Shown: positions 1 through 64,000 of the stretch, in pieces
Numbering within the stretch: position 1 is the first letter of the stretch
Layout of the letters: each line of letters begins with the position of its first letter
DNA from: Sphingorhabdus sp. 109
GTDB lineage: Bacteria > Pseudomonadota > Alphaproteobacteria > Sphingomonadales > Sphingomonadaceae
NCBI RefSeq assembly: GCF_902506555.1
Contig: NZ_LR732707.1
Location: 644,001 to 708,000, forward strand
DNA length: 64,000 nucleotides
Direction: 5' to 3'
Made by a program: the position numbers and the translations under genes
The notes under the pieces: model-generated
Seen by the model: the letters and a program-made list of their open reading frames with translations, nothing else
What the model was told of the DNA's origin: nothing
Database searches by the model: none

Positions 1-96
1 AGCATCTTCACTCCTGTTTTCGCGAAGATCGCGACCTTTGGTCGTGCGCGCGGAACATGGCCGCTCACCCAGCAAATGATGAACGCTGTCAAATAA
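1..96 (+). CDS. C-terminal end of an unidentified protein (partial)
   Basis: An open frame runs from the first base to a TAA at 94-96 and encodes about 31 residues ending in TWPLTQQMMNAVK. The start lies outside the window. It does not look like the end of SecG, the usual neighbour upstream of pyrG in this group, and I do not recognise the family. The only support is an uninterrupted frame before a gene on the same strand, so it may be chance. Confidence 0.3.
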   Translation, partial: SIFTPVFAKIATFGRARGTWPLTQQMMNAVK

Positions 97-165
97 TATT
101 TATTTCGCTTTTCCGGATTCGCGGGATTGCCATTTGGGCCTAACAGGCCTTAAGCCTCTCCTCCC

Positions 166-1797
166 ATGGCGCGATATATTTTCATTACCGGCGGTGTGGT
201 TTCCTCTCTTGGCAAAGGTCTGATGGCGGCGAGCCTCGGTGCTCTGTTGCAGGCTCGCGGATATTCCGTGCGAATCCGGAAACTTGACCCCTATCTCAAC
301 GTTGATCCGGGCACGATGTCGCCTTATCAGCACGGCGAAGTCTATGTTACCGACGACGGGGCGGAAACCGACCTTGATCTCGGCCATTACGAGCGCTTTA
401 CCGGCGTTCCGTCGCTGCAATCCGACAATGTGACTTCGGGCCGAATCTATCAGTCGATCATCACCAAGGAGCGACGTGGCGATTATCTCGGCGCAACCGT
501 CCAGGTCATTCCGCATGTCACCGATGCGATCCAGGCCTTTGCCGAAGACAAGCTCGACGGTATCGACTTCGTCCTTTGCGAAATTGGCGGAACCGTGGGC
601 GATATCGAAAGTCTGCCGTTTATCGAAGCGATTCGGCAGTTGCGCAACAAGGTCGGCCGGGACAATGCGATTTCGGTACATGTCACTCTCGTGCCCTATA
701 TTGCCGCAGCTGGTGAACTGAAAACAAAGCCAACCCAGCATAGCGTCCGGGAATTGACCTCGCTGGGCATCCAGCCGGACATCCTGCTCTGCCGTTGCGA
801 ACATCCGCTGCCCGATTCCGAACGGGCAAAAATCGCCCAGTTCTGCAACGTCCGCAAGGAATCCGTGATCCCGGCGTTGGATGCCAGCAATATCTATAAT
901 GTGCCGTTGCAATATCATCAGGAAGGTCTGGACAGAGAGGTGCTGCGCGCCTTCTCGATCGACGATGCGCCGGAACCGGACCTGTCGCGGTGGAATGACG
1001 TAATGGAGCGGATCGAGCATCCGGAAGGTGAAGTCATCGTCGGCGTGGTCGGCAAATATGTCGGCCTGCAGGATGCTTATAAATCGCTACAGGAAGCATT
1101 GTTTCACGGCGGTCTCGCCAATCGGGTTAAAGTGCAGGTCCGCTGGCTTGATGCGGAACTGTTTGAAAATGAAGAAGACCTTGCTTCCAAACTGGAGCCG
1201 CTTCACGCGATTCTGGTGCCCGGCGGTTTTGGCGAACGGGGCAGCGAGGGGAAGATCGGTTCGGTCAAATTCGCTCGCGAAAACGATATCCCGTTTTTCG
1301 GCATCTGTCTGGGCATGCAAATGGCGTGCGTCGAAGCGGCTCGCAATCTGGCCGGCATAGCCAGTGCATCGACCACCGAATTTGGCGAAACCGATGAACC
1401 GGTGGTCGGCCTGATCACCGAGTGGATGACCGAAGAAGGCCTGCAGAAGCGCGAGGCCGGCGGAGATCTGGGCGGTACCATGCGCCTGGGCGCCTATGAC
1501 GCGGTGCTGCAGCAGGGATCGAAAATCAGCGAAATTTATGGCAGCCGCGAAATCAGCGAACGTCATCGCCATCGCTATGAGGTGAACAAGGGCTATGTCG
1601 AGCGGCTGCAACAAACCGGTCTGATGTTCTCAGGAATGTCACCCGATGGCGAGCTTCCCGAAACAGTCGAACGGCCCGATCACAGCTGGTTTGTCGGCGT
1701 ACAGTTCCATCCGGAACTGAAGAGCAAGCCTTTTGATCCGCATCCGCTATTTGCTTCCTTCATAGCCGCAGCGTTGCAGCAAAGCCGTCTCGTTTAG
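166..1797 (+). CDS. pyrG: CTP synthase
   Basis: Makes CTP from UTP, ATP and glutamine, the last step of pyrimidine nucleotide synthesis in the cytosol. The 543-residue length is normal for the family. The N-terminal synthetase (amidoligase) domain opens with the hallmark [12 protein letters not shown]. The C-terminal class I glutamine amidotransferase domain has its nucleophile in [12 protein letters not shown] (Cys381) and its His-Glu pair in GVQFHPEL near the end. The ATG at 166 gives the conserved MARYIF opening. It stands alone on the plus strand, with 139 bp before crp. Identification is secure. Confidence 0.98.
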
Positions 1798-1864
1798 GGA
1801 CGCCAAGCTATAGTTTTGGCTAGATTCCGGTACATGTCGAATTTGTCCAATATATTTTACGAGA

Positions 1865-1880
1865 TGTGACTATTGTCACA
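1865..1880. promoter_or_regulatory. CRP-type operator upstream of crp
   Basis: TGTGACTATTGTCACA is a perfect inverted repeat and matches the classical CRP consensus TGTGA-N6-TCACA at every specified base. It lies 57-72 bp upstream of the crp start codon and downstream of pyrG. The regulator encoded next keeps the recognition-helix Arg, Glu and Arg that read this half-site in E. coli CRP, so autoregulation is the natural inference. Confidence 0.75.
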
Positions 1881-1936
1881 ATTATGCGGCATAAAGAAGT
1901 TAGTGGAAACTTCGAATTAGGCCGGGGGCGGGTGCA

Positions 1937-2623
1937 GTGAAAGTCGAAGAATTAGCAGATCTTTTGGCTGAACACAGCCTATTTGCTGACTGCGACGACG
2001 CTGAGCTGGCTGACTTGATATTGCGTGGACATTTCGTGCAATATAAAAAAGGGGACGAATTGATCATGCAGGGGGATCCTGGCAACTCGCTTCTGATATT
2101 ATTATCAGGTAATGCGCGCACCAGCATGATCGCCAGCAATGGTTATGAGGTTGTTCTTGACTATGCGGAAGCCGGGCAGGTTCTGGGCGAAATCGCACTG
2201 CTGGATGGTGGCGAGCGGACCGCCAGTGTTACCGCCATCGAACCAACGTCGGCGTTGTCGATAACGCGGGAAGCCTTTGAAGATATTTTGGCCAAGCACA
2301 AGAATATGGCCTTGCGCTTGCTCAAGGTCATGGCCAAGCGCATCCGTTCGGCCAACAGCATGATCGAAGGCGATCGTGCCTATACCTCGGGGCCGAGACT
2401 GGCGCGCTATCTTTTGAGGCTATCCGTGGCCGGGGCAGATGAAGGGCGTCTGAAGCTGGACCTGAGCCAGAGCGAGCTCGGCAATTTTGCCGGGATGTCG
2501 CGTGAACATATTAATCGTCAGCTGTCCGCCTGGTCGGAAAGCGGGATTGTGGCAGTGGAGAGCGGGAAGGTCCGGATTTTGGACCACGCGATGCTTTCCC
2601 ATATTGCCGAAGCAGATTCTTGA
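1937..2623 (+). CDS. crp: Crp/Fnr-family transcriptional regulator, Crp-type
   Basis: A 228-residue regulator with an N-terminal cyclic-nucleotide-binding domain (about residues 10-120), a dimerisation helix, and a C-terminal winged helix (about 150-220). The phosphate-binding cassette GEIALLDGGERTA at 84-96 keeps Glu85 and Arg94, as in cAMP-binding CRP. The recognition helix SREHINRQL keeps Arg189, Glu190 and Arg194, the residues that contact TGTGA. Only one cysteine is present near the N-terminus, so an FNR iron-sulfur cluster is unlikely. The start is the GTG at 1937 behind a GGGGGCGGG stretch. A consensus CRP site sits upstream and a hairpin terminator follows. The effector is inferred, not shown. 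Confidence 0.88.
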   Translation: MKVEELADLLAEHSLFADCDDAELADLILRGHFVQYKKGDELIMQGDPGNSLLILLSGNARTSMIASNGYEVVLDYAEAGQVLGEIALLDGGERTASVTAIEPTSALSITREAFEDILAKHKNMALRLLKVMAKRIRSANSMIEGDRAYTSGPRLARYLLRLSVAGADEGRLKLDLSQSELGNFAGMSREHINRQLSAWSESGIVAVESGKVRILDHAMLSHIAEADS

Positions 2624-2685
2624 CGAAAATTGGCCTTTTGCGACCCGGGCTAATTATCGTCAAGAGTGACACCAAGCGGGTGTCA

Positions 2686-2725
2686 GGGGCAGTCGGATCC
2701 TCATCCGGCTGCCCCATTTCATTTC
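2686..2725 (+). terminator. Probable terminator of crp
   Basis: A long inverted repeat, GGGGCAG-t-CGGAT / ATCCG-g-CTGCCCC (2686-2715), with a four-base loop is followed by the T-rich stretch ATTTCATTT. It begins about 60 bp after the crp stop. The U tract is imperfect, so termination strength is uncertain. Confidence 0.6.
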
Positions 2726-2730
2726 AGCTA

Positions 2731-2764
2731 CGGTAAAAAAGGCAGCCAGATCGCTCCGGCTGCC
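2731..2764 (-). terminator. Rho-independent terminator of hsp20
   Basis: Read on the minus strand, the stem GGCAGCC...GGCTGCC (2741-2764) is followed directly by six T residues (plus-strand TAAAAAA at 2734-2740). It lies about 25 bp past the hsp20 stop codon. The arms resemble those of the plus-strand hairpin at 2686-2715. Confidence 0.8.
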
Positions 2765-2789
2765 CCTGATTCGCGAAGAAATGCGCTGC

Positions 2790-3269
2790 CTAGGCGGCTT
2801 TCTCTTCTTTCTTCTTTCGCTTGTCCGCGATCTTGGTGACATTGTCGCCCTTGTTGATCGCGATCGTCTGTGGCCGCATCGCTTCGGGGATTTCCCGGAC
2901 GAGATCGATTTCGAGCAGCCCGTCGGCTAGCGCGGCATTTTCCACGCGGACGAAGTCGGCGAGTTCGAAACGCCGTTCGAAGTTGCGGTTGGCTATTCCC
3001 ATGTGCAGGAACTGCTTGCCTTCCTGTTCGTCGGTCTTCTTGTTGCCGGCGACGAGCAGCAGATTCTGCTGGGCGGTAATTTCGATTTCATCATCCTTGA
3101 AACCGGCGACGGCCAGCGTGATCCGGTAATGATCTTCTCCGCTGCGTTCGATGTTGAACGGCGGGTAATTCTCGGATTGCTGCGCGCGGGCATTATTTTC
3201 AAGAAGGTCGAACAGCCGGTCAAAACCTACGGTTGAGCGGCGGTAGGGGGTAAAGTCTAAACGATTCAT
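2790..3269 (-). CDS. Small heat shock protein (Hsp20/alpha-crystallin, IbpA-like)
   Basis: ATP-independent holdase chaperone that binds unfolding proteins in the cytosol under heat stress. The 159 residues start MNRLDFTPYRRSTVGFDRLF, typical of the alphaproteobacterial IbpA/HspH class. The alpha-crystallin domain spans about residues 38-130 (IERSGEDHYRITLAVAGF ... RRFELADFV), followed by a short lysine-rich tail. It is a single-gene unit: an RpoH-type promoter and a ROSE-like leader precede it and a strong terminator follows. Heat control at both transcription and translation is inferred from those sites. Confidence 0.93.
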   Translation of the reverse strand: MNRLDFTPYRRSTVGFDRLFDLLENNARAQQSENYPPFNIERSGEDHYRITLAVAGFKDDEIEITAQQNLLLVAGNKKTDEQEGKQFLHMGIANRNFERRFELADFVRVENAALADGLLEIDLVREIPEAMRPQTIAINKGDNVTKIADKRKKKEEKAA

Positions 3270-3350
3270 ATCTATATCCTCTGCAATTGAGCAATGTAAA
3301 TCTGGACCCGCAAATGCGGCATCCGGTTCGTTATTGTGGAACCCATATGG
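3270..3350 (-). promoter_or_regulatory. ROSE-like RNA thermometer in the hsp20 leader
   Basis: On the minus strand the leader ends TTGCTCAATTGCAGAGGA followed by seven bases and ATG. The TTGCT box (3290-3294) can fold onto the Shine-Dalgarno AGGA (3277-3280): U-A, U-G, one unpaired G, C-G, U-A, C-G around a seven-base loop. This is the masking helix described for ROSE elements. A second hairpin, CCGCATTTGCGG with an extended stem (3304-3324), lies upstream, as expected of the multi-hairpin ROSE layout. ROSE elements are known on hsp20 genes of alphaproteobacteria. Confidence 0.72.
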
Positions 3351-3366
3351 CGCCCCACATCAATAG

Positions 3367-3394
3367 AGATATGATCAACTTTCCCGATTTCAAG
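3367..3394 (-). promoter_or_regulatory. RpoH (sigma-32)-type promoter of hsp20
   Basis: On the minus strand CTTGAAA (3388-3394) is separated by 14 bases from CATATCT (3367-3373), close to the alphaproteobacterial heat-shock promoter pattern CTTG-N17/18-CyATnT. Transcription would start near 3358-3360, giving a leader of about 90 nt that contains the ROSE-like element. Confidence 0.65.
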
Positions 3395-3452
3395 GGGAAG
3401 AAAAGACAGAAATACCAATGCTTTGGATAATTATATCTTGGATGTTTTCGCA

Positions 3453-3490
3453 GTGAAAAAAACGCCCGGATGCCGCTAAGCACCCGGGCG
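3453..3490 (-). terminator. Rho-independent terminator, minus strand
   Basis: The stem CGCCCGG-a-TGC / GCA-c-CCGGGCG (3463-3490) is followed on the minus strand by a run of seven T (plus-strand GTGAAAAAAA at 3453-3462). No recognised gene feeds it. The only upstream candidate on that strand is the small frame at 3505-3651, so it implies an unannotated minus-strand transcript there, or a barrier ahead of the hsp20 promoter. Confidence 0.7.
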
Positions 3491-3504
3491 AAAATGGTGA
3501 CGAA

Positions 3505-3651
3505 CTAATTCGTCCCCTGTTTTCCCGTCCTATTCAACGCCGCTTGTCCCCCAACATTTGGCGGAACCGGAAGGGATCCCTGAACCATGACCCGTTTATC
3601 GAGATGTTTGATTCTGTAGGCATATCTGATCGACTGACTTAATTTTGTCAT
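3505..3651 (-). CDS. Possible small protein of 48 residues, unrecognised
   Basis: The frame opens at an ATG inside the 20-bp palindrome and stops 15 bp before a strong minus-strand terminator. The product would be basic and proline/glycine-containing (MTKLSQSIRYAYR ... TGKQGTN). No domain, signal peptide or clear ribosome-binding site is visible. GACGAA-TTAG-TTCGTC, a small inverted repeat, spans its stop codon. The case rests only on the terminator; the transcript could instead be non-coding. Confidence 0.25.
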   Translation of the reverse strand: MTKLSQSIRYAYRIKHLDKRVMVQGSLPVPPNVGGQAALNRTGKQGTN

Positions 3652-3660
3652 GACAAAATT
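3641..3660. promoter_or_regulatory. Perfect 20-bp palindrome (candidate operator)
   Basis: AATTTTGTCATGACAAAATT reads identically on both strands. It sits in the 521-bp spacer between hsp20 and lolC, 130 bp upstream of the lolC start. An ATG falls in the middle of each strand. The symmetry and AT-rich arms suit binding by a dimeric repressor, but no regulator is encoded beside it. The function is unknown. Confidence 0.5.
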
Positions 3661-3790
3661 GTTGGTTTTGGAAGATTGGTCGCCGCTTGTGGCATATTGG
3701 CAACAGCATATTTCGTGCCATGCCACTTGCTTGCCCCGACCTGCAACCGTAAAGGCAGGATATTCTGATCCAAGGAAGTCGTCGCAAGTC

Positions 3791-5041
3791 ATGCTCCTAT
3801 CCCGTTATGAATGGGTCATCGCAAAACGCTATCTGTTGCCAGGCAAGGGGGAGGGATTCATTTTCCTCGTCGCAAGCATCAGTCTGGTCGCGGTCATGCT
3901 TGGTGTAGCCGCACTGATCGTGGTGATGAGCGTGATGAACGGTTTCCGCGCCGAGCTGTTCGACAAGATTGTCGGTCTCAATGGCCACGCCGTCATCCAG
4001 GGTTATGGCGGCCGTCTTCCCGGTTGGCGCGACTTGCTCGAGGAAACCCGCGAGACCGAGGGGGTTATCTCGGCATCGCCTTTGATCGAGCAACCCTTGC
4101 TGACCACGTTCAACGGACGGGTCGAAGCCGTGCTGGTGCGTGGTATGCAGGTGCCGGACATTTTGAACAATGAGACGCTCGACGGAAAAACCATCTCCGG
4201 CGATCTGGCGCAGCTCGAGTCCGGATCGGGACGGGTCGGCATCGGCAGCCGGCTGGCGACCACGCTGGGTGCGCAGGTTGGAAGCCGGATCACCATCATC
4301 AATCCGCAAGGGCGCTCGACGCCGTTCGGGACGGTACCGCGCGAGATCGCCTATGACGTCGCCGCTATTTTTGAGGTCGGCGTCTATGATTATGACAAGG
4401 CGTTCGTGATCATGCCGATGGAAGATGCGCAGACCCTGCTGCTGCTCGGCGACCAGATCGGGATGATCGAAATCAAGACCAATGACGCCGACAATGTCGG
4501 CAAGATAATCGCGCCTCTCGTGCCCAAGGTGGCCGATCGCGGGGTGATTACCGACTGGCAGACAATGAATGCCTCGCTTTTCGAAACGCTGCAGGTTGAA
4601 CGGGTGGTGATGTTCGTCATCCTCTCGATCATCATCCTGGTAGCGGTTTTCAACATATTGTCGTCGCTGATCATGCTGGTGCGCGCCAAGACGCGGGATA
4701 TTGCGATCCTGCGCACGATGGGCGCCTCGCGTGCTTCCTTGGTTAGGATCTTCGTCACGGTGGGCACATCCATCGGAACGCTCGGCATCGCCGCCGGGAT
4801 CATACTCGGCCTGATCGCAATCCATTTCCGGCAGAATGTTATCAATTTTGTCCAGATGATCACCGGCCAGAATCTGTGGGACCCGTCGATCCGCTTTCTG
4901 ACCGAACTGCCGGCGCGAACCGATCCGATGGAGGTCGTGGGTATCGCCGGGCTGGCGCTGCTGTTCAGTTTCCTGGCGACGCTTTATCCCGCCTATAAGG
5001 CGGCCAGTACCGATCCCGTCCAGGTGCTTCGCTATGAGTGA
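3791..5041 (+). CDS. lolC: Lipoprotein-releasing ABC transporter permease LolC/LolE
   Basis: Inner-membrane permease of the LolCDE-type exporter that releases outer-membrane lipoproteins to LolA. The ATG at 3791 starts the expected [16 protein letters not shown]; the frame stays open to an ATG at 3650, but that extension has no family character. The 416 residues show a first membrane helix near 20-48 ([18 protein letters not shown]), a large periplasmic domain, and three helices in the C-terminal FtsX domain after about residue 270. It overlaps lolD by 8 bp. Many alphaproteobacteria use a single LolC/E homodimer, so no lolE partner is expected here. Confidence 0.93.
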
Positions 5042-5720
5042 CAGAGAAAATGCAAAAACGGTGGAATTGCGAGATGTACGGCGCAGTTTCGTCCAGGGAG
5101 ATGTCAGGATCGAGGTGCTCCGTGGCGTCAACCTCGACATCCACGCGAACGAAATTGTCGCGCTTCTCGGCCCGTCCGGTTCGGGCAAGTCGACATTGCT
5201 GCAAGCGGTGGGATTGCTCGAGGGCGGTTTTGAGGGCTCGATCAAGCTGAACGGTGAAGAAACCGCGCAACTGCCTTCCAGTGGTCATACGCGGATCCGC
5301 CGCGATCTTCTGGGTTTCGTATACCAGTTCCACCATTTGCTACCCGATTTTAGCGCGCTGGAAAATGTGGTGATGCCACAGCTTATTGCCGGGACGAGTC
5401 AGAAAGAAGCCGAGGCCAGAGCCGAAACATTGCTGTGTAGCCTGGGACTGGGTGCGCGGCTGGATCATAATCCGAGCAAATTGTCCGGTGGCGAGCAACA
5501 AAGAGTGGCCGTTGCCCGCGCCCTCGCGACTTCGCCAAAACTGGTGCTGGCCGACGAGCCGACCGGCAATCTGGACGAAGCGACCGCCGATCTGGTTCTC
5601 TCCGAGTTTATTGCGTTGGTGCGGCAGGAAGGCAGCGCCGCCCTGATTGCCACTCATAACGAGCGGCTGGCGGCCAAAATGGATCGGGTTGTGCGGCTGC
5701 ATGAAGGTGTTTTATCCTAG
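5034..5720 (+). CDS. lolD: Lipoprotein-releasing ABC transporter ATP-binding protein
   Basis: ATPase subunit of the LolCDE complex, cytosolic face of the inner membrane. The 228 residues carry Walker [10 protein letters not shown], the Q-loop ([17 protein letters not shown]), the signature [15 protein letters not shown], Walker [13 protein letters not shown] and a switch histidine in ATHNERLA. Length and motifs fit LolD and the related MacB/FtsE group; coupling to lolC through an 8-bp overlap decides for LolD. Confidence 0.96.
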
Positions 5721-5817
5721 GCTTTTCGGCTCGAATCGAGATTGGCTTTGACTTTTCTCCTGCGAGTATCAATCTGTGGGGCAGGGAAAATCTAGAAACA
5801 AACATTGCGGGGCGCAT

Positions 5818-6291
5818 ATGAAGGTTACGGAATTTCAGGTGAAGCAGGCGGATGGTTCGATGGAGGACCTGTCTGCGCACAAGGGCAAGGTGCTGCTGAT
5901 CGTCAACACCGCTTCGAAATGCGGGTTCACGCCGCAATATGAAGGGCTCGAAAAGCTGCATCGGGAATTTCATGACAAGGGCCTCGAAATACTGGCCTTT
6001 CCGTGCAACCAATTCGGCAATCAGGAACCGGGCGATGCCGACGAAATCAAGAATTTCTGTTCGCTGAACTATGATGTCAGCTTCCCGCTGATGGCCAAGA
6101 TCGACGTCAACGGCAATGACGCCGACCCGCTGTGGAAATATCTGAAAGCGGAAAAATCCGGTCTGCTCGGCTCCCGGATCAAATGGAATTTCACCAAATT
6201 TCTCGTCGACCGCGAAGGCAATGTCGTCGCGCGCTACGGTCCCGCTGTAAAGCCCGACCAGCTGAAAAACGAGATTGAAGAGCTGTTGTAG
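5818..6291 (+). CDS. Glutathione peroxidase family protein (cysteine type)
   Basis: Thiol peroxidase of the GPx/BtuE family that reduces hydroperoxides, usually with thioredoxin in bacteria. The 157 residues hold the three family blocks: NTASKCGFTPQYEGLE with the peroxidatic cysteine (not selenocysteine), FPCNQFGNQEPG with the conserved Gln and possible resolving Cys, and WNFTKFLVDREGNV with the Trp and Asn. The ATG at 5818 gives the usual short N-terminus with no signal peptide. It lies between lolD and dnaE without overlaps. The electron donor is not shown by sequence. Confidence 0.93.
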   Translation: MKVTEFQVKQADGSMEDLSAHKGKVLLIVNTASKCGFTPQYEGLEKLHREFHDKGLEILAFPCNQFGNQEPGDADEIKNFCSLNYDVSFPLMAKIDVNGNDADPLWKYLKAEKSGLLGSRIKWNFTKFLVDREGNVVARYGPAVKPDQLKNEIEELL

Positions 6292-6426
6292 CCAAGCTCT
6301 GTCCTTTGTCCCGGACGCAATCCAGCACCATTGCCGGCAAATATGCTGTGGACAAATGGTCGATAGTTTCTCCCGGTCTGATCGTCGCCATATGCAAGAC
6401 CAGGATCGAGCGCTAGTCTGAGTATC

Positions 6427-9400
6427 ATGGCCCAGACTCCCTTCGTCCCTCTTCGAACCTTTTCTGCCTATACTATTCTTGACGGAGCGATGGAGCCGGC
6501 CGTCATTGGTGCTGCGGCAAAAGAGCGCGGCTTTCCGGCCGTCGCCCTATGCGACCGGATCGGCCTTTTCGCTTCCATGGCGTTTGATGACGGCTGTCGC
6601 TCCCAGGGCGTGCAGCCGATCACCGGCTGCTTTCTCAGGATAGCGCGGCCCGGAGGGGCGGACCCGGCCAAAGTGGTGCTGGACTGGGTCGCGCTCTATG
6701 CCCAGGATGCCGAGGGCTATGAAAATCTCTGCAAGCTGGTTTCAGCCTCCCATCTCGACCGCCCCGGTGAACTCGATGCCCATGTTCCCATGGAAATGTT
6801 GCGCGACCATAATGCCGGACTGCTGGCCCTGACCGGGGGCGGGGAGGGCGCGCTAGCCCGTCTGATTGCCGAGGAGCAGCAACCGGAAGCCGAAGCCTAT
6901 CTCTCCCTGTTGCAGCAATATTTCCCGGGACGGCTCTATATCGAATTGTCGCGCCGCGAGGACCCGGTCGAAATGGCCGCGGAGCAGGGCCTGATTGCGC
7001 TGGCGATGGACCGGGATATTCCGCTGGTGGCAACCAACCCGAGTTGTTTCTCCGAACCCGATTTCCACGAAGCCCATGACGCGATGAAATGTATCGCGCA
7101 GTCGGCCTATGTCGAAAATGACGAGCGCGAGAAGCCGTCCAAACATCTGTGGATGAAAAGCGCGCTGGTGATGGAGGAACTATTCTCCGACATACCCGAA
7201 GCGTTGCAGAACACCATTGTCATCGCCCAGCGATGCGCCTTTTCACCGCCCAAGCGGAACCCGATCCTGCCCAGTCTCGCTGGCGATCTGGATGGGGAGA
7301 TCGAACAATTGCGCAAAGACGCCACCGCCGGCCTCGAAAGGCGGCTGGAGTTTGCCGGGGTGACGGACGAGGAGGAAAGGCAAGTCTATTTTGAACGTCT
7401 GGCTTTCGAGCTGGATGTGATCGTCAGCATGGGATTTCCCGGCTATTTCCTGATCGTTGCCGACTTTATCAAATGGGCCAAGGATCATGATATACCGGTG
7501 GGGCCGGGGCGTGGTTCGGGTGCCGGTTCGGTTGTCGCATGGGCATTGACCATTACCGATCTGGATCCGATCCAGCTTGGACTGCTGTTCGAACGTTTCC
7601 TCAATCCGGAACGTGTGTCGATGCCCGATTTCGACATCGATTTCTGCGAAACCCGGCGCGGTGAAGTCATTCGCTATGTGCAGGAAAAATACGGCGACCG
7701 GCAGGTTGCCCAGATTATCACTTTCGGAAAGCTCAAAGCGCGTGCCGTGTTGCGCGATGTCGGCCGGGTCCTGCAGATGCCTTACGGGCAGGTGGATCGG
7801 CTGACCAAGCTGGTACCCAATCATCCCACCGATCCCTGGGATCTGAAGCGGTCGCTCAACGGGATTACGGAACTGGCGCAGGAATATAAGCAGGCGGACG
7901 TGAAGCGGCTGTTCGATCTGGCCATGAAACTGGAAGGTTTGCCGCGCCACAGCTCTACCCATGCTGCAGGGGTGGTGATCGGCGATCGTCCGCTCGATCA
8001 GCTGGTGCCGCTGTATCGGGATCCGCGCTCGGATCTGCCGGTAACCCAGTTCGACATGAAATTTGTTGAAAAAGCCGGTCTGGTGAAATTCGACTTTCTG
8101 GGGCTGAAAACGCTCTCGGTGCTGAAGAAGGCGGTCGAACTGCTTGCTGAACGCGGCATAACGGTCGAGCTGGAAAACCTGAGCTGGGAAGACGACAAAG
8201 TTTTCGAGCTGCTCCAGCGCGGCGATACCGTCGGTGTGTTCCAGCTGGAATCCGAAGGCATGCGACGCACGCTTGCGGCCGTGAAGCCAACCAATTTCGG
8301 TGATATTATCGCGCTCGTTTCGCTCTACCGGCCGGGCCCGATGGACAATATACCGCTGTTCGGGGACCGCAAGAACGGACGCGTCGATATTGCTTATCCG
8401 CATCCCTTGCTCGAAGAAATTCTCAAGGAAACCTACGGGATTTTTGTCTATCAGGAACAGGTGATGCAGGCCGCGCAGATCATCGCCGGCTATTCGCTTG
8501 GCGAAGCAGATTTGCTGCGTCGGGCCATGGGCAAGAAGATCCAGGCGGAAATGGATGTCCAGCGCAAGCGGTTCGTGACGGGGGCCGCGGAAAACGGTCT
8601 GAACAGTGATCAGGCCAACGAACTGTTCGACTTGATCGACAAATTTGCCGGCTATGGCTTCAACAAGAGCCACGCGGCGGCCTATGCGCTGCTCGCCTAT
8701 CAGACGGCCTGGCTAAAGGCGCATCACCCGCATGAATTTTACGCCGCTTCGATGTGCTTCGATATGCATCAGTCGGAAAAGCTCAGTATTTTTGTCGACG
8801 ACATGAAGCGGCTGGGAGTCACCGTGCTGCAGCCGGCAATCAACAAAAGCCGGCCAAATTTCTCGGTCGAGGAGCAGCCGGAATCCGGACTCGCCGTGCG
8901 CTATGCGCTGGCCGGTCTGAAGAATGTCGGCGAGAAGGCAATGCACGCGCTGGTCACCGAACGCGCCGAGTCCGGTCCGTTTTTGTCGATAGAGGATTTT
9001 GCCAACCGGATTGATCCGCATGGTCTCAACAAGCGCCAGCTGGAAAGCCTGGCTTCGGCTGGTGCCTTTGATGATCTGGAGCCTAATCGCGCGGCGGTCC
9101 ATGATGGTGCGGACATGATCCTTTCGGTGGCCAGCAGTGCGACCGATGCGCGTGAAAGCGGACAGGGCGGCCTTTTTGGGGAGGGTAGTGCCGGGGGGGA
9201 CATGCAGGCGATCCGATTGCCGGAGGGGAGCAACTGGTCGCTCAACGAGATCATGTCCCGGGAGCGCGATGCTTTCGGTTTCTATTTTTCCTCGCACCCG
9301 GTTTCCCAGTTTCAGGCGGTTTCCTCTTCGCTTGGCGCCATGACCTATGCGGCCCTGTGCAGCGGGGAACCGATCGGCGAAGGCATACGCAAACCGGCGG

Positions 9401-9930
9401 TGATGTCCGCTCTCATCGAAAAGGTGCGCTGGCGGGACAGCCGCAGGGGCAAGAGATTCGCGCTCGCCGACCTGTCGGACAGCAGCGGCCAGTTTTCCGC
9501 CAGTTGCTTTGACGAAGACCAGTGCAAGATTCTGGAGGAACTCTCGCAGGAAGGGCGCTGTGCCCTGCTCAAGGTTGAACTGGATCAGCAGTCGGAAGAT
9601 GAAAATCCGCGGGTTGCGATCCGGACGGTGCAACCGCTGGACGGTCTGGAGAAGACCACCCGCACCCGGATGGAGCTGGAAATCCTCGATATTGCCGGTT
9701 TGCACGAGTTGACCAATCTGGTGGCGCCGCTGCTTGGCGGCCAGAGCGAAATAGTGGCAATCATGGCTGGTCCCGACGATGATCTTGTCAAAGTCTGCCT
9801 CGGACGATCCTTCCGCCTCGACGCTGAAACGGTGGAGATGCTGGAGCGGGTTGAAGGCCTGGCCAACGTCCGCTTGGGGCCGGCGCGACCGATGCGGGTG
9901 GCGAAACCCAAATTAAGGCTTGTCAGCTAG
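6427..9930 (+). CDS. dnaE: DNA polymerase III alpha subunit
   Basis: Replicative polymerase catalytic subunit, 1167 residues, close to the usual DnaE1 length. Order: N-terminal PHP domain, palm/thumb/fingers polymerase core with PDFDIDFCETRRGEV (catalytic Asp401 and Asp403), a C-terminal helix-hairpin-helix region, and an OB fold near residues 990-1070 (AVMSALIEKVRWRDSRRGK). The PHP opening reads LRTFSAYTILDG, where metal-binding family members have His and Asp (RxHSDYS), so this PHP site is probably inactive, as in other proteobacteria that rely on a separate DnaQ exonuclease. It follows gpx after 135 bp and precedes the acyl-CoA ligase by 50 bp. Confidence 0.97.
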   Translation: MAQTPFVPLRTFSAYTILDGAMEPAVIGAAAKERGFPAVALCDRIGLFASMAFDDGCRSQGVQPITGCFLRIARPGGADPAKVVLDWVALYAQDAEGYENLCKLVSASHLDRPGELDAHVPMEMLRDHNAGLLALTGGGEGALARLIAEEQQPEAEAYLSLLQQYFPGRLYIELSRREDPVEMAAEQGLIALAMDRDIPLVATNPSCFSEPDFHEAHDAMKCIAQSAYVENDEREKPSKHLWMKSALVMEELFSDIPEALQNTIVIAQRCAFSPPKRNPILPSLAGDLDGEIEQLRKDATAGLERRLEFAGVTDEEERQVYFERLAFELDVIVSMGFPGYFLIVADFIKWAKDHDIPVGPGRGSGAGSVVAWALTITDLDPIQLGLLFERFLNPERVSMPDFDIDFCETRRGEVIRYVQEKYGDRQVAQIITFGKLKARAVLRDVGRVLQMPYGQVDRLTKLVPNHPTDPWDLKRSLNGITELAQEYKQADVKRLFDLAMKLEGLPRHSSTHAAGVVIGDRPLDQLVPLYRDPRSDLPVTQFDMKFVEKAGLVKFDFLGLKTLSVLKKAVELLAERGITVELENLSWEDDKVFELLQRGDTVGVFQLESEGMRRTLAAVKPTNFGDIIALVSLYRPGPMDNIPLFGDRKNGRVDIAYPHPLLEEILKETYGIFVYQEQVMQAAQIIAGYSLGEADLLRRAMGKKIQAEMDVQRKRFVTGAAENGLNSDQANELFDLIDKFAGYGFNKSHAAAYALLAYQTAWLKAHHPHEFYAASMCFDMHQSEKLSIFVDDMKRLGVTVLQPAINKSRPNFSVEEQPESGLAVRYALAGLKNVGEKAMHALVTERAESGPFLSIEDFANRIDPHGLNKRQLESLASAGAFDDLEPNRAAVHDGADMILSVASSATDARESGQGGLFGEGSAGGDMQAIRLPEGSNWSLNEIMSRERDAFGFYFSSHPVSQFQAVSSSLGAMTYAALCSGEPIGEGIRKPAVMSALIEKVRWRDSRRGKRFALADLSDSSGQFSASCFDEDQCKILEELSQEGRCALLKVELDQQSEDENPRVAIRTVQPLDGLEKTTRTRMELEILDIAGLHELTNLVAPLLGGQSEIVAIMAGPDDDLVKVCLGRSFRLDAETVEMLERVEGLANVRLGPARPMRVAKPKLRLVS

Positions 9931-9980
9931 CCTGAAACATACCAGAAACCGGCCAAATACAACTAGTCTGGAGAGATAAT

Positions 9981-11588
9981 ATGGCCGGTGCGATGCAAGC
10001 GAGCGCGCTCAAGATTACCAATTTGATAGATCACGCCGCCAGAGAACATGGTGATCGCGAGATTGTCAGCTACTGGGCCGACGGAAGTATCAGCCGCAGC
10101 AACTGGGCCGAAATAGGGCTCGAATCCCGCAAATTCTCTCAGGCGCTGCAACGGCTCGGCATGAACAGGGGCGACCGGATCGCGACCATCGCGATGAACC
10201 ATGCGCATCATCTGATCAGCTGGTACGGCTCGGCCGGTATTGGCGGCATTCTCCACACGGTCAATCCGCGCCTGTTCGAGGAGCAACTGGTCTATATCAT
10301 CAACCATGCCGAAGACCGCGTGCTCTTGTTCGACAAGATGTTCGCTCCCATTGTCGAAATGCTCAAGCCGCAGCTGAAAACGGTTGAGCATTATATCCAG
10401 TTCGATGGCGAGAAAGGCGACTATCCGACCTTTCGCGAGCTTGTCGACGCGGAAGATGGCGATTTCGAATGGGTCGATGTCGATGAAAATGATCCTTGCG
10501 GCCTTTGCTACACCAGCGGCACGACGGGGAACCCGAAGGGTGTGCTGTACGAGCATCGCTCGAACGTCATTCACGCGATCACCGAGGTGCAGCCGGATGT
10601 GATGGATCTGGCGACCCGCTCGGTAATGTTGCCGGTGGTCCCGATGTTTCATGCCAATGCCTGGGGCTTGCCCTTTGCCTGTGCTGCGGTTGGCGCGAAA
10701 ATGGTCATGTCGGCCAGCAATGAAGCGCATGTCCTGTGGAAGCTGATCCGGGACGAGGGTGTGACCCATAGCGCGGGCGTGCCGACCGTCTGGCTGTCAA
10801 TGTTTGCCGATATGGATGAAAATGGTGGCGATTACGGCAAATTGGCGGTTGTCGTGATCGGCGGCTCTGCTTGCCCGCGCTCGATGATCGAACGGCTGAT
10901 GAAGAACGGCATCCGCGTCGCCCATGCCTGGGGCATGACCGAGACTTCTCCGATCGGGACGGCCGGTTCGCTTCCCGCCAACTGGGACGAGCTGAGCTTT
11001 GACGAGCAGGTAGATGTTATCTGTAAACAGGGCAGGCCGCCATTCGGCGTCGAACTGCGGGTGATCGACGAGGAGGGCAATGTCGCCCCGCGCGATGGCA
11101 AGACCAGCGGGACGCTTGAAATCCGGGGCCCCTGGATTATCCAGCGCTATTATCGTGCGGATGAGGATGCGGTCGCGGATGACGGCTGGTTCGATACCGG
11201 CGATGTCGCGGTGCTGCATGCCGACGGTACGATGCAGATTACCGACCGGGCCAAGGATGTGATCAAGTCGGGCGGCGAATGGATCAGCTCGATCGAGCTG
11301 GAAAATGCCGCTGTCGGCTGTCCGGGCGTTGCCGAAGCGGCGGCGGTTGGTGTCTACCATCCGAAATGGGACGAGCGGCCGCTGCTGCTGGTCGTGCGCA
11401 AACCCGGCAGCGATGTGTCGGAAGCTGATATGATCGAATATCTCGGCGACAAGGTCGCGAAATGGTGGTTGCCGGACGAAGTGAAATTCGTCGACGAATT
11501 GCAGCACACCGCAACCGGGAAAATCCTCAAGCGCTCGCTGCGGGACGAATATAAAGATTATCAGCTGAAGAGCCTCTTGGACGCCTAG
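9981..11588 (+). CDS. Acyl-CoA synthetase (medium/long-chain fatty acid-CoA ligase)
   Basis: Activates a fatty acid with ATP and CoA through an acyl-adenylate. The 535 residues have the AMP-binding signature [11 protein letters not shown] near residue 177, the adenylation motif WGMTETSP, the hinge [16 protein letters not shown], and the catalytic lysine region [13 protein letters not shown] at the C-terminus. The N-terminus ([18 protein letters not shown]) and length resemble AlkK-type medium-chain ligases, but chain length cannot be read from sequence. Its TAG stop shares CTAG with the stop of the convergent radical SAM gene. Confidence 0.9.
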
Positions 11589-12682
11589 AACAGTTCCATC
11601 TGGCTGCCCTGGATCACCGGACGCCGGAAAAGATCGGTTCTGAGTTTGAGATTCGCCTTGCCGATTCCCGCCTTGCGCGACGCGATGCCTATGCGGGTGC
11701 GGATCAGGTCGGCCCATGGTCCCTGGCCGCGCATGCGGCTGTGGAAGCCGGGATCGTTGCGCTTGCCGCCGCGGATTTGCCGGACGATGCTCATCACCTT
11801 GGCCTTGCGTTCCGGATAATGGTTTTCCAGCCATTGTTCGAATAGCGGCGCCACTTCGTGCGGCAACCGCATGGGAATGAACGAGATGCTCTTGGCGCCA
11901 CAATCCGCCGCCGCCGCGACAATCGCTTCAATCTCGTGATCGGTGATCCCCGGAATGACCGGCGCGATATTGACATGCGCATATATGCCGGCGTCGCTGA
12001 GCGCCCGCACGGCATCCAGCCGCCGCGCGGGAGCGGGCGCTCTGGGTTCCAGCAGGCGCGCCGTCTGCGGATCGAGCGAGGTAACGGAAATCGCCACCGC
12101 CGTAAGCTGCTGCACCGCAAGCTGAGCCAGCAAGTCGAAATCCTCGACCACGCGACTGGATTTGGTCGTGATTACCACCGGGTGAAGCGTTTCCAGCATG
12201 ACCTCCAAGATCTGCCGCGTGATCCGGTAACGTTTTTCAATAGGCTGGTAGGGATCGGTGTTGGTGCCGATGGCGAGGCTGGCCGGCCGGTAGGCGGGTT
12301 TGGCCAATGTCCGGCGCAGCAGATCGGCGGCATTGGGCTTGGCGAACAGCCGGCTTTCGAAATCAAGGCCGGGAGACAGGTCGTGATAGGCATGGGTCGG
12401 TCGGGCATAGCAATAGACACAGCCATGTTCGCAGCCGCGATAGGCATTGATCGAGCGGTCGAAGGGCAGGTCCGGTGACTGATTGTACGTAATGATCGAT
12501 TTGGGAAATTCGGTGGTGACGTCGGTCCGCAGTGGTGCAGGGCTGTCGCCGATCCATTCCCGTTCGTCCAGCCAGTCACCGTCGATCTCGCGGTCCTGCA
12601 GATTGAACCGCTGTGAAACCCCGTTGCTTGGTGCACCTCTGCCCTTGCGGGCCAGGTAAAATTCCTTGTGCTTGTCGACCAT
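11585..12682 (-). CDS. Radical SAM protein, PA0069/spore-photolyase-like family
   Basis: A 365-residue radical SAM enzyme with the cluster motif CEHGCVYCYARP (Cys84, Cys88, Cys91) and the repair-lyase-like layout seen in the PA0069/Rv2578c group related to spore photoproduct lyase. The DNA-repair role is inferred from that relationship; no substrate is established by sequence. A GTTC-N7-GTTC direct repeat stands 19-33 bp before the ATG, which would place the gene under LexA. It follows moaB on the same strand by 48 bp and converges on the acyl-CoA ligase with a 4-bp stop overlap. Confidence 0.88.
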   Translation of the reverse strand: MVDKHKEFYLARKGRGAPSNGVSQRFNLQDREIDGDWLDEREWIGDSPAPLRTDVTTEFPKSIITYNQSPDLPFDRSINAYRGCEHGCVYCYARPTHAYHDLSPGLDFESRLFAKPNAADLLRRTLAKPAYRPASLAIGTNTDPYQPIEKRYRITRQILEVMLETLHPVVITTKSSRVVEDFDLLAQLAVQQLTAVAISVTSLDPQTARLLEPRAPAPARRLDAVRALSDAGIYAHVNIAPVIPGITDHEIEAIVAAAADCGAKSISFIPMRLPHEVAPLFEQWLENHYPERKAKVMSIVRQIRGGKRNDPGFHSRMRGQGPWADLIRTRIGIASRKAGIGKANLKLRTDLFRRPVIQGSQMELF

Positions 12683-12700
12683 CGCGTCTTCATACTATGA

Positions 12701-12715
12701 GAACATAGTAAGAAC
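12701..12715 (-). promoter_or_regulatory. LexA box (GTTC-N7-GTTC) of the radical SAM gene
   Basis: The plus strand reads GAAC-ATAGTAA-GAAC, so the minus strand reads GTTC-TTACTAT-GTTC, an exact match to the alphaproteobacterial SOS operator. It lies in the 48-bp spacer between moaB and the radical SAM start codon. An overlapping inverted repeat, ACTATG-agaa-CATAGT (12694-12709), is also present. The eight specified bases occur by chance a few times per window, so position and gene family carry the weight. Confidence 0.65.
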
Positions 12716-12730
12716 AAATAAATTTAATCG

Positions 12731-13258
12731 CTATCTTTCAAGCAGTCTGGGAATCAACTCGACAAAATTGCAGGGCCGGTGACGGCTGTCCAGCTGGGTG
12801 TCCAAGATGCCGTCCCAGCCGTCTTTGACCGCGCCGTTTGAGCCGGGCAGCGCAAAAATGTAGGTTCCGCGCGCAACCACGGCGCAAGCGCGGGACTGCA
12901 CCGTTGAAGTGCCGATTTGAGCGATGCTGAGATAGCGGAACAATTCACCAAAACCCGGTATATCCTTGTCCTTGACCGCATCCAGAGCCTCCGGCGTAAT
13001 GTCGCGTCCGGTCAGGCCTGTGCCACCGGTGGTAATGATGACATCGACCTCTTCATCGTCAATCCACTGGTGAAGCTGTGCCACCAGCACGGATTTATCG
13101 TCTCTCAGCAGATTCCGGTAGAGCAGCACATGGCCCTTGCTTTCGATCCGTCCAGCCAAGATGTCGCCCGACGTGTCTTCTTTCAGCGAGCGTGTATCGG
13201 ACACGGTCAGCAATGCGATATTGATCGGTTTGAAGGTCCGGCTTTCGTCGATTGGCAT
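12731..13258 (-). CDS. moaB: Molybdenum cofactor biosynthesis protein MoaB/MogA
   Basis: Adenylates molybdopterin before molybdate insertion. The 175 residues carry the MoCF domain: N-terminal [12 protein letters not shown], the nucleotide/molybdopterin-binding [17 protein letters not shown] near the middle, and a C-terminal [18 protein letters not shown]. The cluster TTGGTG and length fit MoaB rather than the fused MoeA. Another molybdopterin gene, moaA, lies at 36 kb. It runs divergently from divL. Confidence 0.93.
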
Positions 13259-13355
13259 GGCTGCTCTCCGCTTTGGTAAGACGCCCAGAATAACTTAGTC
13301 TGCGGCGCATTTCCAAGTCATAAAGAATAGGGGTTTTCGTGGGTTAACTATCCGT

Positions 13356-13368
13356 CTAATCGGATTAG
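13356..13368. promoter_or_regulatory. Palindrome just upstream of divL
   Basis: CTAATC-G-GATTAG is a perfect 6+1+6 inverted repeat ending 3 bp before the divL ATG, in the 113-bp divergent spacer with moaB. It would overlap the ribosome-binding site, so it could act on transcript or translation. No matching regulator is known to me. Confidence 0.3.
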
Positions 13369-13371
13369 TCA

Positions 13372-15723
13372 ATGTCCAACGTCCCTGATCTCACGGCTGT
13401 CATACTGGGCCTCATACTTGCGGCCTGGCTGGGCGTGGCTGCCTGGGCCATCTGGACCGGTCTGGCAATGAAGGCCAAGGCGGAATCCACCCTCCGGCAA
13501 TCCGGCAGGCTCGGACGATTGCTGGAAACATCACCGGCGCTGCCGCTGCTCGTCCGTTCCGACGGCAAGCTGGAGGCCTCGCAAAGGCTGATGCTCTGGC
13601 TCGGTTTCGATCATCTGCCGGCCCATATTTCGGAATTGTCCGAGGAGAGTCGGGGGATGGTCCGGGAGGATCTCGACGCGCTGATGCAGGATGTCAATCT
13701 CGCCCAGAAAACCGGAAGCAGTTTCGTCCGCGCGATCAATGTGCGGGGGTCGGACAAGGCGTTGCTGATCCGTGGCGGGCTGGCGGACCAGAAAATCGCG
13801 CCCAATGGGAGTGCCCTGCTTTGGATTTTCGACGCGACCGACAGCGAGGGCGAGATCGCCAAGCTACGCGAGGAGAATGCGGCGGCACGGGCGGCGTTTG
13901 ATGCGCTTTCCGCCCTGATCGAGGCGGCTCCGGTGCCGATGTGGCACCGCTCGCCCGACCTGCGCCTGACACTGGTCAACAGCGCCTATGTTGCCGCCGT
14001 CGATGCCGAGAATGGCGAGCAGGTCATTGCCAATGGGGTCGAACTGGTCGAACCGGTCGACGGTTTCAGTCCCGTCGATGCCGCGGCCCGGGCGCGGGAC
14101 AGGGGCGAACCGCTTGAACGGGTCGTTGCGACAACCGTTGGCGGCGAACGGCGGATGACCCAGGTGGTCGATGTGCCGCTCGGCAAATCGGGGATCGCCG
14201 GCTATGCGATCGACATCCAGGATCTGGAAGATGCGCGCCGGGAACAGCGGCGTTTCGGGGAATCGCAGCGCGATATGCTTGACCGTATATCCGCCGGTGT
14301 GGCCCAGTTTGGCGCGGACAAATCGCTGAAATTCTGTAATCTTCCGTTCCAGCGCATTTTCTCCATGCGCCAGCAATGGATCGCGGAACGGCCCGAATTT
14401 CCGCGCGTACTGGATCGCATGCGGGAGATGAACCGCATTCCCGAAGTCCGTGATTTTCCGGAATGGCGCGAGGAACGGACCGGCTGGTTCCAGTCCGCCA
14501 GGGCGATGGAAGAGAATTGGCTGCTGGCCGACGGAACCCATTTGCGGGTGCTGGCCAATCCGACGCCGGACGGCGGGCTGCTGGTCATTTTCGAAGACCG
14601 CACCGAACAGGTCCAGCTGGCGAGCGCCCGCGACACATTGCTCAGGGTGCGGACCGCGACCTTCGACAATCTGTTCGAGTCGCTTGCGGTGTTCGCTGCC
14701 GATGGAAAATTGAACATCTGGAACCACCAGTTTGCCAGCAACTGGGGACTGGCGGAAACCGATCTCGGGAAACATCCGCGTGTGGATTCGCTGATGCAGA
14801 AAATGGCAGGCCAGTTGAAGCAGCCGGCGCGAATTTCGGAAGTGCGCGAAATGGTGCGGAGCGCTACCACCGAACGTCAGCAAAAGGGTGGGCGGCTCAA
14901 CTTCGCCGATGGCCGCCGGTTTGAATTTGCCGCGATCCCCTTGCCCGATGGCAACGCACTGTTCACCATGCTGGACATATCGGACAGCTACCGGATCGAG
15001 CAGGCGCTGCGTGAACGCAACGAAGCGCTGGTCGAAGCCGACTCGATCAAGGGTCGTTTCCTGTCCAACATGAGCTATGAGTTTCGGACCCCGCTTACTT
15101 CTATCGGCGGTTTTGCCGAGCTTCTGGACCAGGGCATTGCCGGGCCGCTGACTGACCAGGGGCACGATTATGTGCGGGCGATCCTGCAGTCGGTCAAACG
15201 GCTTGGCAACCAGATCGAAAATGTTCTCGACCTCAGCCAGAGCGAGGCCGGCGCGTTGCCAATCGCCAAGGAGAAGGTCAATCTGAAAAAGATGATAGAG
15301 GATATTGCCGGTCATTTTGCCGATGATGCTTCCGCCAAGGCGATCGGCGTGGAACTGCAGCTGGACGAAACGCTCGGTTCGGCAATGGCCGACAAGAAGC
15401 GCCTGACACAGGCCATTTCGCAGATCGTCGACAATGCGATCAAATATACTGATGACGGTGGCAGATTGCTCATCCACGGATCGGGAAATGTGAAGCAAGC
15501 AATGATCCATATATCCGACAATGGTCCCGGGATGACCGCCGGCGAGCAGTCCAAGGTGTTTGACAGTTTTGCCCGTTCACGGGATCAGAAGGCCGGACAG
15601 AAATCCGGCGGCCTTGGCCTGCCTCTCGCGCGGCAGCTGGTCCGTGCCCATGGCGGCGATCTGTCACTCACATCCGAACCGGGGCAGGGCACGCTGGTCA
15701 CCCTGCAATTGCCGCGGCATTGA
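13372..15723 (+). CDS. divL: DivL-type sensor kinase with tyrosine at the phosphoacceptor site
   Basis: A 783-residue membrane protein: one N-terminal helix (about 7-27), several PAS-like segments to about residue 540, then HisKA and HATPase domains. The phosphoacceptor box reads FLSNMSYEFRTPL, with Tyr569 where ordinary kinases have His. The ATPase half keeps the N box (QIVDNAIKYTDDGG), DNGPGM and GGLGLPLARQL. Tyrosine here is the hallmark of Caulobacter DivL, a regulator of CckA-CtrA cell-cycle signalling that also binds DivK. Length and the tsaE/amgK/murU/addBA neighbourhood agree, as I recall it from Caulobacter. Function in this organism is inferred. Confidence 0.88.
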   Translation: MSNVPDLTAVILGLILAAWLGVAAWAIWTGLAMKAKAESTLRQSGRLGRLLETSPALPLLVRSDGKLEASQRLMLWLGFDHLPAHISELSEESRGMVREDLDALMQDVNLAQKTGSSFVRAINVRGSDKALLIRGGLADQKIAPNGSALLWIFDATDSEGEIAKLREENAAARAAFDALSALIEAAPVPMWHRSPDLRLTLVNSAYVAAVDAENGEQVIANGVELVEPVDGFSPVDAAARARDRGEPLERVVATTVGGERRMTQVVDVPLGKSGIAGYAIDIQDLEDARREQRRFGESQRDMLDRISAGVAQFGADKSLKFCNLPFQRIFSMRQQWIAERPEFPRVLDRMREMNRIPEVRDFPEWREERTGWFQSARAMEENWLLADGTHLRVLANPTPDGGLLVIFEDRTEQVQLASARDTLLRVRTATFDNLFESLAVFAADGKLNIWNHQFASNWGLAETDLGKHPRVDSLMQKMAGQLKQPARISEVREMVRSATTERQQKGGRLNFADGRRFEFAAIPLPDGNALFTMLDISDSYRIEQALRERNEALVEADSIKGRFLSNMSYEFRTPLTSIGGFAELLDQGIAGPLTDQGHDYVRAILQSVKRLGNQIENVLDLSQSEAGALPIAKEKVNLKKMIEDIAGHFADDASAKAIGVELQLDETLGSAMADKKRLTQAISQIVDNAIKYTDDGGRLLIHGSGNVKQAMIHISDNGPGMTAGEQSKVFDSFARSRDQKAGQKSGGLGLPLARQLVRAHGGDLSLTSEPGQGTLVTLQLPRH

Positions 15724-15727
15724 TACT

Positions 15728-16174
15728 ATGATGATCCTCGAAAACGAGCAGGCAACTCTGGACGCCGGACGGAAACTGGGCAAATTATTGCGCGCCGGCG
15801 ACAAGATCGCGCTGCGGGGCACGCTGGGCGCAGGCAAGACCACATTGGCGAGAGGCATGCTGGAAGGGCTTGGCTATAGCGAGGAAGTGCCCAGTCCAAC
15901 CTTCGCGATTGTCCAGCCCTATGAACCGCCCGACACCAGAATTCCCGTCGCTCATGTCGACCTGTATCGTATCGACGACCCCGAAGAAATTCCCGAACTC
16001 GGTCTCGAAGAGGTGCTGGTTGACGGCGCGATGATCGTCGAATGGCCCGACCGGATGCCCGACGGTTTCTGGAATGATGCGCTCAATCTTGAACTTGAAA
16101 TAACCGTGGAAGGCAATCGCCGGTTGACTTGGACTGCCGGCAACGCTTGGAACAACCGATGGCCATTGACATGA
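15728..16174 (+). CDS. tsaE: tRNA threonylcarbamoyladenosine biosynthesis ATPase TsaE
   Basis: Small P-loop ATPase that drives the TsaBD complex in t6A37 modification of ANN-decoding tRNAs. The ATG at 15728 (a second at 15731) starts 4 bp after divL and gives 148 residues, normal for TsaE. Walker A is LRGTLGAGKTTLARG near residue 35; the family block SPTFAIVQPYE and HVDLYRIDDPEE follow, and EWPDRMP is the usual C-terminal Trp motif. The reading frame is open further upstream inside divL, but that part is out-of-frame shadow. The end overlaps amgK by 16 bp. Confidence 0.94.
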   Translation: MMILENEQATLDAGRKLGKLLRAGDKIALRGTLGAGKTTLARGMLEGLGYSEEVPSPTFAIVQPYEPPDTRIPVAHVDLYRIDDPEEIPELGLEEVLVDGAMIVEWPDRMPDGFWNDALNLELEITVEGNRRLTWTAGNAWNNRWPLT

Positions 16175-17157
16175 AACCGCCTGCTACGGCGGCAGAATTT
16201 TTGAAGCAGAACGGCTGGCAGGACGCCCGCATATCACCGGTTGCCGGAGATGCGTCTTTTCGTCGCTATTTCCGCGTTGAGGAGGGTGGTCGTCAGGCGA
16301 TATTGATGGACGCGCCGCCGCCGCATGAAGATCCCCGGCCGTTTATCGCGATCGCCGAATATCTGACCGGTGCCGGATTTGCAGCACCCGCGATTTACGC
16401 TCGCGATCTCGATCGGGGACTGGTTCTGCTGGAGGATTTTGGCGACCAGCGAATGCGCGAATATCTGGATGAGAATCCGTCGGCCGAAGATGGGATATAC
16501 CGCCGGGTAATGGATCTGCTGCGGGATTTGCATCAGGCGCCGGCGGCATCACTGCCGCCCTATGACGAGGCCCAATATTTGCGGGAGGCCAATTTGCTGA
16601 CCGAATGGTATTGCCCGGCGCAGCAGCTGGAGGTTGATGCGGAGGGTTTCGAAGCGATCTGGCGTCAGGTTCTGGCGCCGGTTCTTTCCGCGCAAGATCC
16701 GCCGGTCACCGTGATGCGCGACTATCATGCCGAGAATATCATGCTGCTGGACGACGGCCGGCTCGGCCTGCTGGATTTTCAGGATGCGCTGATGGGGCAT
16801 CCGGCCTATGATCTGGTGTCGATGCTGCAGGATGCCCGGCGCGATGTGGCGGACGAACTCGAAGAGGATATGCTGGCATATTATCTCACCGATCATGACA
16901 GGGATGCGGCGGACGAATTCCGCGGTCATTACGCCATTCTGGGCGCACAGCGAAACAGCAAGATCATCGGAATCTTCACCCGTCTCTGCGTGCGGGACGG
17001 CAAGGCGCGCTATCTCGATTTCCTGCCGAGAATGTGGCGTCTGCTGGAAAAGGACCTGCGTCACCCCGCGCTGGCACCAGTCGCGCAATGGTTCGACCGG
17101 AATATCCCCGAAGAGGTCCGCAGCCGTCCCATGCAGGTGACGAAGGCAATCAAATGA
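16159..17157 (+). CDS. amgK: N-acetylmuramate/N-acetylglucosamine anomeric kinase AmgK
   Basis: Phosphotransferase-fold kinase that phosphorylates MurNAc at C1 in the peptidoglycan recycling route that bypasses MurQ. The 332 residues show the aminoglycoside-phosphotransferase layout, with VAGDASFRRYFRV as the nucleotide-binding loop, catalytic RDYHAENIM and metal-binding LLDFQDALMGHPAYDLVSML. Ahead of the catalytic Asp the usual His of the HxD motif is Met (VMRDYH). The start MAIDMKPP at 16159 overlaps tsaE. Coupling to murU by ATGA overlap supports AmgK over an antibiotic kinase. Confidence 0.88.
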   Translation: MAIDMKPPATAAEFLKQNGWQDARISPVAGDASFRRYFRVEEGGRQAILMDAPPPHEDPRPFIAIAEYLTGAGFAAPAIYARDLDRGLVLLEDFGDQRMREYLDENPSAEDGIYRRVMDLLRDLHQAPAASLPPYDEAQYLREANLLTEWYCPAQQLEVDAEGFEAIWRQVLAPVLSAQDPPVTVMRDYHAENIMLLDDGRLGLLDFQDALMGHPAYDLVSMLQDARRDVADELEEDMLAYYLTDHDRDAADEFRGHYAILGAQRNSKIIGIFTRLCVRDGKARYLDFLPRMWRLLEKDLRHPALAPVAQWFDRNIPEEVRSRPMQVTKAIK

Positions 17158-17870
17158 CCAGGGTCGAAACCGCGATGATCATGGCGGCAGGGCTGGGTAC
17201 CCGGATGCGGCCGCTTACAAATAGCCGTCCCAAGCCTTTGGTCGAGGTGGCCGGCAAGGCGATGATCGACCATTGTTTCGAGAAGCTGGTCGAAGCGGAC
17301 GTGAGCAAGGCCGTGGTCAATGTTCATTATCATGCAGACCTGATGGAAGCACATTTGGCCGCCGTGCCCTATCCGGTCGATATCCTTGTGTCCGACGAGC
17401 GGGCGCAGCTCTTGGAGACCGGTGGTGGTCTGGTCCGGGCGGAACCACTTATCGCAGAGGATGTTTTTTTCTGTATCAACAGCGATAATCTCTGGACCAA
17501 CGGGCCGACCAACAGCCTGTTGCAACTGGCGCAGGCCTGGGACGGGGATCGTATGGATGCCCTGCTGCTACTGGTCAAACGGGAAGCGGCCAACAATTAC
17601 AAGGGCGACGGCGATTTCCATCTCGATGACGAAAAGCGGATTTCGCGCAGGCGACCCGGACAGACGGCACCGTTGATTTACTCCGGCATCCAGCTGATTT
17701 CCAAACGACTGTTGCGCGATGCACCCGCCGGCCCCTTTTCTACCAATATCCTCTGGGAGCGCGCCATCGGGGACGGTCGGTTGTTCGGGGCAGTACACGA
17801 AGGCCAATGGTTCGAGGTCGGCACGCCGCAGGCGATCGCGCCGACAGAAGCCGCGCTGGCGAATGTCTGA
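17154..17870 (+). CDS. murU: N-acetylmuramate-1-phosphate uridylyltransferase MurU
   Basis: Converts MurNAc-1-phosphate and UTP to UDP-MurNAc, returning cell-wall sugar to the cytosolic precursor pool. The 238 residues begin MIMAAGLGTRMRPLT, the nucleotidyltransferase signature, followed by KPLVEVAGKAMIDH and the metal-site CINSDNLW. The ATGA overlap with amgK and the 8-bp overlap with addB point to one transcript. The sequence alone could also fit a glucose-1-phosphate-type transferase; the amgK partner decides the name. Confidence 0.9.
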   Translation: MTRVETAMIMAAGLGTRMRPLTNSRPKPLVEVAGKAMIDHCFEKLVEADVSKAVVNVHYHADLMEAHLAAVPYPVDILVSDERAQLLETGGGLVRAEPLIAEDVFFCINSDNLWTNGPTNSLLQLAQAWDGDRMDALLLLVKREAANNYKGDGDFHLDDEKRISRRRPGQTAPLIYSGIQLISKRLLRDAPAGPFSTNILWERAIGDGRLFGAVHEGQWFEVGTPQAIAPTEAALANV

Positions 17871-20862
17871 CCGTCGGCGACCATCCATCTACAATATCGC
17901 TGCGCATGGCGGCTTCGCCGATGCGCTGGCACAGGGGCTGATCGACCGTTTTGCCAAGGATGCTTTCGGGCTGGCCCGTGGGCTCGTCATACTGCCCAAT
18001 AACCGCGCCCAGCGCGCCTTGCAGGATGCCTTCGTCCGGCTGAGCGAAGACGGGCTTCTGCTCCCGCAAATGGCGGTGATCGGCGATCTCAATCTGGACG
18101 AATCCATCGGTGTCGCGCTCGACTCCGGCGAACTGGCGCTGGATATTCCGGCCGCCGTCGACCCGATGGACCGCTTGCTCACGCTCGCGCAGCTGATCCA
18201 GAAGGAAGTCCGGCTGCGCGACGACGCGATACTGGCCAAGGATGCGCTGCGACTGGCGCGCGAGTTCGCCAGCACGCTTGACCAGCTGAATGTCGAGGAA
18301 ATCTCGCTGGCCGACCTGATGAAGACGGAGCCGGAAAGTCTCGACCTGTCGCGCCACTGGCAGGATTCCTATCGCTTCTTCCTGATCATTGCCGAGAAAT
18401 GGCGAAAGCAGCTGGATGCATGGCAGCGGGTGGACCAGGCGGTCCGCCGCAACGCTTTGTTCGATCATATCGCCAAAAGCTGGAAGACGTCGCCGCCCGA
18501 TCATTTCGTCGTTGCGGCCGGTATAACCACCTCCGCTCCGGCCATTGCCCGTTTTCTCGAGACCATAGCCTTCATGCCGCAGGGGCTGGCGGTCCTGCCC
18601 GATCTCGACCTGATCATGCCGGACGCGGAATGGGATATGCTGGGTCCCTTCCAGCCCGACCCCGACAGCGGCTATGTAAAGCGCGCCCAAGAAACCCATC
18701 CACAATATCATATGAAAGTGCTGCTCGACCGGATGTCGATTGCGCGGGGCGAAATATTGCGCTGGCCGCGCACCGGCGAAAGCGGCGCGGCGGCCAAGCG
18801 GAGCCGGGCGCTGAGCAATGCCTTCGCGATCCCGAAGCTGACGGTGCGCTGGCAGACGCTGGACAGCAGCGAACGCAGTCTCGCCGGGGTGCAGACGGTC
18901 GAGGCGCGCAACAGCGCCGAGGAAGCGCAGGTCATCGCGTTGCTGGCGCGTGAGGCGCTGGAAGACCCGGATCAGCGGGTGGCGATTGTCACGCCGGACC
19001 GGTCTCTGGCAACCCGCATCTCCGCCCATCTGAAACGCTGGGATATCCAGGTGGATGACACGGCCGGCCAGCCGCTGGCGAAGCTGCCGGAGGGTGTATT
19101 TTTCCTGAACCTGCTGTCGGCGGTCGCGGACGGTTTCCCGCCGGCGGAATTTCTGGCCTTGCTCAAGCATCCGCTGGTGCAGCGCGGGGAAGGGCGGCTG
19201 CAATGGCTCGACCATGTCCGCAAGCTCGACCTGTTGCTGCGCGGACCGCGTCCGGCACCGGGACTGGCGGGCATTGACGCGCTGCTGAAGGCAGACAATC
19301 ATCGGACGAAGAAGCTGCGGGAAGCCATCATTCCCTGGTGGCAATCGGTGCGCACCATATTCGAACCGATGCAAAGCCTGTTCGTTGCTGCGCTCGACTG
19401 GCCGAAACTGCTCGACCAGTTGCGGCAACTCGCCGAAAATTTGACGGAAGGCGCGATCTGGGCCGGTCCGGGTGGCCGGGAAATGGCTGACCTGCTGGCC
19501 AAGTTGCAGACCCGCGCGGAAATGGGGCCGATCCGGATAAAGGCGGATGAGCTGCCCGGCTATTTCGAAACCCTGATGGCCGACATATCCGTGCGCCCGC
19601 CTTATGGCGGCCACCCGCGGATCGCGCTCTACGGTCTGCTCGAAGCGCGGCTGCAACAGTCCGACCTCGTTATCTGCTGCGGCCTCAACGAGGGCAGCTG
19701 GCCGCAGGCCATCACGCCCGATCCCTGGCTCGCGCCAATGATCCGCAAGTCGCTCGGCCTGCCGGCGCAGGAACGGCAGATCGGTCTTTCCGCGCACGAT
19801 CTCGTCGGCGCGATGGGCGCCAGAAAAGTCATTCTCTCCCGCGCGCACCGGGATGATTCCGGTCCGGCCATTGCCTCGCGCTTCCTGCTGCGGCTGAAGG
19901 GCATGTGCGGCGACAATCTGAAGAAACATCCGCAAGCCCGCGCCTGGTTGTCGGCGATCGACCAGCCGGAAAGCGAACCCCAGCCTTATGCGCGCCCCGC
20001 TCCGTTACCGAGCAAAGAGCAGCGCCATATCCCGATTTCGGTCACCCAGGTCGATAGCCTGATCGCCGATCCCTATTCTTTTTACGCAAAGAAAGTCATG
20101 GGCCTCGCGGCGCTCGACATGATCGATGCGGATCCGAGTGCCGCCTGGCGGGGGACCATTATTCACGATATTCTCGAGCAATGGGCCAAACAGGATGATT
20201 ATGCACCGGCGGCGTTGCGGGAAAGGGCGCAGAGCTTTCTGCAGGACCCGGGCTTACACCCATTGATGCGCAGCCTGTGGGCGCCGCGCCTGCTCGAAGG
20301 GCTGGACTGGATCGCTGCCACGCTGGCCGAGGGCCGCAAGACGGGTCGCGAACCGCTGGCTTCGGAAATCTATGGCAAGGCCGAGATTACCGGTGTCGAA
20401 CTGTCGGGCATCGCTGACCGTATTGACCGGATGCCCGATGGCGGACTCGCCATTGTCGATTACAAGACCGGCGGCGCGCCGAGCAACAAGGCGGTGGCCG
20501 AAGGCTATAATCTGCAGCTTGGCCTGCTCGCTGCCATCTCCGAACTGGGCGGCTTCAAGGATATTGAAGGCGAGGCGGTGGCCTTTGAATATTGGTCGCT
20601 GGCGAAAAAGGGTGGCGTCGATGCATTCGGCTATATCCGCTCACCCGCCAAGGGGCGCGGTGACAATATCATTCCGGCCGACGCGATGGTCGACCATGCC
20701 GTCGCCCGGTTCAACGAGGCCGCCGACCGCTATATATTGGGCGACGAACCGATGACCGCCATGCTGCATCCGGAATATGCCCGCTATGCCGATTATGACC
20801 AGCTGATGCGGCTCGAGGAATGGTATGGCCGCGCGCCGGCGGAGGCCGCGGACCATGAGTAG
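17863..20862 (+). CDS. addB: Double-strand break repair protein AddB
   Basis: Subunit of the AddAB helicase-nuclease that processes broken ends for RecA, the alphaproteobacterial counterpart of RecBCD. The ATG at 17863 gives 999 residues starting MSDRRRPSIYNIAAHGGF. The N-terminal half is an inactivated helicase-like fold (GLVILPNNRAQRALQDAF), the middle has the AddB block LVICCGLNEGSWPQ, and the C-terminal PD-(D/E)XK nuclease shows SGIADRIDRMPDGG and AIVDYKTGG. It overlaps murU and addA by 8 bp each. Confidence 0.93.
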   Translation: MSDRRRPSIYNIAAHGGFADALAQGLIDRFAKDAFGLARGLVILPNNRAQRALQDAFVRLSEDGLLLPQMAVIGDLNLDESIGVALDSGELALDIPAAVDPMDRLLTLAQLIQKEVRLRDDAILAKDALRLAREFASTLDQLNVEEISLADLMKTEPESLDLSRHWQDSYRFFLIIAEKWRKQLDAWQRVDQAVRRNALFDHIAKSWKTSPPDHFVVAAGITTSAPAIARFLETIAFMPQGLAVLPDLDLIMPDAEWDMLGPFQPDPDSGYVKRAQETHPQYHMKVLLDRMSIARGEILRWPRTGESGAAAKRSRALSNAFAIPKLTVRWQTLDSSERSLAGVQTVEARNSAEEAQVIALLAREALEDPDQRVAIVTPDRSLATRISAHLKRWDIQVDDTAGQPLAKLPEGVFFLNLLSAVADGFPPAEFLALLKHPLVQRGEGRLQWLDHVRKLDLLLRGPRPAPGLAGIDALLKADNHRTKKLREAIIPWWQSVRTIFEPMQSLFVAALDWPKLLDQLRQLAENLTEGAIWAGPGGREMADLLAKLQTRAEMGPIRIKADELPGYFETLMADISVRPPYGGHPRIALYGLLEARLQQSDLVICCGLNEGSWPQAITPDPWLAPMIRKSLGLPAQERQIGLSAHDLVGAMGARKVILSRAHRDDSGPAIASRFLLRLKGMCGDNLKKHPQARAWLSAIDQPESEPQPYARPAPLPSKEQRHIPISVTQVDSLIADPYSFYAKKVMGLAALDMIDADPSAAWRGTIIHDILEQWAKQDDYAPAALRERAQSFLQDPGLHPLMRSLWAPRLLEGLDWIAATLAEGRKTGREPLASEIYGKAEITGVELSGIADRIDRMPDGGLAIVDYKTGGAPSNKAVAEGYNLQLGLLAAISELGGFKDIEGEAVAFEYWSLAKKGGVDAFGYIRSPAKGRGDNIIPADAMVDHAVARFNEAADRYILGDEPMTAMLHPEYARYADYDQLMRLEEWYGRAPAEAADHE

Positions 20863-23800
20863 CGAAAAACCGAAAATCTTCCCGCTCAAGGACCGGCAGA
20901 TCGATGCGGTCAAGCCGGACGCCCATATCTGGTTAAGCGCGTCCGCAGGAACCGGCAAGACGCAGGTCCTGACCGCCCGCGTGTTTCGCCTGTTGCTCAC
21001 GGAGACCGTCGATCCGGAGCATATTCTCTGCCTGACCTTCACCAAGGCGGGCGCGGCGGAAATGGCAGAGCGGATCAACCGGCAACTTACAGCCTGGGTG
21101 CGGATGGACGACACCCTGCTCGCCAACGATCTTGCGGCGATCGGCGCATCAACAGGACCGGAAACCCGCGAACGGGCGCGCACCCTGTTTGCCCGGGTTC
21201 TCGATGCGCAGGGTGGGGGCTTGCGGATCATGACAATTCACGGCTTCTGCCAGTCGCTGCTCGCCTCCTTTCCCGAAGAAGCTGGTATCGCTTCGATGTT
21301 CAAGCCGATCGAGGATCGCGACCAGAAGATATTGGCGCGCGAGGTGCTGGGTGATCTGCTGCTCGAGGAGGAGCAGGCCGGACGTCCGCAGATTGTCGAA
21401 GCGATCCAGCGCCTGAGCGTCCGGATGGGCGAGGAAGCGACCGAACAGTTTCTGATGACTTGCGCGGCCAAGGCCGATGCGATGGAAGGGCTGCCTTCCG
21501 GAACCTTGCCCTTCGTCCGTCAGTTGCTTGGTTTGCCGATCGACGGGGATGCCCAGTCGTGGCTGGCCAGCCGCTGCACCGATGAAGCAATTGATCTGCG
21601 GGCAATCACGCGGTTGCGCGATGCGATGGCCGAAGCCGGTGGCAAGAAGGAGCAGGAGCGGCAGTTGGCGATCCGCCTCTGGCTGACCCTCAATCCGCAG
21701 GAGCGCGCTGCTGGCTTGGCCGATGTTCATCTGGCTTGGGCAACCAAGACCACCGGCGCACCGCCGAAGCCTACGAAGGGACTGCTGAAAGCGCTGCCGG
21801 ACTATGATCTTATCGCCGGTTCATTATTCGAATGGAGCAACGGCCTGCTCGAGAAAGCGGTGCTGTTCGAATATGCCGACCTGTTTGCCGGCGCTCTGGA
21901 GGCCGGTCGCGCTTTCTACCATCGCTATGCCGATGCCAAAAAGCTGCACGGTGTGGTCGATTTTGACGATATGATCCGGATGACTGCTAGCCTCCTGCAG
22001 AAAAGCGATATGGCGGCCTGGATCCGATACAAGCTCGATCAGCGCACCGACCATATATTGATCGATGAGGCGCAGGATACCAATATCGCGCAATGGGATA
22101 TCGTACGGGCGCTGGCCGACGAATTTTTTGCCGGCATGGGTGTCGAACCCGAGCGCCACCGGACGCTGTTCACGGTGGGCGATTTCAAACAGGCAATTTT
22201 CGGATTTCAGGGCACAAGCCCGCATAATTACGCCAGTGCGAGAACCGGATTTTTTGCGTTGGCGGAGGCATCGGAACAGCCTTTCGGCGATCTGTCACTG
22301 GACCGGAGCTTCCGCTCAACCCCGCCCATTCTGGAAGCGGTCGATGCCACGCTGGAACAGCTGGGCCACGAACAACTGGGGCTCGATCACCGGGTTCCGG
22401 AACATCGTAGCAACTATCAGGATGCGAGCGGCAGTGTGACCTTGTGGAAGCCGATTGCCAGCAGAAGCGATGCCGACGATGAGGACGAGGAATCCTGGGC
22501 CAGCGAAGAAAAACGTGTCTTCGCCCAGCAGCTGGCGGTGCAGATCAAACAGTGGCTGTCGCCGGAAAATCCGCTGTGGCTGGACCGGCAAAACCGGGCG
22601 CTGCAACCCAAGGATATATTGATCCTTGTTAGCAAGCGCGATGAGTTGAGCGCACTCATCGTCGCCCGTTTGTTTGCCGAGAAAGTTCCAGTCGCCGGGA
22701 TCGACCGTATTCGCCTCAACCAGCCGCTGGTGGTGCAGGATCTGCTCGCGGCCATTCGTTTCGTGCTGCAGCCGAATGACGATCTCAATCTCGCCAGCCT
22801 GCTGGTGTCGCCGCTGCTCGGCTGGAGCCAGGAGGATTTTCTGGCGCGCGGTCATCGCGGCAAGGAGAATGGAGAGAAAAGCCTCTGGGAGTTCTTGCGC
22901 AGGCAGGACGGCCTGGCCGACCAAATCAAACCACTGCAGCAACTGATGGCCATGGCCGATTTCAACACGCCCTACCAGTTTCTCGAGACCATCCTGTCCG
23001 GTCCGATGCAGGGCCGGCGCAAATTGCTGGCCCGCCTCAGCCATGCGGCGGTCGATCCGCTGGACGAGTTGCTGGCCACGGCCTTGGCCTTCGAGCAGGA
23101 TCATATTCCGACCTTGCAGGGTTTTCTCGACTGGTTCGACCGGGGCGATGTCGAAATCAAGCGCGAACAGGTCGAGGGTGGCAATGAAGTGCGGCTTATG
23201 ACCGTCCATGGCGCCAAGGGATTGCAGGCGCCGCTTGTGATCCTCGCCAATGCGACCTTCGACCCGGCGAGCAAGAAAAGCAGCGGTTTCAGCATCAAAC
23301 TGGGCGAGGGGACCGGTCGCGAACTGGAATATCCGGTTGTCCCGGTCCGCAAGGCCGAGCGCGTCGGCATATTGGCCGAACATGCCGCTTATGCCGACAA
23401 GGTCGCGATGGAAGAACATTGGCGGCTGCTTTACGTCGCGATGACCCGGGCAGAAGAACATCTGGTCGTTGCCGGCGTGCTCGGACCCAGAGCGAAAGGC
23501 GAAGTGCCGGAACTGAGCTGGTATGGGGCGATGGAGCGCGGTCTGACGGCCTTGGGCAGCGAATGGCGCGAAGATCCGGACTGGCAGGCTGTGCGGGACT
23601 ATCGGACGGAGAGCCGGAACAGGCCCGCTGCACCGGCGGCTCCCGAAAGAGCTGCTGACGGGGCAGGGGATCATGTGCCGCCACCGGACTGGCTGTTCCG
23701 GGCTGCTCCGGAAGAATCGCGCCCGCCGCGACCCCTGACACCCTCGCATCTCGGCCCCGACGATGCCAGCAATCCGCCGCCGGACCTGACCATGCGCGAT

Positions 23801-24307
23801 GCGGCCGAACGCGGGATATTGTTGCACAGCCTGTTCCAGCGCCTGCCCAATATCGCGCCGGAGCGCCGGCTGGATGTCGCCGACCGCTGGCTGGAAAAGC
23901 AGAAGCAGATCGCCGATCCGCCGCGCCGCGCAGAGATCATCCAGACGGTGCTGACGGTCATGGACAATCCGGCCTGGTCGGCGCTTTTCGCGCCGGAAAG
24001 TCTCGCAGAAGCGCCGATAGCCGCGGTCGTCGGCGAACATGTCATCTCCGGCACGGTCGACCGATTGCTGATCACCGATGACCAAATCTATGTCGTCGAT
24101 TTCAAGACCGGTCGCTGGGTGCCCGACAGTGCCGAACAGGCGCCCGTCGCCTATCTGCGCCAGATGGCGGCCTATGTCGCCGCGCTGGAAAAGATATTCC
24201 CGGATCGGCCGATCAAGGCCGGGCTGCTCTATTCGCATGGTCCGCTCATGCTCGAGCTTGCGCCGGATCTGATCGACCGGCACAAGCCCGGCTTTGAGCC
24301 GATATGA
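20855..24307 (+). CDS. addA: Double-strand break repair helicase-nuclease AddA
   Basis: UvrD-type 3'-5' helicase with a C-terminal nuclease, partner of AddB. The start at 20855 (MSSEKPKIFPLKDRQ) overlaps addB by 8 bp and gives 1150 residues. Walker A is SASAGTGKTQ near residues 28-37. Further helicase motifs are HILIDEAQDTNIAQW (II), VGDFKQAIFGFQG (III), VRLMTVHGAKGLQAPLV (V) and LLYVAMTRAEEHL (VI). The nuclease centre is SGTVDRLL ... YVVDFKTGRW near the C-terminus. Confidence 0.95.
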   Translation: MSSEKPKIFPLKDRQIDAVKPDAHIWLSASAGTGKTQVLTARVFRLLLTETVDPEHILCLTFTKAGAAEMAERINRQLTAWVRMDDTLLANDLAAIGASTGPETRERARTLFARVLDAQGGGLRIMTIHGFCQSLLASFPEEAGIASMFKPIEDRDQKILAREVLGDLLLEEEQAGRPQIVEAIQRLSVRMGEEATEQFLMTCAAKADAMEGLPSGTLPFVRQLLGLPIDGDAQSWLASRCTDEAIDLRAITRLRDAMAEAGGKKEQERQLAIRLWLTLNPQERAAGLADVHLAWATKTTGAPPKPTKGLLKALPDYDLIAGSLFEWSNGLLEKAVLFEYADLFAGALEAGRAFYHRYADAKKLHGVVDFDDMIRMTASLLQKSDMAAWIRYKLDQRTDHILIDEAQDTNIAQWDIVRALADEFFAGMGVEPERHRTLFTVGDFKQAIFGFQGTSPHNYASARTGFFALAEASEQPFGDLSLDRSFRSTPPILEAVDATLEQLGHEQLGLDHRVPEHRSNYQDASGSVTLWKPIASRSDADDEDEESWASEEKRVFAQQLAVQIKQWLSPENPLWLDRQNRALQPKDILILVSKRDELSALIVARLFAEKVPVAGIDRIRLNQPLVVQDLLAAIRFVLQPNDDLNLASLLVSPLLGWSQEDFLARGHRGKENGEKSLWEFLRRQDGLADQIKPLQQLMAMADFNTPYQFLETILSGPMQGRRKLLARLSHAAVDPLDELLATALAFEQDHIPTLQGFLDWFDRGDVEIKREQVEGGNEVRLMTVHGAKGLQAPLVILANATFDPASKKSSGFSIKLGEGTGRELEYPVVPVRKAERVGILAEHAAYADKVAMEEHWRLLYVAMTRAEEHLVVAGVLGPRAKGEVPELSWYGAMERGLTALGSEWREDPDWQAVRDYRTESRNRPAAPAAPERAADGAGDHVPPPDWLFRAAPEESRPPRPLTPSHLGPDDASNPPPDLTMRDAAERGILLHSLFQRLPNIAPERRLDVADRWLEKQKQIADPPRRAEIIQTVLTVMDNPAWSALFAPESLAEAPIAAVVGEHVISGTVDRLLITDDQIYVVDFKTGRWVPDSAEQAPVAYLRQMAAYVAALEKIFPDRPIKAGLLYSHGPLMLELAPDLIDRHKPGFEPI

Positions 24308-24382
24308 AAAAGCTTTACGCCAGCGCGCTTGAGCCGAGACGCCAGCATACCTAAATAGGTCCCGAACAATTGGAGATTCGTT

Positions 24383-24709
24383 ATGGCTACCAAAGCAATT
24401 ACTGATGCAAGTTTCGAAGGCGATGTCCTGAAGGCTGACGGCCCCGTGCTCGTCGATTTCTGGGCGGAATGGTGCGGCCCCTGCAAGATGATAGGCCCCG
24501 CGCTGGAAGAAATCAGCGATGAATTGGCCGGCAAGGTAACCATTGCCAAGCTCAACATCGATGACAGCCCGGATGCTCCTGCAAAATATGGTGTGCGTGG
24601 CATTCCGACCATGATTCTGTTCAACAATGGCGAGCAGGTTGAAACCAAGGTGGGTGCGGCTCCGAAAAGCCAGCTCAAGCAATGGCTCGAACAGTCATTG
24701 CCCGCTTAA
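24383..24709 (+). CDS. trxA: Thioredoxin 1
   Basis: Cytosolic disulfide reductase. The 108 residues have the active site [10 protein letters not shown] with Cys31 and Cys34, and the cis-proline block [13 protein letters not shown] at 24372-24375 is the ribosome-binding site of the ATG at 24383. It follows addA after 75 bp and may have its own promoter. Its TAA stop shares TTAA with the stop of the convergent phosphatase gene. Confidence 0.97.
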
Positions 24710-25512
24710 TTTCTGAAGATATCCCCGAGCCGCTCGGCTGCCTCGTCCCAGAGTTTCGGGGATGAGGCGCCGAGCAGGCCTTTCCTGCGGTCTGCGGGGC
24801 GATAGTCCGATCCGTCCCAGCGCGCGCATTTGCCGCCCGCTTCGTTGAGGAACAATACCCCCGAAGCATGATCCCAGGGCAGGGTGCGCTGGAACACCGA
24901 AATATGGTTGGATCCCTGTACCAGCCGGGGATATTGCTCGGCGGCACAGCGGGGAATGTCGACTATCTCGTAAAATGGTTCGGCAGCAGCGAGCAGACTG
25001 TTCCGGTCGTCCGGCGTCATGAAGCCGGTCGCGAGCGCGGCAACAGGTCTCTCCGGATGCACCTCCGGAACCGCAACCGGCGTCCCGTCTATAAAGGCGC
25101 CACCTCCTTTGGCGGCGTGACAGATGCGTCCGGTCAGCGGGTCGTAAAGCCAGCCGGCAACAGTTTCATTCTCCTCGACCAGCGCGATCATGATTCCGAA
25201 AGGTCCCCGCCCGGCGGCATAATTGCCGGTCCCGTCTATCGGATCGATAATACAGACCTGGCCGTCGGCCAGCTGGTCCAGCACCGATTCATCCGCTGCA
25301 AAAGCTTCCTCGCCGACAATTTTGGTGTCCGGCAGCAAATTTGACAGCGCTCCGGCAATATATTCTTCGCTCAGCTTGTCGGCGACCGTCACCAGATCGC
25401 CAGGAGTTTTCTCGTCAATCTGGTGAGACTTCAGATTCTGGTAATAAGGCATCACAATATCGCGCGCCGCCTTTTCGATAATGTCGAGGACGGGCTGATA
25501 GAGATTGTGCAA
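24706..25512 (-). CDS. Inositol monophosphatase family protein
   Basis: Mg-dependent sugar/inositol phosphatase. With the TTG at 25512, which has AGGAG eight bases upstream, the product is 268 residues starting [18 protein letters not shown]; longer in-frame reading runs into argJ in another frame and is rejected. The metal motifs are GEEAFAAD, the signature [10 protein letters not shown] and the late [15 protein letters not shown]. The true substrate could be histidinol phosphate, inositol phosphate or PAP; sequence alone does not decide. It starts 4 bp after the argJ stop and is probably co-transcribed with it. Confidence 0.88.
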
Positions 25513-25516
25513 GAAC

Positions 25517-26746
25517 CTAACTCCTGTAGTCGGCGTTGATTTCGATATAGCCGTGGGTGAGGTCGCAGGTCCAGACCATTGCCCGGCCTTCGCCCAGACC
25601 AATATCGACCGTGATGTCGATTTCGCTGCCCTGGAGATGCGCGGCGACCGGCGCCTCGTCATAATCGGGCACGACCAGGCCTTCGCGGGCGACGGTGACG
25701 CCGCCGAAGCTGATCGCGAGGCGGTCGCGGTCCGCCGGTTCGCCGGCCTTGCCGACCGCCATGACGACGCGGCCCCAATTGGCGTCCTCGCCGGCGATGG
25801 CGGTCTTGACCAGCGGCGAATTGGCAATCGAGAGAGCAATGCGCTTGGCGCTGTCATCGCTCTCCGCGCCGGTCACAGCGATTTCGATAAATTTGCTCGC
25901 GCCTTCGCCGTCGCGGACTACCAGATGCGCCAATTGCATGCACAGATCGTTCAGCGCCGCCTGGAAGGCATCGGCGCCATTGTCGCCAAAGGACGTCAGG
26001 GCAGGGGCGGAATTTTGCCCCGTGGCAAAGGCCAGCACGGTATCACTGGTCGACGTGTCGCTGTCGACGGTGATGCAGTTGAAGCTTTTTGCCGTCGCCG
26101 CGCTCAGCATTTCCTGCAGAAGCTTCGCATCGACCGCGGCGTCGGTAAAAATGTAACCGAGCATCGTCGCCATGTCCGGGGCGATCATGCCGGAGCCCTT
26201 GATGATGCCGCTCAGATGAACGGTCTTACCGCCGACAATAGCGCTCGTGGTCGCCATTTTCGGGAAGGTATCGGTCGTCATGATCGTTGCCGCGGCTTCT
26301 TCCCAACTGCAAGGCTCCGCTGCGAACACCGCTTTCAGGCCCGCTTCCGCCTTGTCTTGCGGCAACGGCACGCCGATCACCCCGGTGGAGGATACGAATA
26401 TCTCCTGTTCCGCGCAGCCGAGATGGCCCGCGGTCAGGGACAAAATCTTCTGCACCGCTGCCATGCCGCGGGCGCCGGTAAAAGCGTTGGCATTGCCGGC
26501 GTTGACGACCAGACCGCGCGCCTTGCCGCCTTTCAGCGCTTCGCGGCAATATTCGACTTCCGGCGAAGGGCATTTGCTTTGCGTCAGCACCCCGGCGACC
26601 GCTGTGCCGGCTGCCAGTTCGACAAAGGTCAGATCGCAGCGGTCCCATTCCTTGTAGCGCGCGCGAGCGACGCGGCAGGATACGCCCTCTATATCGGGTA
26701 AAACGGGAGATTGTGCTGGCGCCAGGGGCGAAAGTTTGTCCGACAC
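25517..26746 (-). CDS. argJ: Bifunctional ornithine acetyltransferase / N-acetylglutamate synthase
   Basis: Transfers acetyl from N-acetylornithine to glutamate in the cyclic arginine pathway and may also use acetyl-CoA. The 409 residues start MSDKLSPLAPAQSPVLPDIEG. The self-cleavage site that makes the alpha and beta chains is in PDMATMLGYIFTDA, with Thr as the new N-terminal nucleophile. KGSGMIAPD precedes it and TVDSDTSTSDTVL follows, both conserved. It is divergent from the small exported protein and probably co-transcribed with the phosphatase 4 bp downstream. Confidence 0.96.
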   Translation of the reverse strand: MSDKLSPLAPAQSPVLPDIEGVSCRVARARYKEWDRCDLTFVELAAGTAVAGVLTQSKCPSPEVEYCREALKGGKARGLVVNAGNANAFTGARGMAAVQKILSLTAGHLGCAEQEIFVSSTGVIGVPLPQDKAEAGLKAVFAAEPCSWEEAAATIMTTDTFPKMATTSAIVGGKTVHLSGIIKGSGMIAPDMATMLGYIFTDAAVDAKLLQEMLSAATAKSFNCITVDSDTSTSDTVLAFATGQNSAPALTSFGDNGADAFQAALNDLCMQLAHLVVRDGEGASKFIEIAVTGAESDDSAKRIALSIANSPLVKTAIAGEDANWGRVVMAVGKAGEPADRDRLAISFGGVTVAREGLVVPDYDEAPVAAHLQGSEIDITVDIGLGEGRAMVWTCDLTHGYIEINADYRS

Positions 26747-26805
26747 TTAACTTGCCTTTATACATTGTTTTGATAGAACGCGCTGATATTGACGGGGCCT
26801 TGTCC

Positions 26806-27132
26806 ATGAACGCATATTTTGCAAGTTTAATGTTGCTGCTTTTCAACGCTGTCGGCCTCGCCGTGCCTGCGTCGGCAGCGGCTGCAGAACGCATGGTGCC
26901 CGAACTGGGAAGCCAGGCCAGTCAACCGGAAATAGCGGAGACGGCGTCATCCTCCGTTGTCGCAACAGCAGGCTTTTCCGCATCGGACCAGCAATATTGC
27001 GCGGTCGCAGAGACCTGCCTGTTAGCGCCACGGACTATGGTCAGGACCGGTCGCAAGGCGCCTGTCTGGCCTGTTCTTGCCATGGCTCGCGAAGCGGGCG
27101 ACAAGCTGGAGCATGAAGAAGGCGCGCCCTAG
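26806..27132 (+). CDS. Small exported protein, unrecognised
   Basis: The frame gives 108 residues from the ATG at 26806. The N-terminus is a clear signal peptide: hydrophobic ASLMLLLFNAVGLAV then PASAAAAE, a likely signal peptidase I site. The mature part is short and alanine/glutamate-rich with two cysteines (YCAVAETCLLAP) that could form a disulfide in the periplasm. I do not recognise a family. It is divergent from argJ and 105 bp ahead of secA. Coding status rests on the signal peptide and frame. Confidence 0.55.
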   Translation: MNAYFASLMLLLFNAVGLAVPASAAAAERMVPELGSQASQPEIAETASSSVVATAGFSASDQQYCAVAETCLLAPRTMVRTGRKAPVWPVLAMAREAGDKLEHEEGAP

Positions 27133-27237
27133 CGCCATTCTCTGTTTCGCCGATATTGAACGGCGAAACACTCTCCCCAAATTCACCCTGTTCGCGGTCG
27201 GATACCGGCCCGCAAAATTTACAAATTGGAAAATGTC

Positions 27238-29979
27238 ATGTTCGGCGGTTTAGCCAAATCACTCTTCGGGTCAGCGAATGACCGGTACGTCAAATCCATG
27301 CAGAAAGTGGTCGATGCGGTCAACGCGTTCGAAGCGGAAGTCGAACCGCTCTCCGACGCGGAACTGGCGGCCAAGACCGTGCAGTTCAAGGAACGGGTCG
27401 CCGGCGGCGAATCGCTTGATGATATATTGCCGGAAGCCTTTGCGGTTGTTCGCGAAGCGGCCAAGCGGACGCTGGGACAGCGGCATTATGATGTCCAGCT
27501 GATCGGCGGTATCGTGCTCCATCGTGGCGAAATCGCCGAGATGCGCACCGGTGAGGGTAAGACTCTGGTCGCGACGCTTGCCTGTTATCTCAATGCGATC
27601 GAGGGCAAGGGCGTGCATGTTGTTACCGTCAACGACTATCTCGCCCGCCGCGATGCGGAGTGGATGAGCCAGGTCTATAATTTCCTTGGTCTGGAAGTCG
27701 GCGTGATCGTTCCGAATCTCGGCGAGGAGGAACGCCGCGCAGCCTATGCGGCTGATATCACCTACGGCACCAACAACGAATTCGGTTTCGACTATCTGCG
27801 CGACAATATGAAGCACGAGCGTGCCCAGATGGTCCAGCGGCCGTTCAATTTCGCGATCGTCGACGAAGTCGATTCGATCCTGATCGACGAAGCGCGGACG
27901 CCCCTGATCATCTCCGGCCCGACCGATGACAAGTCCGATCTCTATATATCGGTCAACGAGGTGGTTCAGCACATCACCGAAGAAGATTATGAAAAGGATG
28001 AAAAATCCCGCAATCTTTCTCTCACCGAAGACGGCACGGAGAAGGCGGAGCGCCTGCTCGAGGAGGCCGGTCTGCTGGTCGGTAGCAATCTCTATGATTT
28101 CGAGAATACCCAGGTGGTCCATCATCTGAACCAGGCACTGATGGCCAATGTCATGCGCAAGCGCGACACCGACTATATCGTCAAGGACGGCAAGGTCATT
28201 ATCATCGACGAATTTACCGGCCGGATGATGGACGGGCGGCGCTGGTCGAACGGCCTGCACCAGGCGGTGGAAGCCAAGGAAGGTGTCCGGATCGAACCGG
28301 AAAACCAGACCATGGCCTCGATCACCTTCCAGAATTATTTCCGCATGTATCCCAAATTGTCCGGCATGACCGGCACCGCGGAGACCGAAGCGGCTGAATT
28401 TTTCGAAATCTACAAGATGAACGTCGTCACCATTCCGACCAACAAGCCGGTGCAGCGGATCGACGAGAATGACGAATTCTACAAGAATACGCTCGACAAA
28501 TTCGCGGCCATCGCAAAAGCCGTCAAGGAACATAGCGACAAGGGGCAACCGGTTCTGGTCGGCACCGTTTCGATCGAAAAATCTGAACTGCTCTCGAACT
28601 TCCTGAACAAGGAAGGGGTGAAGCATAATGTGCTCAACGCCCGCTTCCATGAGCAGGAAGCGCATATTGTCGCGCAGGCCGGTTCTCCCGGCGCGGTGAC
28701 GATCGCGACCAACATGGCCGGTCGCGGTACCGATATCCAGCTCGGCGGCAATATCGATTTCCGGATCGAGGAAGAACTTGCCGACATGGAAGAGGGGCCG
28801 GAACGCGACAAGGCCATCGCCAAGATCGAGGAAGAAGTGCGGGCGCTGCGCGAAGAAGTGCGGGAGGCGGGCGGCCTGTTCGTGCTTGGCACCGAGCGCC
28901 ACGAAAGCCGGCGGATCGATAATCAGCTGCGCGGCCGTTCCGGTCGTCAGGGCGATCCGGGCCTCAGCCGTTTCTATCTCTGTCTAGAGGACGATCTGCT
29001 GCGCATCTTCGGCACCGAGACGATGTTTGCCAAGATGATGAACAAAAATCTCGAGGACGGCGAGGCAATCGGTGGCAAATGGCTGTCCAAAGCCATTGAA
29101 ACCGCCCAGAAAAAGGTGGAGGCGCGCAACTATGAAGCGCGCAAGCAGGTTGTCGAATATGACGACGTGATGAACGACCAGCGCAAGGTGATCTACGAGC
29201 AGCGCTCGGAAATCATGGATGCCGACACGGTCGGCGACGTCGTCGAGGACATGCGCCATGAAACCGTCAACGCAATGGTAGCCGATGCCTGTCCGCCGGG
29301 AAGCTATCCCGAGCAGTGGGATATCGAAGGGCTGAAGACCCGCGTCCAGGACGTGCTCAACCTCACTCCCGATATCGACAGCTGGTTGCAGGAAGATGCG
29401 GTTGATCCCGAAATGATCGAGACCCGGATCGCCGAGCTGGCCGATGTCGATTTCGCAGAGAAAAAGGCCCAGGTTGACGCCGAGAAACCCGGAATGTGGG
29501 AAAATATCGAAAAATCGATCCTGCTCGAATTGCTCGACCATCACTGGAAGGAGCATCTCGCCACGCTCGACGCGCTGCGCCAGGTGGTTTTCCTGCGCGC
29601 CTATGCCCAGAAAAAACCGCTCGACGAATATAAGCAGGAAGCCTTTGGCCTGTTCGAGCGGATGCTGGAAATCATTCGCGAAGGCGTGACGAAGACTATC
29701 GCGATCAGCCAGTTCAACCAGCCGGAAGAGCTGGTTGTGCCGGAACTGCCGGAACTGCCGGATTTCCTGACCACGCATATTGATCCGCTGACCGGCGAAG
29801 ATAACAGCAATGACATTGACGGCGGTACATTGGGAACGGTGTCATCGTCATTGCCGCCACGGCAATCCGGCCAGATGGACAATCCGCAAGATGCTTTCGA
29901 TGGCAGCAAGATCAGCCGCAATGCGCCCTGCCCCTGTGGCTCGGGTCGTAAATACAAGCATTGCCACGGCAAATTCTGA
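27238..29979 (+). CDS. secA: Preprotein translocase ATPase SecA
   Basis: Motor ATPase that pushes unfolded preproteins through SecYEG. The ATG at 27238 ([19 protein letters not shown]) is preferred over an in-frame TTG four codons upstream; the product is 913 residues, normal for Proteobacteria. Walker A is MRTGEGKTL (102-110), Walker [17 protein letters not shown], and the second RecA-like domain has [15 protein letters not shown]. The helical scaffold follows, and the C-terminus carries the zinc-binding [14 protein letters not shown] used to contact SecB and phospholipids. Confidence 0.98.
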
Positions 29980-30011
29980 TCGGACCGGCAGGCAGCCGGT
30001 CGGGAACGGAG

Positions 30012-30779
30012 ATGGAAATATCGCTTCTCGGCCTGGCCCTGCTGTTTGCGCTGACCGCTGCGCTTTACGCCAGCGTCGGATTTGGCGGCGGTTCGACCTA
30101 TATTGCGCTGCTGGCGCTGGCATCGCTCGACTACCGGGCACTGCCGGTCCTTGCGCTGCTTTGCAATATCATTGTCGTCACCGGCGGCACCATCCGCTTC
30201 CAGTCGCGTGGCCTGATCGACTGGCCGAAAATCTGGCCGATTCTGTTGCTGTCTGTGCCGGCCGCCTGGCTCGGCGGCCGCATGGTGCTGGAACAGGAGA
30301 GCTTCCTGCTGCTGCTCGGCCTCTCGCTGGCGGCCGCGGGCCTGTTGCTGATCATCGAACCGTTCATCAAGCGGGCAGGGGATAGCGCCCCCGCGGGACA
30401 ATGGACCGGCCACCGCCTGTTCGCCCCCGCCACCGGCACCGGCATCGGCTTCCTCTCCGGCATGGTCGGCATCGGCGGTGGCATCTTCCTCGCTCCGATC
30501 CTTTTGCTCACCCGCTGGTCCGACAGCCGCCGCATCGCCGCGACCGCGAGTGTGTTCATTCTCGTCAATTCCATCGCCGGCCTGGCCGGACAGTTGATGA
30601 AGTCGGGTTTCAGCAGCGGCGGCGAGGCGATCCTCGCCTATTGGCCGCTATTTCTCGGCGTGCTGCTCGGCGGGCAGGTCGGCAGCCTGTTGGCCAGCAA
30701 AGCGCTGCCCGAGATCTGGATCCGGCGGCTGACGGCGCTGCTGATCCTCTATGTGGCGGTGCGAATCTTGTGGGTTTGA
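30012..30779 (+). CDS. Sulfite exporter TauE/SafE family permease
   Basis: Polytopic inner-membrane transporter of the TauE/SafE (DUF81) family, of the kind that exports sulfite or other organic sulfur anions. The ATG at 30012, behind GGAACGGAG, gives 255 residues with about eight hydrophobic helices. The two family repeats are [17 protein letters not shown] near the N-terminus and [18 protein letters not shown] in the second half. It follows secA by 32 bp. The substrate is unknown. The accessory region begins directly after its stop. Confidence 0.85.
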
Positions 30780-30803
30780 GGGTGGGGAATCGGGGTTTGT
30801 TCC

Positions 30804-30819
30804 AACTGTCACGGTAATT
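30804..30819 (-). repeat. Short element end abutting the Rhs fragment
   Basis: AACTGTCACGGTAATT is the reverse complement of the first 16 bases of the repeat family at 32108, 32325 and 33039, with one mismatch (ACCGTG for ACGGTG), and matches the inner copy at 32209. Recognisable Rhs coding begins straight after it, so the truncation of the Rhs gene coincides with a repeat end. Confidence 0.6.
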
Positions 30820-31734
30820 CCGGTGAACGCGACCAATCGCCGCCATCTGTTCGCCAATTGGCAGGGCAGCATCACCGCGATCACCGACGCGACCGGTAAT
30901 GTCGTCCAGGTCAACGCCTATGACGCCCATGGCATCCCCAACGCCACCAACCTTGGCCGGTTCCAGTATACGCGAGCATGCGCCGTGTCCGGGGGACATG
31001 GTGGCACGCGCAGCCAGATCCTGGTCCCCGAGATCGGCATCTATCACTACAAGGCGCGGGCTTATTCGCCCTATCTGGGAAGGTTCCTGCAGACCGATCC
31101 TATTGGGTATGAGGACCAGTACAATCTCTATGCTTATGTCGGGAATGATCCGATGAACGCCAGGGATCCGACGGGAATGGATACCGCTTGTGGTCCGACC
31201 GGAGAAAATTGCAGCGACCCGGGATATGGTGAAATTGTGGTTATCGGCCCGAAGTTAACAGGCAATTCTCAAACTGATGTTGGAATATTGATGTTAAGAA
31301 ATTACACAAGGTATGACGTTGGGGAAGATGAGTTGCCGCAAAGTGATGAACCCTCGACCGTCGAAAACCTGTGGGAATGCACAAAGGAACAATACGGCTT
31401 TGGAGAGGGAGACGATCTTGGTGATGCCGCAGCGGGCACAGGGCGAGGAGCCTCTGAAGTGCTGGTTGCGCCAGTCCCGAAAGAGGCCGCGGGTTTTTAT
31501 CGGCACCCAGGAAGCTCGCGTGTAACGAATGTTTTGAATGCGCTTAGTGTTAAGACCCGAGTCGGGGCGCGCGCGTTCTTCACTGGACGAGCCGCGCGTG
31601 TATCGAGTGCCCTATTCCGAAGCGCTCGGATTGCGATGGTTCTGGGCCGAGCCAATGTCGTGACCGGCGCTCTTTTTGCACTCTATGATGGCGGCAGCAT
31701 CGCGTATTGCACCTATAAAAAAGGAGGCAATTAG
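30820..31734 (+). pseudogene. 5'-truncated Rhs core with C-terminal tip domain (orphan Rhs-CT)
   Basis: The frame (possible GTG start at 30823) encodes the tail of an Rhs/YD-repeat protein: [42 protein letters not shown] and [18 protein letters not shown], the conserved end of the Rhs shell where the toxic tip is normally cut off. About 185 tip residues follow. They have an acidic middle and a helical, partly hydrophobic end ([21 protein letters not shown]), with no nuclease motif I can recognise. The thousands of residues of a complete Rhs protein, and any secretion signal, are missing. A 42-bp in-frame insertion breaks the core. The stop abuts the downstream gene. Confidence 0.7.
30971..31012. 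repeat. 42-bp palindromic in-frame insertion in the Rhs core
   Basis: Family members normally read GRFxYTGQ then LPEIGIYYYKAR. Here about 14 residues ([14 protein letters not shown]) sit between the YT and QILVPEIG parts. The DNA contains the hairpin CCGTGTCC-ggg-GGACATGG. The size is a multiple of three, so the frame survives. This looks like a small mobile or REP-like palindrome inserted in coding sequence. Confidence 0.5.
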
Positions 31735-31998
31735 ATGGTGTCGCTTCGCGAGATTGAAGACCTCATCACCACAGAGGTGTCCAAGTGTAAGGGAACAAGC
31801 CCGGGTGATATTCGCCGGGACGTGCCCCTCGTTGAAGAGATTCGACTGCACGGCGACGACTTCATGGCACTCGCCGATTTCCTGCACCGCACTTACAAAG
31901 TACGACCGGCGAGAAATTCTTACGTCGCAAACATGACGATCCAACAATGGGCGCAGGTCATCTGGGATGAGAGATCTCGTCAGTCAGTTCAGGATTAG
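31735..31998 (+). CDS. Candidate immunity protein for the Rhs tip (ACP/DUF1493-like)
   Basis: An 87-residue acidic protein whose ATG directly follows the TAG of the Rhs-tip frame, with a strong AAGGAGG 8 bp upstream. Position immediately after an Rhs C-terminus is the classic place for the cognate immunity gene. The sequence pattern DVPLVEEIRLHGDDFMALAD followed by FLHRTYKV resembles the acyl-carrier-like DUF1493 group. The family assignment is by eye and tentative; the immunity role is inferred from position only. Confidence 0.6.
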   Translation: MVSLREIEDLITTEVSKCKGTSPGDIRRDVPLVEEIRLHGDDFMALADFLHRTYKVRPARNSYVANMTIQQWAQVIWDERSRQSVQD

Positions 31999-32061
31999 TC
32001 ACCGGATCACGACCCGAAAATGGGTAACTGACCGGCACACCATACGCGAAGCTTCGCAGGT
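31997..32061 (+). repeat. Tail repeat copy 1, after the candidate immunity gene
   Basis: Starting at the stop codon of the candidate immunity gene this segment reads AGTCACCGGATC ... GCACACCATACGC ... CGCAGGT. The same three blocks recur at 32641-32707 as AGTAACCGGATC, GCACACCGTACGC and CGCAGGT. Spacings are 38 against 40 and 20 against 20 bases, so the two are homologous. Confidence 0.6.
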
Positions 32062-32107
32062 GCAAGGTGCTGATGTTATTGGGGAAAGCCGTGATTTTGG
32101 GGTGTGG

Positions 32108-32352
32108 AATTACGGTGACAGTTTACTAAATGCACTCATCCGGTGTGAACTGTCCGTTATTGCCAACCTCACCCCATTTACCATCGCCAAGCATGTTTAT
32201 AACTTGCGAATTACCGTGACAGTGCACTTTTAGGAGCGGTTTAGGTGCCACCGTAATTCAGACAGGCCGGACCCTGAAAGCGCAGAAGCGCGGGCCGAAG
32301 AAAATTCAGATTAGAAATGTTTAGGTGCATTTAGTAAACTGTCACCGTAATT
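32108..32352. mobile_element. 245-bp MITE/REPIN-like element with perfect 28-bp terminal inverted repeats
   Basis: The left end at 32108-32135 begins AATTACGGTGACAGTTTAC. The right end at 32325-32352 is its exact reverse complement over 28 bases. No coding frame of note lies between, and no clear target duplication flanks it. A smaller inverted pair is nested inside (32209-32258). A further copy of the end lies at 33039 and a partial one at 30804. Size and structure fit a non-autonomous miniature element or paired REP sequence. I recall similar ends around REP-associated transposases, but none is encoded here. Confidence 0.65.
32209..32258. repeat. Nested inverted pair inside the 245-bp element
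   Basis: AATTACCGTGACAGTGCACT at 32209-32228 faces GGTGCCACCGTAATT at 32244-32258, giving a 50-bp imperfect palindrome. Both arms are diverged versions of the outer terminal repeat. The ACCGTG variant also occurs at 30804, so at least two subfamilies of the element are present. Confidence 0.5.
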
Positions 32353-32357
32353 GTTTG

Positions 32358-32606
32358 ATGATGAAGCTTGCAGCTGCCTCGATCACCGTTCTTGTCGCGA
32401 GTATGGCTTTATTCGATCTCTCCATAGTTCGATGGGTGATGATCGTGCCATTTGTGGTAAATATCTATCTGATGCTCAGAGTGTTCCGACTGTGGAAGCA
32501 TGCTGGCTATGGAGATATCTATCGCAGCGAGCAGTACAAAGCTGCGTTCATCCACCTGATTCTGTGGGTTCTCCTCAGCGCTGCGTATTTTATTTTCGTC
32601 GCTTGA
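32358..32606 (+). CDS. Small membrane protein, unrecognised (possible orphan immunity protein)
   Basis: The ATG at 32358 opens an 82-residue frame with three hydrophobic segments (about 5-21, 27-46 and 66-82) separated by a charged loop RVFRLWKHAGYGDIYRSEQ. The right end of the 245-bp element finishes 5 bp before the start codon, so the original upstream sequence has been replaced and expression is doubtful. The homologous tail repeat follows, as it does after the candidate immunity gene. This suggests a cassette of the same array. Function is unknown. Confidence 0.45.
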   Translation: MMKLAAASITVLVASMALFDLSIVRWVMIVPFVVNIYLMLRVFRLWKHAGYGDIYRSEQYKAAFIHLILWVLLSAAYFIFVA

Positions 32607-32633
32607 TCGCTTCAATGCCCTTCATTGACCGTC

Positions 32634-32707
32634 CCGGCTCAGTAACCGGATCGAGCCTGCGCAATGTTGGAATCTGGCGAGCACACCGTACGCAGCACGC
32701 CGCAGGT
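32634..32707 (+). repeat. Tail repeat copy 2, after the small membrane-protein gene
   Basis: CCGGCTCAGTAACCGGATC (32634-32652), GCACACCGTACGC (32681-32693) and CGCAGGT (32701-32707) match copy 1 in order and spacing. A third, broken copy reads CCGGCTCAGCTACC at 33025-33038 and is cut exactly where the repeat element at 33039 begins. Confidence 0.6.
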
Positions 32708-32822
32708 AGGAAGTGGAGCGAGATCAGCGTGTTATTTGCCATTTTGCGGGAGTGCATCGACCGATTTGCGGTCAAATCGCGATTTGGATTCGCAAATTGG
32801 ATGCAAACAGTTGGTCGCTCCG

Positions 32823-32978
32823 GATTTATCATTCGTTCTGATTAACTTGCTTGCAGTTATCGCTATCTACGCTTTTGAAGTTTCTTTCTCTGTTGGGATC
32901 ATCATACCGTTTTGTATGGTTGAAGGAGCTTTGGTCTATTGGTTGCTCGAAAAGAGAGCATCGGCGTTCGACGACTGA
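32823..32978 (+). pseudogene. Fragment of a second small membrane protein
   Basis: In-frame sequence encodes FVLINLLAVIAIYAFEVSF, then GIIIPFCMVEGALVYWLLEK and a TGA. It has two hydrophobic segments and a charged tail, resembling the layout of the protein at 32358-32606. No convincing start codon or ribosome-binding site is present; the open frame upstream is derived from the tail repeat. A third tail-repeat remnant follows. Most likely a decayed cassette. Confidence 0.35.
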
Positions 32979-33038
32979 GGGCGAGCGCTCAATTGTATCT
33001 CGCTGTTATGCTCCGTTGAACGATCCGGCTCAGCTACC

Positions 33039-33072
33039 AATTACGGTGACAGTTTACCAAATGCACTAATCC
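33039..33072 (+). repeat. Third end copy of the inverted-repeat element
   Basis: The sequence starts AATTACGGTGACAGTTTACC and continues as in the left end at 32108, with one mismatch over 29 bases and similarity to ATCC at 33072. It interrupts tail-repeat copy 3 at CAGCTACC, which marks the left boundary of the element precisely. Confidence 0.6.
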
Positions 33073-33694
33073 TATGTCATTCCCGGTCTCCCGCATCGTG
33101 CAACCCAGCGGGCCATTGGCGCAGCCAGACTTTTTTCTGCGATCAGGACTATGTCTTACCAAGGCACAAAGGCAGAAGGTCTGGAATACAGAGCGCACCC
33201 ACTTCGCGCCTTAGCGGCTTTGCCTGGTCCCTTACATTCGCGGTCACGACCGCTTCAGCAGCCGCGCTTGTCCGCGTCCGTGGCGGCGAGGGCGCATCCG
33301 CCTGTATGAGAATATAATCTCTTCTTTCCTACAGCATCCCCCTTTGGTTAAACTGGAGCCATGACCATGCCGTTTCATAGCCAGATGCGCGCTTGGGCGC
33401 TGTGCACCGCTGCGCGAACGCCCGACCGCTACGCCATCATTGCTGCCGCCGGAAAGCTGGTTCCGCTTCCCTGTGTGTGACCAGTGTGGCCTGGATGGTG
33501 TTTTCGTCGAAAAAATTTCTGTTTATCAGCACATTAACAGACTTTATTACGACCAACTATGTCGACCGTAAAAAGGCCTCCTTGGCCCGAACTTTGACGA
33601 ACTTTGGGAATGTCAGGTCCGGTCAGGCGGAAGAAAATGTGCCAGAATGACGCAGTTAACATTTCATTGACGATTGGCGGATAGATTGAGCAAA
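33073..33694. other. Spacer of about 620 bp with no recognisable gene
   Basis: No coding frame with family character is visible on either strand between the last repeat and the GGDEF gene. The stretch looks like eroded sequence. One short frame (33361-33480) is listed separately. No tRNA, hairpin terminator or further copy of the repeat family was seen. Confidence 0.4.
33361..33480 (+). CDS. Possible 39-residue protein, unrecognised
   Basis: The ATG at 33361 follows CTGGAG at a suitable distance and opens a frame of 39 residues, starting MTMPFHSQMRAWALC and ending KLVPLPCV. There is no signal peptide, and no domain is visible. Support is the ribosome-binding site only; it may be a gene remnant. 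Confidence 0.2.
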   Translation: MTMPFHSQMRAWALCTAARTPDRYAIIAAAGKLVPLPCV

Positions 33695-34849
33695 ATGTCT
33701 GAAAACTCCGGCTTTCATATCCAGACGGTATTGATATTGGCGATTTTCGCGCTGGTATTCGGGCTGATTCATTTCTTCAACAAGCGTCAGCCTTTTCCCG
33801 GATGGGTTGCGCTTGCCTATTCCGCGGCTCTGGGGGCCTATATCATCGACAGCACGCGACATGAATCCACGCATGTTGGCTTTATCTTCGCCTCGACCGG
33901 CCTGTTCTGGATGTTCAGTCTGGCCATTATCAAGGCCATTTATGTCCGCTGTAACGCGGCCTTTCCTTCGGTGCTTGTCGGCCTGATTCTGTCGTCCGCC
34001 ATAACGGCCTTTGTCGTACTCACCTTTGTTGCTCCGGATATCTCCATCCGTTCGGTTCTGGTCAGCGTGGTGGCAGCTATCCTGCTGGCATTGGCGCTGC
34101 CACCTCTGTGGAAGGCGGGAGAGAAGGTGATCGACGGCGTGCTGTTCGGCGTCATCGCTACGGTGGCGCTCATCTTCGTCGCGCGTATTGTGGTCGTCTA
34201 TTATCTGCACGGCCTGTCCCTGACCGAGCAAAGCTATTCGCAGTCGGAATATGCGTGGATATTCCATTTCACCAGTGGCATCTGCGCGCTCGCTTTGGCG
34301 GTCGTACTCCTATACGCGGCCGGGCTCGATATGGTCTGGCATTTCCACGGGCAGTCCAATCGCGATCCGTTAACCGGCCTGCTCAACCGGCGTGGACTGA
34401 AAGCGCTGTTTAACGCTTCCGCCGACCAGCACCCGAACGGAGATCTTACCCGAGCGGTCATTTTGTTCGATATCGATCATTTCAAGCGGGTGAATGACGA
34501 ATATGGCCACGCGGCAGGGGACAAGGTGTTGCAAAGAGTGGCAAAGACGGCATCCGGCCTCTGCCAGGAACAAGCCGAGGTGGCCCGAACCGGAGGCGAG
34601 GAATTTGCGATCCTGACAGGATGGATTCCATTCGATTCGGCGCAGCAGCTGGCGCAGCATATCTGTGATTCGTTACGCTTCGTTGCCCATCCCGAACTGG
34701 CTGCGGATCACAAGGTTACCGCGAGTTTCGGTCTCGTCGCGCTGGCTAACGGCGATAGCCTGAACGATGCAATGGATCGGGCCGACCAGGCGCTCTATCA
34801 GGCCAAGCGGAACGGCCGCAACCAGGTCGCCCTGGCGCAGGCCGCTTGA
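33695..34849 (+). CDS. Membrane-bound GGDEF diguanylate cyclase
   Basis: Makes cyclic di-GMP from two GTP. The ATG at 33695 is preferred over an in-frame TTG seven codons earlier and gives 384 residues. The first 215 or so form about seven hydrophobic helices with short loops, a sensor-like membrane module I cannot name. The GGDEF domain follows (DPLTGLLNRRGLKAL), with ILFDIDHFKRVND and the active site GGEEF at 300-304. The residues before it (EVARTGGEEF) do not form the RxxD inhibitory site, so product feedback is probably absent. It lies between the accessory region and tRNA-Asn. Confidence 0.88.
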   Translation: MSENSGFHIQTVLILAIFALVFGLIHFFNKRQPFPGWVALAYSAALGAYIIDSTRHESTHVGFIFASTGLFWMFSLAIIKAIYVRCNAAFPSVLVGLILSSAITAFVVLTFVAPDISIRSVLVSVVAAILLALALPPLWKAGEKVIDGVLFGVIATVALIFVARIVVVYYLHGLSLTEQSYSQSEYAWIFHFTSGICALALAVVLLYAAGLDMVWHFHGQSNRDPLTGLLNRRGLKALFNASADQHPNGDLTRAVILFDIDHFKRVNDEYGHAAGDKVLQRVAKTASGLCQEQAEVARTGGEEFAILTGWIPFDSAQQLAQHICDSLRFVAHPELAADHKVTASFGLVALANGDSLNDAMDRADQALYQAKRNGRNQVALAQAA

Positions 34850-35015
34850 TTCTCGATTACGGCAGTGCGCATGCGGCGGCTTTCCTGCATTCCTGCGGCG
34901 ATATCAGGCGGATAGGGCGCCGCTTCCATCACAGGGTCTGGCGCCGCTCGGCAGGGTGTCGAGCCAAACGCAGGACCGGGCGGCGGTCGCTAAGCGAAAT
35001 GGAAAAGAAGAAAAA

Positions 35016-35090
35016 TGGCTCCCCGAGTTGGATTCGAACCAACGGCCATTCGATTAACAGTCGAATGCTCTACCACTGAGCTATCGGGGA
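35016..35090 (-). tRNA. tRNA-Asn (anticodon GTT), CCA encoded
   Basis: The minus strand folds as a standard tRNA. The acceptor stem TCCCCGA pairs with TCGGGGA, the D arm is AGCTCAGTGGTAGAGC, and the anticodon stem TTCGA/TCGAA has loop CTGTTAA with anticodon GTT. The T arm is GTTGGTTCGAATCCAAC. The genome encodes the terminal CCA after discriminator G. No integrase or attachment repeat is visible next to it. Confidence 0.97.
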
Positions 35091-35164
35091 ACACGCTCGA
35101 TTCTGGACCGAGCCTTTCATGGTGAAGCGCGCCTATAACAATGTCATTTGCGTCCCGCAAGCCA

Positions 35165-35938
35165 TCAAACGACAAATTGTTCCATGGCGATGCGATCGTC
35201 GAGGGCATGCTCCGGATCGAACAGCATGGTCAGAGACTGGCTCCGGTCGATCGCCACCTTGACGCAGCTGACATCGCGGACTTCCTGCTGGTCGCCAACC
35301 GCGCTGACCGGCCGTTTTTCGGGGTTCAGGACCCGGATGGTAATCTCCATCTTGTCGGGCAGGATTGCGCCTTTCCAGCGCCTTGGCCGGAACGGGCTGA
35401 TCGGCGTCAGGGCAAGGAGATTGCAGGTCAGAGGAAGAATTGGGCCGTTTGCGGAGAGATTATAAGCCGTGGAACCGGCGGGTGTAGCGATCAGCACGCC
35501 ATCGCACACCAGTTCGTCCATCATGATCCGGCCGTTGATCTCGATCTCGAGCTTCGCCGTCTGCCGGGTTTCGCGCAGCAGCGACACTTCGTTGATTGCG
35601 GGCAGGGTGAAGCTGGCGCCGGAAATGGTCTCCACATCCATTCTGAGCGGCTTGACCTTGAACGCCCGGGCCTTGTGCAGACGCTGTTCCAGGTCCTCCA
35701 TATGCCAGTTGTTCATCAGAAAGCCGACCGTGCCCAGATTCATACCATAGACCGGCATGATCTTCCGTCGGTTGAGCATCTGGTGCAGGGTTTGCAGCAT
35801 AAAGCCGTCACCGCCCAGAACCACGGCCTGACCGGCTTCTTCGACCGGAACCCAGTCAATCAGCGATTTGAGCTTCTCGGCCGCTTCCTGGGCCGGTTGC
35901 GTAGGTGACACGATCAGTGCCCATTTCTTGTCGTTCAT
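35165..35938 (-). CDS. nadK: NAD kinase
   Basis: Phosphorylates NAD to NADP. The 257 residues carry the GGDG motif in VVLGGDGFMLQTL, the NMGTVGFL-type block (GMNLGTVGFLMNN), and the second conserved stretch IATPAGSTAYNLSANGPIL that binds the adenosine part. Length fits the short alphaproteobacterial NadK. The ATG overlaps the stop of moaA by 4 bp (ATGA), so the two are translationally coupled. Confidence 0.95.
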   Translation of the reverse strand: MNDKKWALIVSPTQPAQEAAEKLKSLIDWVPVEEAGQAVVLGGDGFMLQTLHQMLNRRKIMPVYGMNLGTVGFLMNNWHMEDLEQRLHKARAFKVKPLRMDVETISGASFTLPAINEVSLLRETRQTAKLEIEINGRIMMDELVCDGVLIATPAGSTAYNLSANGPILPLTCNLLALTPISPFRPRRWKGAILPDKMEITIRVLNPEKRPVSAVGDQQEVRDVSCVKVAIDRSQSLTMLFDPEHALDDRIAMEQFVV

Positions 35939-36933
35939 CCGCCCGTGACGTTCATGTGACGCTCCAATATCTCTGCGGACCCCTCCAGCTGCGCATTGAA
36001 ATCATGACGCTGCGGTTTGAGCTTTAAAGCCCGTTGGAGCAATTGGTCAACGGCTGCGATGCCATTCTCGCGAACCGCCGCACGCAGATCGACATGCGCG
36101 TTGTGGCCAAGGCACATGAATATCTTGCCGTCCGTCGTCAGCCGCAACCGGTTGCAGTCGTCGCAGAAATTGTTGCTGAGCGGGGTGATCAGGCCAAGAC
36201 GCAGACCAAGCGGATCAACCGAAACATAGCGCGCGGGGCCGGCGCTGCGATGGGCAATCGGAAGAATCGTATAGCGGTCGCGCAAAGGCGCCAGAAACGC
36301 CTCGGCTGAGATGTGGGCGAGCTGCCGGTCTGCACCGACATCGCCCAATGGCATGCTCTCGATGATCGTCAGGTCATGTCCCTGTTCAGCGCAATATTCG
36401 ACCATCGGAAGAAGATCGGCTTCGTTGAAATCGCGAACCGCAACCATGTTGATCTTGACCCGGATGCCCGCGTCGCTGGCGGCCTTTATTCCGTCCAGCA
36501 CAACATGCACATCGGCACCGCGGGTGATCTCGGAAAAGCGTCCGGCATCGAGCGTATCCATACTGACATTGATTCGCCGCACGCCGTGGCTTGCGAGATG
36601 GTCGGCATATTCGGTTAGCAGCGATCCGTTGGTTGTCAGGGTGAGTTCTTCCAGTTCGCCGGAAGCGACCTTTCTGCCGAGCCGCTGAATGACGTCTTTC
36701 ATGTCCCGCCGAACCAGTGGCTCGCCGCCGGTAAGCCGGATCTTGCGGATGCCGTGTCCGATGAAGCGCTCGGCAATAAGGGTAATCTCTTCCAGAGTCA
36801 GCAGCTCGGACTTCGGCATGAAGGTCATCTTCTCCGACATGCAATATTGGCAGCGGAAATTGCACCGGTCGGTGACCGATATACGGAGATAATCAATTTT
36901 GCGTCCGAAACCGTCTTGCATTGGGCGCCTCAT
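35935..36933 (-). CDS. moaA: GTP 3',8-cyclase MoaA
   Basis: Radical SAM enzyme that starts molybdenum cofactor synthesis by rearranging GTP. The 332 residues have the N-terminal SAM cluster CNFRCQYC (Cys24, Cys28, Cys31), TGGEPL, and the C-terminal substrate cluster in NNFCDDCNRLRLTTDGKIFMC. The protein ends in the conserved Gly-Gly (NVTGG) needed for catalysis. Together with the moaB-like gene at 12.7 kb this supports a working cofactor pathway. Confidence 0.96.
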   Translation of the reverse strand: MRRPMQDGFGRKIDYLRISVTDRCNFRCQYCMSEKMTFMPKSELLTLEEITLIAERFIGHGIRKIRLTGGEPLVRRDMKDVIQRLGRKVASGELEELTLTTNGSLLTEYADHLASHGVRRINVSMDTLDAGRFSEITRGADVHVVLDGIKAASDAGIRVKINMVAVRDFNEADLLPMVEYCAEQGHDLTIIESMPLGDVGADRQLAHISAEAFLAPLRDRYTILPIAHRSAGPARYVSVDPLGLRLGLITPLSNNFCDDCNRLRLTTDGKIFMCLGHNAHVDLRAAVRENGIAAVDQLLQRALKLKPQRHDFNAQLEGSAEILERHMNVTGG

Positions 36934-37091
36934 GTTGATTCAATGCTATAGGGCTAGCGCTTTCCCGATAGGCAGGCAACGGCCTATAAAGGTTTTGCTG
37001 CTACGGAAAAAGATAGTCCATCGCTCGCAAAAGGTCGTTCAAGTCACCGCGCCAAAGGAGTTGCAAGGTCAAAATATCATCCATCCCGACT

Positions 37092-39104
37092 GTGCGCCCG
37101 ACCGAGTTCAGAAACCTGTTTTTGCTTTCTGTGCACGAACGCGATCCGCTGGCCGCTGAAATCGCGGCATTGGGATGGCGGGTCCATTCTGCCCGCAGGC
37201 TGGATAATCTGGGAGCCCGGTTTTTCTCGGCCGGTGCAATGATTGCGGTGATCGATGTCCGTCAAGCCGAGCCGGAAGGCTTGAAGGCTATTGCCGAGCT
37301 TTCCCGCACGGCAACCGAGAGCGGGATTGCGATACTGGCGCTGGCGGACAGCAGTCAAAGCGCGGAAATTATCAGGCAATGCTACGATGCCGGTGCAACC
37401 CATTATCTGGATTTTGCCGATGCCGGCGCGAATCTCGAACAGTCGATCAACTATGCGTATCGCTATGTTGAAAACTTCCGAGGCGGAGCTGAGCGCGCTA
37501 GTCACGAACAGTCCTTGATGACGTTTGCGGATTTGCAGTGGTCGATGACCGTCGGGCCCACCAGGGAATATTGGATAAGCGACAGTCTGCTCGCCGCAGC
37601 CGGAGACATTGATTTCGAGCGCTATCCTGTGACTGGAGTCTATCGCTCGCTGTCGCAGGAAGAGCGGTCCCGCGCGCGCGGGGCCCTGGGGCGACTGCGA
37701 GACGGAGCAAGGCAGGCGGCGGTGCCGCACCGGTTTAACGGCCGATCTGTCATCCATCATTTGCACGAGGCCGATGGTGTGATTTCCGGTAGAATCGAAT
37801 ATCTGGCAAATAATGGCGAGGTTGAGGACTGGACCGGGCGGGATCTGCTTTCGGGGCTACGCAATACAACATCGGCCCGCAGCTGGATCAAACGGCAGCT
37901 GGAAGATGGCAACCAATTGACGCTGGTGGCGATCGGTATCAAGAATTTCCGCATGATCAACGCGGCTTTTGGACGCAATGCCGGGGACCAGCTGCTCCGG
38001 ATTGTGGGCCATAAGCTGATGGATCAAACCCATCGTGAATATGCGGGAGCACAACTGGTAGCGCGTCTCGCCGGCCAGAATTTCCTGATCGCACTCGCCA
38101 ATTTCCAGACCGGCAAGATTTCCGAATTTGTCAATGATCTGATCAGCAATATTTTTGACGATCTGCAGCTGGAGGGAAGGCCGATCAATCCCGTTGTTCG
38201 GGCAGGGGTTGCGATTGGTGATGGCGATTCCAGTGAGAAAACATTGATCAGAAAAGCCGTGCTGGCGCTTGCCGAAGCAACCGCTGCAGACGCTCTTCCG
38301 ATCAATTTCTCCACCATGTCGGAAGCCGATGTCCATCTGGAGGAGGAGCTGGAAAACCAGTTACCCGGAGCGATGAGCAGGGGGGAGATCGTCATTGTCT
38401 TTCAGCCGCAAATAAAGGTTGCTACCGGAGAACTGGTCGGGGCTGAGGCATTGGCGCGATGGGAACATCCCGAATATGGGTTGCTGGGAGCCTCCACCTT
38501 GTTTGCCGTGGCCGAGCGGGCTGGACTGATGGATTCGCTGTCGTCCCAGATCCATAGGCAAGCCTTGACACTGGCTGCCAGTTGGCCGGAAAGTATCGGT
38601 TTCTTGCGGCTTTCACTGAATGTCACCGCGGGTGATCTGGCGGCAAAAACTTTTGTAGACGATATGCTGGAAGAGATCGCTGCAGCCGGCTTCGAACCGG
38701 GCCAGCTGACTCTCGAAATCACTGAATCAGAACTGATAGGCAATTTGTCGGCTTCGGCGGATAAATTGCATCAATTGCGCGCGGCTGGCATTTGCATTGC
38801 GATCGATGATTTCGGCACCGGATACAGCAGCCTGTCCTATCTCAAGGAGCTACCGGTGGACTATCTGAAGATCGACAGCGGCCTGACCGGAGATATCTCA
38901 GGCTCTCCCAAGGATCAGGTTGTCGTGCGCTCGATAATCGACATGGCGCATAGCCTTGATCTCAGTGTGATTGCCGAAGGAATTGAAACCGAATCACAGC
39001 TGGATATTCTGGCTGAACAAGGTTGCGAGTTTTTTCAGGGTTTCCTGCGATCCGGTGCGTTGTCGCCGGACGAGTTCGAAGCCTTCGCCTTGCGCAGCAA
39101 CTAG
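37092..39104 (+). CDS. EAL-domain cyclic di-GMP phosphodiesterase with degenerate GGDEF
   Basis: A 670-residue soluble signalling protein. Order: an N-terminal receiver-like alpha/beta domain (about 1-130, lacking the clear aspartate set of active receivers), a PAS-like stretch, a GGDEF domain whose active site is ARLAGQNFLIAL instead of GGDEF, then an EAL domain. The EAL half keeps AEALARWEHPE (Glu452), LEITESELI, AIDDFGTGYSSLSYL and KID, and VIAEGIETESQ, so phosphodiesterase activity is expected while cyclase activity is not. The start is taken as GTG at 37092; no good ribosome-binding site is near, so the start may be off. The stop shares CTAG with mfd. Confidence 0.88.
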   Translation: MRPTEFRNLFLLSVHERDPLAAEIAALGWRVHSARRLDNLGARFFSAGAMIAVIDVRQAEPEGLKAIAELSRTATESGIAILALADSSQSAEIIRQCYDAGATHYLDFADAGANLEQSINYAYRYVENFRGGAERASHEQSLMTFADLQWSMTVGPTREYWISDSLLAAAGDIDFERYPVTGVYRSLSQEERSRARGALGRLRDGARQAAVPHRFNGRSVIHHLHEADGVISGRIEYLANNGEVEDWTGRDLLSGLRNTTSARSWIKRQLEDGNQLTLVAIGIKNFRMINAAFGRNAGDQLLRIVGHKLMDQTHREYAGAQLVARLAGQNFLIALANFQTGKISEFVNDLISNIFDDLQLEGRPINPVVRAGVAIGDGDSSEKTLIRKAVLALAEATAADALPINFSTMSEADVHLEEELENQLPGAMSRGEIVIVFQPQIKVATGELVGAEALARWEHPEYGLLGASTLFAVAERAGLMDSLSSQIHRQALTLAASWPESIGFLRLSLNVTAGDLAAKTFVDDMLEEIAAAGFEPGQLTLEITESELIGNLSASADKLHQLRAAGICIAIDDFGTGYSSLSYLKELPVDYLKIDSGLTGDISGSPKDQVVVRSIIDMAHSLDLSVIAEGIETESQLDILAEQGCEFFQGFLRSGALSPDEFEAFALRSN

Positions 39105-42100
39105 GCCGATACCCGTTGCGCCAGTTTTGACAGTCCGGTGGTAAGCTGCGTGAGGCCATGCAGGCGGGATTTGGGATCGCGCCATTTGCGTTCGATGAAC
39201 AATTTGTTGTCTGGCCGGATCTTGGCGGTCCCCTTCAGCCGCTCGACATAATCAAGCAGACCTGGAACATTCGGGAAACTGTCATTGTGGAACGTGACCA
39301 AAGCCCCGCGCGGACCCATTTCGATCTTGGAAATCCGCGCTTTCACGCAATTCATCTTGATATGCATGAGCTTGAGGAGATTGTCGGTCTGGATCGGCAG
39401 GTCGCCGAAACGGTCGATCATTTCCGCGGCAAAAGATTCGATTTCCTGCAGGGATTTCAGTCCGTTCATACGGCGATACAGTCCCATCCGTAGCGATAGA
39501 TCCGGGACATAGGCCTCCGGGATCAGGATCGGCGCGTCTACGGTGATCTGTGGCGAGAAGCTGTCGGTCGCTGCTTGCAGGCCGGATCCTTTGGCTTTGG
39601 CTTCCAGAATAGCATCTTCGAGCATCGACTGGTAAAGTTCGAAGCCAACTTCCTTGATATGCCCGGATTGCTCGTCGCCCAGCAGATTGCCGGCACCGCG
39701 AATATCCAGATCGTGGCTGGCGAGTTCGAAACCGGCGCCAAGACTGTCGAGATCACCGAGGATTTTGAGTCTTTTCTCGGCCTTTTCGGTAATAATCCGG
39801 TCTTTCGGCGTGACCATATAGGCATAAGCGCGCGTTTTAGAACGCCCGACCCGGCCCCGTAGCTGGTAAAGCTGGGCTAGACCGAAACGATCGGCGCGGT
39901 GAATGATCAGCGTGTTCGCGCTGGGAATATCCAGCCCGCTCTCCACGATCGTGGTTGAGAGCAGCACGTCATAATTGCGGTCGTAAAAAGCAGACATCCG
40001 CTCTTCCACGGTTGCTGGCGGCATCTGCCCATGTGCCACGACATAGGTCAGTTCGGGGGCATGTTCCTTGAAGAAATCCTCGATATCGGCAAGGTCGGCG
40101 ATGCGAGGAACAACCACGAATGACTGGCCGCCACGATAATGTTCCCGCAGCAGCGCTTCGCGCAGCGGAACAGGGTCCCATGGCATGACATAAGTGCGCA
40201 CGGCCAGCCGGTCGACGGGCGGAGTCTGGATAACCGACAGTTCGCGCATGCCGGTCATCGCCATTTGTAATGTCCGCGGAATCGGCGTGGCGGTTAGGGT
40301 CAGGACGTGCACATCCGCCTTCATTGCTTTGAGCCGTTCCTTGTGGGTCACGCCGAACCGTTGTTCTTCATCGATGATGATCAGGCCGAGCCGCTCGAAC
40401 CCGATTGATTTGGCGAGCAGGGCGTGGGTGCCGATGACGATGTCAACGTCGCCGCTTGCCAGACCCTCCTTGGTCTTTTTGGCTTCTGCTGGAGAAACCA
40501 GACGAGACAATCGACCAATTTTGATCGGGAAGGGCCGGAAACGTTCTTCGAAATTGTTAAAATGCTGACGCGCGAGCAAAGTTGTCGGGGCAATGATTGC
40601 GACCTGCATGCCCGCCATGGCAGCGGCAAAGGCCGCCCGCATTGCCACTTCGGTTTTGCCAAAGCCGACATCACCACAGACCAGACGGTCCATCGCCTTG
40701 CCGGACGCCATGTCGCCGAGGACTTCCTCGATTGCCTGCTGCTGATCATCGGTTTCCTGATAGGGGAACCGGTCGACGAAGCCGGCCATTTCACTGGCTT
40801 CCACACGGGCCGGTGTCGCCGGTTGCAAGGCACGGGCCGCAGCGGTTTTCAGGAGTTCATGGGCAATCGCGCGGATACGTTCCTTGAGCTTCGACTTGCG
40901 CCGCTGCCAGCCTTCGCCGCCAAGCTTGTCCAGCACCACGCTGTCGCCACCTTCGCCATAGCGGCTGAGAACATCGATGTTCTCGACGGGGACATACAGC
41001 TTGTCGCCGCCGGCATATTTGAGGTGGACGCAATCATGCGGGCTGTCGCCGACCGGGATCGAGACAATGCCTTCATATAGTCCGATGCCATGTTCGAGAT
41101 GGACCACCAGATCGCCCAGGCTGAGCGCGGACAATTCTTCGATGAAGGCATCGCTGCTTTTGCGCCGTTTGGATTTGCGAACCAGCCGGTCACCGAAAAT
41201 ATCCTGTTCGGTGAGCAAAGATAGGCTTTCTGACCGGAAGCCGGAAGACAAGGGCAATATCGTCAGCGCTATGGCGGGGGCAGCCGAGAGACAGGCATTC
41301 CAATCATCGCAAAGAACGGCTCCCTTGACGTCATGGTCTTTAAGAAGGTCAAATATACGCGCGCGCGAACCCTTACTATAGCTCGCAACTATCGCAGTCG
41401 TTCCGGCTTTTGTCAGACTGTTGAGATGGCTGCCCAGTGCCTGATAGATATTCTCGTTGCGCGCCCGTTCGGGGGAAAAGTCGCGGGGAGAAGATACCGC
41501 CATCGACATCACCGTGTCCGATTCCGGTTCGTCAAATTCGCTCAGGGCGTGAATAGGAGCGTCAATTTCGCGGCTTCGCCATTCTTCCGGCGTCAGGTAC
41601 AACATCTCGGGCGGCAGCGGGCGGTAGCTCGACAAATTAGCCCTGTCGGCTTCAACACGGTTCTTGTAATAATCTGCAATAGCGACAAATTGCGCTTCTG
41701 CGGCGGCAGTGACGGCGGTATCCCGCAGGATCAGACAATCGTCTCCGACATAATCAAAGATCGTCGCCAGCTTGTCTTCTAGCAGCGGCAGCCAGTGCTC
41801 CATGCCCGCCAGCCGGCGTCCGTCCGAGATCGATTGATAGAGTGCGTCGCTCGTCGCAACGGCCCCGAACAGATCGCGATAGCCGGTGCGGAAGCGGGTG
41901 ATGCTTTCGGCATCCAGCAGAAACTCCGATACCGGCAGCAGTTCCAGACCACCGATATTGGCAACCGTCCGCTGATCGGCCGGATCGAACTGCCGCAAGG
42001 TCTCAATCTCGTCGCCAAACAGGTCGATGCGAATGGGCAGTTCCGCTCCGGGTGGAAACAAGTCGATCAAGCCTCCGCGGGCGGCAAATTCACCGCTGTA

Positions 42101-42571
42101 GGCGACTGTATCAACCCGGACAAAGCCGTTGGCGTAGAGAAAGGAGATTAGCTTTTCCTGCTCGACCACGGTACCGGGCGCGAGGCGGGTGACCAGTTCC
42201 TGGGTTCGTGATGGTGCCAGCACGCGCTGGGTTACCGCGTTGACCGTGGTGATTACCAATTGTGATCCCGTGGAGGGCAGCGCCAGCCTTGCCAGAGCAG
42301 CCAGCCGGTCCGAGGTGATATGAAGCGCCGGAGAAGCCCGGTCATAGGGCAGACAGTCCCAAGCCGGAAATTCGATAATGTCCAGTTCGGGGGCAAAGAA
42401 ACGGGCGGCTTCGACAATTGCGCTCATCGCCGCGTCGTCGGTGGCGATGAACATCGTCCGCCTGTTCGATGCGGTTGCAATTTCCGACAGGAACAGCGGG
42501 CGGTAGCCAGCTGGCACACCGGCGACGGTCATGCTCCTGGTTGAACTTGATAATCTATCTAAATGAGACAC
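39101..42571 (-). CDS. mfd: Transcription-repair coupling factor Mfd
   Basis: Removes RNA polymerase stalled at DNA lesions and recruits UvrA. The 1156 residues match the family length. Order: UvrB-homologous N-terminal part, RNA-polymerase-interacting domain (DLVVHLEHGIGLYEGI), the RecG-like translocase with Walker A CGDVGFGKTEVAMRAAF and Walker B IIIDEEQRFGV, TATPIPRTL, and GRVGRSKTRAYAY. The C-terminal TRCF regulatory domain follows. It is 32 bp downstream of sdhE. Confidence 0.97.
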   Translation of the reverse strand: MSHLDRLSSSTRSMTVAGVPAGYRPLFLSEIATASNRRTMFIATDDAAMSAIVEAARFFAPELDIIEFPAWDCLPYDRASPALHITSDRLAALARLALPSTGSQLVITTVNAVTQRVLAPSRTQELVTRLAPGTVVEQEKLISFLYANGFVRVDTVAYSGEFAARGGLIDLFPPGAELPIRIDLFGDEIETLRQFDPADQRTVANIGGLELLPVSEFLLDAESITRFRTGYRDLFGAVATSDALYQSISDGRRLAGMEHWLPLLEDKLATIFDYVGDDCLILRDTAVTAAAEAQFVAIADYYKNRVEADRANLSSYRPLPPEMLYLTPEEWRSREIDAPIHALSEFDEPESDTVMSMAVSSPRDFSPERARNENIYQALGSHLNSLTKAGTTAIVASYSKGSRARIFDLLKDHDVKGAVLCDDWNACLSAAPAIALTILPLSSGFRSESLSLLTEQDIFGDRLVRKSKRRKSSDAFIEELSALSLGDLVVHLEHGIGLYEGIVSIPVGDSPHDCVHLKYAGGDKLYVPVENIDVLSRYGEGGDSVVLDKLGGEGWQRRKSKLKERIRAIAHELLKTAAARALQPATPARVEASEMAGFVDRFPYQETDDQQQAIEEVLGDMASGKAMDRLVCGDVGFGKTEVAMRAAFAAAMAGMQVAIIAPTTLLARQHFNNFEERFRPFPIKIGRLSRLVSPAEAKKTKEGLASGDVDIVIGTHALLAKSIGFERLGLIIIDEEQRFGVTHKERLKAMKADVHVLTLTATPIPRTLQMAMTGMRELSVIQTPPVDRLAVRTYVMPWDPVPLREALLREHYRGGQSFVVVPRIADLADIEDFFKEHAPELTYVVAHGQMPPATVEERMSAFYDRNYDVLLSTTIVESGLDIPSANTLIIHRADRFGLAQLYQLRGRVGRSKTRAYAYMVTPKDRIITEKAEKRLKILGDLDSLGAGFELASHDLDIRGAGNLLGDEQSGHIKEVGFELYQSMLEDAILEAKAKGSGLQAATDSFSPQITVDAPILIPEAYVPDLSLRMGLYRRMNGLKSLQEIESFAAEMIDRFGDLPIQTDNLLKLMHIKMNCVKARISKIEMGPRGALVTFHNDSFPNVPGLLDYVERLKGTAKIRPDNKLFIERKWRDPKSRLHGLTQLTTGLSKLAQRVSA

Positions 42572-42603
42572 TTGCGATCGCTTTTGGGCTCAGAATTGGA
42601 AGG

Positions 42604-42870
42604 TTATTTTGTGGCATCAATAAAGTCGAGCTTCCGCATATTATCCATTTGCGGGCCTTGGAAAGCCTGAGGCACGGGAAGGGTGCCGATCGCCCAGGCC
42701 ATGACATCCACATCGTCTTCCACGAGCAGCCGTTCGAACCATTCGATCTCCTCGCCGGACCAGTCCGGACTATAGCGATCAAAGAAGCCGCCGATCAAGA
42801 AATCGGCTTCACGCGTTCCGCGATGCCAGGCGCGAAATTGTAGCCGTTTGAGCCTTGTCTCGCGATCCAT
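42604..42870 (-). CDS. sdhE: FAD assembly factor SdhE
   Basis: Small helical chaperone that promotes covalent flavin attachment to succinate dehydrogenase subunit A. The 88 residues contain the family hallmark HRGTREADFLIGGF (the RGxxE/D block) and the helical EIEWFERLLVEDDVDVMAWA. Length is typical. It lies between recG (divergent) and mfd (same strand), an order I recall from related genomes. Confidence 0.92.
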   Translation of the reverse strand: MDRETRLKRLQFRAWHRGTREADFLIGGFFDRYSPDWSGEEIEWFERLLVEDDVDVMAWAIGTLPVPQAFQGPQMDNMRKLDFIDATK

Positions 42871-42929
42871 ATTTACTGCTCCAACTTGGCTGGCTTATTG
42901 AGCCAGCGGGGGTATAAAGGCGGATAGAC

Positions 42930-44987
42930 ATGCGGCCCGAGATACTCAATCCATTATTTGGCGAAACCCAGTCGCTCAAGGGCATCGGCAAGGCTTTGGC
43001 CAAGCCGCTCGAGAAGTTGCGACTGACCCGTATCAAGGATCTGCTCTATCATCAGCCGAGCTACTGGATGCGTCGAAAGCGAGTTGATGAACTTGACGAA
43101 GTCGATGTTGGCGAGACGATCATTATCCAGATTACCCCGGTCGACTATCGCACCGGCGGACCGCGCAGCCCGCTGCGGGTTCACGCAACGGACGAGGCAG
43201 GCAATTATATCAGCTTGACGTTTTTCGGACGCAATCCGGCATGGCCGAAGAAGCTGCTGCCGCTGGGTAAACCTAAGATAATCTCGGGCAAGCTCGAACG
43301 CTATGGCGACGAACTTCAGATGGTGCATCCCGACCAGATCCTTGAACCCGAGCAGGGCGACAATATTGCGGTACTAGAGCCGATTTATCCGTTGGCCGAC
43401 GGGCTCGGAAATGGACGAATGAAGCAGCTGGTCGAGCAGGCGCTAGCGCTAGCTCCGGACCTGCCGGAATGGATAGAACCGAGCCAGCTGGCGGCCAAAA
43501 GCTGGAAGAATTGGAAGCATGAAATTCAATCTGTCCATCGAACGGAAAACGAGGGGAACAGCGACCGTCTTGCCTATGACGAGATATTTGCCAACCAGCT
43601 GGCTTTCATGCTGGTGCGTGCGGACAACCGGGCCAAGAAAGGCATCCCCGTTCAGGGAGACGGCAGGCTGCGTAAGCAGCTGAAGCTGCCTTTTGATCTG
43701 ACCAACTCCCAGCAACGCTGCATCGCAGAGATTGAAGGCGATCTCGGTCAAAGCGCTCCGATGCTCCGGCTGCTGCAGGGCGATGTCGGTTCCGGCAAGA
43801 CGCTGGTCGCGCTGATGGCATTATTGTCGGCGGTGGAAGCCGGATATCAGGGCGCATTTCTGGCCCCGACAGAAATATTGGCGCGGCAACATTTCGAGAG
43901 CCTGCAGAAACTGTTGACCGGCCTACCGGTCAATATCGCAATTCTGACCGGTCGCGACAAGGGCAAGGCACGCGAAGCAACACTGATGGGTCTGATGGAC
44001 GGGTCCATCCACATATTGATCGGTACCCACGCGATATTCCAGGAGCATGTGAAATATAAAAATCTTGCTGTCGCGGTCATTGATGAACAGCATAAATTCG
44101 GTGTTTCCCAGCGCCTTTTGCTGACCCAGAAAGCGGACCGCACACCGCATCTGCTGGCGATGACCGCCACGCCCATTCCGCGCACGCTGACCCTCAGCCA
44201 ATTTGGCGAAATGGATGTGTCGCGGATCGATGAACTGCCCCCGGGGCGGCAGACTATTGATACCAGGGTGATTTCTGTCGGGCGTTTGCCCGATGTGGTT
44301 GACGGGCTGGCGCGCCATATCGGCTCAGGCGGTCAGGCCTATTGGGTCTGCCCGCTGATCGACGAAAGCGAGAAAAGCGATCTGGCTGCGGCGGAGGAAC
44401 GCGCTGCCACTCTGAAGGCGCGCTTTGGTGATCAGGTCGGTCTTGTTCACGGCCGGATGAAAGGCCCCGAAAAAGATCGGGAGATGGAACGCTTCCTGCG
44501 GAACGAGATCAAGGTGCTGGTCGCTACCACCGTGATCGAAGTTGGCGTTGATGTACCCAATGCCAGTCTGATGATCATTGAAGCGGCCGATCGTTTCGGG
44601 CTCGCGCAATTGCACCAGCTTCGCGGTCGCGTCGGCCGGGGTAGTGTCAAATCGAATTGCCTGCTGATTCGCGGCGATACGCTCAGCGAAACGGCACGCG
44701 CGCGACTCAGCCTGATGCGGGAAACCAATGATGGGTTCCGGATCGCAGAGGAAGATCTCCGATTGCGCGGGGCAGGTGAGCTGCTCGGGACCCGGCAATC
44801 CGGAGACGCCGGCTTTCGCGTGGCAACGCCGACACAGGTCAGCGAGTTTATCGGAGCGGCCACCGATGATGCCCGGCTGTTGCTTGACCGGGACGGAGGA
44901 CTGGCCAGCGAAAGAGGGCAGGCGGCGCGCATTGCCCTTTATCTGTTCGAACGAGACTGGGGCGTCGGTCTGTTGCGCAGTGGATAG
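42930..44987 (+). CDS. recG: ATP-dependent DNA helicase RecG
   Basis: Branch-migrating helicase that remodels stalled forks. The 685 residues show the N-terminal wedge/OB domain (LRVHATDEAGNYISLTFFG), Walker A LQGDVGSGKTLVALMAL, Walker B AVIDEQHKFGV, TATPIPRTLTL, the motif VIEVGVDVPNASLM, and GRVGRGSVKSNC. GGCGGA precedes the ATG. It diverges from sdhE and converges on the PilZ gene with 3 bp between stops. Confidence 0.97.
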   Translation: MRPEILNPLFGETQSLKGIGKALAKPLEKLRLTRIKDLLYHQPSYWMRRKRVDELDEVDVGETIIIQITPVDYRTGGPRSPLRVHATDEAGNYISLTFFGRNPAWPKKLLPLGKPKIISGKLERYGDELQMVHPDQILEPEQGDNIAVLEPIYPLADGLGNGRMKQLVEQALALAPDLPEWIEPSQLAAKSWKNWKHEIQSVHRTENEGNSDRLAYDEIFANQLAFMLVRADNRAKKGIPVQGDGRLRKQLKLPFDLTNSQQRCIAEIEGDLGQSAPMLRLLQGDVGSGKTLVALMALLSAVEAGYQGAFLAPTEILARQHFESLQKLLTGLPVNIAILTGRDKGKAREATLMGLMDGSIHILIGTHAIFQEHVKYKNLAVAVIDEQHKFGVSQRLLLTQKADRTPHLLAMTATPIPRTLTLSQFGEMDVSRIDELPPGRQTIDTRVISVGRLPDVVDGLARHIGSGGQAYWVCPLIDESEKSDLAAAEERAATLKARFGDQVGLVHGRMKGPEKDREMERFLRNEIKVLVATTVIEVGVDVPNASLMIIEAADRFGLAQLHQLRGRVGRGSVKSNCLLIRGDTLSETARARLSLMRETNDGFRIAEEDLRLRGAGELLGTRQSGDAGFRVATPTQVSEFIGAATDDARLLLDRDGGLASERGQAARIALYLFERDWGVGLLRSG

Positions 44988-44990
44988 AGC

Positions 44991-45308
44991 CTATTGGCCG
45001 TTGATCTTGTCGAGCATTGCGTAGAAATCCGGCTCCCGGATGACTCGTTCGAATTTGAAGCCATGGCGGCCCTGATGAGACCAGACCAGATAGGCTTCGA
45101 TTCGACCGGCGACCGGCAGGCGAACGGTGACCCGGTCGCCCTTTTCCATGTCTATCGGGTCGGCCAGCATCATGCCGTTTGCAGAAATATTGGCGATCCG
45201 GACCTGGATTTCACTATCAGGCTGCACTTCGCAGACGGTCTCGAAGTCGACCGAAAAACGTGTGGCGCGACGCATATCTGTGGCTGTTTGAGGTGTTAGA
45301 CCGTTCAT
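44991..45308 (-). CDS. PilZ domain protein (cyclic di-GMP receptor)
   Basis: A single-domain protein of 105 residues from the ATG at 45308, which has GGAG at a good distance; an earlier in-frame ATG at 45344 would add 12 residues. The PilZ signature is present: RRATR near the N-terminus and the NISANGMML block about 35 residues later, both needed for cyclic di-GMP binding. The ending is helical (DFYAMLDKINGQ). With the GGDEF and EAL proteins at 33-39 kb it completes a synthesis-degradation-sensing set, but no shared operon exists. Confidence 0.88.
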   Translation of the reverse strand: MNGLTPQTATDMRRATRFSVDFETVCEVQPDSEIQVRIANISANGMMLADPIDMEKGDRVTVRLPVAGRIEAYLVWSHQGRHGFKFERVIREPDFYAMLDKINGQ

Positions 45309-45404
45309 TCGCAGCGAGCTCCATAGATGGTTCATCGCAACCATAACGGTCGATCAAAAATAATTGGTAAATGACCTCGTCGGTGGGCCAAGATTCTCGC
45401 GCGG

Positions 45405-46634
45405 TCAGGCGCTGCGAAGCAAACCGTGTTTTTTCCTGCCGGCGGAAATCTTCCTGTCGCCGTCGGCCAGATCAACCATTGCCCCCGCGTCCCGCACGGG
45501 ATCATCATCAATTCGCGCGCCACCACCGGCCACCAGACGTTTGGCTTCGCCCTTGGAGGCGCAGAAGCCGATTCCGACAAGCGCGTCCAGAATGGAAATC
45601 TCTCTGTCCGCTACCTCGAAAACAGGCAAATCGTTGCCGGCAGTGCCTTGCTCGAATGTCTGCTGCGCGGTCTTGGCGGCATCCGCTGCCGCGCTGTCAC
45701 CGTGCGCCATCGCGGTGGCGGCATCAGCCAATAATTTCTTGGCTTCGTTGATTTCAGACCCTTCAAGCGATTCCAGTCGTGCAATTTCTTCCAGATCAAT
45801 GTCGGTGAACAATCGCATGAACTTGCCGACATCGCGATCATCGGTGTTGCGCCAGAATTGCCAGTAATCATAGGGCGACAGCCGCTCGGCATTCAGCCAG
45901 ATCGCGCCGTCCACGGATTTGCCCATCTTGGATCCGTCCGCTTTCGTAATCAGGGGCGTGGTGACTCCGAACAGTTCGGCTCCTTCGATCCGGCGACCGA
46001 GTTCGACGCCGTTTACAATATTGCCCCATTGATCGGAACCACCGAGCTGCAATTTACATCCATATTGCCGCGATAACTCGACAAAGTCATAGGCCTGCAG
46101 GATCATATAGTTGAATTCCAGAAACGTAAGCGGCTGTTCGCGCTCGAGTCTGAGTTTGACAGAGTCAAAGGTCAACATGCGATTGATCGTGAAATGACGG
46201 CCGATGTCCCGGAGGAACGGGATATATTCGAGTTGGCCAAGCCAATCGTCATTATTGACCATGATCGCATCGGTCGGACCGTCACCAAACGTCAGAAAAT
46301 TTTCAAAACAGCCGCGAATTTTGGCGAAATTCGACGCGATACCTTCATCGTCGAGTATCTTTCGCATTTCGTCCTTGCCTGACGGATCGCCGATTTTTGT
46401 GGTCGCGCCTCCCATCAACACAATCGGTTTGTGTCCGGCCTGCTGCAGCCGACGGAGCATCATGATCTGGACCAGATTGCCGACGTGCAGGGAATCGGCG
46501 GTAACATCAAATCCGATATAGCCGGGAATGATGCTCTTCGAAGCAAGCGAGTCCAATGCTTCGGCATCGGTTAACTGGTGGATATAGCCGCGATCATTCA
46601 GTAGACGCAGGAGATCGGATTGATAATGGGTCAT
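45405..46634 (-). CDS. tyrS: Tyrosyl-tRNA synthetase
   Basis: Charges tRNA-Tyr. The ATG at 46634 ([16 protein letters not shown]) gives 409 residues, usual for TyrRS; the frame stays open for 67 codons upstream but that part is not family sequence. Class I motifs are SLHVGNL (HIGH equivalent) and KMGKS (KMSKS equivalent). The tyrosine pocket shows YMILQAYDF and [11 protein letters not shown]-terminal S4 RNA-binding domain carries [13 protein letters not shown]. Confidence 0.97.
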
Positions 46635-46672
46635 GGATTGGTCCGTTACATGGGGACAACGAAAGTCGCAAT

Positions 46673-47218
46673 ATGCGTTTGAACTTGCAAAGCCATCCCG
46701 CGACGCCGGTTTCGGCAATAGAGGGAATAGCAGTCCAATGGTCGATGGCAAAGACCGGTACGATATGGTTGCGATATCATGTCTCCGGAGAGGCCGGGAA
46801 AATAAAACTGCCGGATGATCTGGAGCAATATGCACGGGCGGACAATTTATGGGAAACCACCTGTTTCGAACTTTTCCTCGGCGAGCCGGCGGCCGAGCAA
46901 TATTGCGAATTCAATTTTTCTCCGTCGGGCAACTGGGCGGCTTATGGGTTCGACCGCTATCGGGCCGGGATGAAGCCGCTCATCCTGTCAAAAACGCCCG
47001 AGATTCATATCGATTTCAGCGACACGCATATAGCGCTCGAAGCCACGGTGGCATTGCCGGACCCATGGGTAGCACCCGTACTCGACGCCGGTCTGTCGGC
47101 TGTGATCGAAACGCAGGATGGAGAGAAATCCCTCTGGGCTTTGGCGCATCCCGGCGCTAGGCCGGATTTCCACCACCGGGATGGTTTTACGCTCAAAATG
47201 GAGGCAGCGGAAGGTTGA
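46673..47218 (+). CDS. DOMON-like domain protein
   Basis: A 181-residue protein without signal peptide or membrane segment. The central block [13 protein letters not shown], then [20 protein letters not shown], matches the DOMON-like beta-sandwich group I associate with alphaproteobacterial genes next to DUF1343. Ligand and function are unknown. It diverges from tyrS by 38 bp and its TGA overlaps the ATG of the NamZ-type gene by one base, so the two are coupled and may act in the same process. Confidence 0.7.
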
Positions 47219-48414
47219 TGAAATTCGGAATAGACAGGCTGATCGAAAACGCCGAACTGCGCCGGCCGCTGGCGGGCAAGCGGATCGCATTGCTGGCGCA
47301 TCCGGCTTCGGTAACATGCGATCTGGTGCACAGTCTCGATGCCTTGTCCGCTCTGGACGATATCAACCTGACCGCCGCCTTTGGTCCCCAGCACGGTCTG
47401 CGCGGAGACAAGCAGGACAATATGATCGAGTCGCCCGATTACAACGATCCGATCCATAATATTCCGGTGTTCAGTCTCTATGGCGAAGTGCGCCGGCCGA
47501 CGGCGGAGTCGATGGAGAGTTTTGACGCGATCCTGATCGATCTACAGGATCTCGGTTGCCGGATATACACGTTCATCACCACCCTGCGTTATATGCTGGA
47601 AGCCGCAGCAGAGCATGGCAAGACCGTGTGGGTGCTGGACCGGCCCAATCCTGCCGGAAGACCCGTCGAGGGCACGTTGCTGGAAGACGGATGGGAAAGT
47701 TTTGTCGGGGCAGGGCCGATGCCGATGCGGCACGGGCTGACCATGGGCGAAATGGGATGCTGGATGATCAGCCATTTCGATCTCGACGTCGACTATCGGG
47801 TTATCGAGATGCAGGGCTGGCAGCCCGAAGGCCCGGGATTCGGCTGGCCGGAAGATCGCATCTGGATCAATCCCAGTCCCAATGCACCGAATGTCAATAT
47901 GGCGCGCGCCTATGCCGGGACGGTGATGCTGGAAGGCACGATGCTGTCCGAAGGGCGAGGCACGACACGTCCGCTGGAGCTTTTCGGTGCGCCGGATATC
48001 GATGCGCGCTCGGTGATGGCGGCAATGCGGGACATGGCGCCGCAATGGCTCGAGGGGTGCCTGTTGCGGGATATCTGGTTCGAACCGACCTTTCACAAGC
48101 ATCAGGGCCTGCTGTGCAACGGCGTCCATATCCATGCCGAGGGACCGGCTTATGACCACTCCGCATTCCGGCCATGGCGACTGCAGGCTCTGGCATTGAA
48201 GGCAATCGGCAAACTTTACAGCGGCTATCAGCTGTGGCGGGATTTTCCCTACGAATATGAGAATGATAAATTGGCGTTCGATGTGATCAACGGCGGTCCG
48301 TCATTGCGGCAGTGGATCGAGGCTCCCTCGTCCATTGCAGCCGATCTGGATGCGATAGCGGACCCCGATGAAAATCAGTGGCACGAACGGTCAAAAGAGT
48401 TTTTTCTCTACTGA
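47218..48414 (+). CDS. namZ: DUF1343 protein, exo-beta-N-acetylmuramidase NamZ type
   Basis: The family releases terminal MurNAc from peptidoglycan fragments. The 398 residues start at the ATG at 47218 and show the conserved PASVTCDLVHSLDAL, FGPQHGLRGDKQDN, SLYGEVRRPT, LIDLQDLGCRIYTFITT and ILDRP-like VLDRPNPAGRP blocks. No signal peptide is visible, so it may work in the cytosol or reach the periplasm another way. MurNAc it frees would feed AmgK-MurU at 16-18 kb. Assignment to activity follows characterised DUF1343 members. Confidence 0.85.
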   Translation: MKFGIDRLIENAELRRPLAGKRIALLAHPASVTCDLVHSLDALSALDDINLTAAFGPQHGLRGDKQDNMIESPDYNDPIHNIPVFSLYGEVRRPTAESMESFDAILIDLQDLGCRIYTFITTLRYMLEAAAEHGKTVWVLDRPNPAGRPVEGTLLEDGWESFVGAGPMPMRHGLTMGEMGCWMISHFDLDVDYRVIEMQGWQPEGPGFGWPEDRIWINPSPNAPNVNMARAYAGTVMLEGTMLSEGRGTTRPLELFGAPDIDARSVMAAMRDMAPQWLEGCLLRDIWFEPTFHKHQGLLCNGVHIHAEGPAYDHSAFRPWRLQALALKAIGKLYSGYQLWRDFPYEYENDKLAFDVINGGPSLRQWIEAPSSIAADLDAIADPDENQWHERSKEFFLY

Positions 48415-48471
48415 CTATGCTGCACTGCAACATATGCTTGCAATCAGTCCGGAATCTGGTAATTGGCCGCC

Positions 48472-48774
48472 ATGTTACCGAGTAAAGAGTTTTTCGAAGG
48501 CGTTGCGCTGAAAAAATGCGTCACTGCTACTTATAACAACACGGCCTTCAAGCTGGCGCCCCATATCCTCTACACCCGTCACGACGAGATGCATGTCGAT
48601 GCGGTGCCGCTGGAAAAAGACGGTCAGCCGCCACGTGAGATCAAGCTGGCAACGTTCAAGCTTGCCGGGCTGAAGGATGTGCTCGTCGAAGATCAGCATT
48701 TCGAACGGTCCGATGTTTTCGAACCGCAGGCCGAAAAATACGACGGAACGACGCTGCTCGCAATCGAAGACTAG
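48472..48774 (+). CDS. Conserved-looking small protein, function unknown
   Basis: A 100-residue soluble protein from the ATG at 48472 (MLPSKEFFEGVALKKC). The middle (TYNNTAFKLAPHILYTRHDEMHVDAV ends in a beta-rich stretch) faintly recalls a WYL-like ligand domain without the helix-turn-helix part, but the match is too weak to use. Its stop is 3 bp from the stop of the convergent VWA gene. Confidence 0.6.
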   Translation: MLPSKEFFEGVALKKCVTATYNNTAFKLAPHILYTRHDEMHVDAVPLEKDGQPPREIKLATFKLAGLKDVLVEDQHFERSDVFEPQAEKYDGTTLLAIED

Positions 48775-48777
48775 CGA

Positions 48778-49959
48778 TCAGCCCTGTTTCCGGGTCAATT
48801 CTTTCATCGCATCGCCCAGACCGTCCACCGTCAGCGGATACATCCGGTCATTCATCAGTTCGCGAATGATCTTGACGCTTTGGGAATAGCCCCACTGCTT
48901 TTCCGGTACCGGATTGAGCCAGGCCGCGGCAGGATAGGTGTTGGTCAGCCGGTTCATCCAGGTCACCCCGGCTTCTTCATTAAAATGTTCGACCGATCCG
49001 CCCGGATGGGTGATTTCATAGGGGCTCATCGATGCATCGCCGACGAAGATCAGCTTATAGTCATGGCCATATTTGTGCAGCACATCCCAGGTGTTGGTGC
49101 GCTCGGAAAAGCGGCGGCGATTGTCTTTCCACAGGCCTTCATAGGGGCAGTTGTGGAAATAGAAAAATTCGAGATTTTTGAACTCGCTGGTCGCCGCGCT
49201 GAACAGCTCCTCACAAAGCTTGATGAACGGATCCATCGACCCGCCGACGTCGAGAAACAATAGCAGCTTCACTGCATTGTGCCGTTCCGGGCGCATGTGG
49301 ATGTCGAGCCAGCCCTGTTTGGCCGTACCATTGATTGTCCGGTCGATGTCGAGCTCGTCGGCAGCCCCTTCGCGGGCAAATTTGCGCAACCGGCGGAGCG
49401 CGACCTTGATATTGCGCGTGCCCAGCAGCTTGGTATTGTCAAGATTCTGGAACTCGCGCTTGTCCCAGACCTTGATCGCTTTCTTCTGACCGCCTTCGCC
49501 GCCGATCCGCACGCCTTCGGGATTATAGCCCGAATTGCCGTAGGGCGATGTGCCACCAGTGCCTATCCACTTGCTCCCGCCTTCGTGGCGTTTCTGCTGT
49601 TCCTCGAGCCGCTCTTTCAGCGTCTCCATGATTTCTTCCCAGCTGCCGAGCGACTTGATCTTCTCCATCTCTTCTTCAGACAGATATTTCTCGGCAACCG
49701 CTTTCAGCCAGTCGAGCGGAATATCTTCTTCCTGGGTGCCGTAGGAAGTTTCGATGCCCTTGAAGACTTTTGAAAACACTTGGTCAAAACGGTCGAGCAA
49801 GCCCTCGTCTTTCACGAAGGTTGCGCGCGACAGATAATAGAATTCCTCTGGACTGCGCCGGATAACGTCTTTCTCAAGCGCTTCGAGCAGAACCAGATGT
49901 TCCTTGAGCGACGCCGAAATACCGGCGGCTCTTAGTTCGTCCATGAAGTTGAAGAACAT
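48778..49959 (-). CDS. VWA domain protein, CoxE-like
   Basis: A 393-residue protein with a helical, charged N-terminal half (LKERLEEQQKRHEGG) and a C-terminal von Willebrand A domain. The metal site reads LFLDVGGSMDPF, with Gly in place of the first Ser of DxSxS; I believe this is normal for the subgroup. It partners the AAA+ gene 15 bp upstream on the same strand. MoxR-VWA pairs act as chaperones that mature or activate metalloenzyme complexes; the client here is unknown. Confidence 0.85.
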   Translation of the reverse strand: MFFNFMDELRAAGISASLKEHLVLLEALEKDVIRRSPEEFYYLSRATFVKDEGLLDRFDQVFSKVFKGIETSYGTQEEDIPLDWLKAVAEKYLSEEEMEKIKSLGSWEEIMETLKERLEEQQKRHEGGSKWIGTGGTSPYGNSGYNPEGVRIGGEGGQKKAIKVWDKREFQNLDNTKLLGTRNIKVALRRLRKFAREGAADELDIDRTINGTAKQGWLDIHMRPERHNAVKLLLFLDVGGSMDPFIKLCEELFSAATSEFKNLEFFYFHNCPYEGLWKDNRRRFSERTNTWDVLHKYGHDYKLIFVGDASMSPYEITHPGGSVEHFNEEAGVTWMNRLTNTYPAAAWLNPVPEKQWGYSQSVKIIRELMNDRMYPLTVDGLGDAMKELTRKQG

Positions 49960-49974
49960 CGTATCTGCCCTTGC

Positions 49975-50820
49975 TTAGCGTGCTTCGCGTTTCGCCATGA
50001 AAGCCAGGCGCTCGAACAGCATTACGTCCTGCTCGTTCTTGAGCAGCGCGCCGTGCAGAGGCGGGATCGCCTTGCTGCTGTCGGAGGATTGCAGCGCTTC
50101 GAGTGGCATGTCCTCGTTGAGGATCAGCTTCAGCCAGTCCAGCAGTTCGCTGGTGCTGGGCTTCTTCTTGAGGCCGGGAACGTCACGGACATCGTAGAAA
50201 ATGTCCATTGCCTTCTTGACCAGAACACCCTGAATGTCAGGGAAATGGACATTGATGATGTCTTGCATCGTCTCCCGGTCCGGGAATTTGATATAATGGA
50301 AGAAACAGCGGCGCAGGAAGGCGTCCGGCAATTCCTTCTCGTTATTCGAGGTGATGATCACGATCGGCCGTTCCGTCGCCTTGACGGTTTCCTTAGTCTC
50401 GTAAACATGAAATTCCATGCGGTCGAGTTCCTGCAGCAGATCGTTCGGAAATTCGATGTCGGCCTTGTCGATCTCGTCGATCAACAGAACGGGGAGTTCG
50501 GGAGCGGTGAAGGCCTCCCACAGCTTGCCCTTGCGGATATAGTTGGAAATATCGTGTACACGCTCATCGCCCAGCTGACCGTCGCGAAGCCGCGCGACCG
50601 CGTCATATTCATAGAGGCCCTGATGGGCCTTGGTGGTGGATTTGACGTTCCACTCGATCAGCGGGGTCCCCATCGCCTTGGCGATTTCATAGGCCAGAAC
50701 CGTCTTGCCGGTGCCCGGCTCGCCCTTGACGAGGAGGGGGCGCCGGAGGGTCATTGCGGCATTGACAGCAACCTTCAGATCATCGGTTGCAACATAGTCT
50801 TTGGTGCCGTCAAAACGCAT
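49975..50820 (-). CDS. MoxR-family AAA+ ATPase
   Basis: A 281-residue ATPase with Walker A GEPGTGKT (33-40), Walker B PVLLIDEIDKAD, sensor 1 IVITSNNEKELPDAFLRRC with the arginine finger region, and a short C-terminal lid. It is the first gene of the pair with the VWA protein. Upstream (50886-50903) lies a direct repeat GTTAAT-N6-GTTAAT of unknown meaning. The role is inferred from MoxR-VWA chaperone pairs. Confidence 0.9.
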   Translation of the reverse strand: MRFDGTKDYVATDDLKVAVNAAMTLRRPLLVKGEPGTGKTVLAYEIAKAMGTPLIEWNVKSTTKAHQGLYEYDAVARLRDGQLGDERVHDISNYIRKGKLWEAFTAPELPVLLIDEIDKADIEFPNDLLQELDRMEFHVYETKETVKATERPIVIITSNNEKELPDAFLRRCFFHYIKFPDRETMQDIINVHFPDIQGVLVKKAMDIFYDVRDVPGLKKKPSTSELLDWLKLILNEDMPLEALQSSDSSKAIPPLHGALLKNEQDVMLFERLAFMAKREAR

Positions 50821-50926
50821 GATATTCTATTCCTTGCCTTAATAGTCAAAGCAAAGGCGATAGGGAAAACTACCGTTCCAGGCAAGTTAATCATTTAGTT
50901 AATTTATTCGGGAATCCGCAGGGGGA

Positions 50927-51586
50927 TTAGCGGGAAAGCCGCATATTCCGGCGCGCTTCCAGTAGTTGCCACAGTCCGCGATGCTGGTTGAGCAGCTGTT
51001 CGGCCCCGAAATTCAGTGCTCTTTCCAGGGCCGGTGTCGCGGCCAGATCTTCGCTGAGCGCGGCTGTCTGTTCCACATTCGGCAAAATGGAAGCGCGTGC
51101 TTCCACGCCGATGCGCAAGGCAATCTGTTCCAGAATATGTCTGATGCAATGCCAGTCCGCCACCAGGGCAATGGCCGCTCCGATTGCACAACCGGCGCGC
51201 TCCGACTGAGACAGCATATCCAGCGCCTTCCGCTGGCCCAGCACCGCGGCATTGCTCTGGTCATCAAGGCTCACACCCGAAATCGGGCCGGCGGCGACGG
51301 TCAATTTTGTCAGCAAGGCCCGTTCAGCAGCAAAGCCGTCGGTCGCCTGGATTAGCCATTCCCGCGCTGCATCATCGACCGTCTTGGTCGCCGCATGGTC
51401 GATGACACCGGGATGGCGTCCGTGCAAAACGCACAGGAAATGCACGATATCGGCAATATCAGCCCCCGACAGCTGGGATAGGTCTTCACCCATCAGCTGG
51501 ACATAGGGAACGGCGTCGCTGCCATAAGTGTCGATCAGGCCAGCGAACCCTGGCTGTCTCACCAATTGTGCGTTTTGTCCTAGCAT
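50927..51586 (-). CDS. Helical protein of unknown function
   Basis: A 219-residue soluble, alanine-rich, mostly helical protein starting MLGQNAQLVRQPGFAGLIDTYG. Two blocks look conserved-like: DIVHFLCVLHGRHPGVIDHA and ALVADWHCIRHILEQIA, each with His and Cys. No signal peptide, membrane segment or known motif is seen. It lies between rpoD and the MoxR gene on the same strand, with about 140 bp on the rpoD side. I do not recognise the family. Confidence 0.65.
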   Translation of the reverse strand: MLGQNAQLVRQPGFAGLIDTYGSDAVPYVQLMGEDLSQLSGADIADIVHFLCVLHGRHPGVIDHAATKTVDDAAREWLIQATDGFAAERALLTKLTVAAGPISGVSLDDQSNAAVLGQRKALDMLSQSERAGCAIGAAIALVADWHCIRHILEQIALRIGVEARASILPNVEQTAALSEDLAATPALERALNFGAEQLLNQHRGLWQLLEARRNMRLSR

Positions 51587-51729
51587 CGCGTTTCCGATAT
51601 CCGAATGAAGTTACGAAAATGCCCGAAGCATTCTCAACATTCTTGGAATATACCAACGATACCTAAAGAGTAGGTTTACCGGCTGTTAGGGATTTACAAA
51701 CCATAGCAGCCCGGTGCGACCATCCGGTT

Positions 51730-53742
51730 CTACTGGTCCAGGAAACTCCGCATTTTGCGACTGCGGCTCGGATGCTTCAGCTTGCGCAAGGCCTTGGCCT
51801 CGATCTGGCGGATACGTTCGCGGGTAACGCTGAACTGCTGGCCGACTTCCTCGAGCGTATGGTCCGTGTTCATGCCGATCCCGAAGCGCATGCGCAGCAC
51901 GCGTTCTTCGCGCGGGGTCAGGCTTGCCAGCACGCGCGTTACCGTTTCCTTCAGATTGGCCTGAATTGCCGCATCGACCGGAATAATCGCATTCTTGTCC
52001 TCGATGAAATCTCCGAGATGCGAATCTTCTTCATCACCAATCGGCGTTTCGAGAGAGATCGGCTCCTTGGCGATTTTCATCACCTTGCGGACCTTTTCCA
52101 GCGGCATGGAAAGGCGCTCGGCCATTTCTTCCGGCGTCGGTTCGCGGCCCTGCTCGTGCAGAAACTGGCGGCTGGTGCGGACCAGCTTGTTGATCGTTTC
52201 GATCATGTGAACCGGAATACGGATGGTCCGCGCCTGATCGGCGATCGATCGCGTGATTGCCTGGCGAATCCACCATGTCGCATAGGTGCTGAACTTGTAA
52301 CCACGGCGATATTCGAACTTGTCGACCGCTTTCATCAGGCCGATATTGCCTTCCTGAATGAGATCAAGGAACTGCAGGCCGCGGTTGGTATATTTCTTGG
52401 CGATCGAAATCACGAGGCGGAGATTCGCCTCGACCATTTCCTTCTTGGCGATACGCGCTTCGCGTTCGCCCTTCTGGACCATATTGACGATCCGCCGGAA
52501 TTCGACCAGCGACGTGCCGGTCGCGTTGGCGATGTCGGAAATTTCCGTCCGGATACGGTCGACGGCATCGGCTTCCTTTTCGACAAAGGCCGCCCATTTC
52601 TTGTCGACTTTGGCCATGCTTGCCAACCAGTTGTCGTCAAGTTCGTTGCCGATATAGCTATCCAGAAACGCGCGCCGCGGTACCTTGTGACGTTCAGCCA
52701 GCCGCAGCATTTGTCCGCCCAGCGTCGTCAGGCGCCGGTTGAACGAGTAGAGCTGGTCGACCAGAAACTCGATTTTATTGGCATGAAACTGCACGCTTTC
52801 GACCAACGCGGTCAATTCCTCGCGCAAATCGTGATATTTCTTCTCCGAAGCGGCCGGAAAATCCTGACCGGCCGCTAGCGCTTCCAGCCTGGTCGTCTGC
52901 AATTTGGAGAATTTCTTGAACACCGACGTGATCAGCGCGAATTTTTCCAGCGCGTCGGGCTTCAGCGCTTCTTCCATCTGGGCGAGGGAGAGGGTATTGT
53001 CTTCCTCTTCTTCCTCGACCACACGCTTGGCACGGCGTTCGGTCAGCCCGGCTTCATCATCATCTTCGCCGTCGGCCGATTCCTCGTCTTCGACCTCGTC
53101 ATCGTCCTTGAAGGACGGCCCGGCGGTTTTTTCGCTGATTTCACCATCATCGTCATCTTCCGCGTCTTCCAAGTTCTCCGGAACCGGATCCTTGGAAAGC
53201 ATTGCGTCAAGGTCGAGAATTTCGCGCAGCTGCATTTCGCCGTCGTTCAGCGCGGTGGACCATTCAATAATCGCGTTGAACGTCGTCGGGCTTTCGCACA
53301 GGCCCCAGATCATGGTGTCGCGGCCGGCTTCGATCCGCTTGGCAATGGCAATTTCGCCCTCGCGGCTGAGCAGTTCGACTGCACCCATTTCGCGCAGATA
53401 CATGCGGACGGGATCGTCGGTGCGGTCACCGGTCGCTTTTTTCGGAGCGGCGGCTGCGGATTTCTTGTCCTTGTCCTTGCCGTCGATCGACTCGACTTCG
53501 TCACCACCCATTTCCTCGGCGGCTTCCTCGTCATTCTCGACGATGCGGACGCCCATTTCGGAAATTGCGGACATCACGTCCTCAATCTGTTCATTCTGAT
53601 CCTGGGGCAGGGCCTCGTTCAGCTCGTCAATCGTCAGATAGCCGCGCTTTTTCGCCTTGGTGATCAGCTTCTTGATCGCGCTGTCGTTGAGGTCGATCAA
53701 CGGTTCGTCTTCGGCTTTGGTATTTTTCGCTTTGCTTGCCAA
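51730..53742 (-). CDS. rpoD: RNA polymerase primary sigma factor (sigma-70)
   Basis: Housekeeping sigma factor, 670 residues. Order: N-terminal region 1.1 ([21 protein letters not shown]), a long acidic insert ([13 protein letters not shown] region), region 1.2 ([11 protein letters not shown]), region 2 ([20 protein letters not shown]) reading the -10 element, region 3, and region 4 with the -35 helix-turn-helix [25 protein letters not shown]. It follows dnaG after 23 bp in the classical macromolecular-synthesis order. Confidence 0.98.
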
Positions 53743-53765
53743 TGGCTCAGGCCCCTAATTAAAAA

Positions 53766-55634
53766 CTATATTGTGTCGTCGATCTGGGTCAGTTCGACCA
53801 ACCGCTCGTGAAATAACTGCTTCGCTTTGCGAAGGCGCTGCTGCTCGGCATAACTTTCTTCCGTAAGATCATCCTGCACCCGCCGCGTCGCCTCTGCCAG
53901 GGCCGCTTCCAGTCCGGGGCGCGCGGTCACCACTTTAATCGCTTCTGCCAAATCCCGATGTGCCCGTTCGATCAATAGCGAAGGGGCATCGTCTGGCAGT
54001 TTGCGGTTGAAAGTGAAATTCAGCGCATCGGCCCGTAACAGCCCTTTTGCGACATTATAACAATCTGTCTTCTCCAATATGGTAAGAAGGCCCTGCATAT
54101 CAAGCGTTTCTTTGCGCATGGCGACATTGATCAGTTCGCCGAGCAGGGACTGCATTGTCGAATCGGCCAGCCGGATCGCGCTGAGCTCCTCGAAATGGCT
54201 GGAAATCCGGCAGGGATGGCGGATCAGGCCACCCAATATGCCCTTGGCGATTTGCAGGTCATAGCCTTCGACCAGGAAGGATTTGGTATCGTCGGTCGGT
54301 TTGTAGGAAATGAACTTCGAGGCGAATTTGCGGTTTGCATTTTGTGGACGACGCGCTTCGTTACGGTTGTCCTTTCTGGCGAAGAATGTCTCCTGATAGC
54401 GATCGTCGAACGCTTGCCGATAATGCTGCGCGATATCCTGATTGGCGATAGCACGGACATGGTCGGACAGACGCTTTTTCAGGCCCGCCTTGGTTTCCGG
54501 CGTGTTCAGCGGTTCGGCATCAAACTCGACCCGCCAGATCTTGTCGTCGAGCGTCTGGGGGCGGGCGATCAGGGCGGCAAAGGCCTGTGCGCCTTCCGAG
54601 CGGATCAGGTCATCGGGATCCTGACCGGCCGGCAGGGAAATGAAGGTGAGGCTGTGCGAAGGGCGCAAGATGGGCAGGGCGCGCACGGCTGCGCGCATCG
54701 CCGCTTTTTGCCCGGCACGGTCTCCGTCAAAGCAGAGGATCGGCGCCTCGACCATCTTCCAGATGCGTTCGATCTGATGCTCGGTCAGCGCGGTGCCGAG
54801 CGGCGCAACCACGTCGTTAAACCCGGCCTGTGCCAGGGCTATGGCGTCCATATAACCTTCGACCACCAATATCCGTCCGGTCTGGCGCGAAGCGGGCGAG
54901 GCCTTGTCGAGATTGTAGAGCGTCCGGCCCTTGTCAAACAGAGGCGTGTCGGGGCTGTTGAGATATTTCGGCTCGCCGTCGCCCAATATCCGGCCTCCAA
55001 AGGCGATCACCCGGCCGCGAGGATCGCGGATCGGGATCATCAGACGGCCGCGAAACCGGTCATAAGGATCCTTGCCGTCGACCTTGATCAGCAGTCCGGC
55101 CTCGATCAGCCGGTCGAGGCCATGTTTCGACAGGGCATCCTTCAACTGTCCCCGCGAATCGGGAGAGAAGCCAAAACCGAATTCGCGGATCGTCTTTTCC
55201 GAAATGCCGCGGTTCTTCAGATAATCCCGCGCCGCCGCGCCTTCGGCGCTGTTGAACCGGTCGACAAACCAGTCCTGCGCTGCCGCCATGACGTCATGCA
55301 GCGTGGCCCGGACCTCCTGTCGCTGCGCCGCGCGGGGATCGGGGGCAGGGACTTCCATCTGCGCTTCGGCGGCAAGATCCTTGACCGCATCCATGAAGCC
55401 AAGGCCGCGCTGTTCGGTCATCCAGCTGATCGCATCGCCATGGGCCCCACAGCCGAAGCAATGGTAGAAGCCTTTCTCGTCGTTGATTGTGAAACTGGGA
55501 GTCTTCTCGTTATGGAACGGGCAGCAGGCCTTGTACTCCCGGCCGGCTTTCTGCACTTTCACGGTCCGCCCGATCAGCGTCGACAGCGTGACGCGGGATC
55601 GCAGTTCTTCGAGCCATTGCGGGGTGAGGGTCAT
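53766..55634 (-). CDS. dnaG: DNA primase
   Basis: Synthesises RNA primers for replication. The 622 residues have the N-terminal zinc ribbon (CPFHNEKTPSF ... GFYHCFGCGAHG), the RNA polymerase core (LMIPIRDPRGRVIAFGGR), the TOPRIM block ILVVEGYMDAIALAQAG with ILCFDGDRAGQKA, and a helicase-binding C-terminal domain. The ATG overlaps the TGA of the DUF559 gene (ATGA). The bases just upstream are the inverted repeat of that insertion, and its GGGAGGGGG now stands where the ribosome-binding site should be. Confidence 0.97.
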   Translation of the reverse strand: MTLTPQWLEELRSRVTLSTLIGRTVKVQKAGREYKACCPFHNEKTPSFTINDEKGFYHCFGCGAHGDAISWMTEQRGLGFMDAVKDLAAEAQMEVPAPDPRAAQRQEVRATLHDVMAAAQDWFVDRFNSAEGAAARDYLKNRGISEKTIREFGFGFSPDSRGQLKDALSKHGLDRLIEAGLLIKVDGKDPYDRFRGRLMIPIRDPRGRVIAFGGRILGDGEPKYLNSPDTPLFDKGRTLYNLDKASPASRQTGRILVVEGYMDAIALAQAGFNDVVAPLGTALTEHQIERIWKMVEAPILCFDGDRAGQKAAMRAAVRALPILRPSHSLTFISLPAGQDPDDLIRSEGAQAFAALIARPQTLDDKIWRVEFDAEPLNTPETKAGLKKRLSDHVRAIANQDIAQHYRQAFDDRYQETFFARKDNRNEARRPQNANRKFASKFISYKPTDDTKSFLVEGYDLQIAKGILGGLIRHPCRISSHFEELSAIRLADSTMQSLLGELINVAMRKETLDMQGLLTILEKTDCYNVAKGLLRADALNFTFNRKLPDDAPSLLIERAHRDLAEAIKVVTARPGLEAALAEATRRVQDDLTEESYAEQQRLRKAKQLFHERLVELTQIDDTI

Positions 55635-56041
55635 AAATCCCCCTCCCGCCTGCGGGAGGGGTTAGGGGTGGGCATATCAGCGAGCACGCGCTCAATCCGC
55701 CCGACCACACCCTCAACATTGTTCAAAACATCATCATTTGTGAATCGAATGACCTTATACCCGTGCTTGACAAGAGCCCTTGTTCGCTTCGCATCATAGT
55801 CTTGCTGTGTCTCATGCGAATATCCATCGATTTCAATGATCAATCCCAGTTCGCGGCATAGGAAGTCTGCATAATAGGGCCCAACGGGCATCTGTCGGCT
55901 GAATTTTCGTCCACCAAGCTGCCGTTTCGACAAATATTTCCAAAGCTTTCGTTCAGCCGGTGTGGCTGCGTTGCGCAGGGACTTGGCGCGGTCGGTATTT
56001 CTTGGTTTGAAAACTACCACTGTTTTTCTTTTCAGTCCCAC
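55631..56041 (-). CDS. DUF559 (Vsr-fold endonuclease-like) protein
   Basis: A 136-residue protein of the DUF559 group, related to very-short-patch-repair and PD-(D/E)XK nucleases. Conserved blocks are LRNAATPAERKLWKYL, KFSRQMPVGPYYADFLC, LIIEIDGYSH (probable metal-binding Glu/Asp) and GYKVIRFTNDDVL. The start is GTG at 56041 inside the right inverted repeat, and the last dozen residues (TPNPSRRREGDL) are encoded by the left repeat. It splits yqeY from dnaG. Biological role is unknown. Confidence 0.85.
   Translation of the reverse strand: MGLKRKTVVVFKPRNTDRAKSLRNAATPAERKLWKYLSKRQLGGRKFSRQMPVGPYYADFLCRELGLIIEIDGYSHETQQDYDAKRTRALVKHGYKVIRFTNDDVLNNVEGVVGRIERVLADMPTPNPSRRREGDL
55635..55672. repeat. 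Left 38-bp inverted repeat flanking DUF559
   Basis: The repeat is a perfect reverse complement of 56037-56074. It contains its own stem (CCCCTCCCGC against GCGGGAGGGG). It codes for the DUF559 C-terminus and ends against the dnaG start codon, which occupies 55632-55634 on the minus strand. Confidence 0.9.
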
Positions 56042-56074
56042 CCCTAACCCCTCCCGCAGGCGGGAGGGGGATTT
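56037..56074. repeat. Right 38-bp inverted repeat flanking DUF559
   Basis: Perfect reverse complement of 55635-55672. It begins directly after the yqeY stop codon (56075-56077 on the minus strand) and contains the GTG start of DUF559. Its hairpin could slow transcription leaving yqeY, but no T tract follows. Confidence 0.9.
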
Positions 56075-56527
56075 TCAGCTTAGAGCCGCCTTCACCAGGG
56101 CGCTGGCCTGGCTCATGTCGATTTCCGTGCCGTGGCGCTTTTTCAGTTCGCCCATCACCCGGCCCATGTCCTTCATGCTGTCGGCGCCGAGTTCGGTCTT
56201 GATTCCGGCGATCAGGGCGGCGGTTTCTTCCTCGCTCAGTTGCGCGGGGAGAAATTCCTCGATCACGGCGAGTTCCTGCTTCTCGGCAGCGGCGAGTTCG
56301 GTGCGTCCGCCGCTTTCGAACATGGCGATCGATTCGCGGCGCTGTTTGGCCATTTTCTGCAGGACATCGGTGACCATGGCGTCATCGTCCGCTGCGGCAT
56401 CCTTGGTGCGCAGCTCGATATCCTTGTCCTTGATCTTTGCCAATATGCTGCGGGTCGCGGCGGTGCGATCCTTGTCACCGGCCTTCATGGCGGCAATTTG
56501 CGCGGCTTTCACGGTCTCGCGAATCAT
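56075..56527 (-). CDS. yqeY: GatB/YqeY domain protein
   Basis: A 150-residue protein of the YqeY family, related to the tail domain of the amidotransferase subunit GatB; role unproven, possibly linked to tRNA-dependent reactions. The ATG at 56527 has GAGGAAAG upstream and gives MIRETVKAAQIAAMKAGDKD; an ATG 12 codons earlier is less likely. The C-terminal EEFLPAQLSEEE and GELKKRHGTEIDMSQAS are typical. It normally precedes dnaG and rpoD and is divergent from carA. Confidence 0.93.
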   Translation of the reverse strand: MIRETVKAAQIAAMKAGDKDRTAATRSILAKIKDKDIELRTKDAAADDDAMVTDVLQKMAKQRRESIAMFESGGRTELAAAEKQELAVIEEFLPAQLSEEETAALIAGIKTELGADSMKDMGRVMGELKKRHGTEIDMSQASALVKAALS

Positions 56528-56660
56528 GGCTTTCCTCATATTTTTGGAATAAGCTACCACCATAGCGGGAAGATAATATTTTTCATAGATTGTGACGCCA
56601 GAAATCTGGTTCTAGGTCCCGTGAAATTTTGCGCCTGTCACCGACCCGAAGGAACCGCCC

Positions 56661-57854
56661 ATGACCCATGCCCATAATCCCGCCGCTCCCGAGGGTGCAA
56701 CAGGGATATTGGTATTGGCCGATGGCACAATAATATGGGGACGCGGCTTTGGTGCGACCGGTTCTGCGGTTGGCGAAGTCTGCTTCAACACCGCGATGAC
56801 CGGCTATCAGGAAGTGATGACCGACCCCAGCTATGCCGGGCAGATCGTCACCTTCACCTTTCCCCATATCGGCAATGTCGGCACCAACGAGGAGGATATC
56901 GAGGCGGACAATCCGCATGCGCTGGGTTGTATCGTCCGCGAGGATATTACCGCACCGTCCAATTTCCGCGACCAGAAGCCGTTTGACCAGTGGATGGCCG
57001 AACAGGGCCGGATCGGCATTTCCGGTGTCGATACAAGGGCTTTGACCCGGCGAATCAGGGAGGCCGGCGCACCCAATGCGGTGATCGCTCATGATCCCGA
57101 AGGCCAGTTCGATATCGACGATTTGCTCGGCAAGGCGCGGGCCTGGTCGGGGCTGGAAGGCCTGGATCTGGCCAAGGAAGTAACCGGGCACCAGACGCAT
57201 TTGTGGGACAAGGGCGGAGCGTGGCGGCTCGGTCATGGCTATGCGCCATTGGAAGAATTGGAAGCATCTTCGACCCGTCCGCATGTTGTGGCGATTGATT
57301 ATGGCGCAAAGCGCAATATCTTCAGAAACCTTGTTAAGGCTGGCGCAAAAGTCACTGTAGTTCCTGCTGAAACTTCCTACGAAGATGTCATGGCTTTGAA
57401 ACCGGCGGGCGTGTTTCTGTCCAACGGCCCCGGCGATCCGGCGGCGACGGGCGTCTATGCGGTTCCGGTGATCCAGAAGCTGCTGGAAGCGGATGTACCC
57501 TTGTTCGGCATCTGCCTCGGCCACCAGATGCTCGCTCTCGCGGCGGGCGCCAAGACGGTCAAGATGCATCAGGGCCATCGCGGTGCCAATCACCCGGTGC
57601 AGCGGATCGGCGGCGGCTGGGCCGAGACCGAAGGGCTGGTCGAGATCACCAGCATGAACCACGGTTTTGCGGTGGACAGCGAGACGCTGCCCGACACTAT
57701 TCACGAAACCCACAAGAGCCTGTTCGACGGCAGCAATTGCGGCATCGAAATCATCGGCAAGCGCGCCTTTGGCGTTCAATATCACCCCGAAGCCAGCCCA
57801 GGGCCGCAGGACAGTTTTTATCTGTTCGAGAAATTTGTCGGGGGGTTGGAGTGA
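56661..57854 (+). CDS. carA: Carbamoyl-phosphate synthase small subunit
   Basis: Glutaminase subunit that supplies ammonia to CarB for arginine and pyrimidine synthesis. The 397 residues have the N-terminal CPSase small domain (VCFNTAMTGYQEVMTDPSYAGQ contains the hallmark) and a class I amidotransferase domain with the nucleophile in FGICLGHQML and His-Glu in GVQYHPEASPGP. AAGGA precedes the ATG. Its stop overlaps the RraB-like gene. It is separated from carB by two genes. Confidence 0.97.
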   Translation: MTHAHNPAAPEGATGILVLADGTIIWGRGFGATGSAVGEVCFNTAMTGYQEVMTDPSYAGQIVTFTFPHIGNVGTNEEDIEADNPHALGCIVREDITAPSNFRDQKPFDQWMAEQGRIGISGVDTRALTRRIREAGAPNAVIAHDPEGQFDIDDLLGKARAWSGLEGLDLAKEVTGHQTHLWDKGGAWRLGHGYAPLEELEASSTRPHVVAIDYGAKRNIFRNLVKAGAKVTVVPAETSYEDVMALKPAGVFLSNGPGDPAATGVYAVPVIQKLLEADVPLFGICLGHQMLALAAGAKTVKMHQGHRGANHPVQRIGGGWAETEGLVEITSMNHGFAVDSETLPDTIHETHKSLFDGSNCGIEIIGKRAFGVQYHPEASPGPQDSFYLFEKFVGGLE

Positions 57855-58231
57855 TGAGCGGACCAATCGACCCCGCCCATCTTGCCGAAGAATGGGCGAT
57901 TGATGACGAAATCCTGCAGAATATGGCAGCGGGTGGCGATTTGTCGCATGTTGTGCGCGAGATTAACGTGCAATTTGTCGGCGCGGTTGCCGATCTCAAC
58001 AAGCTGAAGAATGACGCGGCGAAATGGGGTTTTCGCTCGGCTCTGGTGTCCAACGAGGATGACGAGTGGGTGATCGAGCTGCAGATCGACCTCGACACCA
58101 AGCGCGACACGATCCGCGAACTGACCCGCAAATGCCTCGAGATCGAAAGCGAATATGATATCGACCATGACGGCTGGGGCTGCTTTGCCTGCAACGAAAA
58201 TGGCGAGATTTCTGACGAGAATCCGGCGTGA
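57854..58231 (+). CDS. rraB: RraB-family regulator of ribonuclease E
   Basis: A 125-residue acidic protein of the RraB/DUF695-like group, whose E. coli member binds and inhibits RNase E. Family character is seen in EEWAIDDEILQNMAAGGDLS, WGFRSALVSNEDDEWVIELQ and the final YDIDHDGWGCFACNE. The ATG overlaps the carA TGA by one base, implying coupled translation. The RNase E link is taken from the family, not shown here. Confidence 0.82.
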   Translation: MSGPIDPAHLAEEWAIDDEILQNMAAGGDLSHVVREINVQFVGAVADLNKLKNDAAKWGFRSALVSNEDDEWVIELQIDLDTKRDTIRELTRKCLEIESEYDIDHDGWGCFACNENGEISDENPA

Positions 58232-58340
58232 TGGGAAATGCCTTTAGGAATCTGGGGAAATACGGTGGCCCAGCAGATCATTGTTGGCAGAGTCAGTATC
58301 TTGGTTTCGAAGAAAATTGGAAAGTCGGAAGTGCTTTTTG

Positions 58341-58745
58341 ATGTTGGCAAATGAAAATCAAAAAGCGGTATTGCTGAGGCTGCACGACCAACTGGATGAA
58401 CTGAAAGCCGAACTGTCAGCTTCTGAAATTGCTGAAAGCTTTACGTCAAAGTTAGATCCCTTGGCCGTTGAAGATGCGCTTTCGTCGCTGGTCAATTCCG
58501 GTTTGGTATTAACTGTTCAAAATTCTCCCACTCACTATCGGGTTAGTCGAGCTGGAATCACTGAGGTTGAAAATACTCACTCGATTTCCACAACGACAAA
58601 CCCAAGCACCGGTATCGTGCACCGGTCGTATTCCGAACGTCAGCACCCTTCAGGCTACCAGTCGAGCATCAACTGGCAGATGTGGGGTGTCATTTTGACT
58701 GCTGTTGCTATTTTTGTAACGATTTTAATCGCGGTGATATTTTAA
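58341..58745 (+). CDS. Winged-helix-like protein with C-terminal membrane anchor, unrecognised
   Basis: A 134-residue frame from the ATG at 58341. Residues 8-75 look like a winged helix ([17 protein letters not shown], then [18 protein letters not shown] and [12 protein letters not shown]). A polar Ser/Thr-rich linker follows, and a single C-terminal hydrophobic helix ([21 protein letters not shown]) ends the protein, a tail-anchor layout. The base composition is more AT-rich by eye than its neighbours, suggesting later arrival. The TAA overlaps the carB ATG by one base (TAATG). Confidence 0.6.
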
Positions 58746-61700
58746 TGCCCAAAAGAACTGACATAAAATCCATCCTCATCATTGGCGCTGGCCCGATCAT
58801 TATCGGTCAGGCCTGCGAGTTTGATTACTCCGGCACGCAGGCGTGCAAGGCGCTGAAGGAAGAGGGATACCGGATCATCCTGGTCAACTCCAACCCGGCG
58901 ACGATCATGACCGATCCGGAAATGGCCGACGCGACCTATATCGAGCCGATTACGCCGGAGATCGTCGAGAAGATCATCGAAAAGGAACGGCCGGATGCGA
59001 TCCTGCCCACGATGGGCGGGCAAACGGCGCTGAACACGGCGCTTTCGCTCAACAAGATGGGCGTGCTGGCAAAATATGGCGTCGAGATGATCGGCGCCGA
59101 TGCCGAAGCCATCGACAAGGCCGAGGACCGCGAGAAGTTCAAGGACGCGATGGACAAGATCGGGCTGGAAAGCCCGCGCAGCGCCGTGGCGCATAGCGAA
59201 GAACAGGCGATGGAAATTCTCGAGGATATCGGTCTGCCGGCGATTATGCGGCCCAGCTTCACCATGGGCGGCACCGGTGGCGGCGTGGCCTATAACCGGG
59301 AGGAATTCGTCCATTATGTGCGGACTTCGCTGGAAGCCTCGCCGACCAACGAGGTGCTGATTGATGAATCGCTGATCGGCTGGAAAGAATATGAGATGGA
59401 GGTCGTTCGCGACCGCGCCGACAATTGCATCATCATCTGCTCGATCGAGAATGTCGATCCGATGGGCGTGCACACCGGCGACAGCATCACCGTGGCCCCG
59501 GCGCTGACCCTGACCGACAAGGAATATCAGATCATGCGCAACGCCAGCATCGCGGTGCTGCGTGAAATCGGCGTCGAAACGGGCGGTTCCAACGTCCAGT
59601 TCGCGGTCAATCCGAAGGACGGCCGGCTCGTGGTTATCGAGATGAACCCGCGCGTGTCGCGGTCCTCGGCGCTGGCGTCCAAGGCGACCGGCTTCCCGAT
59701 TGCCAGCGTCGCCGCGAAACTGGCGGTCGGCTATACGCTCGACGAGATTGACAATGACATTACCGGCGCCACCCCCGCGTCCTTCGAGCCGACGATCGAC
59801 TATATCGTCACCAAGATTCCGCGCTTTGCCTTTGAAAAGTTCAAGGGTGCGGAGCCATTGCTGTCCACCGCGATGAAGTCGGTCGGCGAAGTCATGGCGA
59901 TCGGCCGGAATATCCACGAATCGATGCAGAAAGCGCTGCGCGGTCTGGAAACCGGACTTGACGGTTTCAACCGGGTGCAGGATCTGATCGGCGCGCCGCG
60001 GGAAGATATTGCTGCGGCCTTGGCGCTGGCGACACCGGACCGGATATTGGTTGCCGCCCAGGCGATGCGCGAAGGTTTTTCCAACCAGGAGATCCACGAT
60101 ATCGCCGGTTTCGATCCCTGGTTCCTGTCGCGGATCCGCGAAATCATCGATGCCGAGCAGGCGATCATGGACAATGGTCTGCCCAATGATGCGCAGGGCA
60201 TGCGCAAGCTGAAATCCATGGGCTTTTCCGACGAGCGGCTGGCCAAGCTGGCGATCGATTCGGTTCATGTTGCCGGCGGCACCGGACGCGCCGTCGCCGA
60301 AGGCCACGGCCTGGTCCATGACGCGCTGGCCGCGATGGCGGGCGCGACCACCGAAGCCGAAGTCCGGGCCTTGCGGCACAAGCTGGGCGTCCGTCCGGTG
60401 TTCAAGCGGATCGATACCTGCGCGGCGGAATTCGAGGCAAAGACGCCCTATATGTATTCCTCATACGAAGCGCCGATTTTCGGGGAACCGGAATGCGAGG
60501 CGCAGCCGTCTGACCGCAAGAAAATCGTCATTCTCGGCGGCGGTCCGAACCGGATCGGGCAGGGGATCGAGTTCGACTATTGCTGCTGCCACGCCTGTTT
60601 CGCGCTGTCGGACGCCGGTTTCGAGACGATCATGGTCAACTGCAACCCGGAAACCGTCTCCACCGACTATGACACATCCGACCGGCTTTACTTCGAGCCG
60701 CTGACCGCCGAAGATGTGCTGGAAATCCTGCACGTCGAGCAACAGTCGGGCGAACTGGTCGGCGTGGTCGTGCAATTTGGCGGACAGACGCCGCTGAAAC
60801 TGGCGCAGGCGCTGGAGGACGCGGGTATTCCGATTCTCGGCACCTCGCCGGATGCCATCGATTTGGCCGAGGATCGTGAGCGTTTTGCCCGGCTGGTCAA
60901 CAAGCTGAAACTGAAACAGCCGGAAAACGGTATGGCCCGGACCCGCGACGAAGCGGTGAAGATTGCCGAGCGCATCGGCTATCCGGTGCTGATCCGGCCG
61001 AGCTTCGTGCTCGGCGGACGGGCGATGGAGATCGTCGACGGTCCGGCGCAGCTGGAAGATTATATCAACACGGCGGTGCAGGTGTCGGGCGATCAGCCGG
61101 TGCTGGTCGACCAGTATCTGCGCGACGCGGTCGAAGTCGATGTCGATGCGATCTGCGATGGTGACCAGGTGGTGGTCTGCGGCGTGCTGCAGCATATCGA
61201 AGAGGCCGGCGTGCATTCGGGTGACAGCGCCTGTACGATCCCGCCGTACAGCCTGCCCGACGATATTATCGCCGAAATGGAGCGGCAGACCGAGGCGCTG
61301 GCTTTCGGCCTGAAAGTCCGCGGCCTGATGAATATCCAGTTCGCGGTCAAGGATGGCGAAGTCTATCTGATCGAGGTCAACCCACGGGCCAGCCGGACCG
61401 TGCCCTTTGTCGCCAAGGCGATTGGCGTGCCGATTGCCAGAATCGCGTCCCGCGTGATGGCCGGAGAGAAGCTGAAAGATTTGCCGACAATTGACCGGCA
61501 TATCGACTATATCGCGGTCAAGGAGGCGGTCTTCCCGTTCAACCGTTTCCCCGGCATTGATCCGGTGCTGTCGCCGGAAATGAAATCGACCGGCGAAGTG
61601 ATGGGCATTGACCAGAGCTTTCCGATTGCCTTTGCCAAGTCGCAGCTTGGTGCCAATACGCGGCTGCCCGATAGCGGCACGATCTTCATCTCGGTCAAGG

Positions 61701-62080
61701 AAACCGACAAGAAGGTCATCGTACCGGCGGCGCGTCTGGCCGAAAAGCTGGGCTTCAAGCTGATCGCAACGTCGGGAACGGCGGCCTATCTGGCGGAGCG
61801 CGGGATCGCGGTGGAGAAGGTCAATAAGGTGGCCGAGGGCCGCCCGCATATTGTCGACCGGATCAAGGATGGGGATATCAACCTGATCTTCAACACGACC
61901 GAAGGCTGGCAGTCGACCAAGGACTCCAAATCGATTCGGGCGGCGGCGCTGGTTGGCAAGATTCCGATCTATACAACCGCGACCGCGAGCAATGCGGTAA
62001 TGCAGGCGATCGAGGCTTTGCGTGACGAGACTCTTGAAGTTCGCGCGTTACAGTCCTATTACAAGGCTTCGCAGACTTAA
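58745..62080 (+). CDS. carB: Carbamoyl-phosphate synthase large subunit
   Basis: Synthesises carbamoyl phosphate from bicarbonate, ammonia and two ATP. The ATG at 58745 gives 1111 residues, slightly longer than the E. coli enzyme. Two homologous ATP-grasp halves are visible: [19 protein letters not shown] near the N-terminus and [19 protein letters not shown] in the second half. Each has its metal-site block ([19 protein letters not shown] and [19 protein letters not shown]). The C-terminal allosteric domain ([21 protein letters not shown]) follows. Confidence 0.98.
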
Positions 62081-62104
62081 TTTTCCGACATTTCGTCACA
62101 CTGC

Positions 62105-62143
62105 GGGCGCTTCTCCGGGGAGGGGCGCCGGAAAACTGTTTTT
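62105..62143 (+). terminator. Possible terminator after carB
   Basis: GGGCGCTTCTCC and GGAGGGGCGCC (62105-62129) form an imperfect GC-rich stem, and a short TTTTT tract follows at about 62139. The T run is ten bases from the stem, so this may be a weak or partial terminator between carB and greA. Confidence 0.4.
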
Positions 62144-62194
62144 GACGCTGCACGGCAGAAATCGGCAGCGTATCAGTAAGGAAAGGCCAATCTA

Positions 62195-62668
62195 ATGGCT
62201 GTTGAAAAAGTACCAATGCTCGTTGAAGGCCACGCCAAGATGGAGGCCGAACTGAAGGCGCTGAAGGCTGAACGGCCGGTCATCGTCGACGCGATCGAGA
62301 CCGCGCGGGCGCATGGTGATCTTTCTGAAAATGCCGAATATCACGCGGCCAAGGAACGGCAGGGCCAGGTCGAGGCAACGATCAGCGATCTCGAGGACAA
62401 GCTCTCCCGCGCGCAGATCATCGATCCCAAGACCCTGTCTGGTGACAAGGCGGTGTTCGGCGCGACGCTGACCCTGCTCGACGAGGACGACAAGCCTGTG
62501 AAATACCAGCTGGTCGGTCAGGCGGAAGCCGATGCCAAAGCCGGCAAAATCAGCTATAACTCGCCAATCGGCCGCGCCCTGATCGGCCGCAGCGTCGGTG
62601 ACGAAATCGAGGTGACGGTGCCGGCGGGCGACAAATATTTCCTGCTCGACAAGATCGAGTTCATCTAG
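62195..62668 (+). CDS. greA: Transcription elongation factor GreA
   Basis: Rescues backtracked RNA polymerase by stimulating transcript cleavage. The 157 residues have the N-terminal coiled coil with [19 protein letters not shown], whose acidic tip reaches the active site, and the C-terminal FKBP-like domain ([20 protein letters not shown]). AAGGAAAGG precedes the ATG. It lies 5 bp before the rhomboid gene. Confidence 0.97.
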
Positions 62669-62673
62669 ACCAG

Positions 62674-63315
62674 ATGCAAATTCCGGCGGGAAAACTGACC
62701 AACTGGCTGATCATCGCCAATGTCGTGATCTTCCTGTTGGTCTGGGTTTTCGGCTGGCAGCAGGAGGCGTTCCTGCGCGGCGGCATGTTTCCGGTCCGGT
62801 TCAGCGGCGATTCTCTGGATCTTGCCGCCTATGGCTGGATGGTGCCGGCTTGGCTGACACCCTTGTCATCGGCCTTCCTGCACAGCGGCCTGCTGCATCT
62901 CAGCTTCAACATGCTGATGCTGCTGTTCTGCGGGCGCTTTGTCGAACAGGCGATGGGCGTGCAGCTAACGGCGCTGATCTATGTGGCCGGTGCCTATGCG
63001 GCGGCCTTCGCGCAATATGCAGTCGACAGCGATTCGCTGGTCCCGATGGTGGGCGCAAGCGGCGCTATTTCTGCTCTGCTCGGTTCCTATGCGCTGTTGT
63101 TTGCGCGCAACCGGGTTGATCCGGTCGGCCCGATCCCGGGCCATATTGTCCGCATTGTCTGGCTGACGCTGGCCTGGGTCGGTATTCAGTTGATGATCGG
63201 GGTCGCGGCCAGCGGCGGCTTGCAGGGGATCGCGATCTTCGCGCATATCGGCGGATTTGTTGCCGGTCTTCTGCTGACCAGACCGTTGCTCAGGTGGCGT
63301 TTTCGTAACGCCTAG
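62674..63315 (+). CDS. Rhomboid family intramembrane serine protease
   Basis: A 213-residue protein with about six membrane helices. The catalytic dyad is visible: Ser in VGASGAISALLG and His in AHIGGFVAGLLL. The L1-region/helix-2 motif HSGLLHLSFNMLMLLFCGR is also typical. The start at 62674 lies 5 bp after greA, so the genes are probably co-transcribed. Substrates are unknown. The stop shares CTAG with the convergent DUF4170 gene. Confidence 0.92.
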   Translation: MQIPAGKLTNWLIIANVVIFLLVWVFGWQQEAFLRGGMFPVRFSGDSLDLAAYGWMVPAWLTPLSSAFLHSGLLHLSFNMLMLLFCGRFVEQAMGVQLTALIYVAGAYAAAFAQYAVDSDSLVPMVGASGAISALLGSYALLFARNRVDPVGPIPGHIVRIVWLTLAWVGIQLMIGVAASGGLQGIAIFAHIGGFVAGLLLTRPLLRWRFRNA

Positions 63316-63566
63316 TCTTGCGCAGGCGTCTGGTCTTCCAGCGGAACATCCGGCTCAAGCAGCTTGTGCAGGTGGACGACAACATATTTCATTTCGGCGT
63401 CATCGACCGTCATCTGGGCCTTTGAACGCCAGGCGTCCTCAGCTTCGTCATAGTCGGGATAGACGCCGACCAGATCGATCTTGTCGAGATTGACAAATTC
63501 CAGACCGCGCGGATCCTTGACCCGTCCGCCCATGACCAGATGCATTTTGCTGCGTTGCTCTTTCAT
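63312..63566 (-). CDS. DUF4170 protein
   Basis: An 84-residue acidic protein starting MKEQRSKMHLVMGGRVKDP. The blocks VNLDKIDLVGVYPDYDEA, AEDAWRSKAQMTVDDAE and YVVVHLHKLL match the alphaproteobacterial DUF4170 family; function unknown. The ATG overlaps the stop of the upstream gene by 4 bp (ATGA). Another in-frame ATG lies eight codons in. Confidence 0.82.
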   Translation of the reverse strand: MKEQRSKMHLVMGGRVKDPRGLEFVNLDKIDLVGVYPDYDEAEDAWRSKAQMTVDDAEMKYVVVHLHKLLEPDVPLEDQTPAQD

Positions 63567-63994
63567 TTCTTGCCCTGATGTTCTTCTTTTACCGCATCCT
63601 GTGCCGCGGCCATCGCGGTCTTAGCAGCCTCGATCGCTTTGCCAAACATATCTTTGAACTGTTCGCGCATATTGTCATTGGTCAGGCCCATCTCGCTGAT
63701 CTGGTCGCGGCTGGCATCCTTGGCTGCTTCATAGGCGGTTTTCGCGGTTTCGTTGATCTTGCGTCCGGCGGCGCCGACATATTTGCCTTCGGCCTTGCTC
63801 TTGGGCAGCAGCGCGCCGATCAGGACGCCAAGCGCTGCACCACCCGCGACAATCGCCAGCGGGCTGTTGGTGATCGTTTCTTCCGATTTGGCGGCGGCCT
63901 TCTTGGCGACATCCTTGGTCGCTGCCACGCGTTCGGCCGCTTTCTCGCGGCCTTCGCCGAGCAGTGCCGCGGCCCGGGCCTTGCTTTCAGACAT
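63563..63994 (-). CDS. DUF883/YqjD-like membrane-anchored helical protein
   Basis: A 143-residue protein rich in Ala, Lys and Glu. A charged helical N-terminus (KAAERVAATKDVAKKAAAK) leads to one short hydrophobic helix (LAIVAGGAALGVLIGALLP), then a long amphipathic helix with repeated KTAYEAAKDA-type heptads. This layout recalls ElaB/YqjD-type proteins that tether ribosomes to the membrane, but the helix order differs, so the family is tentative. Coupled to DUF4170. Confidence 0.65.
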   Translation of the reverse strand: MSESKARAAALLGEGREKAAERVAATKDVAKKAAAKSEETITNSPLAIVAGGAALGVLIGALLPKSKAEGKYVGAAGRKINETAKTAYEAAKDASRDQISEMGLTNDNMREQFKDMFGKAIEAAKTAMAAAQDAVKEEHQGKK

Positions 63995-64000
63995 TTTCTC

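Follow-up and report, generated by a model that had tools for sequence, protein, structure and literature searches.

Between yqeY and dnaG in Sphingorhabdus sp. 109 lies a short gene encoding a DUF559-family nuclease, framed by two copies of a hairpin repeat (Table 1; positions are those of the window, the whole 64,000-nucleotide stretch of DNA that was analyzed). The two arms, each 38 nt long, are 100% complementary and 364 nt apart, and the runner-up among the inverted pairs listed for positions 54000 to 58000 reached 29 nt at 72%. Each arm holds a hairpin of 9 bp (−11.0 and −11.4 kcal/mol, z scores of −2.1 and −2.5 with DNA parameters), and the G-rich tail of each arm faces the DUF559 gene. 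The start codon of dnaG stands directly at the left arm and the stop codon of yqeY directly at the right arm, and the DUF559 stop and dnaG start share the letters ATGA, an overlap of 4 nt. An earlier note on this DNA had described exact inverted arms, each a hairpin, adjoining both neighbors, with the DUF559 stop inside the dnaG start, and that description was correct.

Table 1. Features of the DUF559 locus in the window
Feature	Position	Strand	Remarks
dnaG	53766..55634	-	Downstream neighbor; start overlapped by DUF559 stop; from ORF list
DUF559 (EDxHD/Vsr-type) nuclease ORF	55631..56041	-	136 aa; translation probably begins near 56020
dnaG-side REP arm	55635..55672		Outer hairpin plus G-rich tail pointing inward
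yqeY-side REP arm	56037..56074		Exact reverse complement of dnaG-side arm
yqeY	56075..56563	-	Upstream neighbor; stop adjoins arm; from ORF list

A further claim, that both ends of the DUF559 gene are made of repeat sequence, held for one end. The C-terminal 12 or so codons of the ORF (PTPNPSRRREGDL) are repeat sequence. The GTG at 56041 also lies inside an arm, but the first possible start in four of five same-genus relatives is seven codons further in (~56020), so repeat sequence probably does not supply the DUF559 start codon. The G-run is kept in all six same-genus cassettes of this type, and so is the 4-nt overlap with dnaG, which reads ATGA in five of them and TTGA in one. In the window, GGGAGGGG is the apparent Shine-Dalgarno sequence for dnaG, and the cassette may have captured the dnaG translation start. 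Positions 55000 to 57000 had no Rfam match at the gathering score, and PADLOC gave no match at an E value of 0.001 or below.

The encoded protein matches Pfam DUF559 (PF04480) with an E value of 1.1e-36 (125.4 bits against a curated cutoff of 20.6), a family that Pfam names a “protein of unknown function.” No transposase was found in the unit by Pfam, which gave DUF559 and a subthreshold match to the MTES_1575 nuclease only. An AlphaFold model based on 54 sequences (pLDDT 84.7, pTM 0.77) had 3HRL as its closest solved fold, followed by the catalytic domain of the homing endonuclease I-Bth0305I (3r3p, E value of 5.3e-5), which was matched by profile as well (E value of 0.003); PDB profile matches with E values of 0.3 to 0.76 were treated as chance. 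Residues E70, D72, and H76 are invariant among the 54 sequences and D83 is kept in at least 90%, a pattern that fits the EDxHD class; the equation of these four residues with the motif's E, D, H, and D is our own assignment. The EDxHD family is described in the available text of PMC3943268, and that of PMC9403480 places a DUF559 gene within it. Values of pN/pS for the DUF559 gene were 0.18 to 0.32 in all 15 pairs of the six cassettes, with synonymous sites near saturation in several, and the gene looks to be under purifying selection. Identity among these cassettes was 93 to 95% in the hairpin cores and 69% in the gene body.

The repeat also occurs away from the nuclease gene. At up to three mismatches the arm core was found at two places in the window, both of them the DUF559 arms (shuffles averaged 0.13 places, and two places were reached in 1 of 100 shuffles). 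Genome-wide, the core (CCCTCCCGCNNGCGGGAGGG) occurred at nine places with up to two mismatches, versus none for the reversed pattern. Two of these are the cassette arms, six form three close pairs 85 to 90 bp apart, and the remaining one pairs with a more diverged partner 73 bp away (locus L008). The gene-less core pairs are inverted with their tails inward, the arrangement that the available text of PMC3116915 calls a REPIN in RAYT systems, and three genomic doublets folded as DNA had z scores of −6.0, −5.3, and −2.7. By these features, the arm is a dispersed REP-type hairpin with REPIN-like inverted pairs. The tetranucleotides GTAG and CGTC, which tag the hairpin end in the REP definition of PMC3733652 (as far as its available text goes), were present on neither strand of the window arms, and the Sphingorhabdus sp. 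109 genome had no match to the Y1 transposase (PF01797) at an E value of 0.001 or below.

Occupancy of the yqeY-dnaG junction is patchy. The yqeY locus was recovered in 28 of 32 same-genus genomes, with dnaG after yqeY in all 28. The junction was empty (4 to 10 nt) in eight, held REP-DUF559-REP in six, a GIY-YIG cassette with a different repeat in six, and an unrelated 355-nt insert in six; one locus had another ORF and one had 166 bp with a decayed REP. Junctions without DUF559 had been proposed as a check on the idea of a minimal mobile cassette inserted at this site, and the eight empty and six filled loci among the 28 support that idea, as does the homology of related cassettes, which ends at the arms. 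Junction states vary between close relatives on a species tree with 7 of 25 inner branches well supported, and the six cassettes form a tree that vertical inheritance, with losses inside the genus, could explain. Compared with the eight empty relatives, no target-site duplication was visible and the 4- to 10-nt spacer was replaced, although divergence blurs this comparison. The six GIY-YIG ORFs are similar in sequence, overlap dnaG by 4 nt in every case, and have a repeat-encoded C terminus; the one of the six run against Pfam (L103) matched PF01541 with an E value of 5.5e-19.

Unit boundaries were visible at other sites. Two cassettes from genome G117 and one from genome G039 share homology over just 458 to 488 bp, arm to arm, within 12-kb loci at unrelated sites. 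A clean empty site for the G117 cassette was sought in G039 and not found, with about 500 bp of unrelated DNA there. Homology spanning the domain was present in 249 locus pairs. Flanking DNA is shared as well in 155 of these pairs, and 94 are confined; in 49 of the 94 confined pairs, homology stops no more than 25 nt from the outer edge of each arm. Deinococcus sp. NW-56 carries a cassette between an oxidoreductase gene and hpaE (hpa operon), while in D. proteolyticus a 79% identical cassette is on the opposite side of the same oxidoreductase gene and the oxidoreductase/hpaE junction used in NW-56 is empty, with a 4-nt overlap. Sphingomonas parapaucimobilis YK209 carries DUF559 genes at yqeY-dnaG, at sufB-sufC, and in a transhydrogenase operon. 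In sphingomonads, neither a target-site duplication nor a precise empty/filled pair was resolved. This pattern of boundaries and sites supports a mobile DUF559 cassette.

Two other accounts of the gene can be weighed against this evidence. A site-specific homing nuclease could cut an unoccupied junction such as yqeY-dnaG, with recombination between the flanks copying the cassette in and the REPs serving only as stabilizers. The homing-endonuclease fold of the protein, the use of the same junction by DUF559 and GIY-YIG cassettes in different species, and its occupation by DUF559 in S. parapaucimobilis as well are in line with such a process; however, related cassettes lie at sites without a common flank and gene-less REP pairs are dispersed as well, and we regard this account as the least likely of those considered. 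Slightly less improbable, though still unlikely, is that DUF559 is a host-kept, Vsr-like mismatch or hairpin nuclease, with REPs as its substrates or regulatory sites and only rare movement. Purifying selection, a weak fold match to Vsr (1cw0, E value of 0.04), and the in vivo functional tie of Caulobacter VsrA, itself a DUF559 protein, to a cytosine methylase (in the available text of PMC12907096) agree with a repair role. Presence that is patchy between related species, several DUF559 copies in many genomes, the different operon junctions occupied in Deinococcus, and cassette homology that stops at the arms argue against it.

Hairpin-flanked DUF559 genes proved common elsewhere. The flank score rates the best inverted repeat that pairs 250 bp on one side of the DUF559 domain with 250 bp on the other, with a threshold of at least 13, and controls were same-size windows elsewhere in the same loci, since a cross-pairing null is unsuitable where homologous repeats pair. 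Of the 149 genomes sampled within the host's family, 129 had DUF559, as did 97 of 289 within its class. Scores of at least 13 were obtained for 55 of 60 host-family loci versus 10 of 600 control windows, for 19 of 27 of the best class loci versus 2 of 108 controls (three of 30 class loci, L173, L174, and L177, were left out as short and cut by contig ends), for 15 of 20 mid-ranked class loci versus 1 of 120, and for 54 of 79 named loci versus 5 of 474. At a threshold of 15, the named loci gave 50 of 79 versus 0 of 474; they are the best 80 of 538 relatives found, minus L204, which is cut by a contig end. Because the 60-, 27-, and 79-locus samples are top-scoring matches, these fractions do not describe all DUF559 genes. 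Weaker host-family loci gave 6 of 14 versus 0 of 84 controls, and 0 of 4 among those weaker than 1e-20. Two truncated loci, L130 (score of 13) and L139, were retained in one flank test, and L130 is one of the 24 counted there.

Loci below the threshold included 25 of the 79 named ones, among them four from Xanthomonas as well as Rhizobium leguminosarum and Cupriavidus. In a plasmid collection, 12 of 18 loci reached 13, a set hand-picked from 45 matching records and scored without control windows; these included Deinococcus (4 of 4), Picosynechococcus plus Pseudanabaena (4 of 4), Sinorhizobium, and Sphingomonas, and those below 13 were two Synechocystis loci and one each from Escherichia coli, Neisseria gonorrhoeae, Azospirillum, and Sphingomonas. 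Since arms are called by a score threshold, more diverged arms, or arms inside the aligned domain, are missed. For example, L193 scores 8 even though its C terminus is REP encoded, and scores of 10 and 8 were obtained for the two Synechocystis loci although C/G hairpins are visible on both sides. By its recurrence in 55 of 60 family and 54 of 79 named loci, the arrangement is too widespread for a one-off insertion, and this locus belongs to a widely distributed class of REP-associated nuclease genes. The earlier note had proposed a look for other DUF559 genes with the same arms; in this genome, the hairpins that frame a second DUF559 gene (C2:3267476) are of another family. Co-orientation with an operon was weak as a general rule (15 of 40 loci with both neighbors on the same strand, using crude ORF calling). 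A viral origin was likewise set aside: a single-protein scan of viral_contigs gave two pattern matches, neither a relative by tblastn. Three phage records matched at 31 to 43% identity.

Across genomes, repeat and nuclease occur together. The 20 of 149 family genomes that lack DUF559 had at most six copies of the C/G hairpin, and genomes with at least 10 copies made up 0 of these 20, 3 of 45 with a weaker DUF559, and 43 of 84 whose DUF559 match is strong (best E value below 1e-27). Hairpin count and DUF559 copy number were correlated over the 149 genomes (Spearman coefficient of 0.59). Genomes with several DUF559 genes supplied 46 loci for a further comparison: in 40 of them, the nearest protein from a different genome shared more repeat than same-genome paralogues did, with one tie and five against; some of the 40 nearest proteins come from close relatives, so shared descent contributes. 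L029, L030, and others below 3,290 bases were left out of this comparison, as was L199, a duplicate of L015. The general protein/repeat correlation across genomes was modest (rho of 0.18), and 0 of 500 Mantel permutations reached it. By these comparisons, hairpin type is tied to nuclease lineage more than to host genome. A 38-bp repeat dispersed and unlinked to DUF559 genes had been named as one of two outcomes that would refute the cassette idea; the repeat is dispersed, but it is linked to DUF559.

Within the genus, REP-A copies numbered 5 to 21 in the six carriers of the window-type cassette and 0 in all six genomes whose junction holds the unrelated 355-nt insert; of the eight empty-junction genomes, six had 0 and two had 2 and 4. 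Five of the six GIY-YIG carriers, which have no window-type DUF559 at the junction, had 7 to 16 copies. This counts against the model, and such copies may be remnants or depend on a different DUF559.

Hairpin counts also bear on hitchhiking, in which the hairpins are ordinary repeats or terminators spread by another agent, such as a RAYT elsewhere, and DUF559 is a tolerated passenger that landed in, or was captured by, REP pairs. Hairpins can act as terminators. Of the 46 family genomes rich in hairpins, 16 have a Y1 transposase, whose presence correlates with richness (at least 10 copies in 16 of the 26 genomes that have one versus 30 of 123 without; Fisher P = 4e-4), and part of the DUF559 genes lack called arms, including 8 of 14 in the weaker family set. 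However, 30 of the 46 hairpin-rich genomes had no Y1 match while all 46 had DUF559, repeat type follows the nuclease across genomes, and such pairs are rare in control windows of the same loci. Hitchhiking is improbable in our judgment, if somewhat less so than either the repair or the homing account.

Known systems share parts of this architecture. As in REP/REPIN-RAYT systems, inverted REP hairpins adjoin a small DNA-processing gene, inverted REP doublets form a dispersed population, and a genome can hold several distinct enzyme/REP pairs (for RAYTs, in the available text of PMC3116915). In contrast, the enzyme here is an EDxHD/Vsr-fold nuclease rather than a Y1 (HUH) transposase (PF01797), and each repeat combines a C/G-rich hairpin with a G-rich tail; the window arms have no GTAG/CGTC tag. 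EDxHD homing endonucleases are likewise stand-alone nuclease genes that move, and the predicted catalytic fold and E-D-H-D residues resemble those of I-Bth0305I, but the DUF559 gene here is outside any intron or intein, encodes one short domain without a separate DNA-binding module, is flanked by inverted repeats, and occurs at many sites. Caulobacter VsrA and 3HRL belong to the same Pfam family or fold as the window protein. For VsrA, no REP link appears in the available text of PMC12907096 (“palindrom” has 0 occurrences), and a DUF559 gene of N. gonorrhoeae, the species of 3HRL, has a flank score of 10. MITEs and their autonomous parents also pair short gene-less units with a longer gene-bearing unit sharing their termini, but here there is no transposase domain, and no target-site duplication was seen at the one closely examined junction. 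None of the titles and abstracts listed in searches of mostly open literature reports a DUF559-REP link, although an earlier report may exist.

The favored reading, to which we give a probability of about 0.6, takes the unit as a REP-associated nuclease element operating as REP/RAYT does, except that a homing-type nuclease replaces the transposase. A single-domain EDxHD/Vsr-type nuclease is encoded between inverted copies of its cognate REP hairpin, and the same hairpin is scattered genome-wide as short, gene-less, REPIN-like inverted pairs. Binding of the nuclease, perhaps as a dimer, to an inverted REP pair would be followed by a cut or nick there, and host repair or replication would copy the whole REP-gene-REP unit to a new site or, acting in trans, copy a gene-less REP pair instead. 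New sites would favor gene junctions where little is lost. Within an operon, the element could stay expressible via read-through, and the REP G-run beside the downstream start codon would permit the tight ATGA overlap.

Small nucleases, not transposases, may thus spread some of the short palindromic repeats of bacterial chromosomes. A broader reading, at slightly less than even odds, is that many “orphan” palindromic repeats are populations moved by dedicated DUF559 (EDxHD) and GIY-YIG nucleases, a transposase-free REP mobility that would have arisen at least twice. The repeats meant are the C/G-rich hairpins of sphingomonads, rhizobia, Deinococcus, and cyanobacteria, together with the TTCGTCCTGAGC-type repeats, and some of the rhizobial and cyanobacterial ones are presumably previously named elements. 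For a hairpin family found this widely, a cognate nuclease would open a question for the bench, and DUF559 would gain a candidate substrate that can be tested. These results suggest that nucleases alone can drive the spread of REPs; operons such as yqeY-dnaG would be affected, even in frame within carA.

Inverted hairpins, drawn from repeat families other than those of DUF559, also flank GIY-YIG genes. When the best inverted repeat between the two 300-bp flanks of the nuclease domain was scored, 24 of the 30 best GIY-YIG loci from the bacterial family (L130-L159, two of them incomplete) reached at least 13, versus 2 of 60 control windows. GIY-YIG is a second nuclease fold that shares the hairpin-framed arrangement with DUF559, and such cassettes also lie between yqeY and dnaG. 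Six further genomes of the genus carry a third, unrelated insert at this junction (355-nt gap), and these six contain no copies of REP-A, the repeat type of the window cassette arms.

One variable linker of CarA holds in-frame repeat insertions, consisting of a DUF559-type REP pair at L128, which reads PLPPAGGARGG...DPSREREG, and GIY-type repeats at three loci (L106, L110, and L125). DUF559 cassettes from Deinococcus lie at differing junctions of aromatic-degradation operons (L196, L322, L323, and L324), with the tail outside and the hairpin inside, the reverse of the window cassette.

Three records filed as plasmids (NZ_CP155749.1, NZ_OL790696.1, and NZ_CP119142.1) are probably mislabeled, because they carry the core genes carAB, dnaG, and rpoD or are chromosome sized. 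In some same-genus genomes, DUF559 genes are split into two frames or fragments, and these broken sequences suggest decay after invasion.

Coordinates and loci of features (G, genome; C, contig; L, locus from another genome or record)
Feature	Location
Broken DUF559 gene	G166:C1:870891-871203
Broken DUF559 gene	G157:C19:67196-67509
355-nt insert at yqeY-dnaG	L115, L120, L121, L122, L124, L127
GIY-YIG cassette at yqeY-dnaG	L103, L106, L107, L109, L111, L125
carA in window	56661-57854
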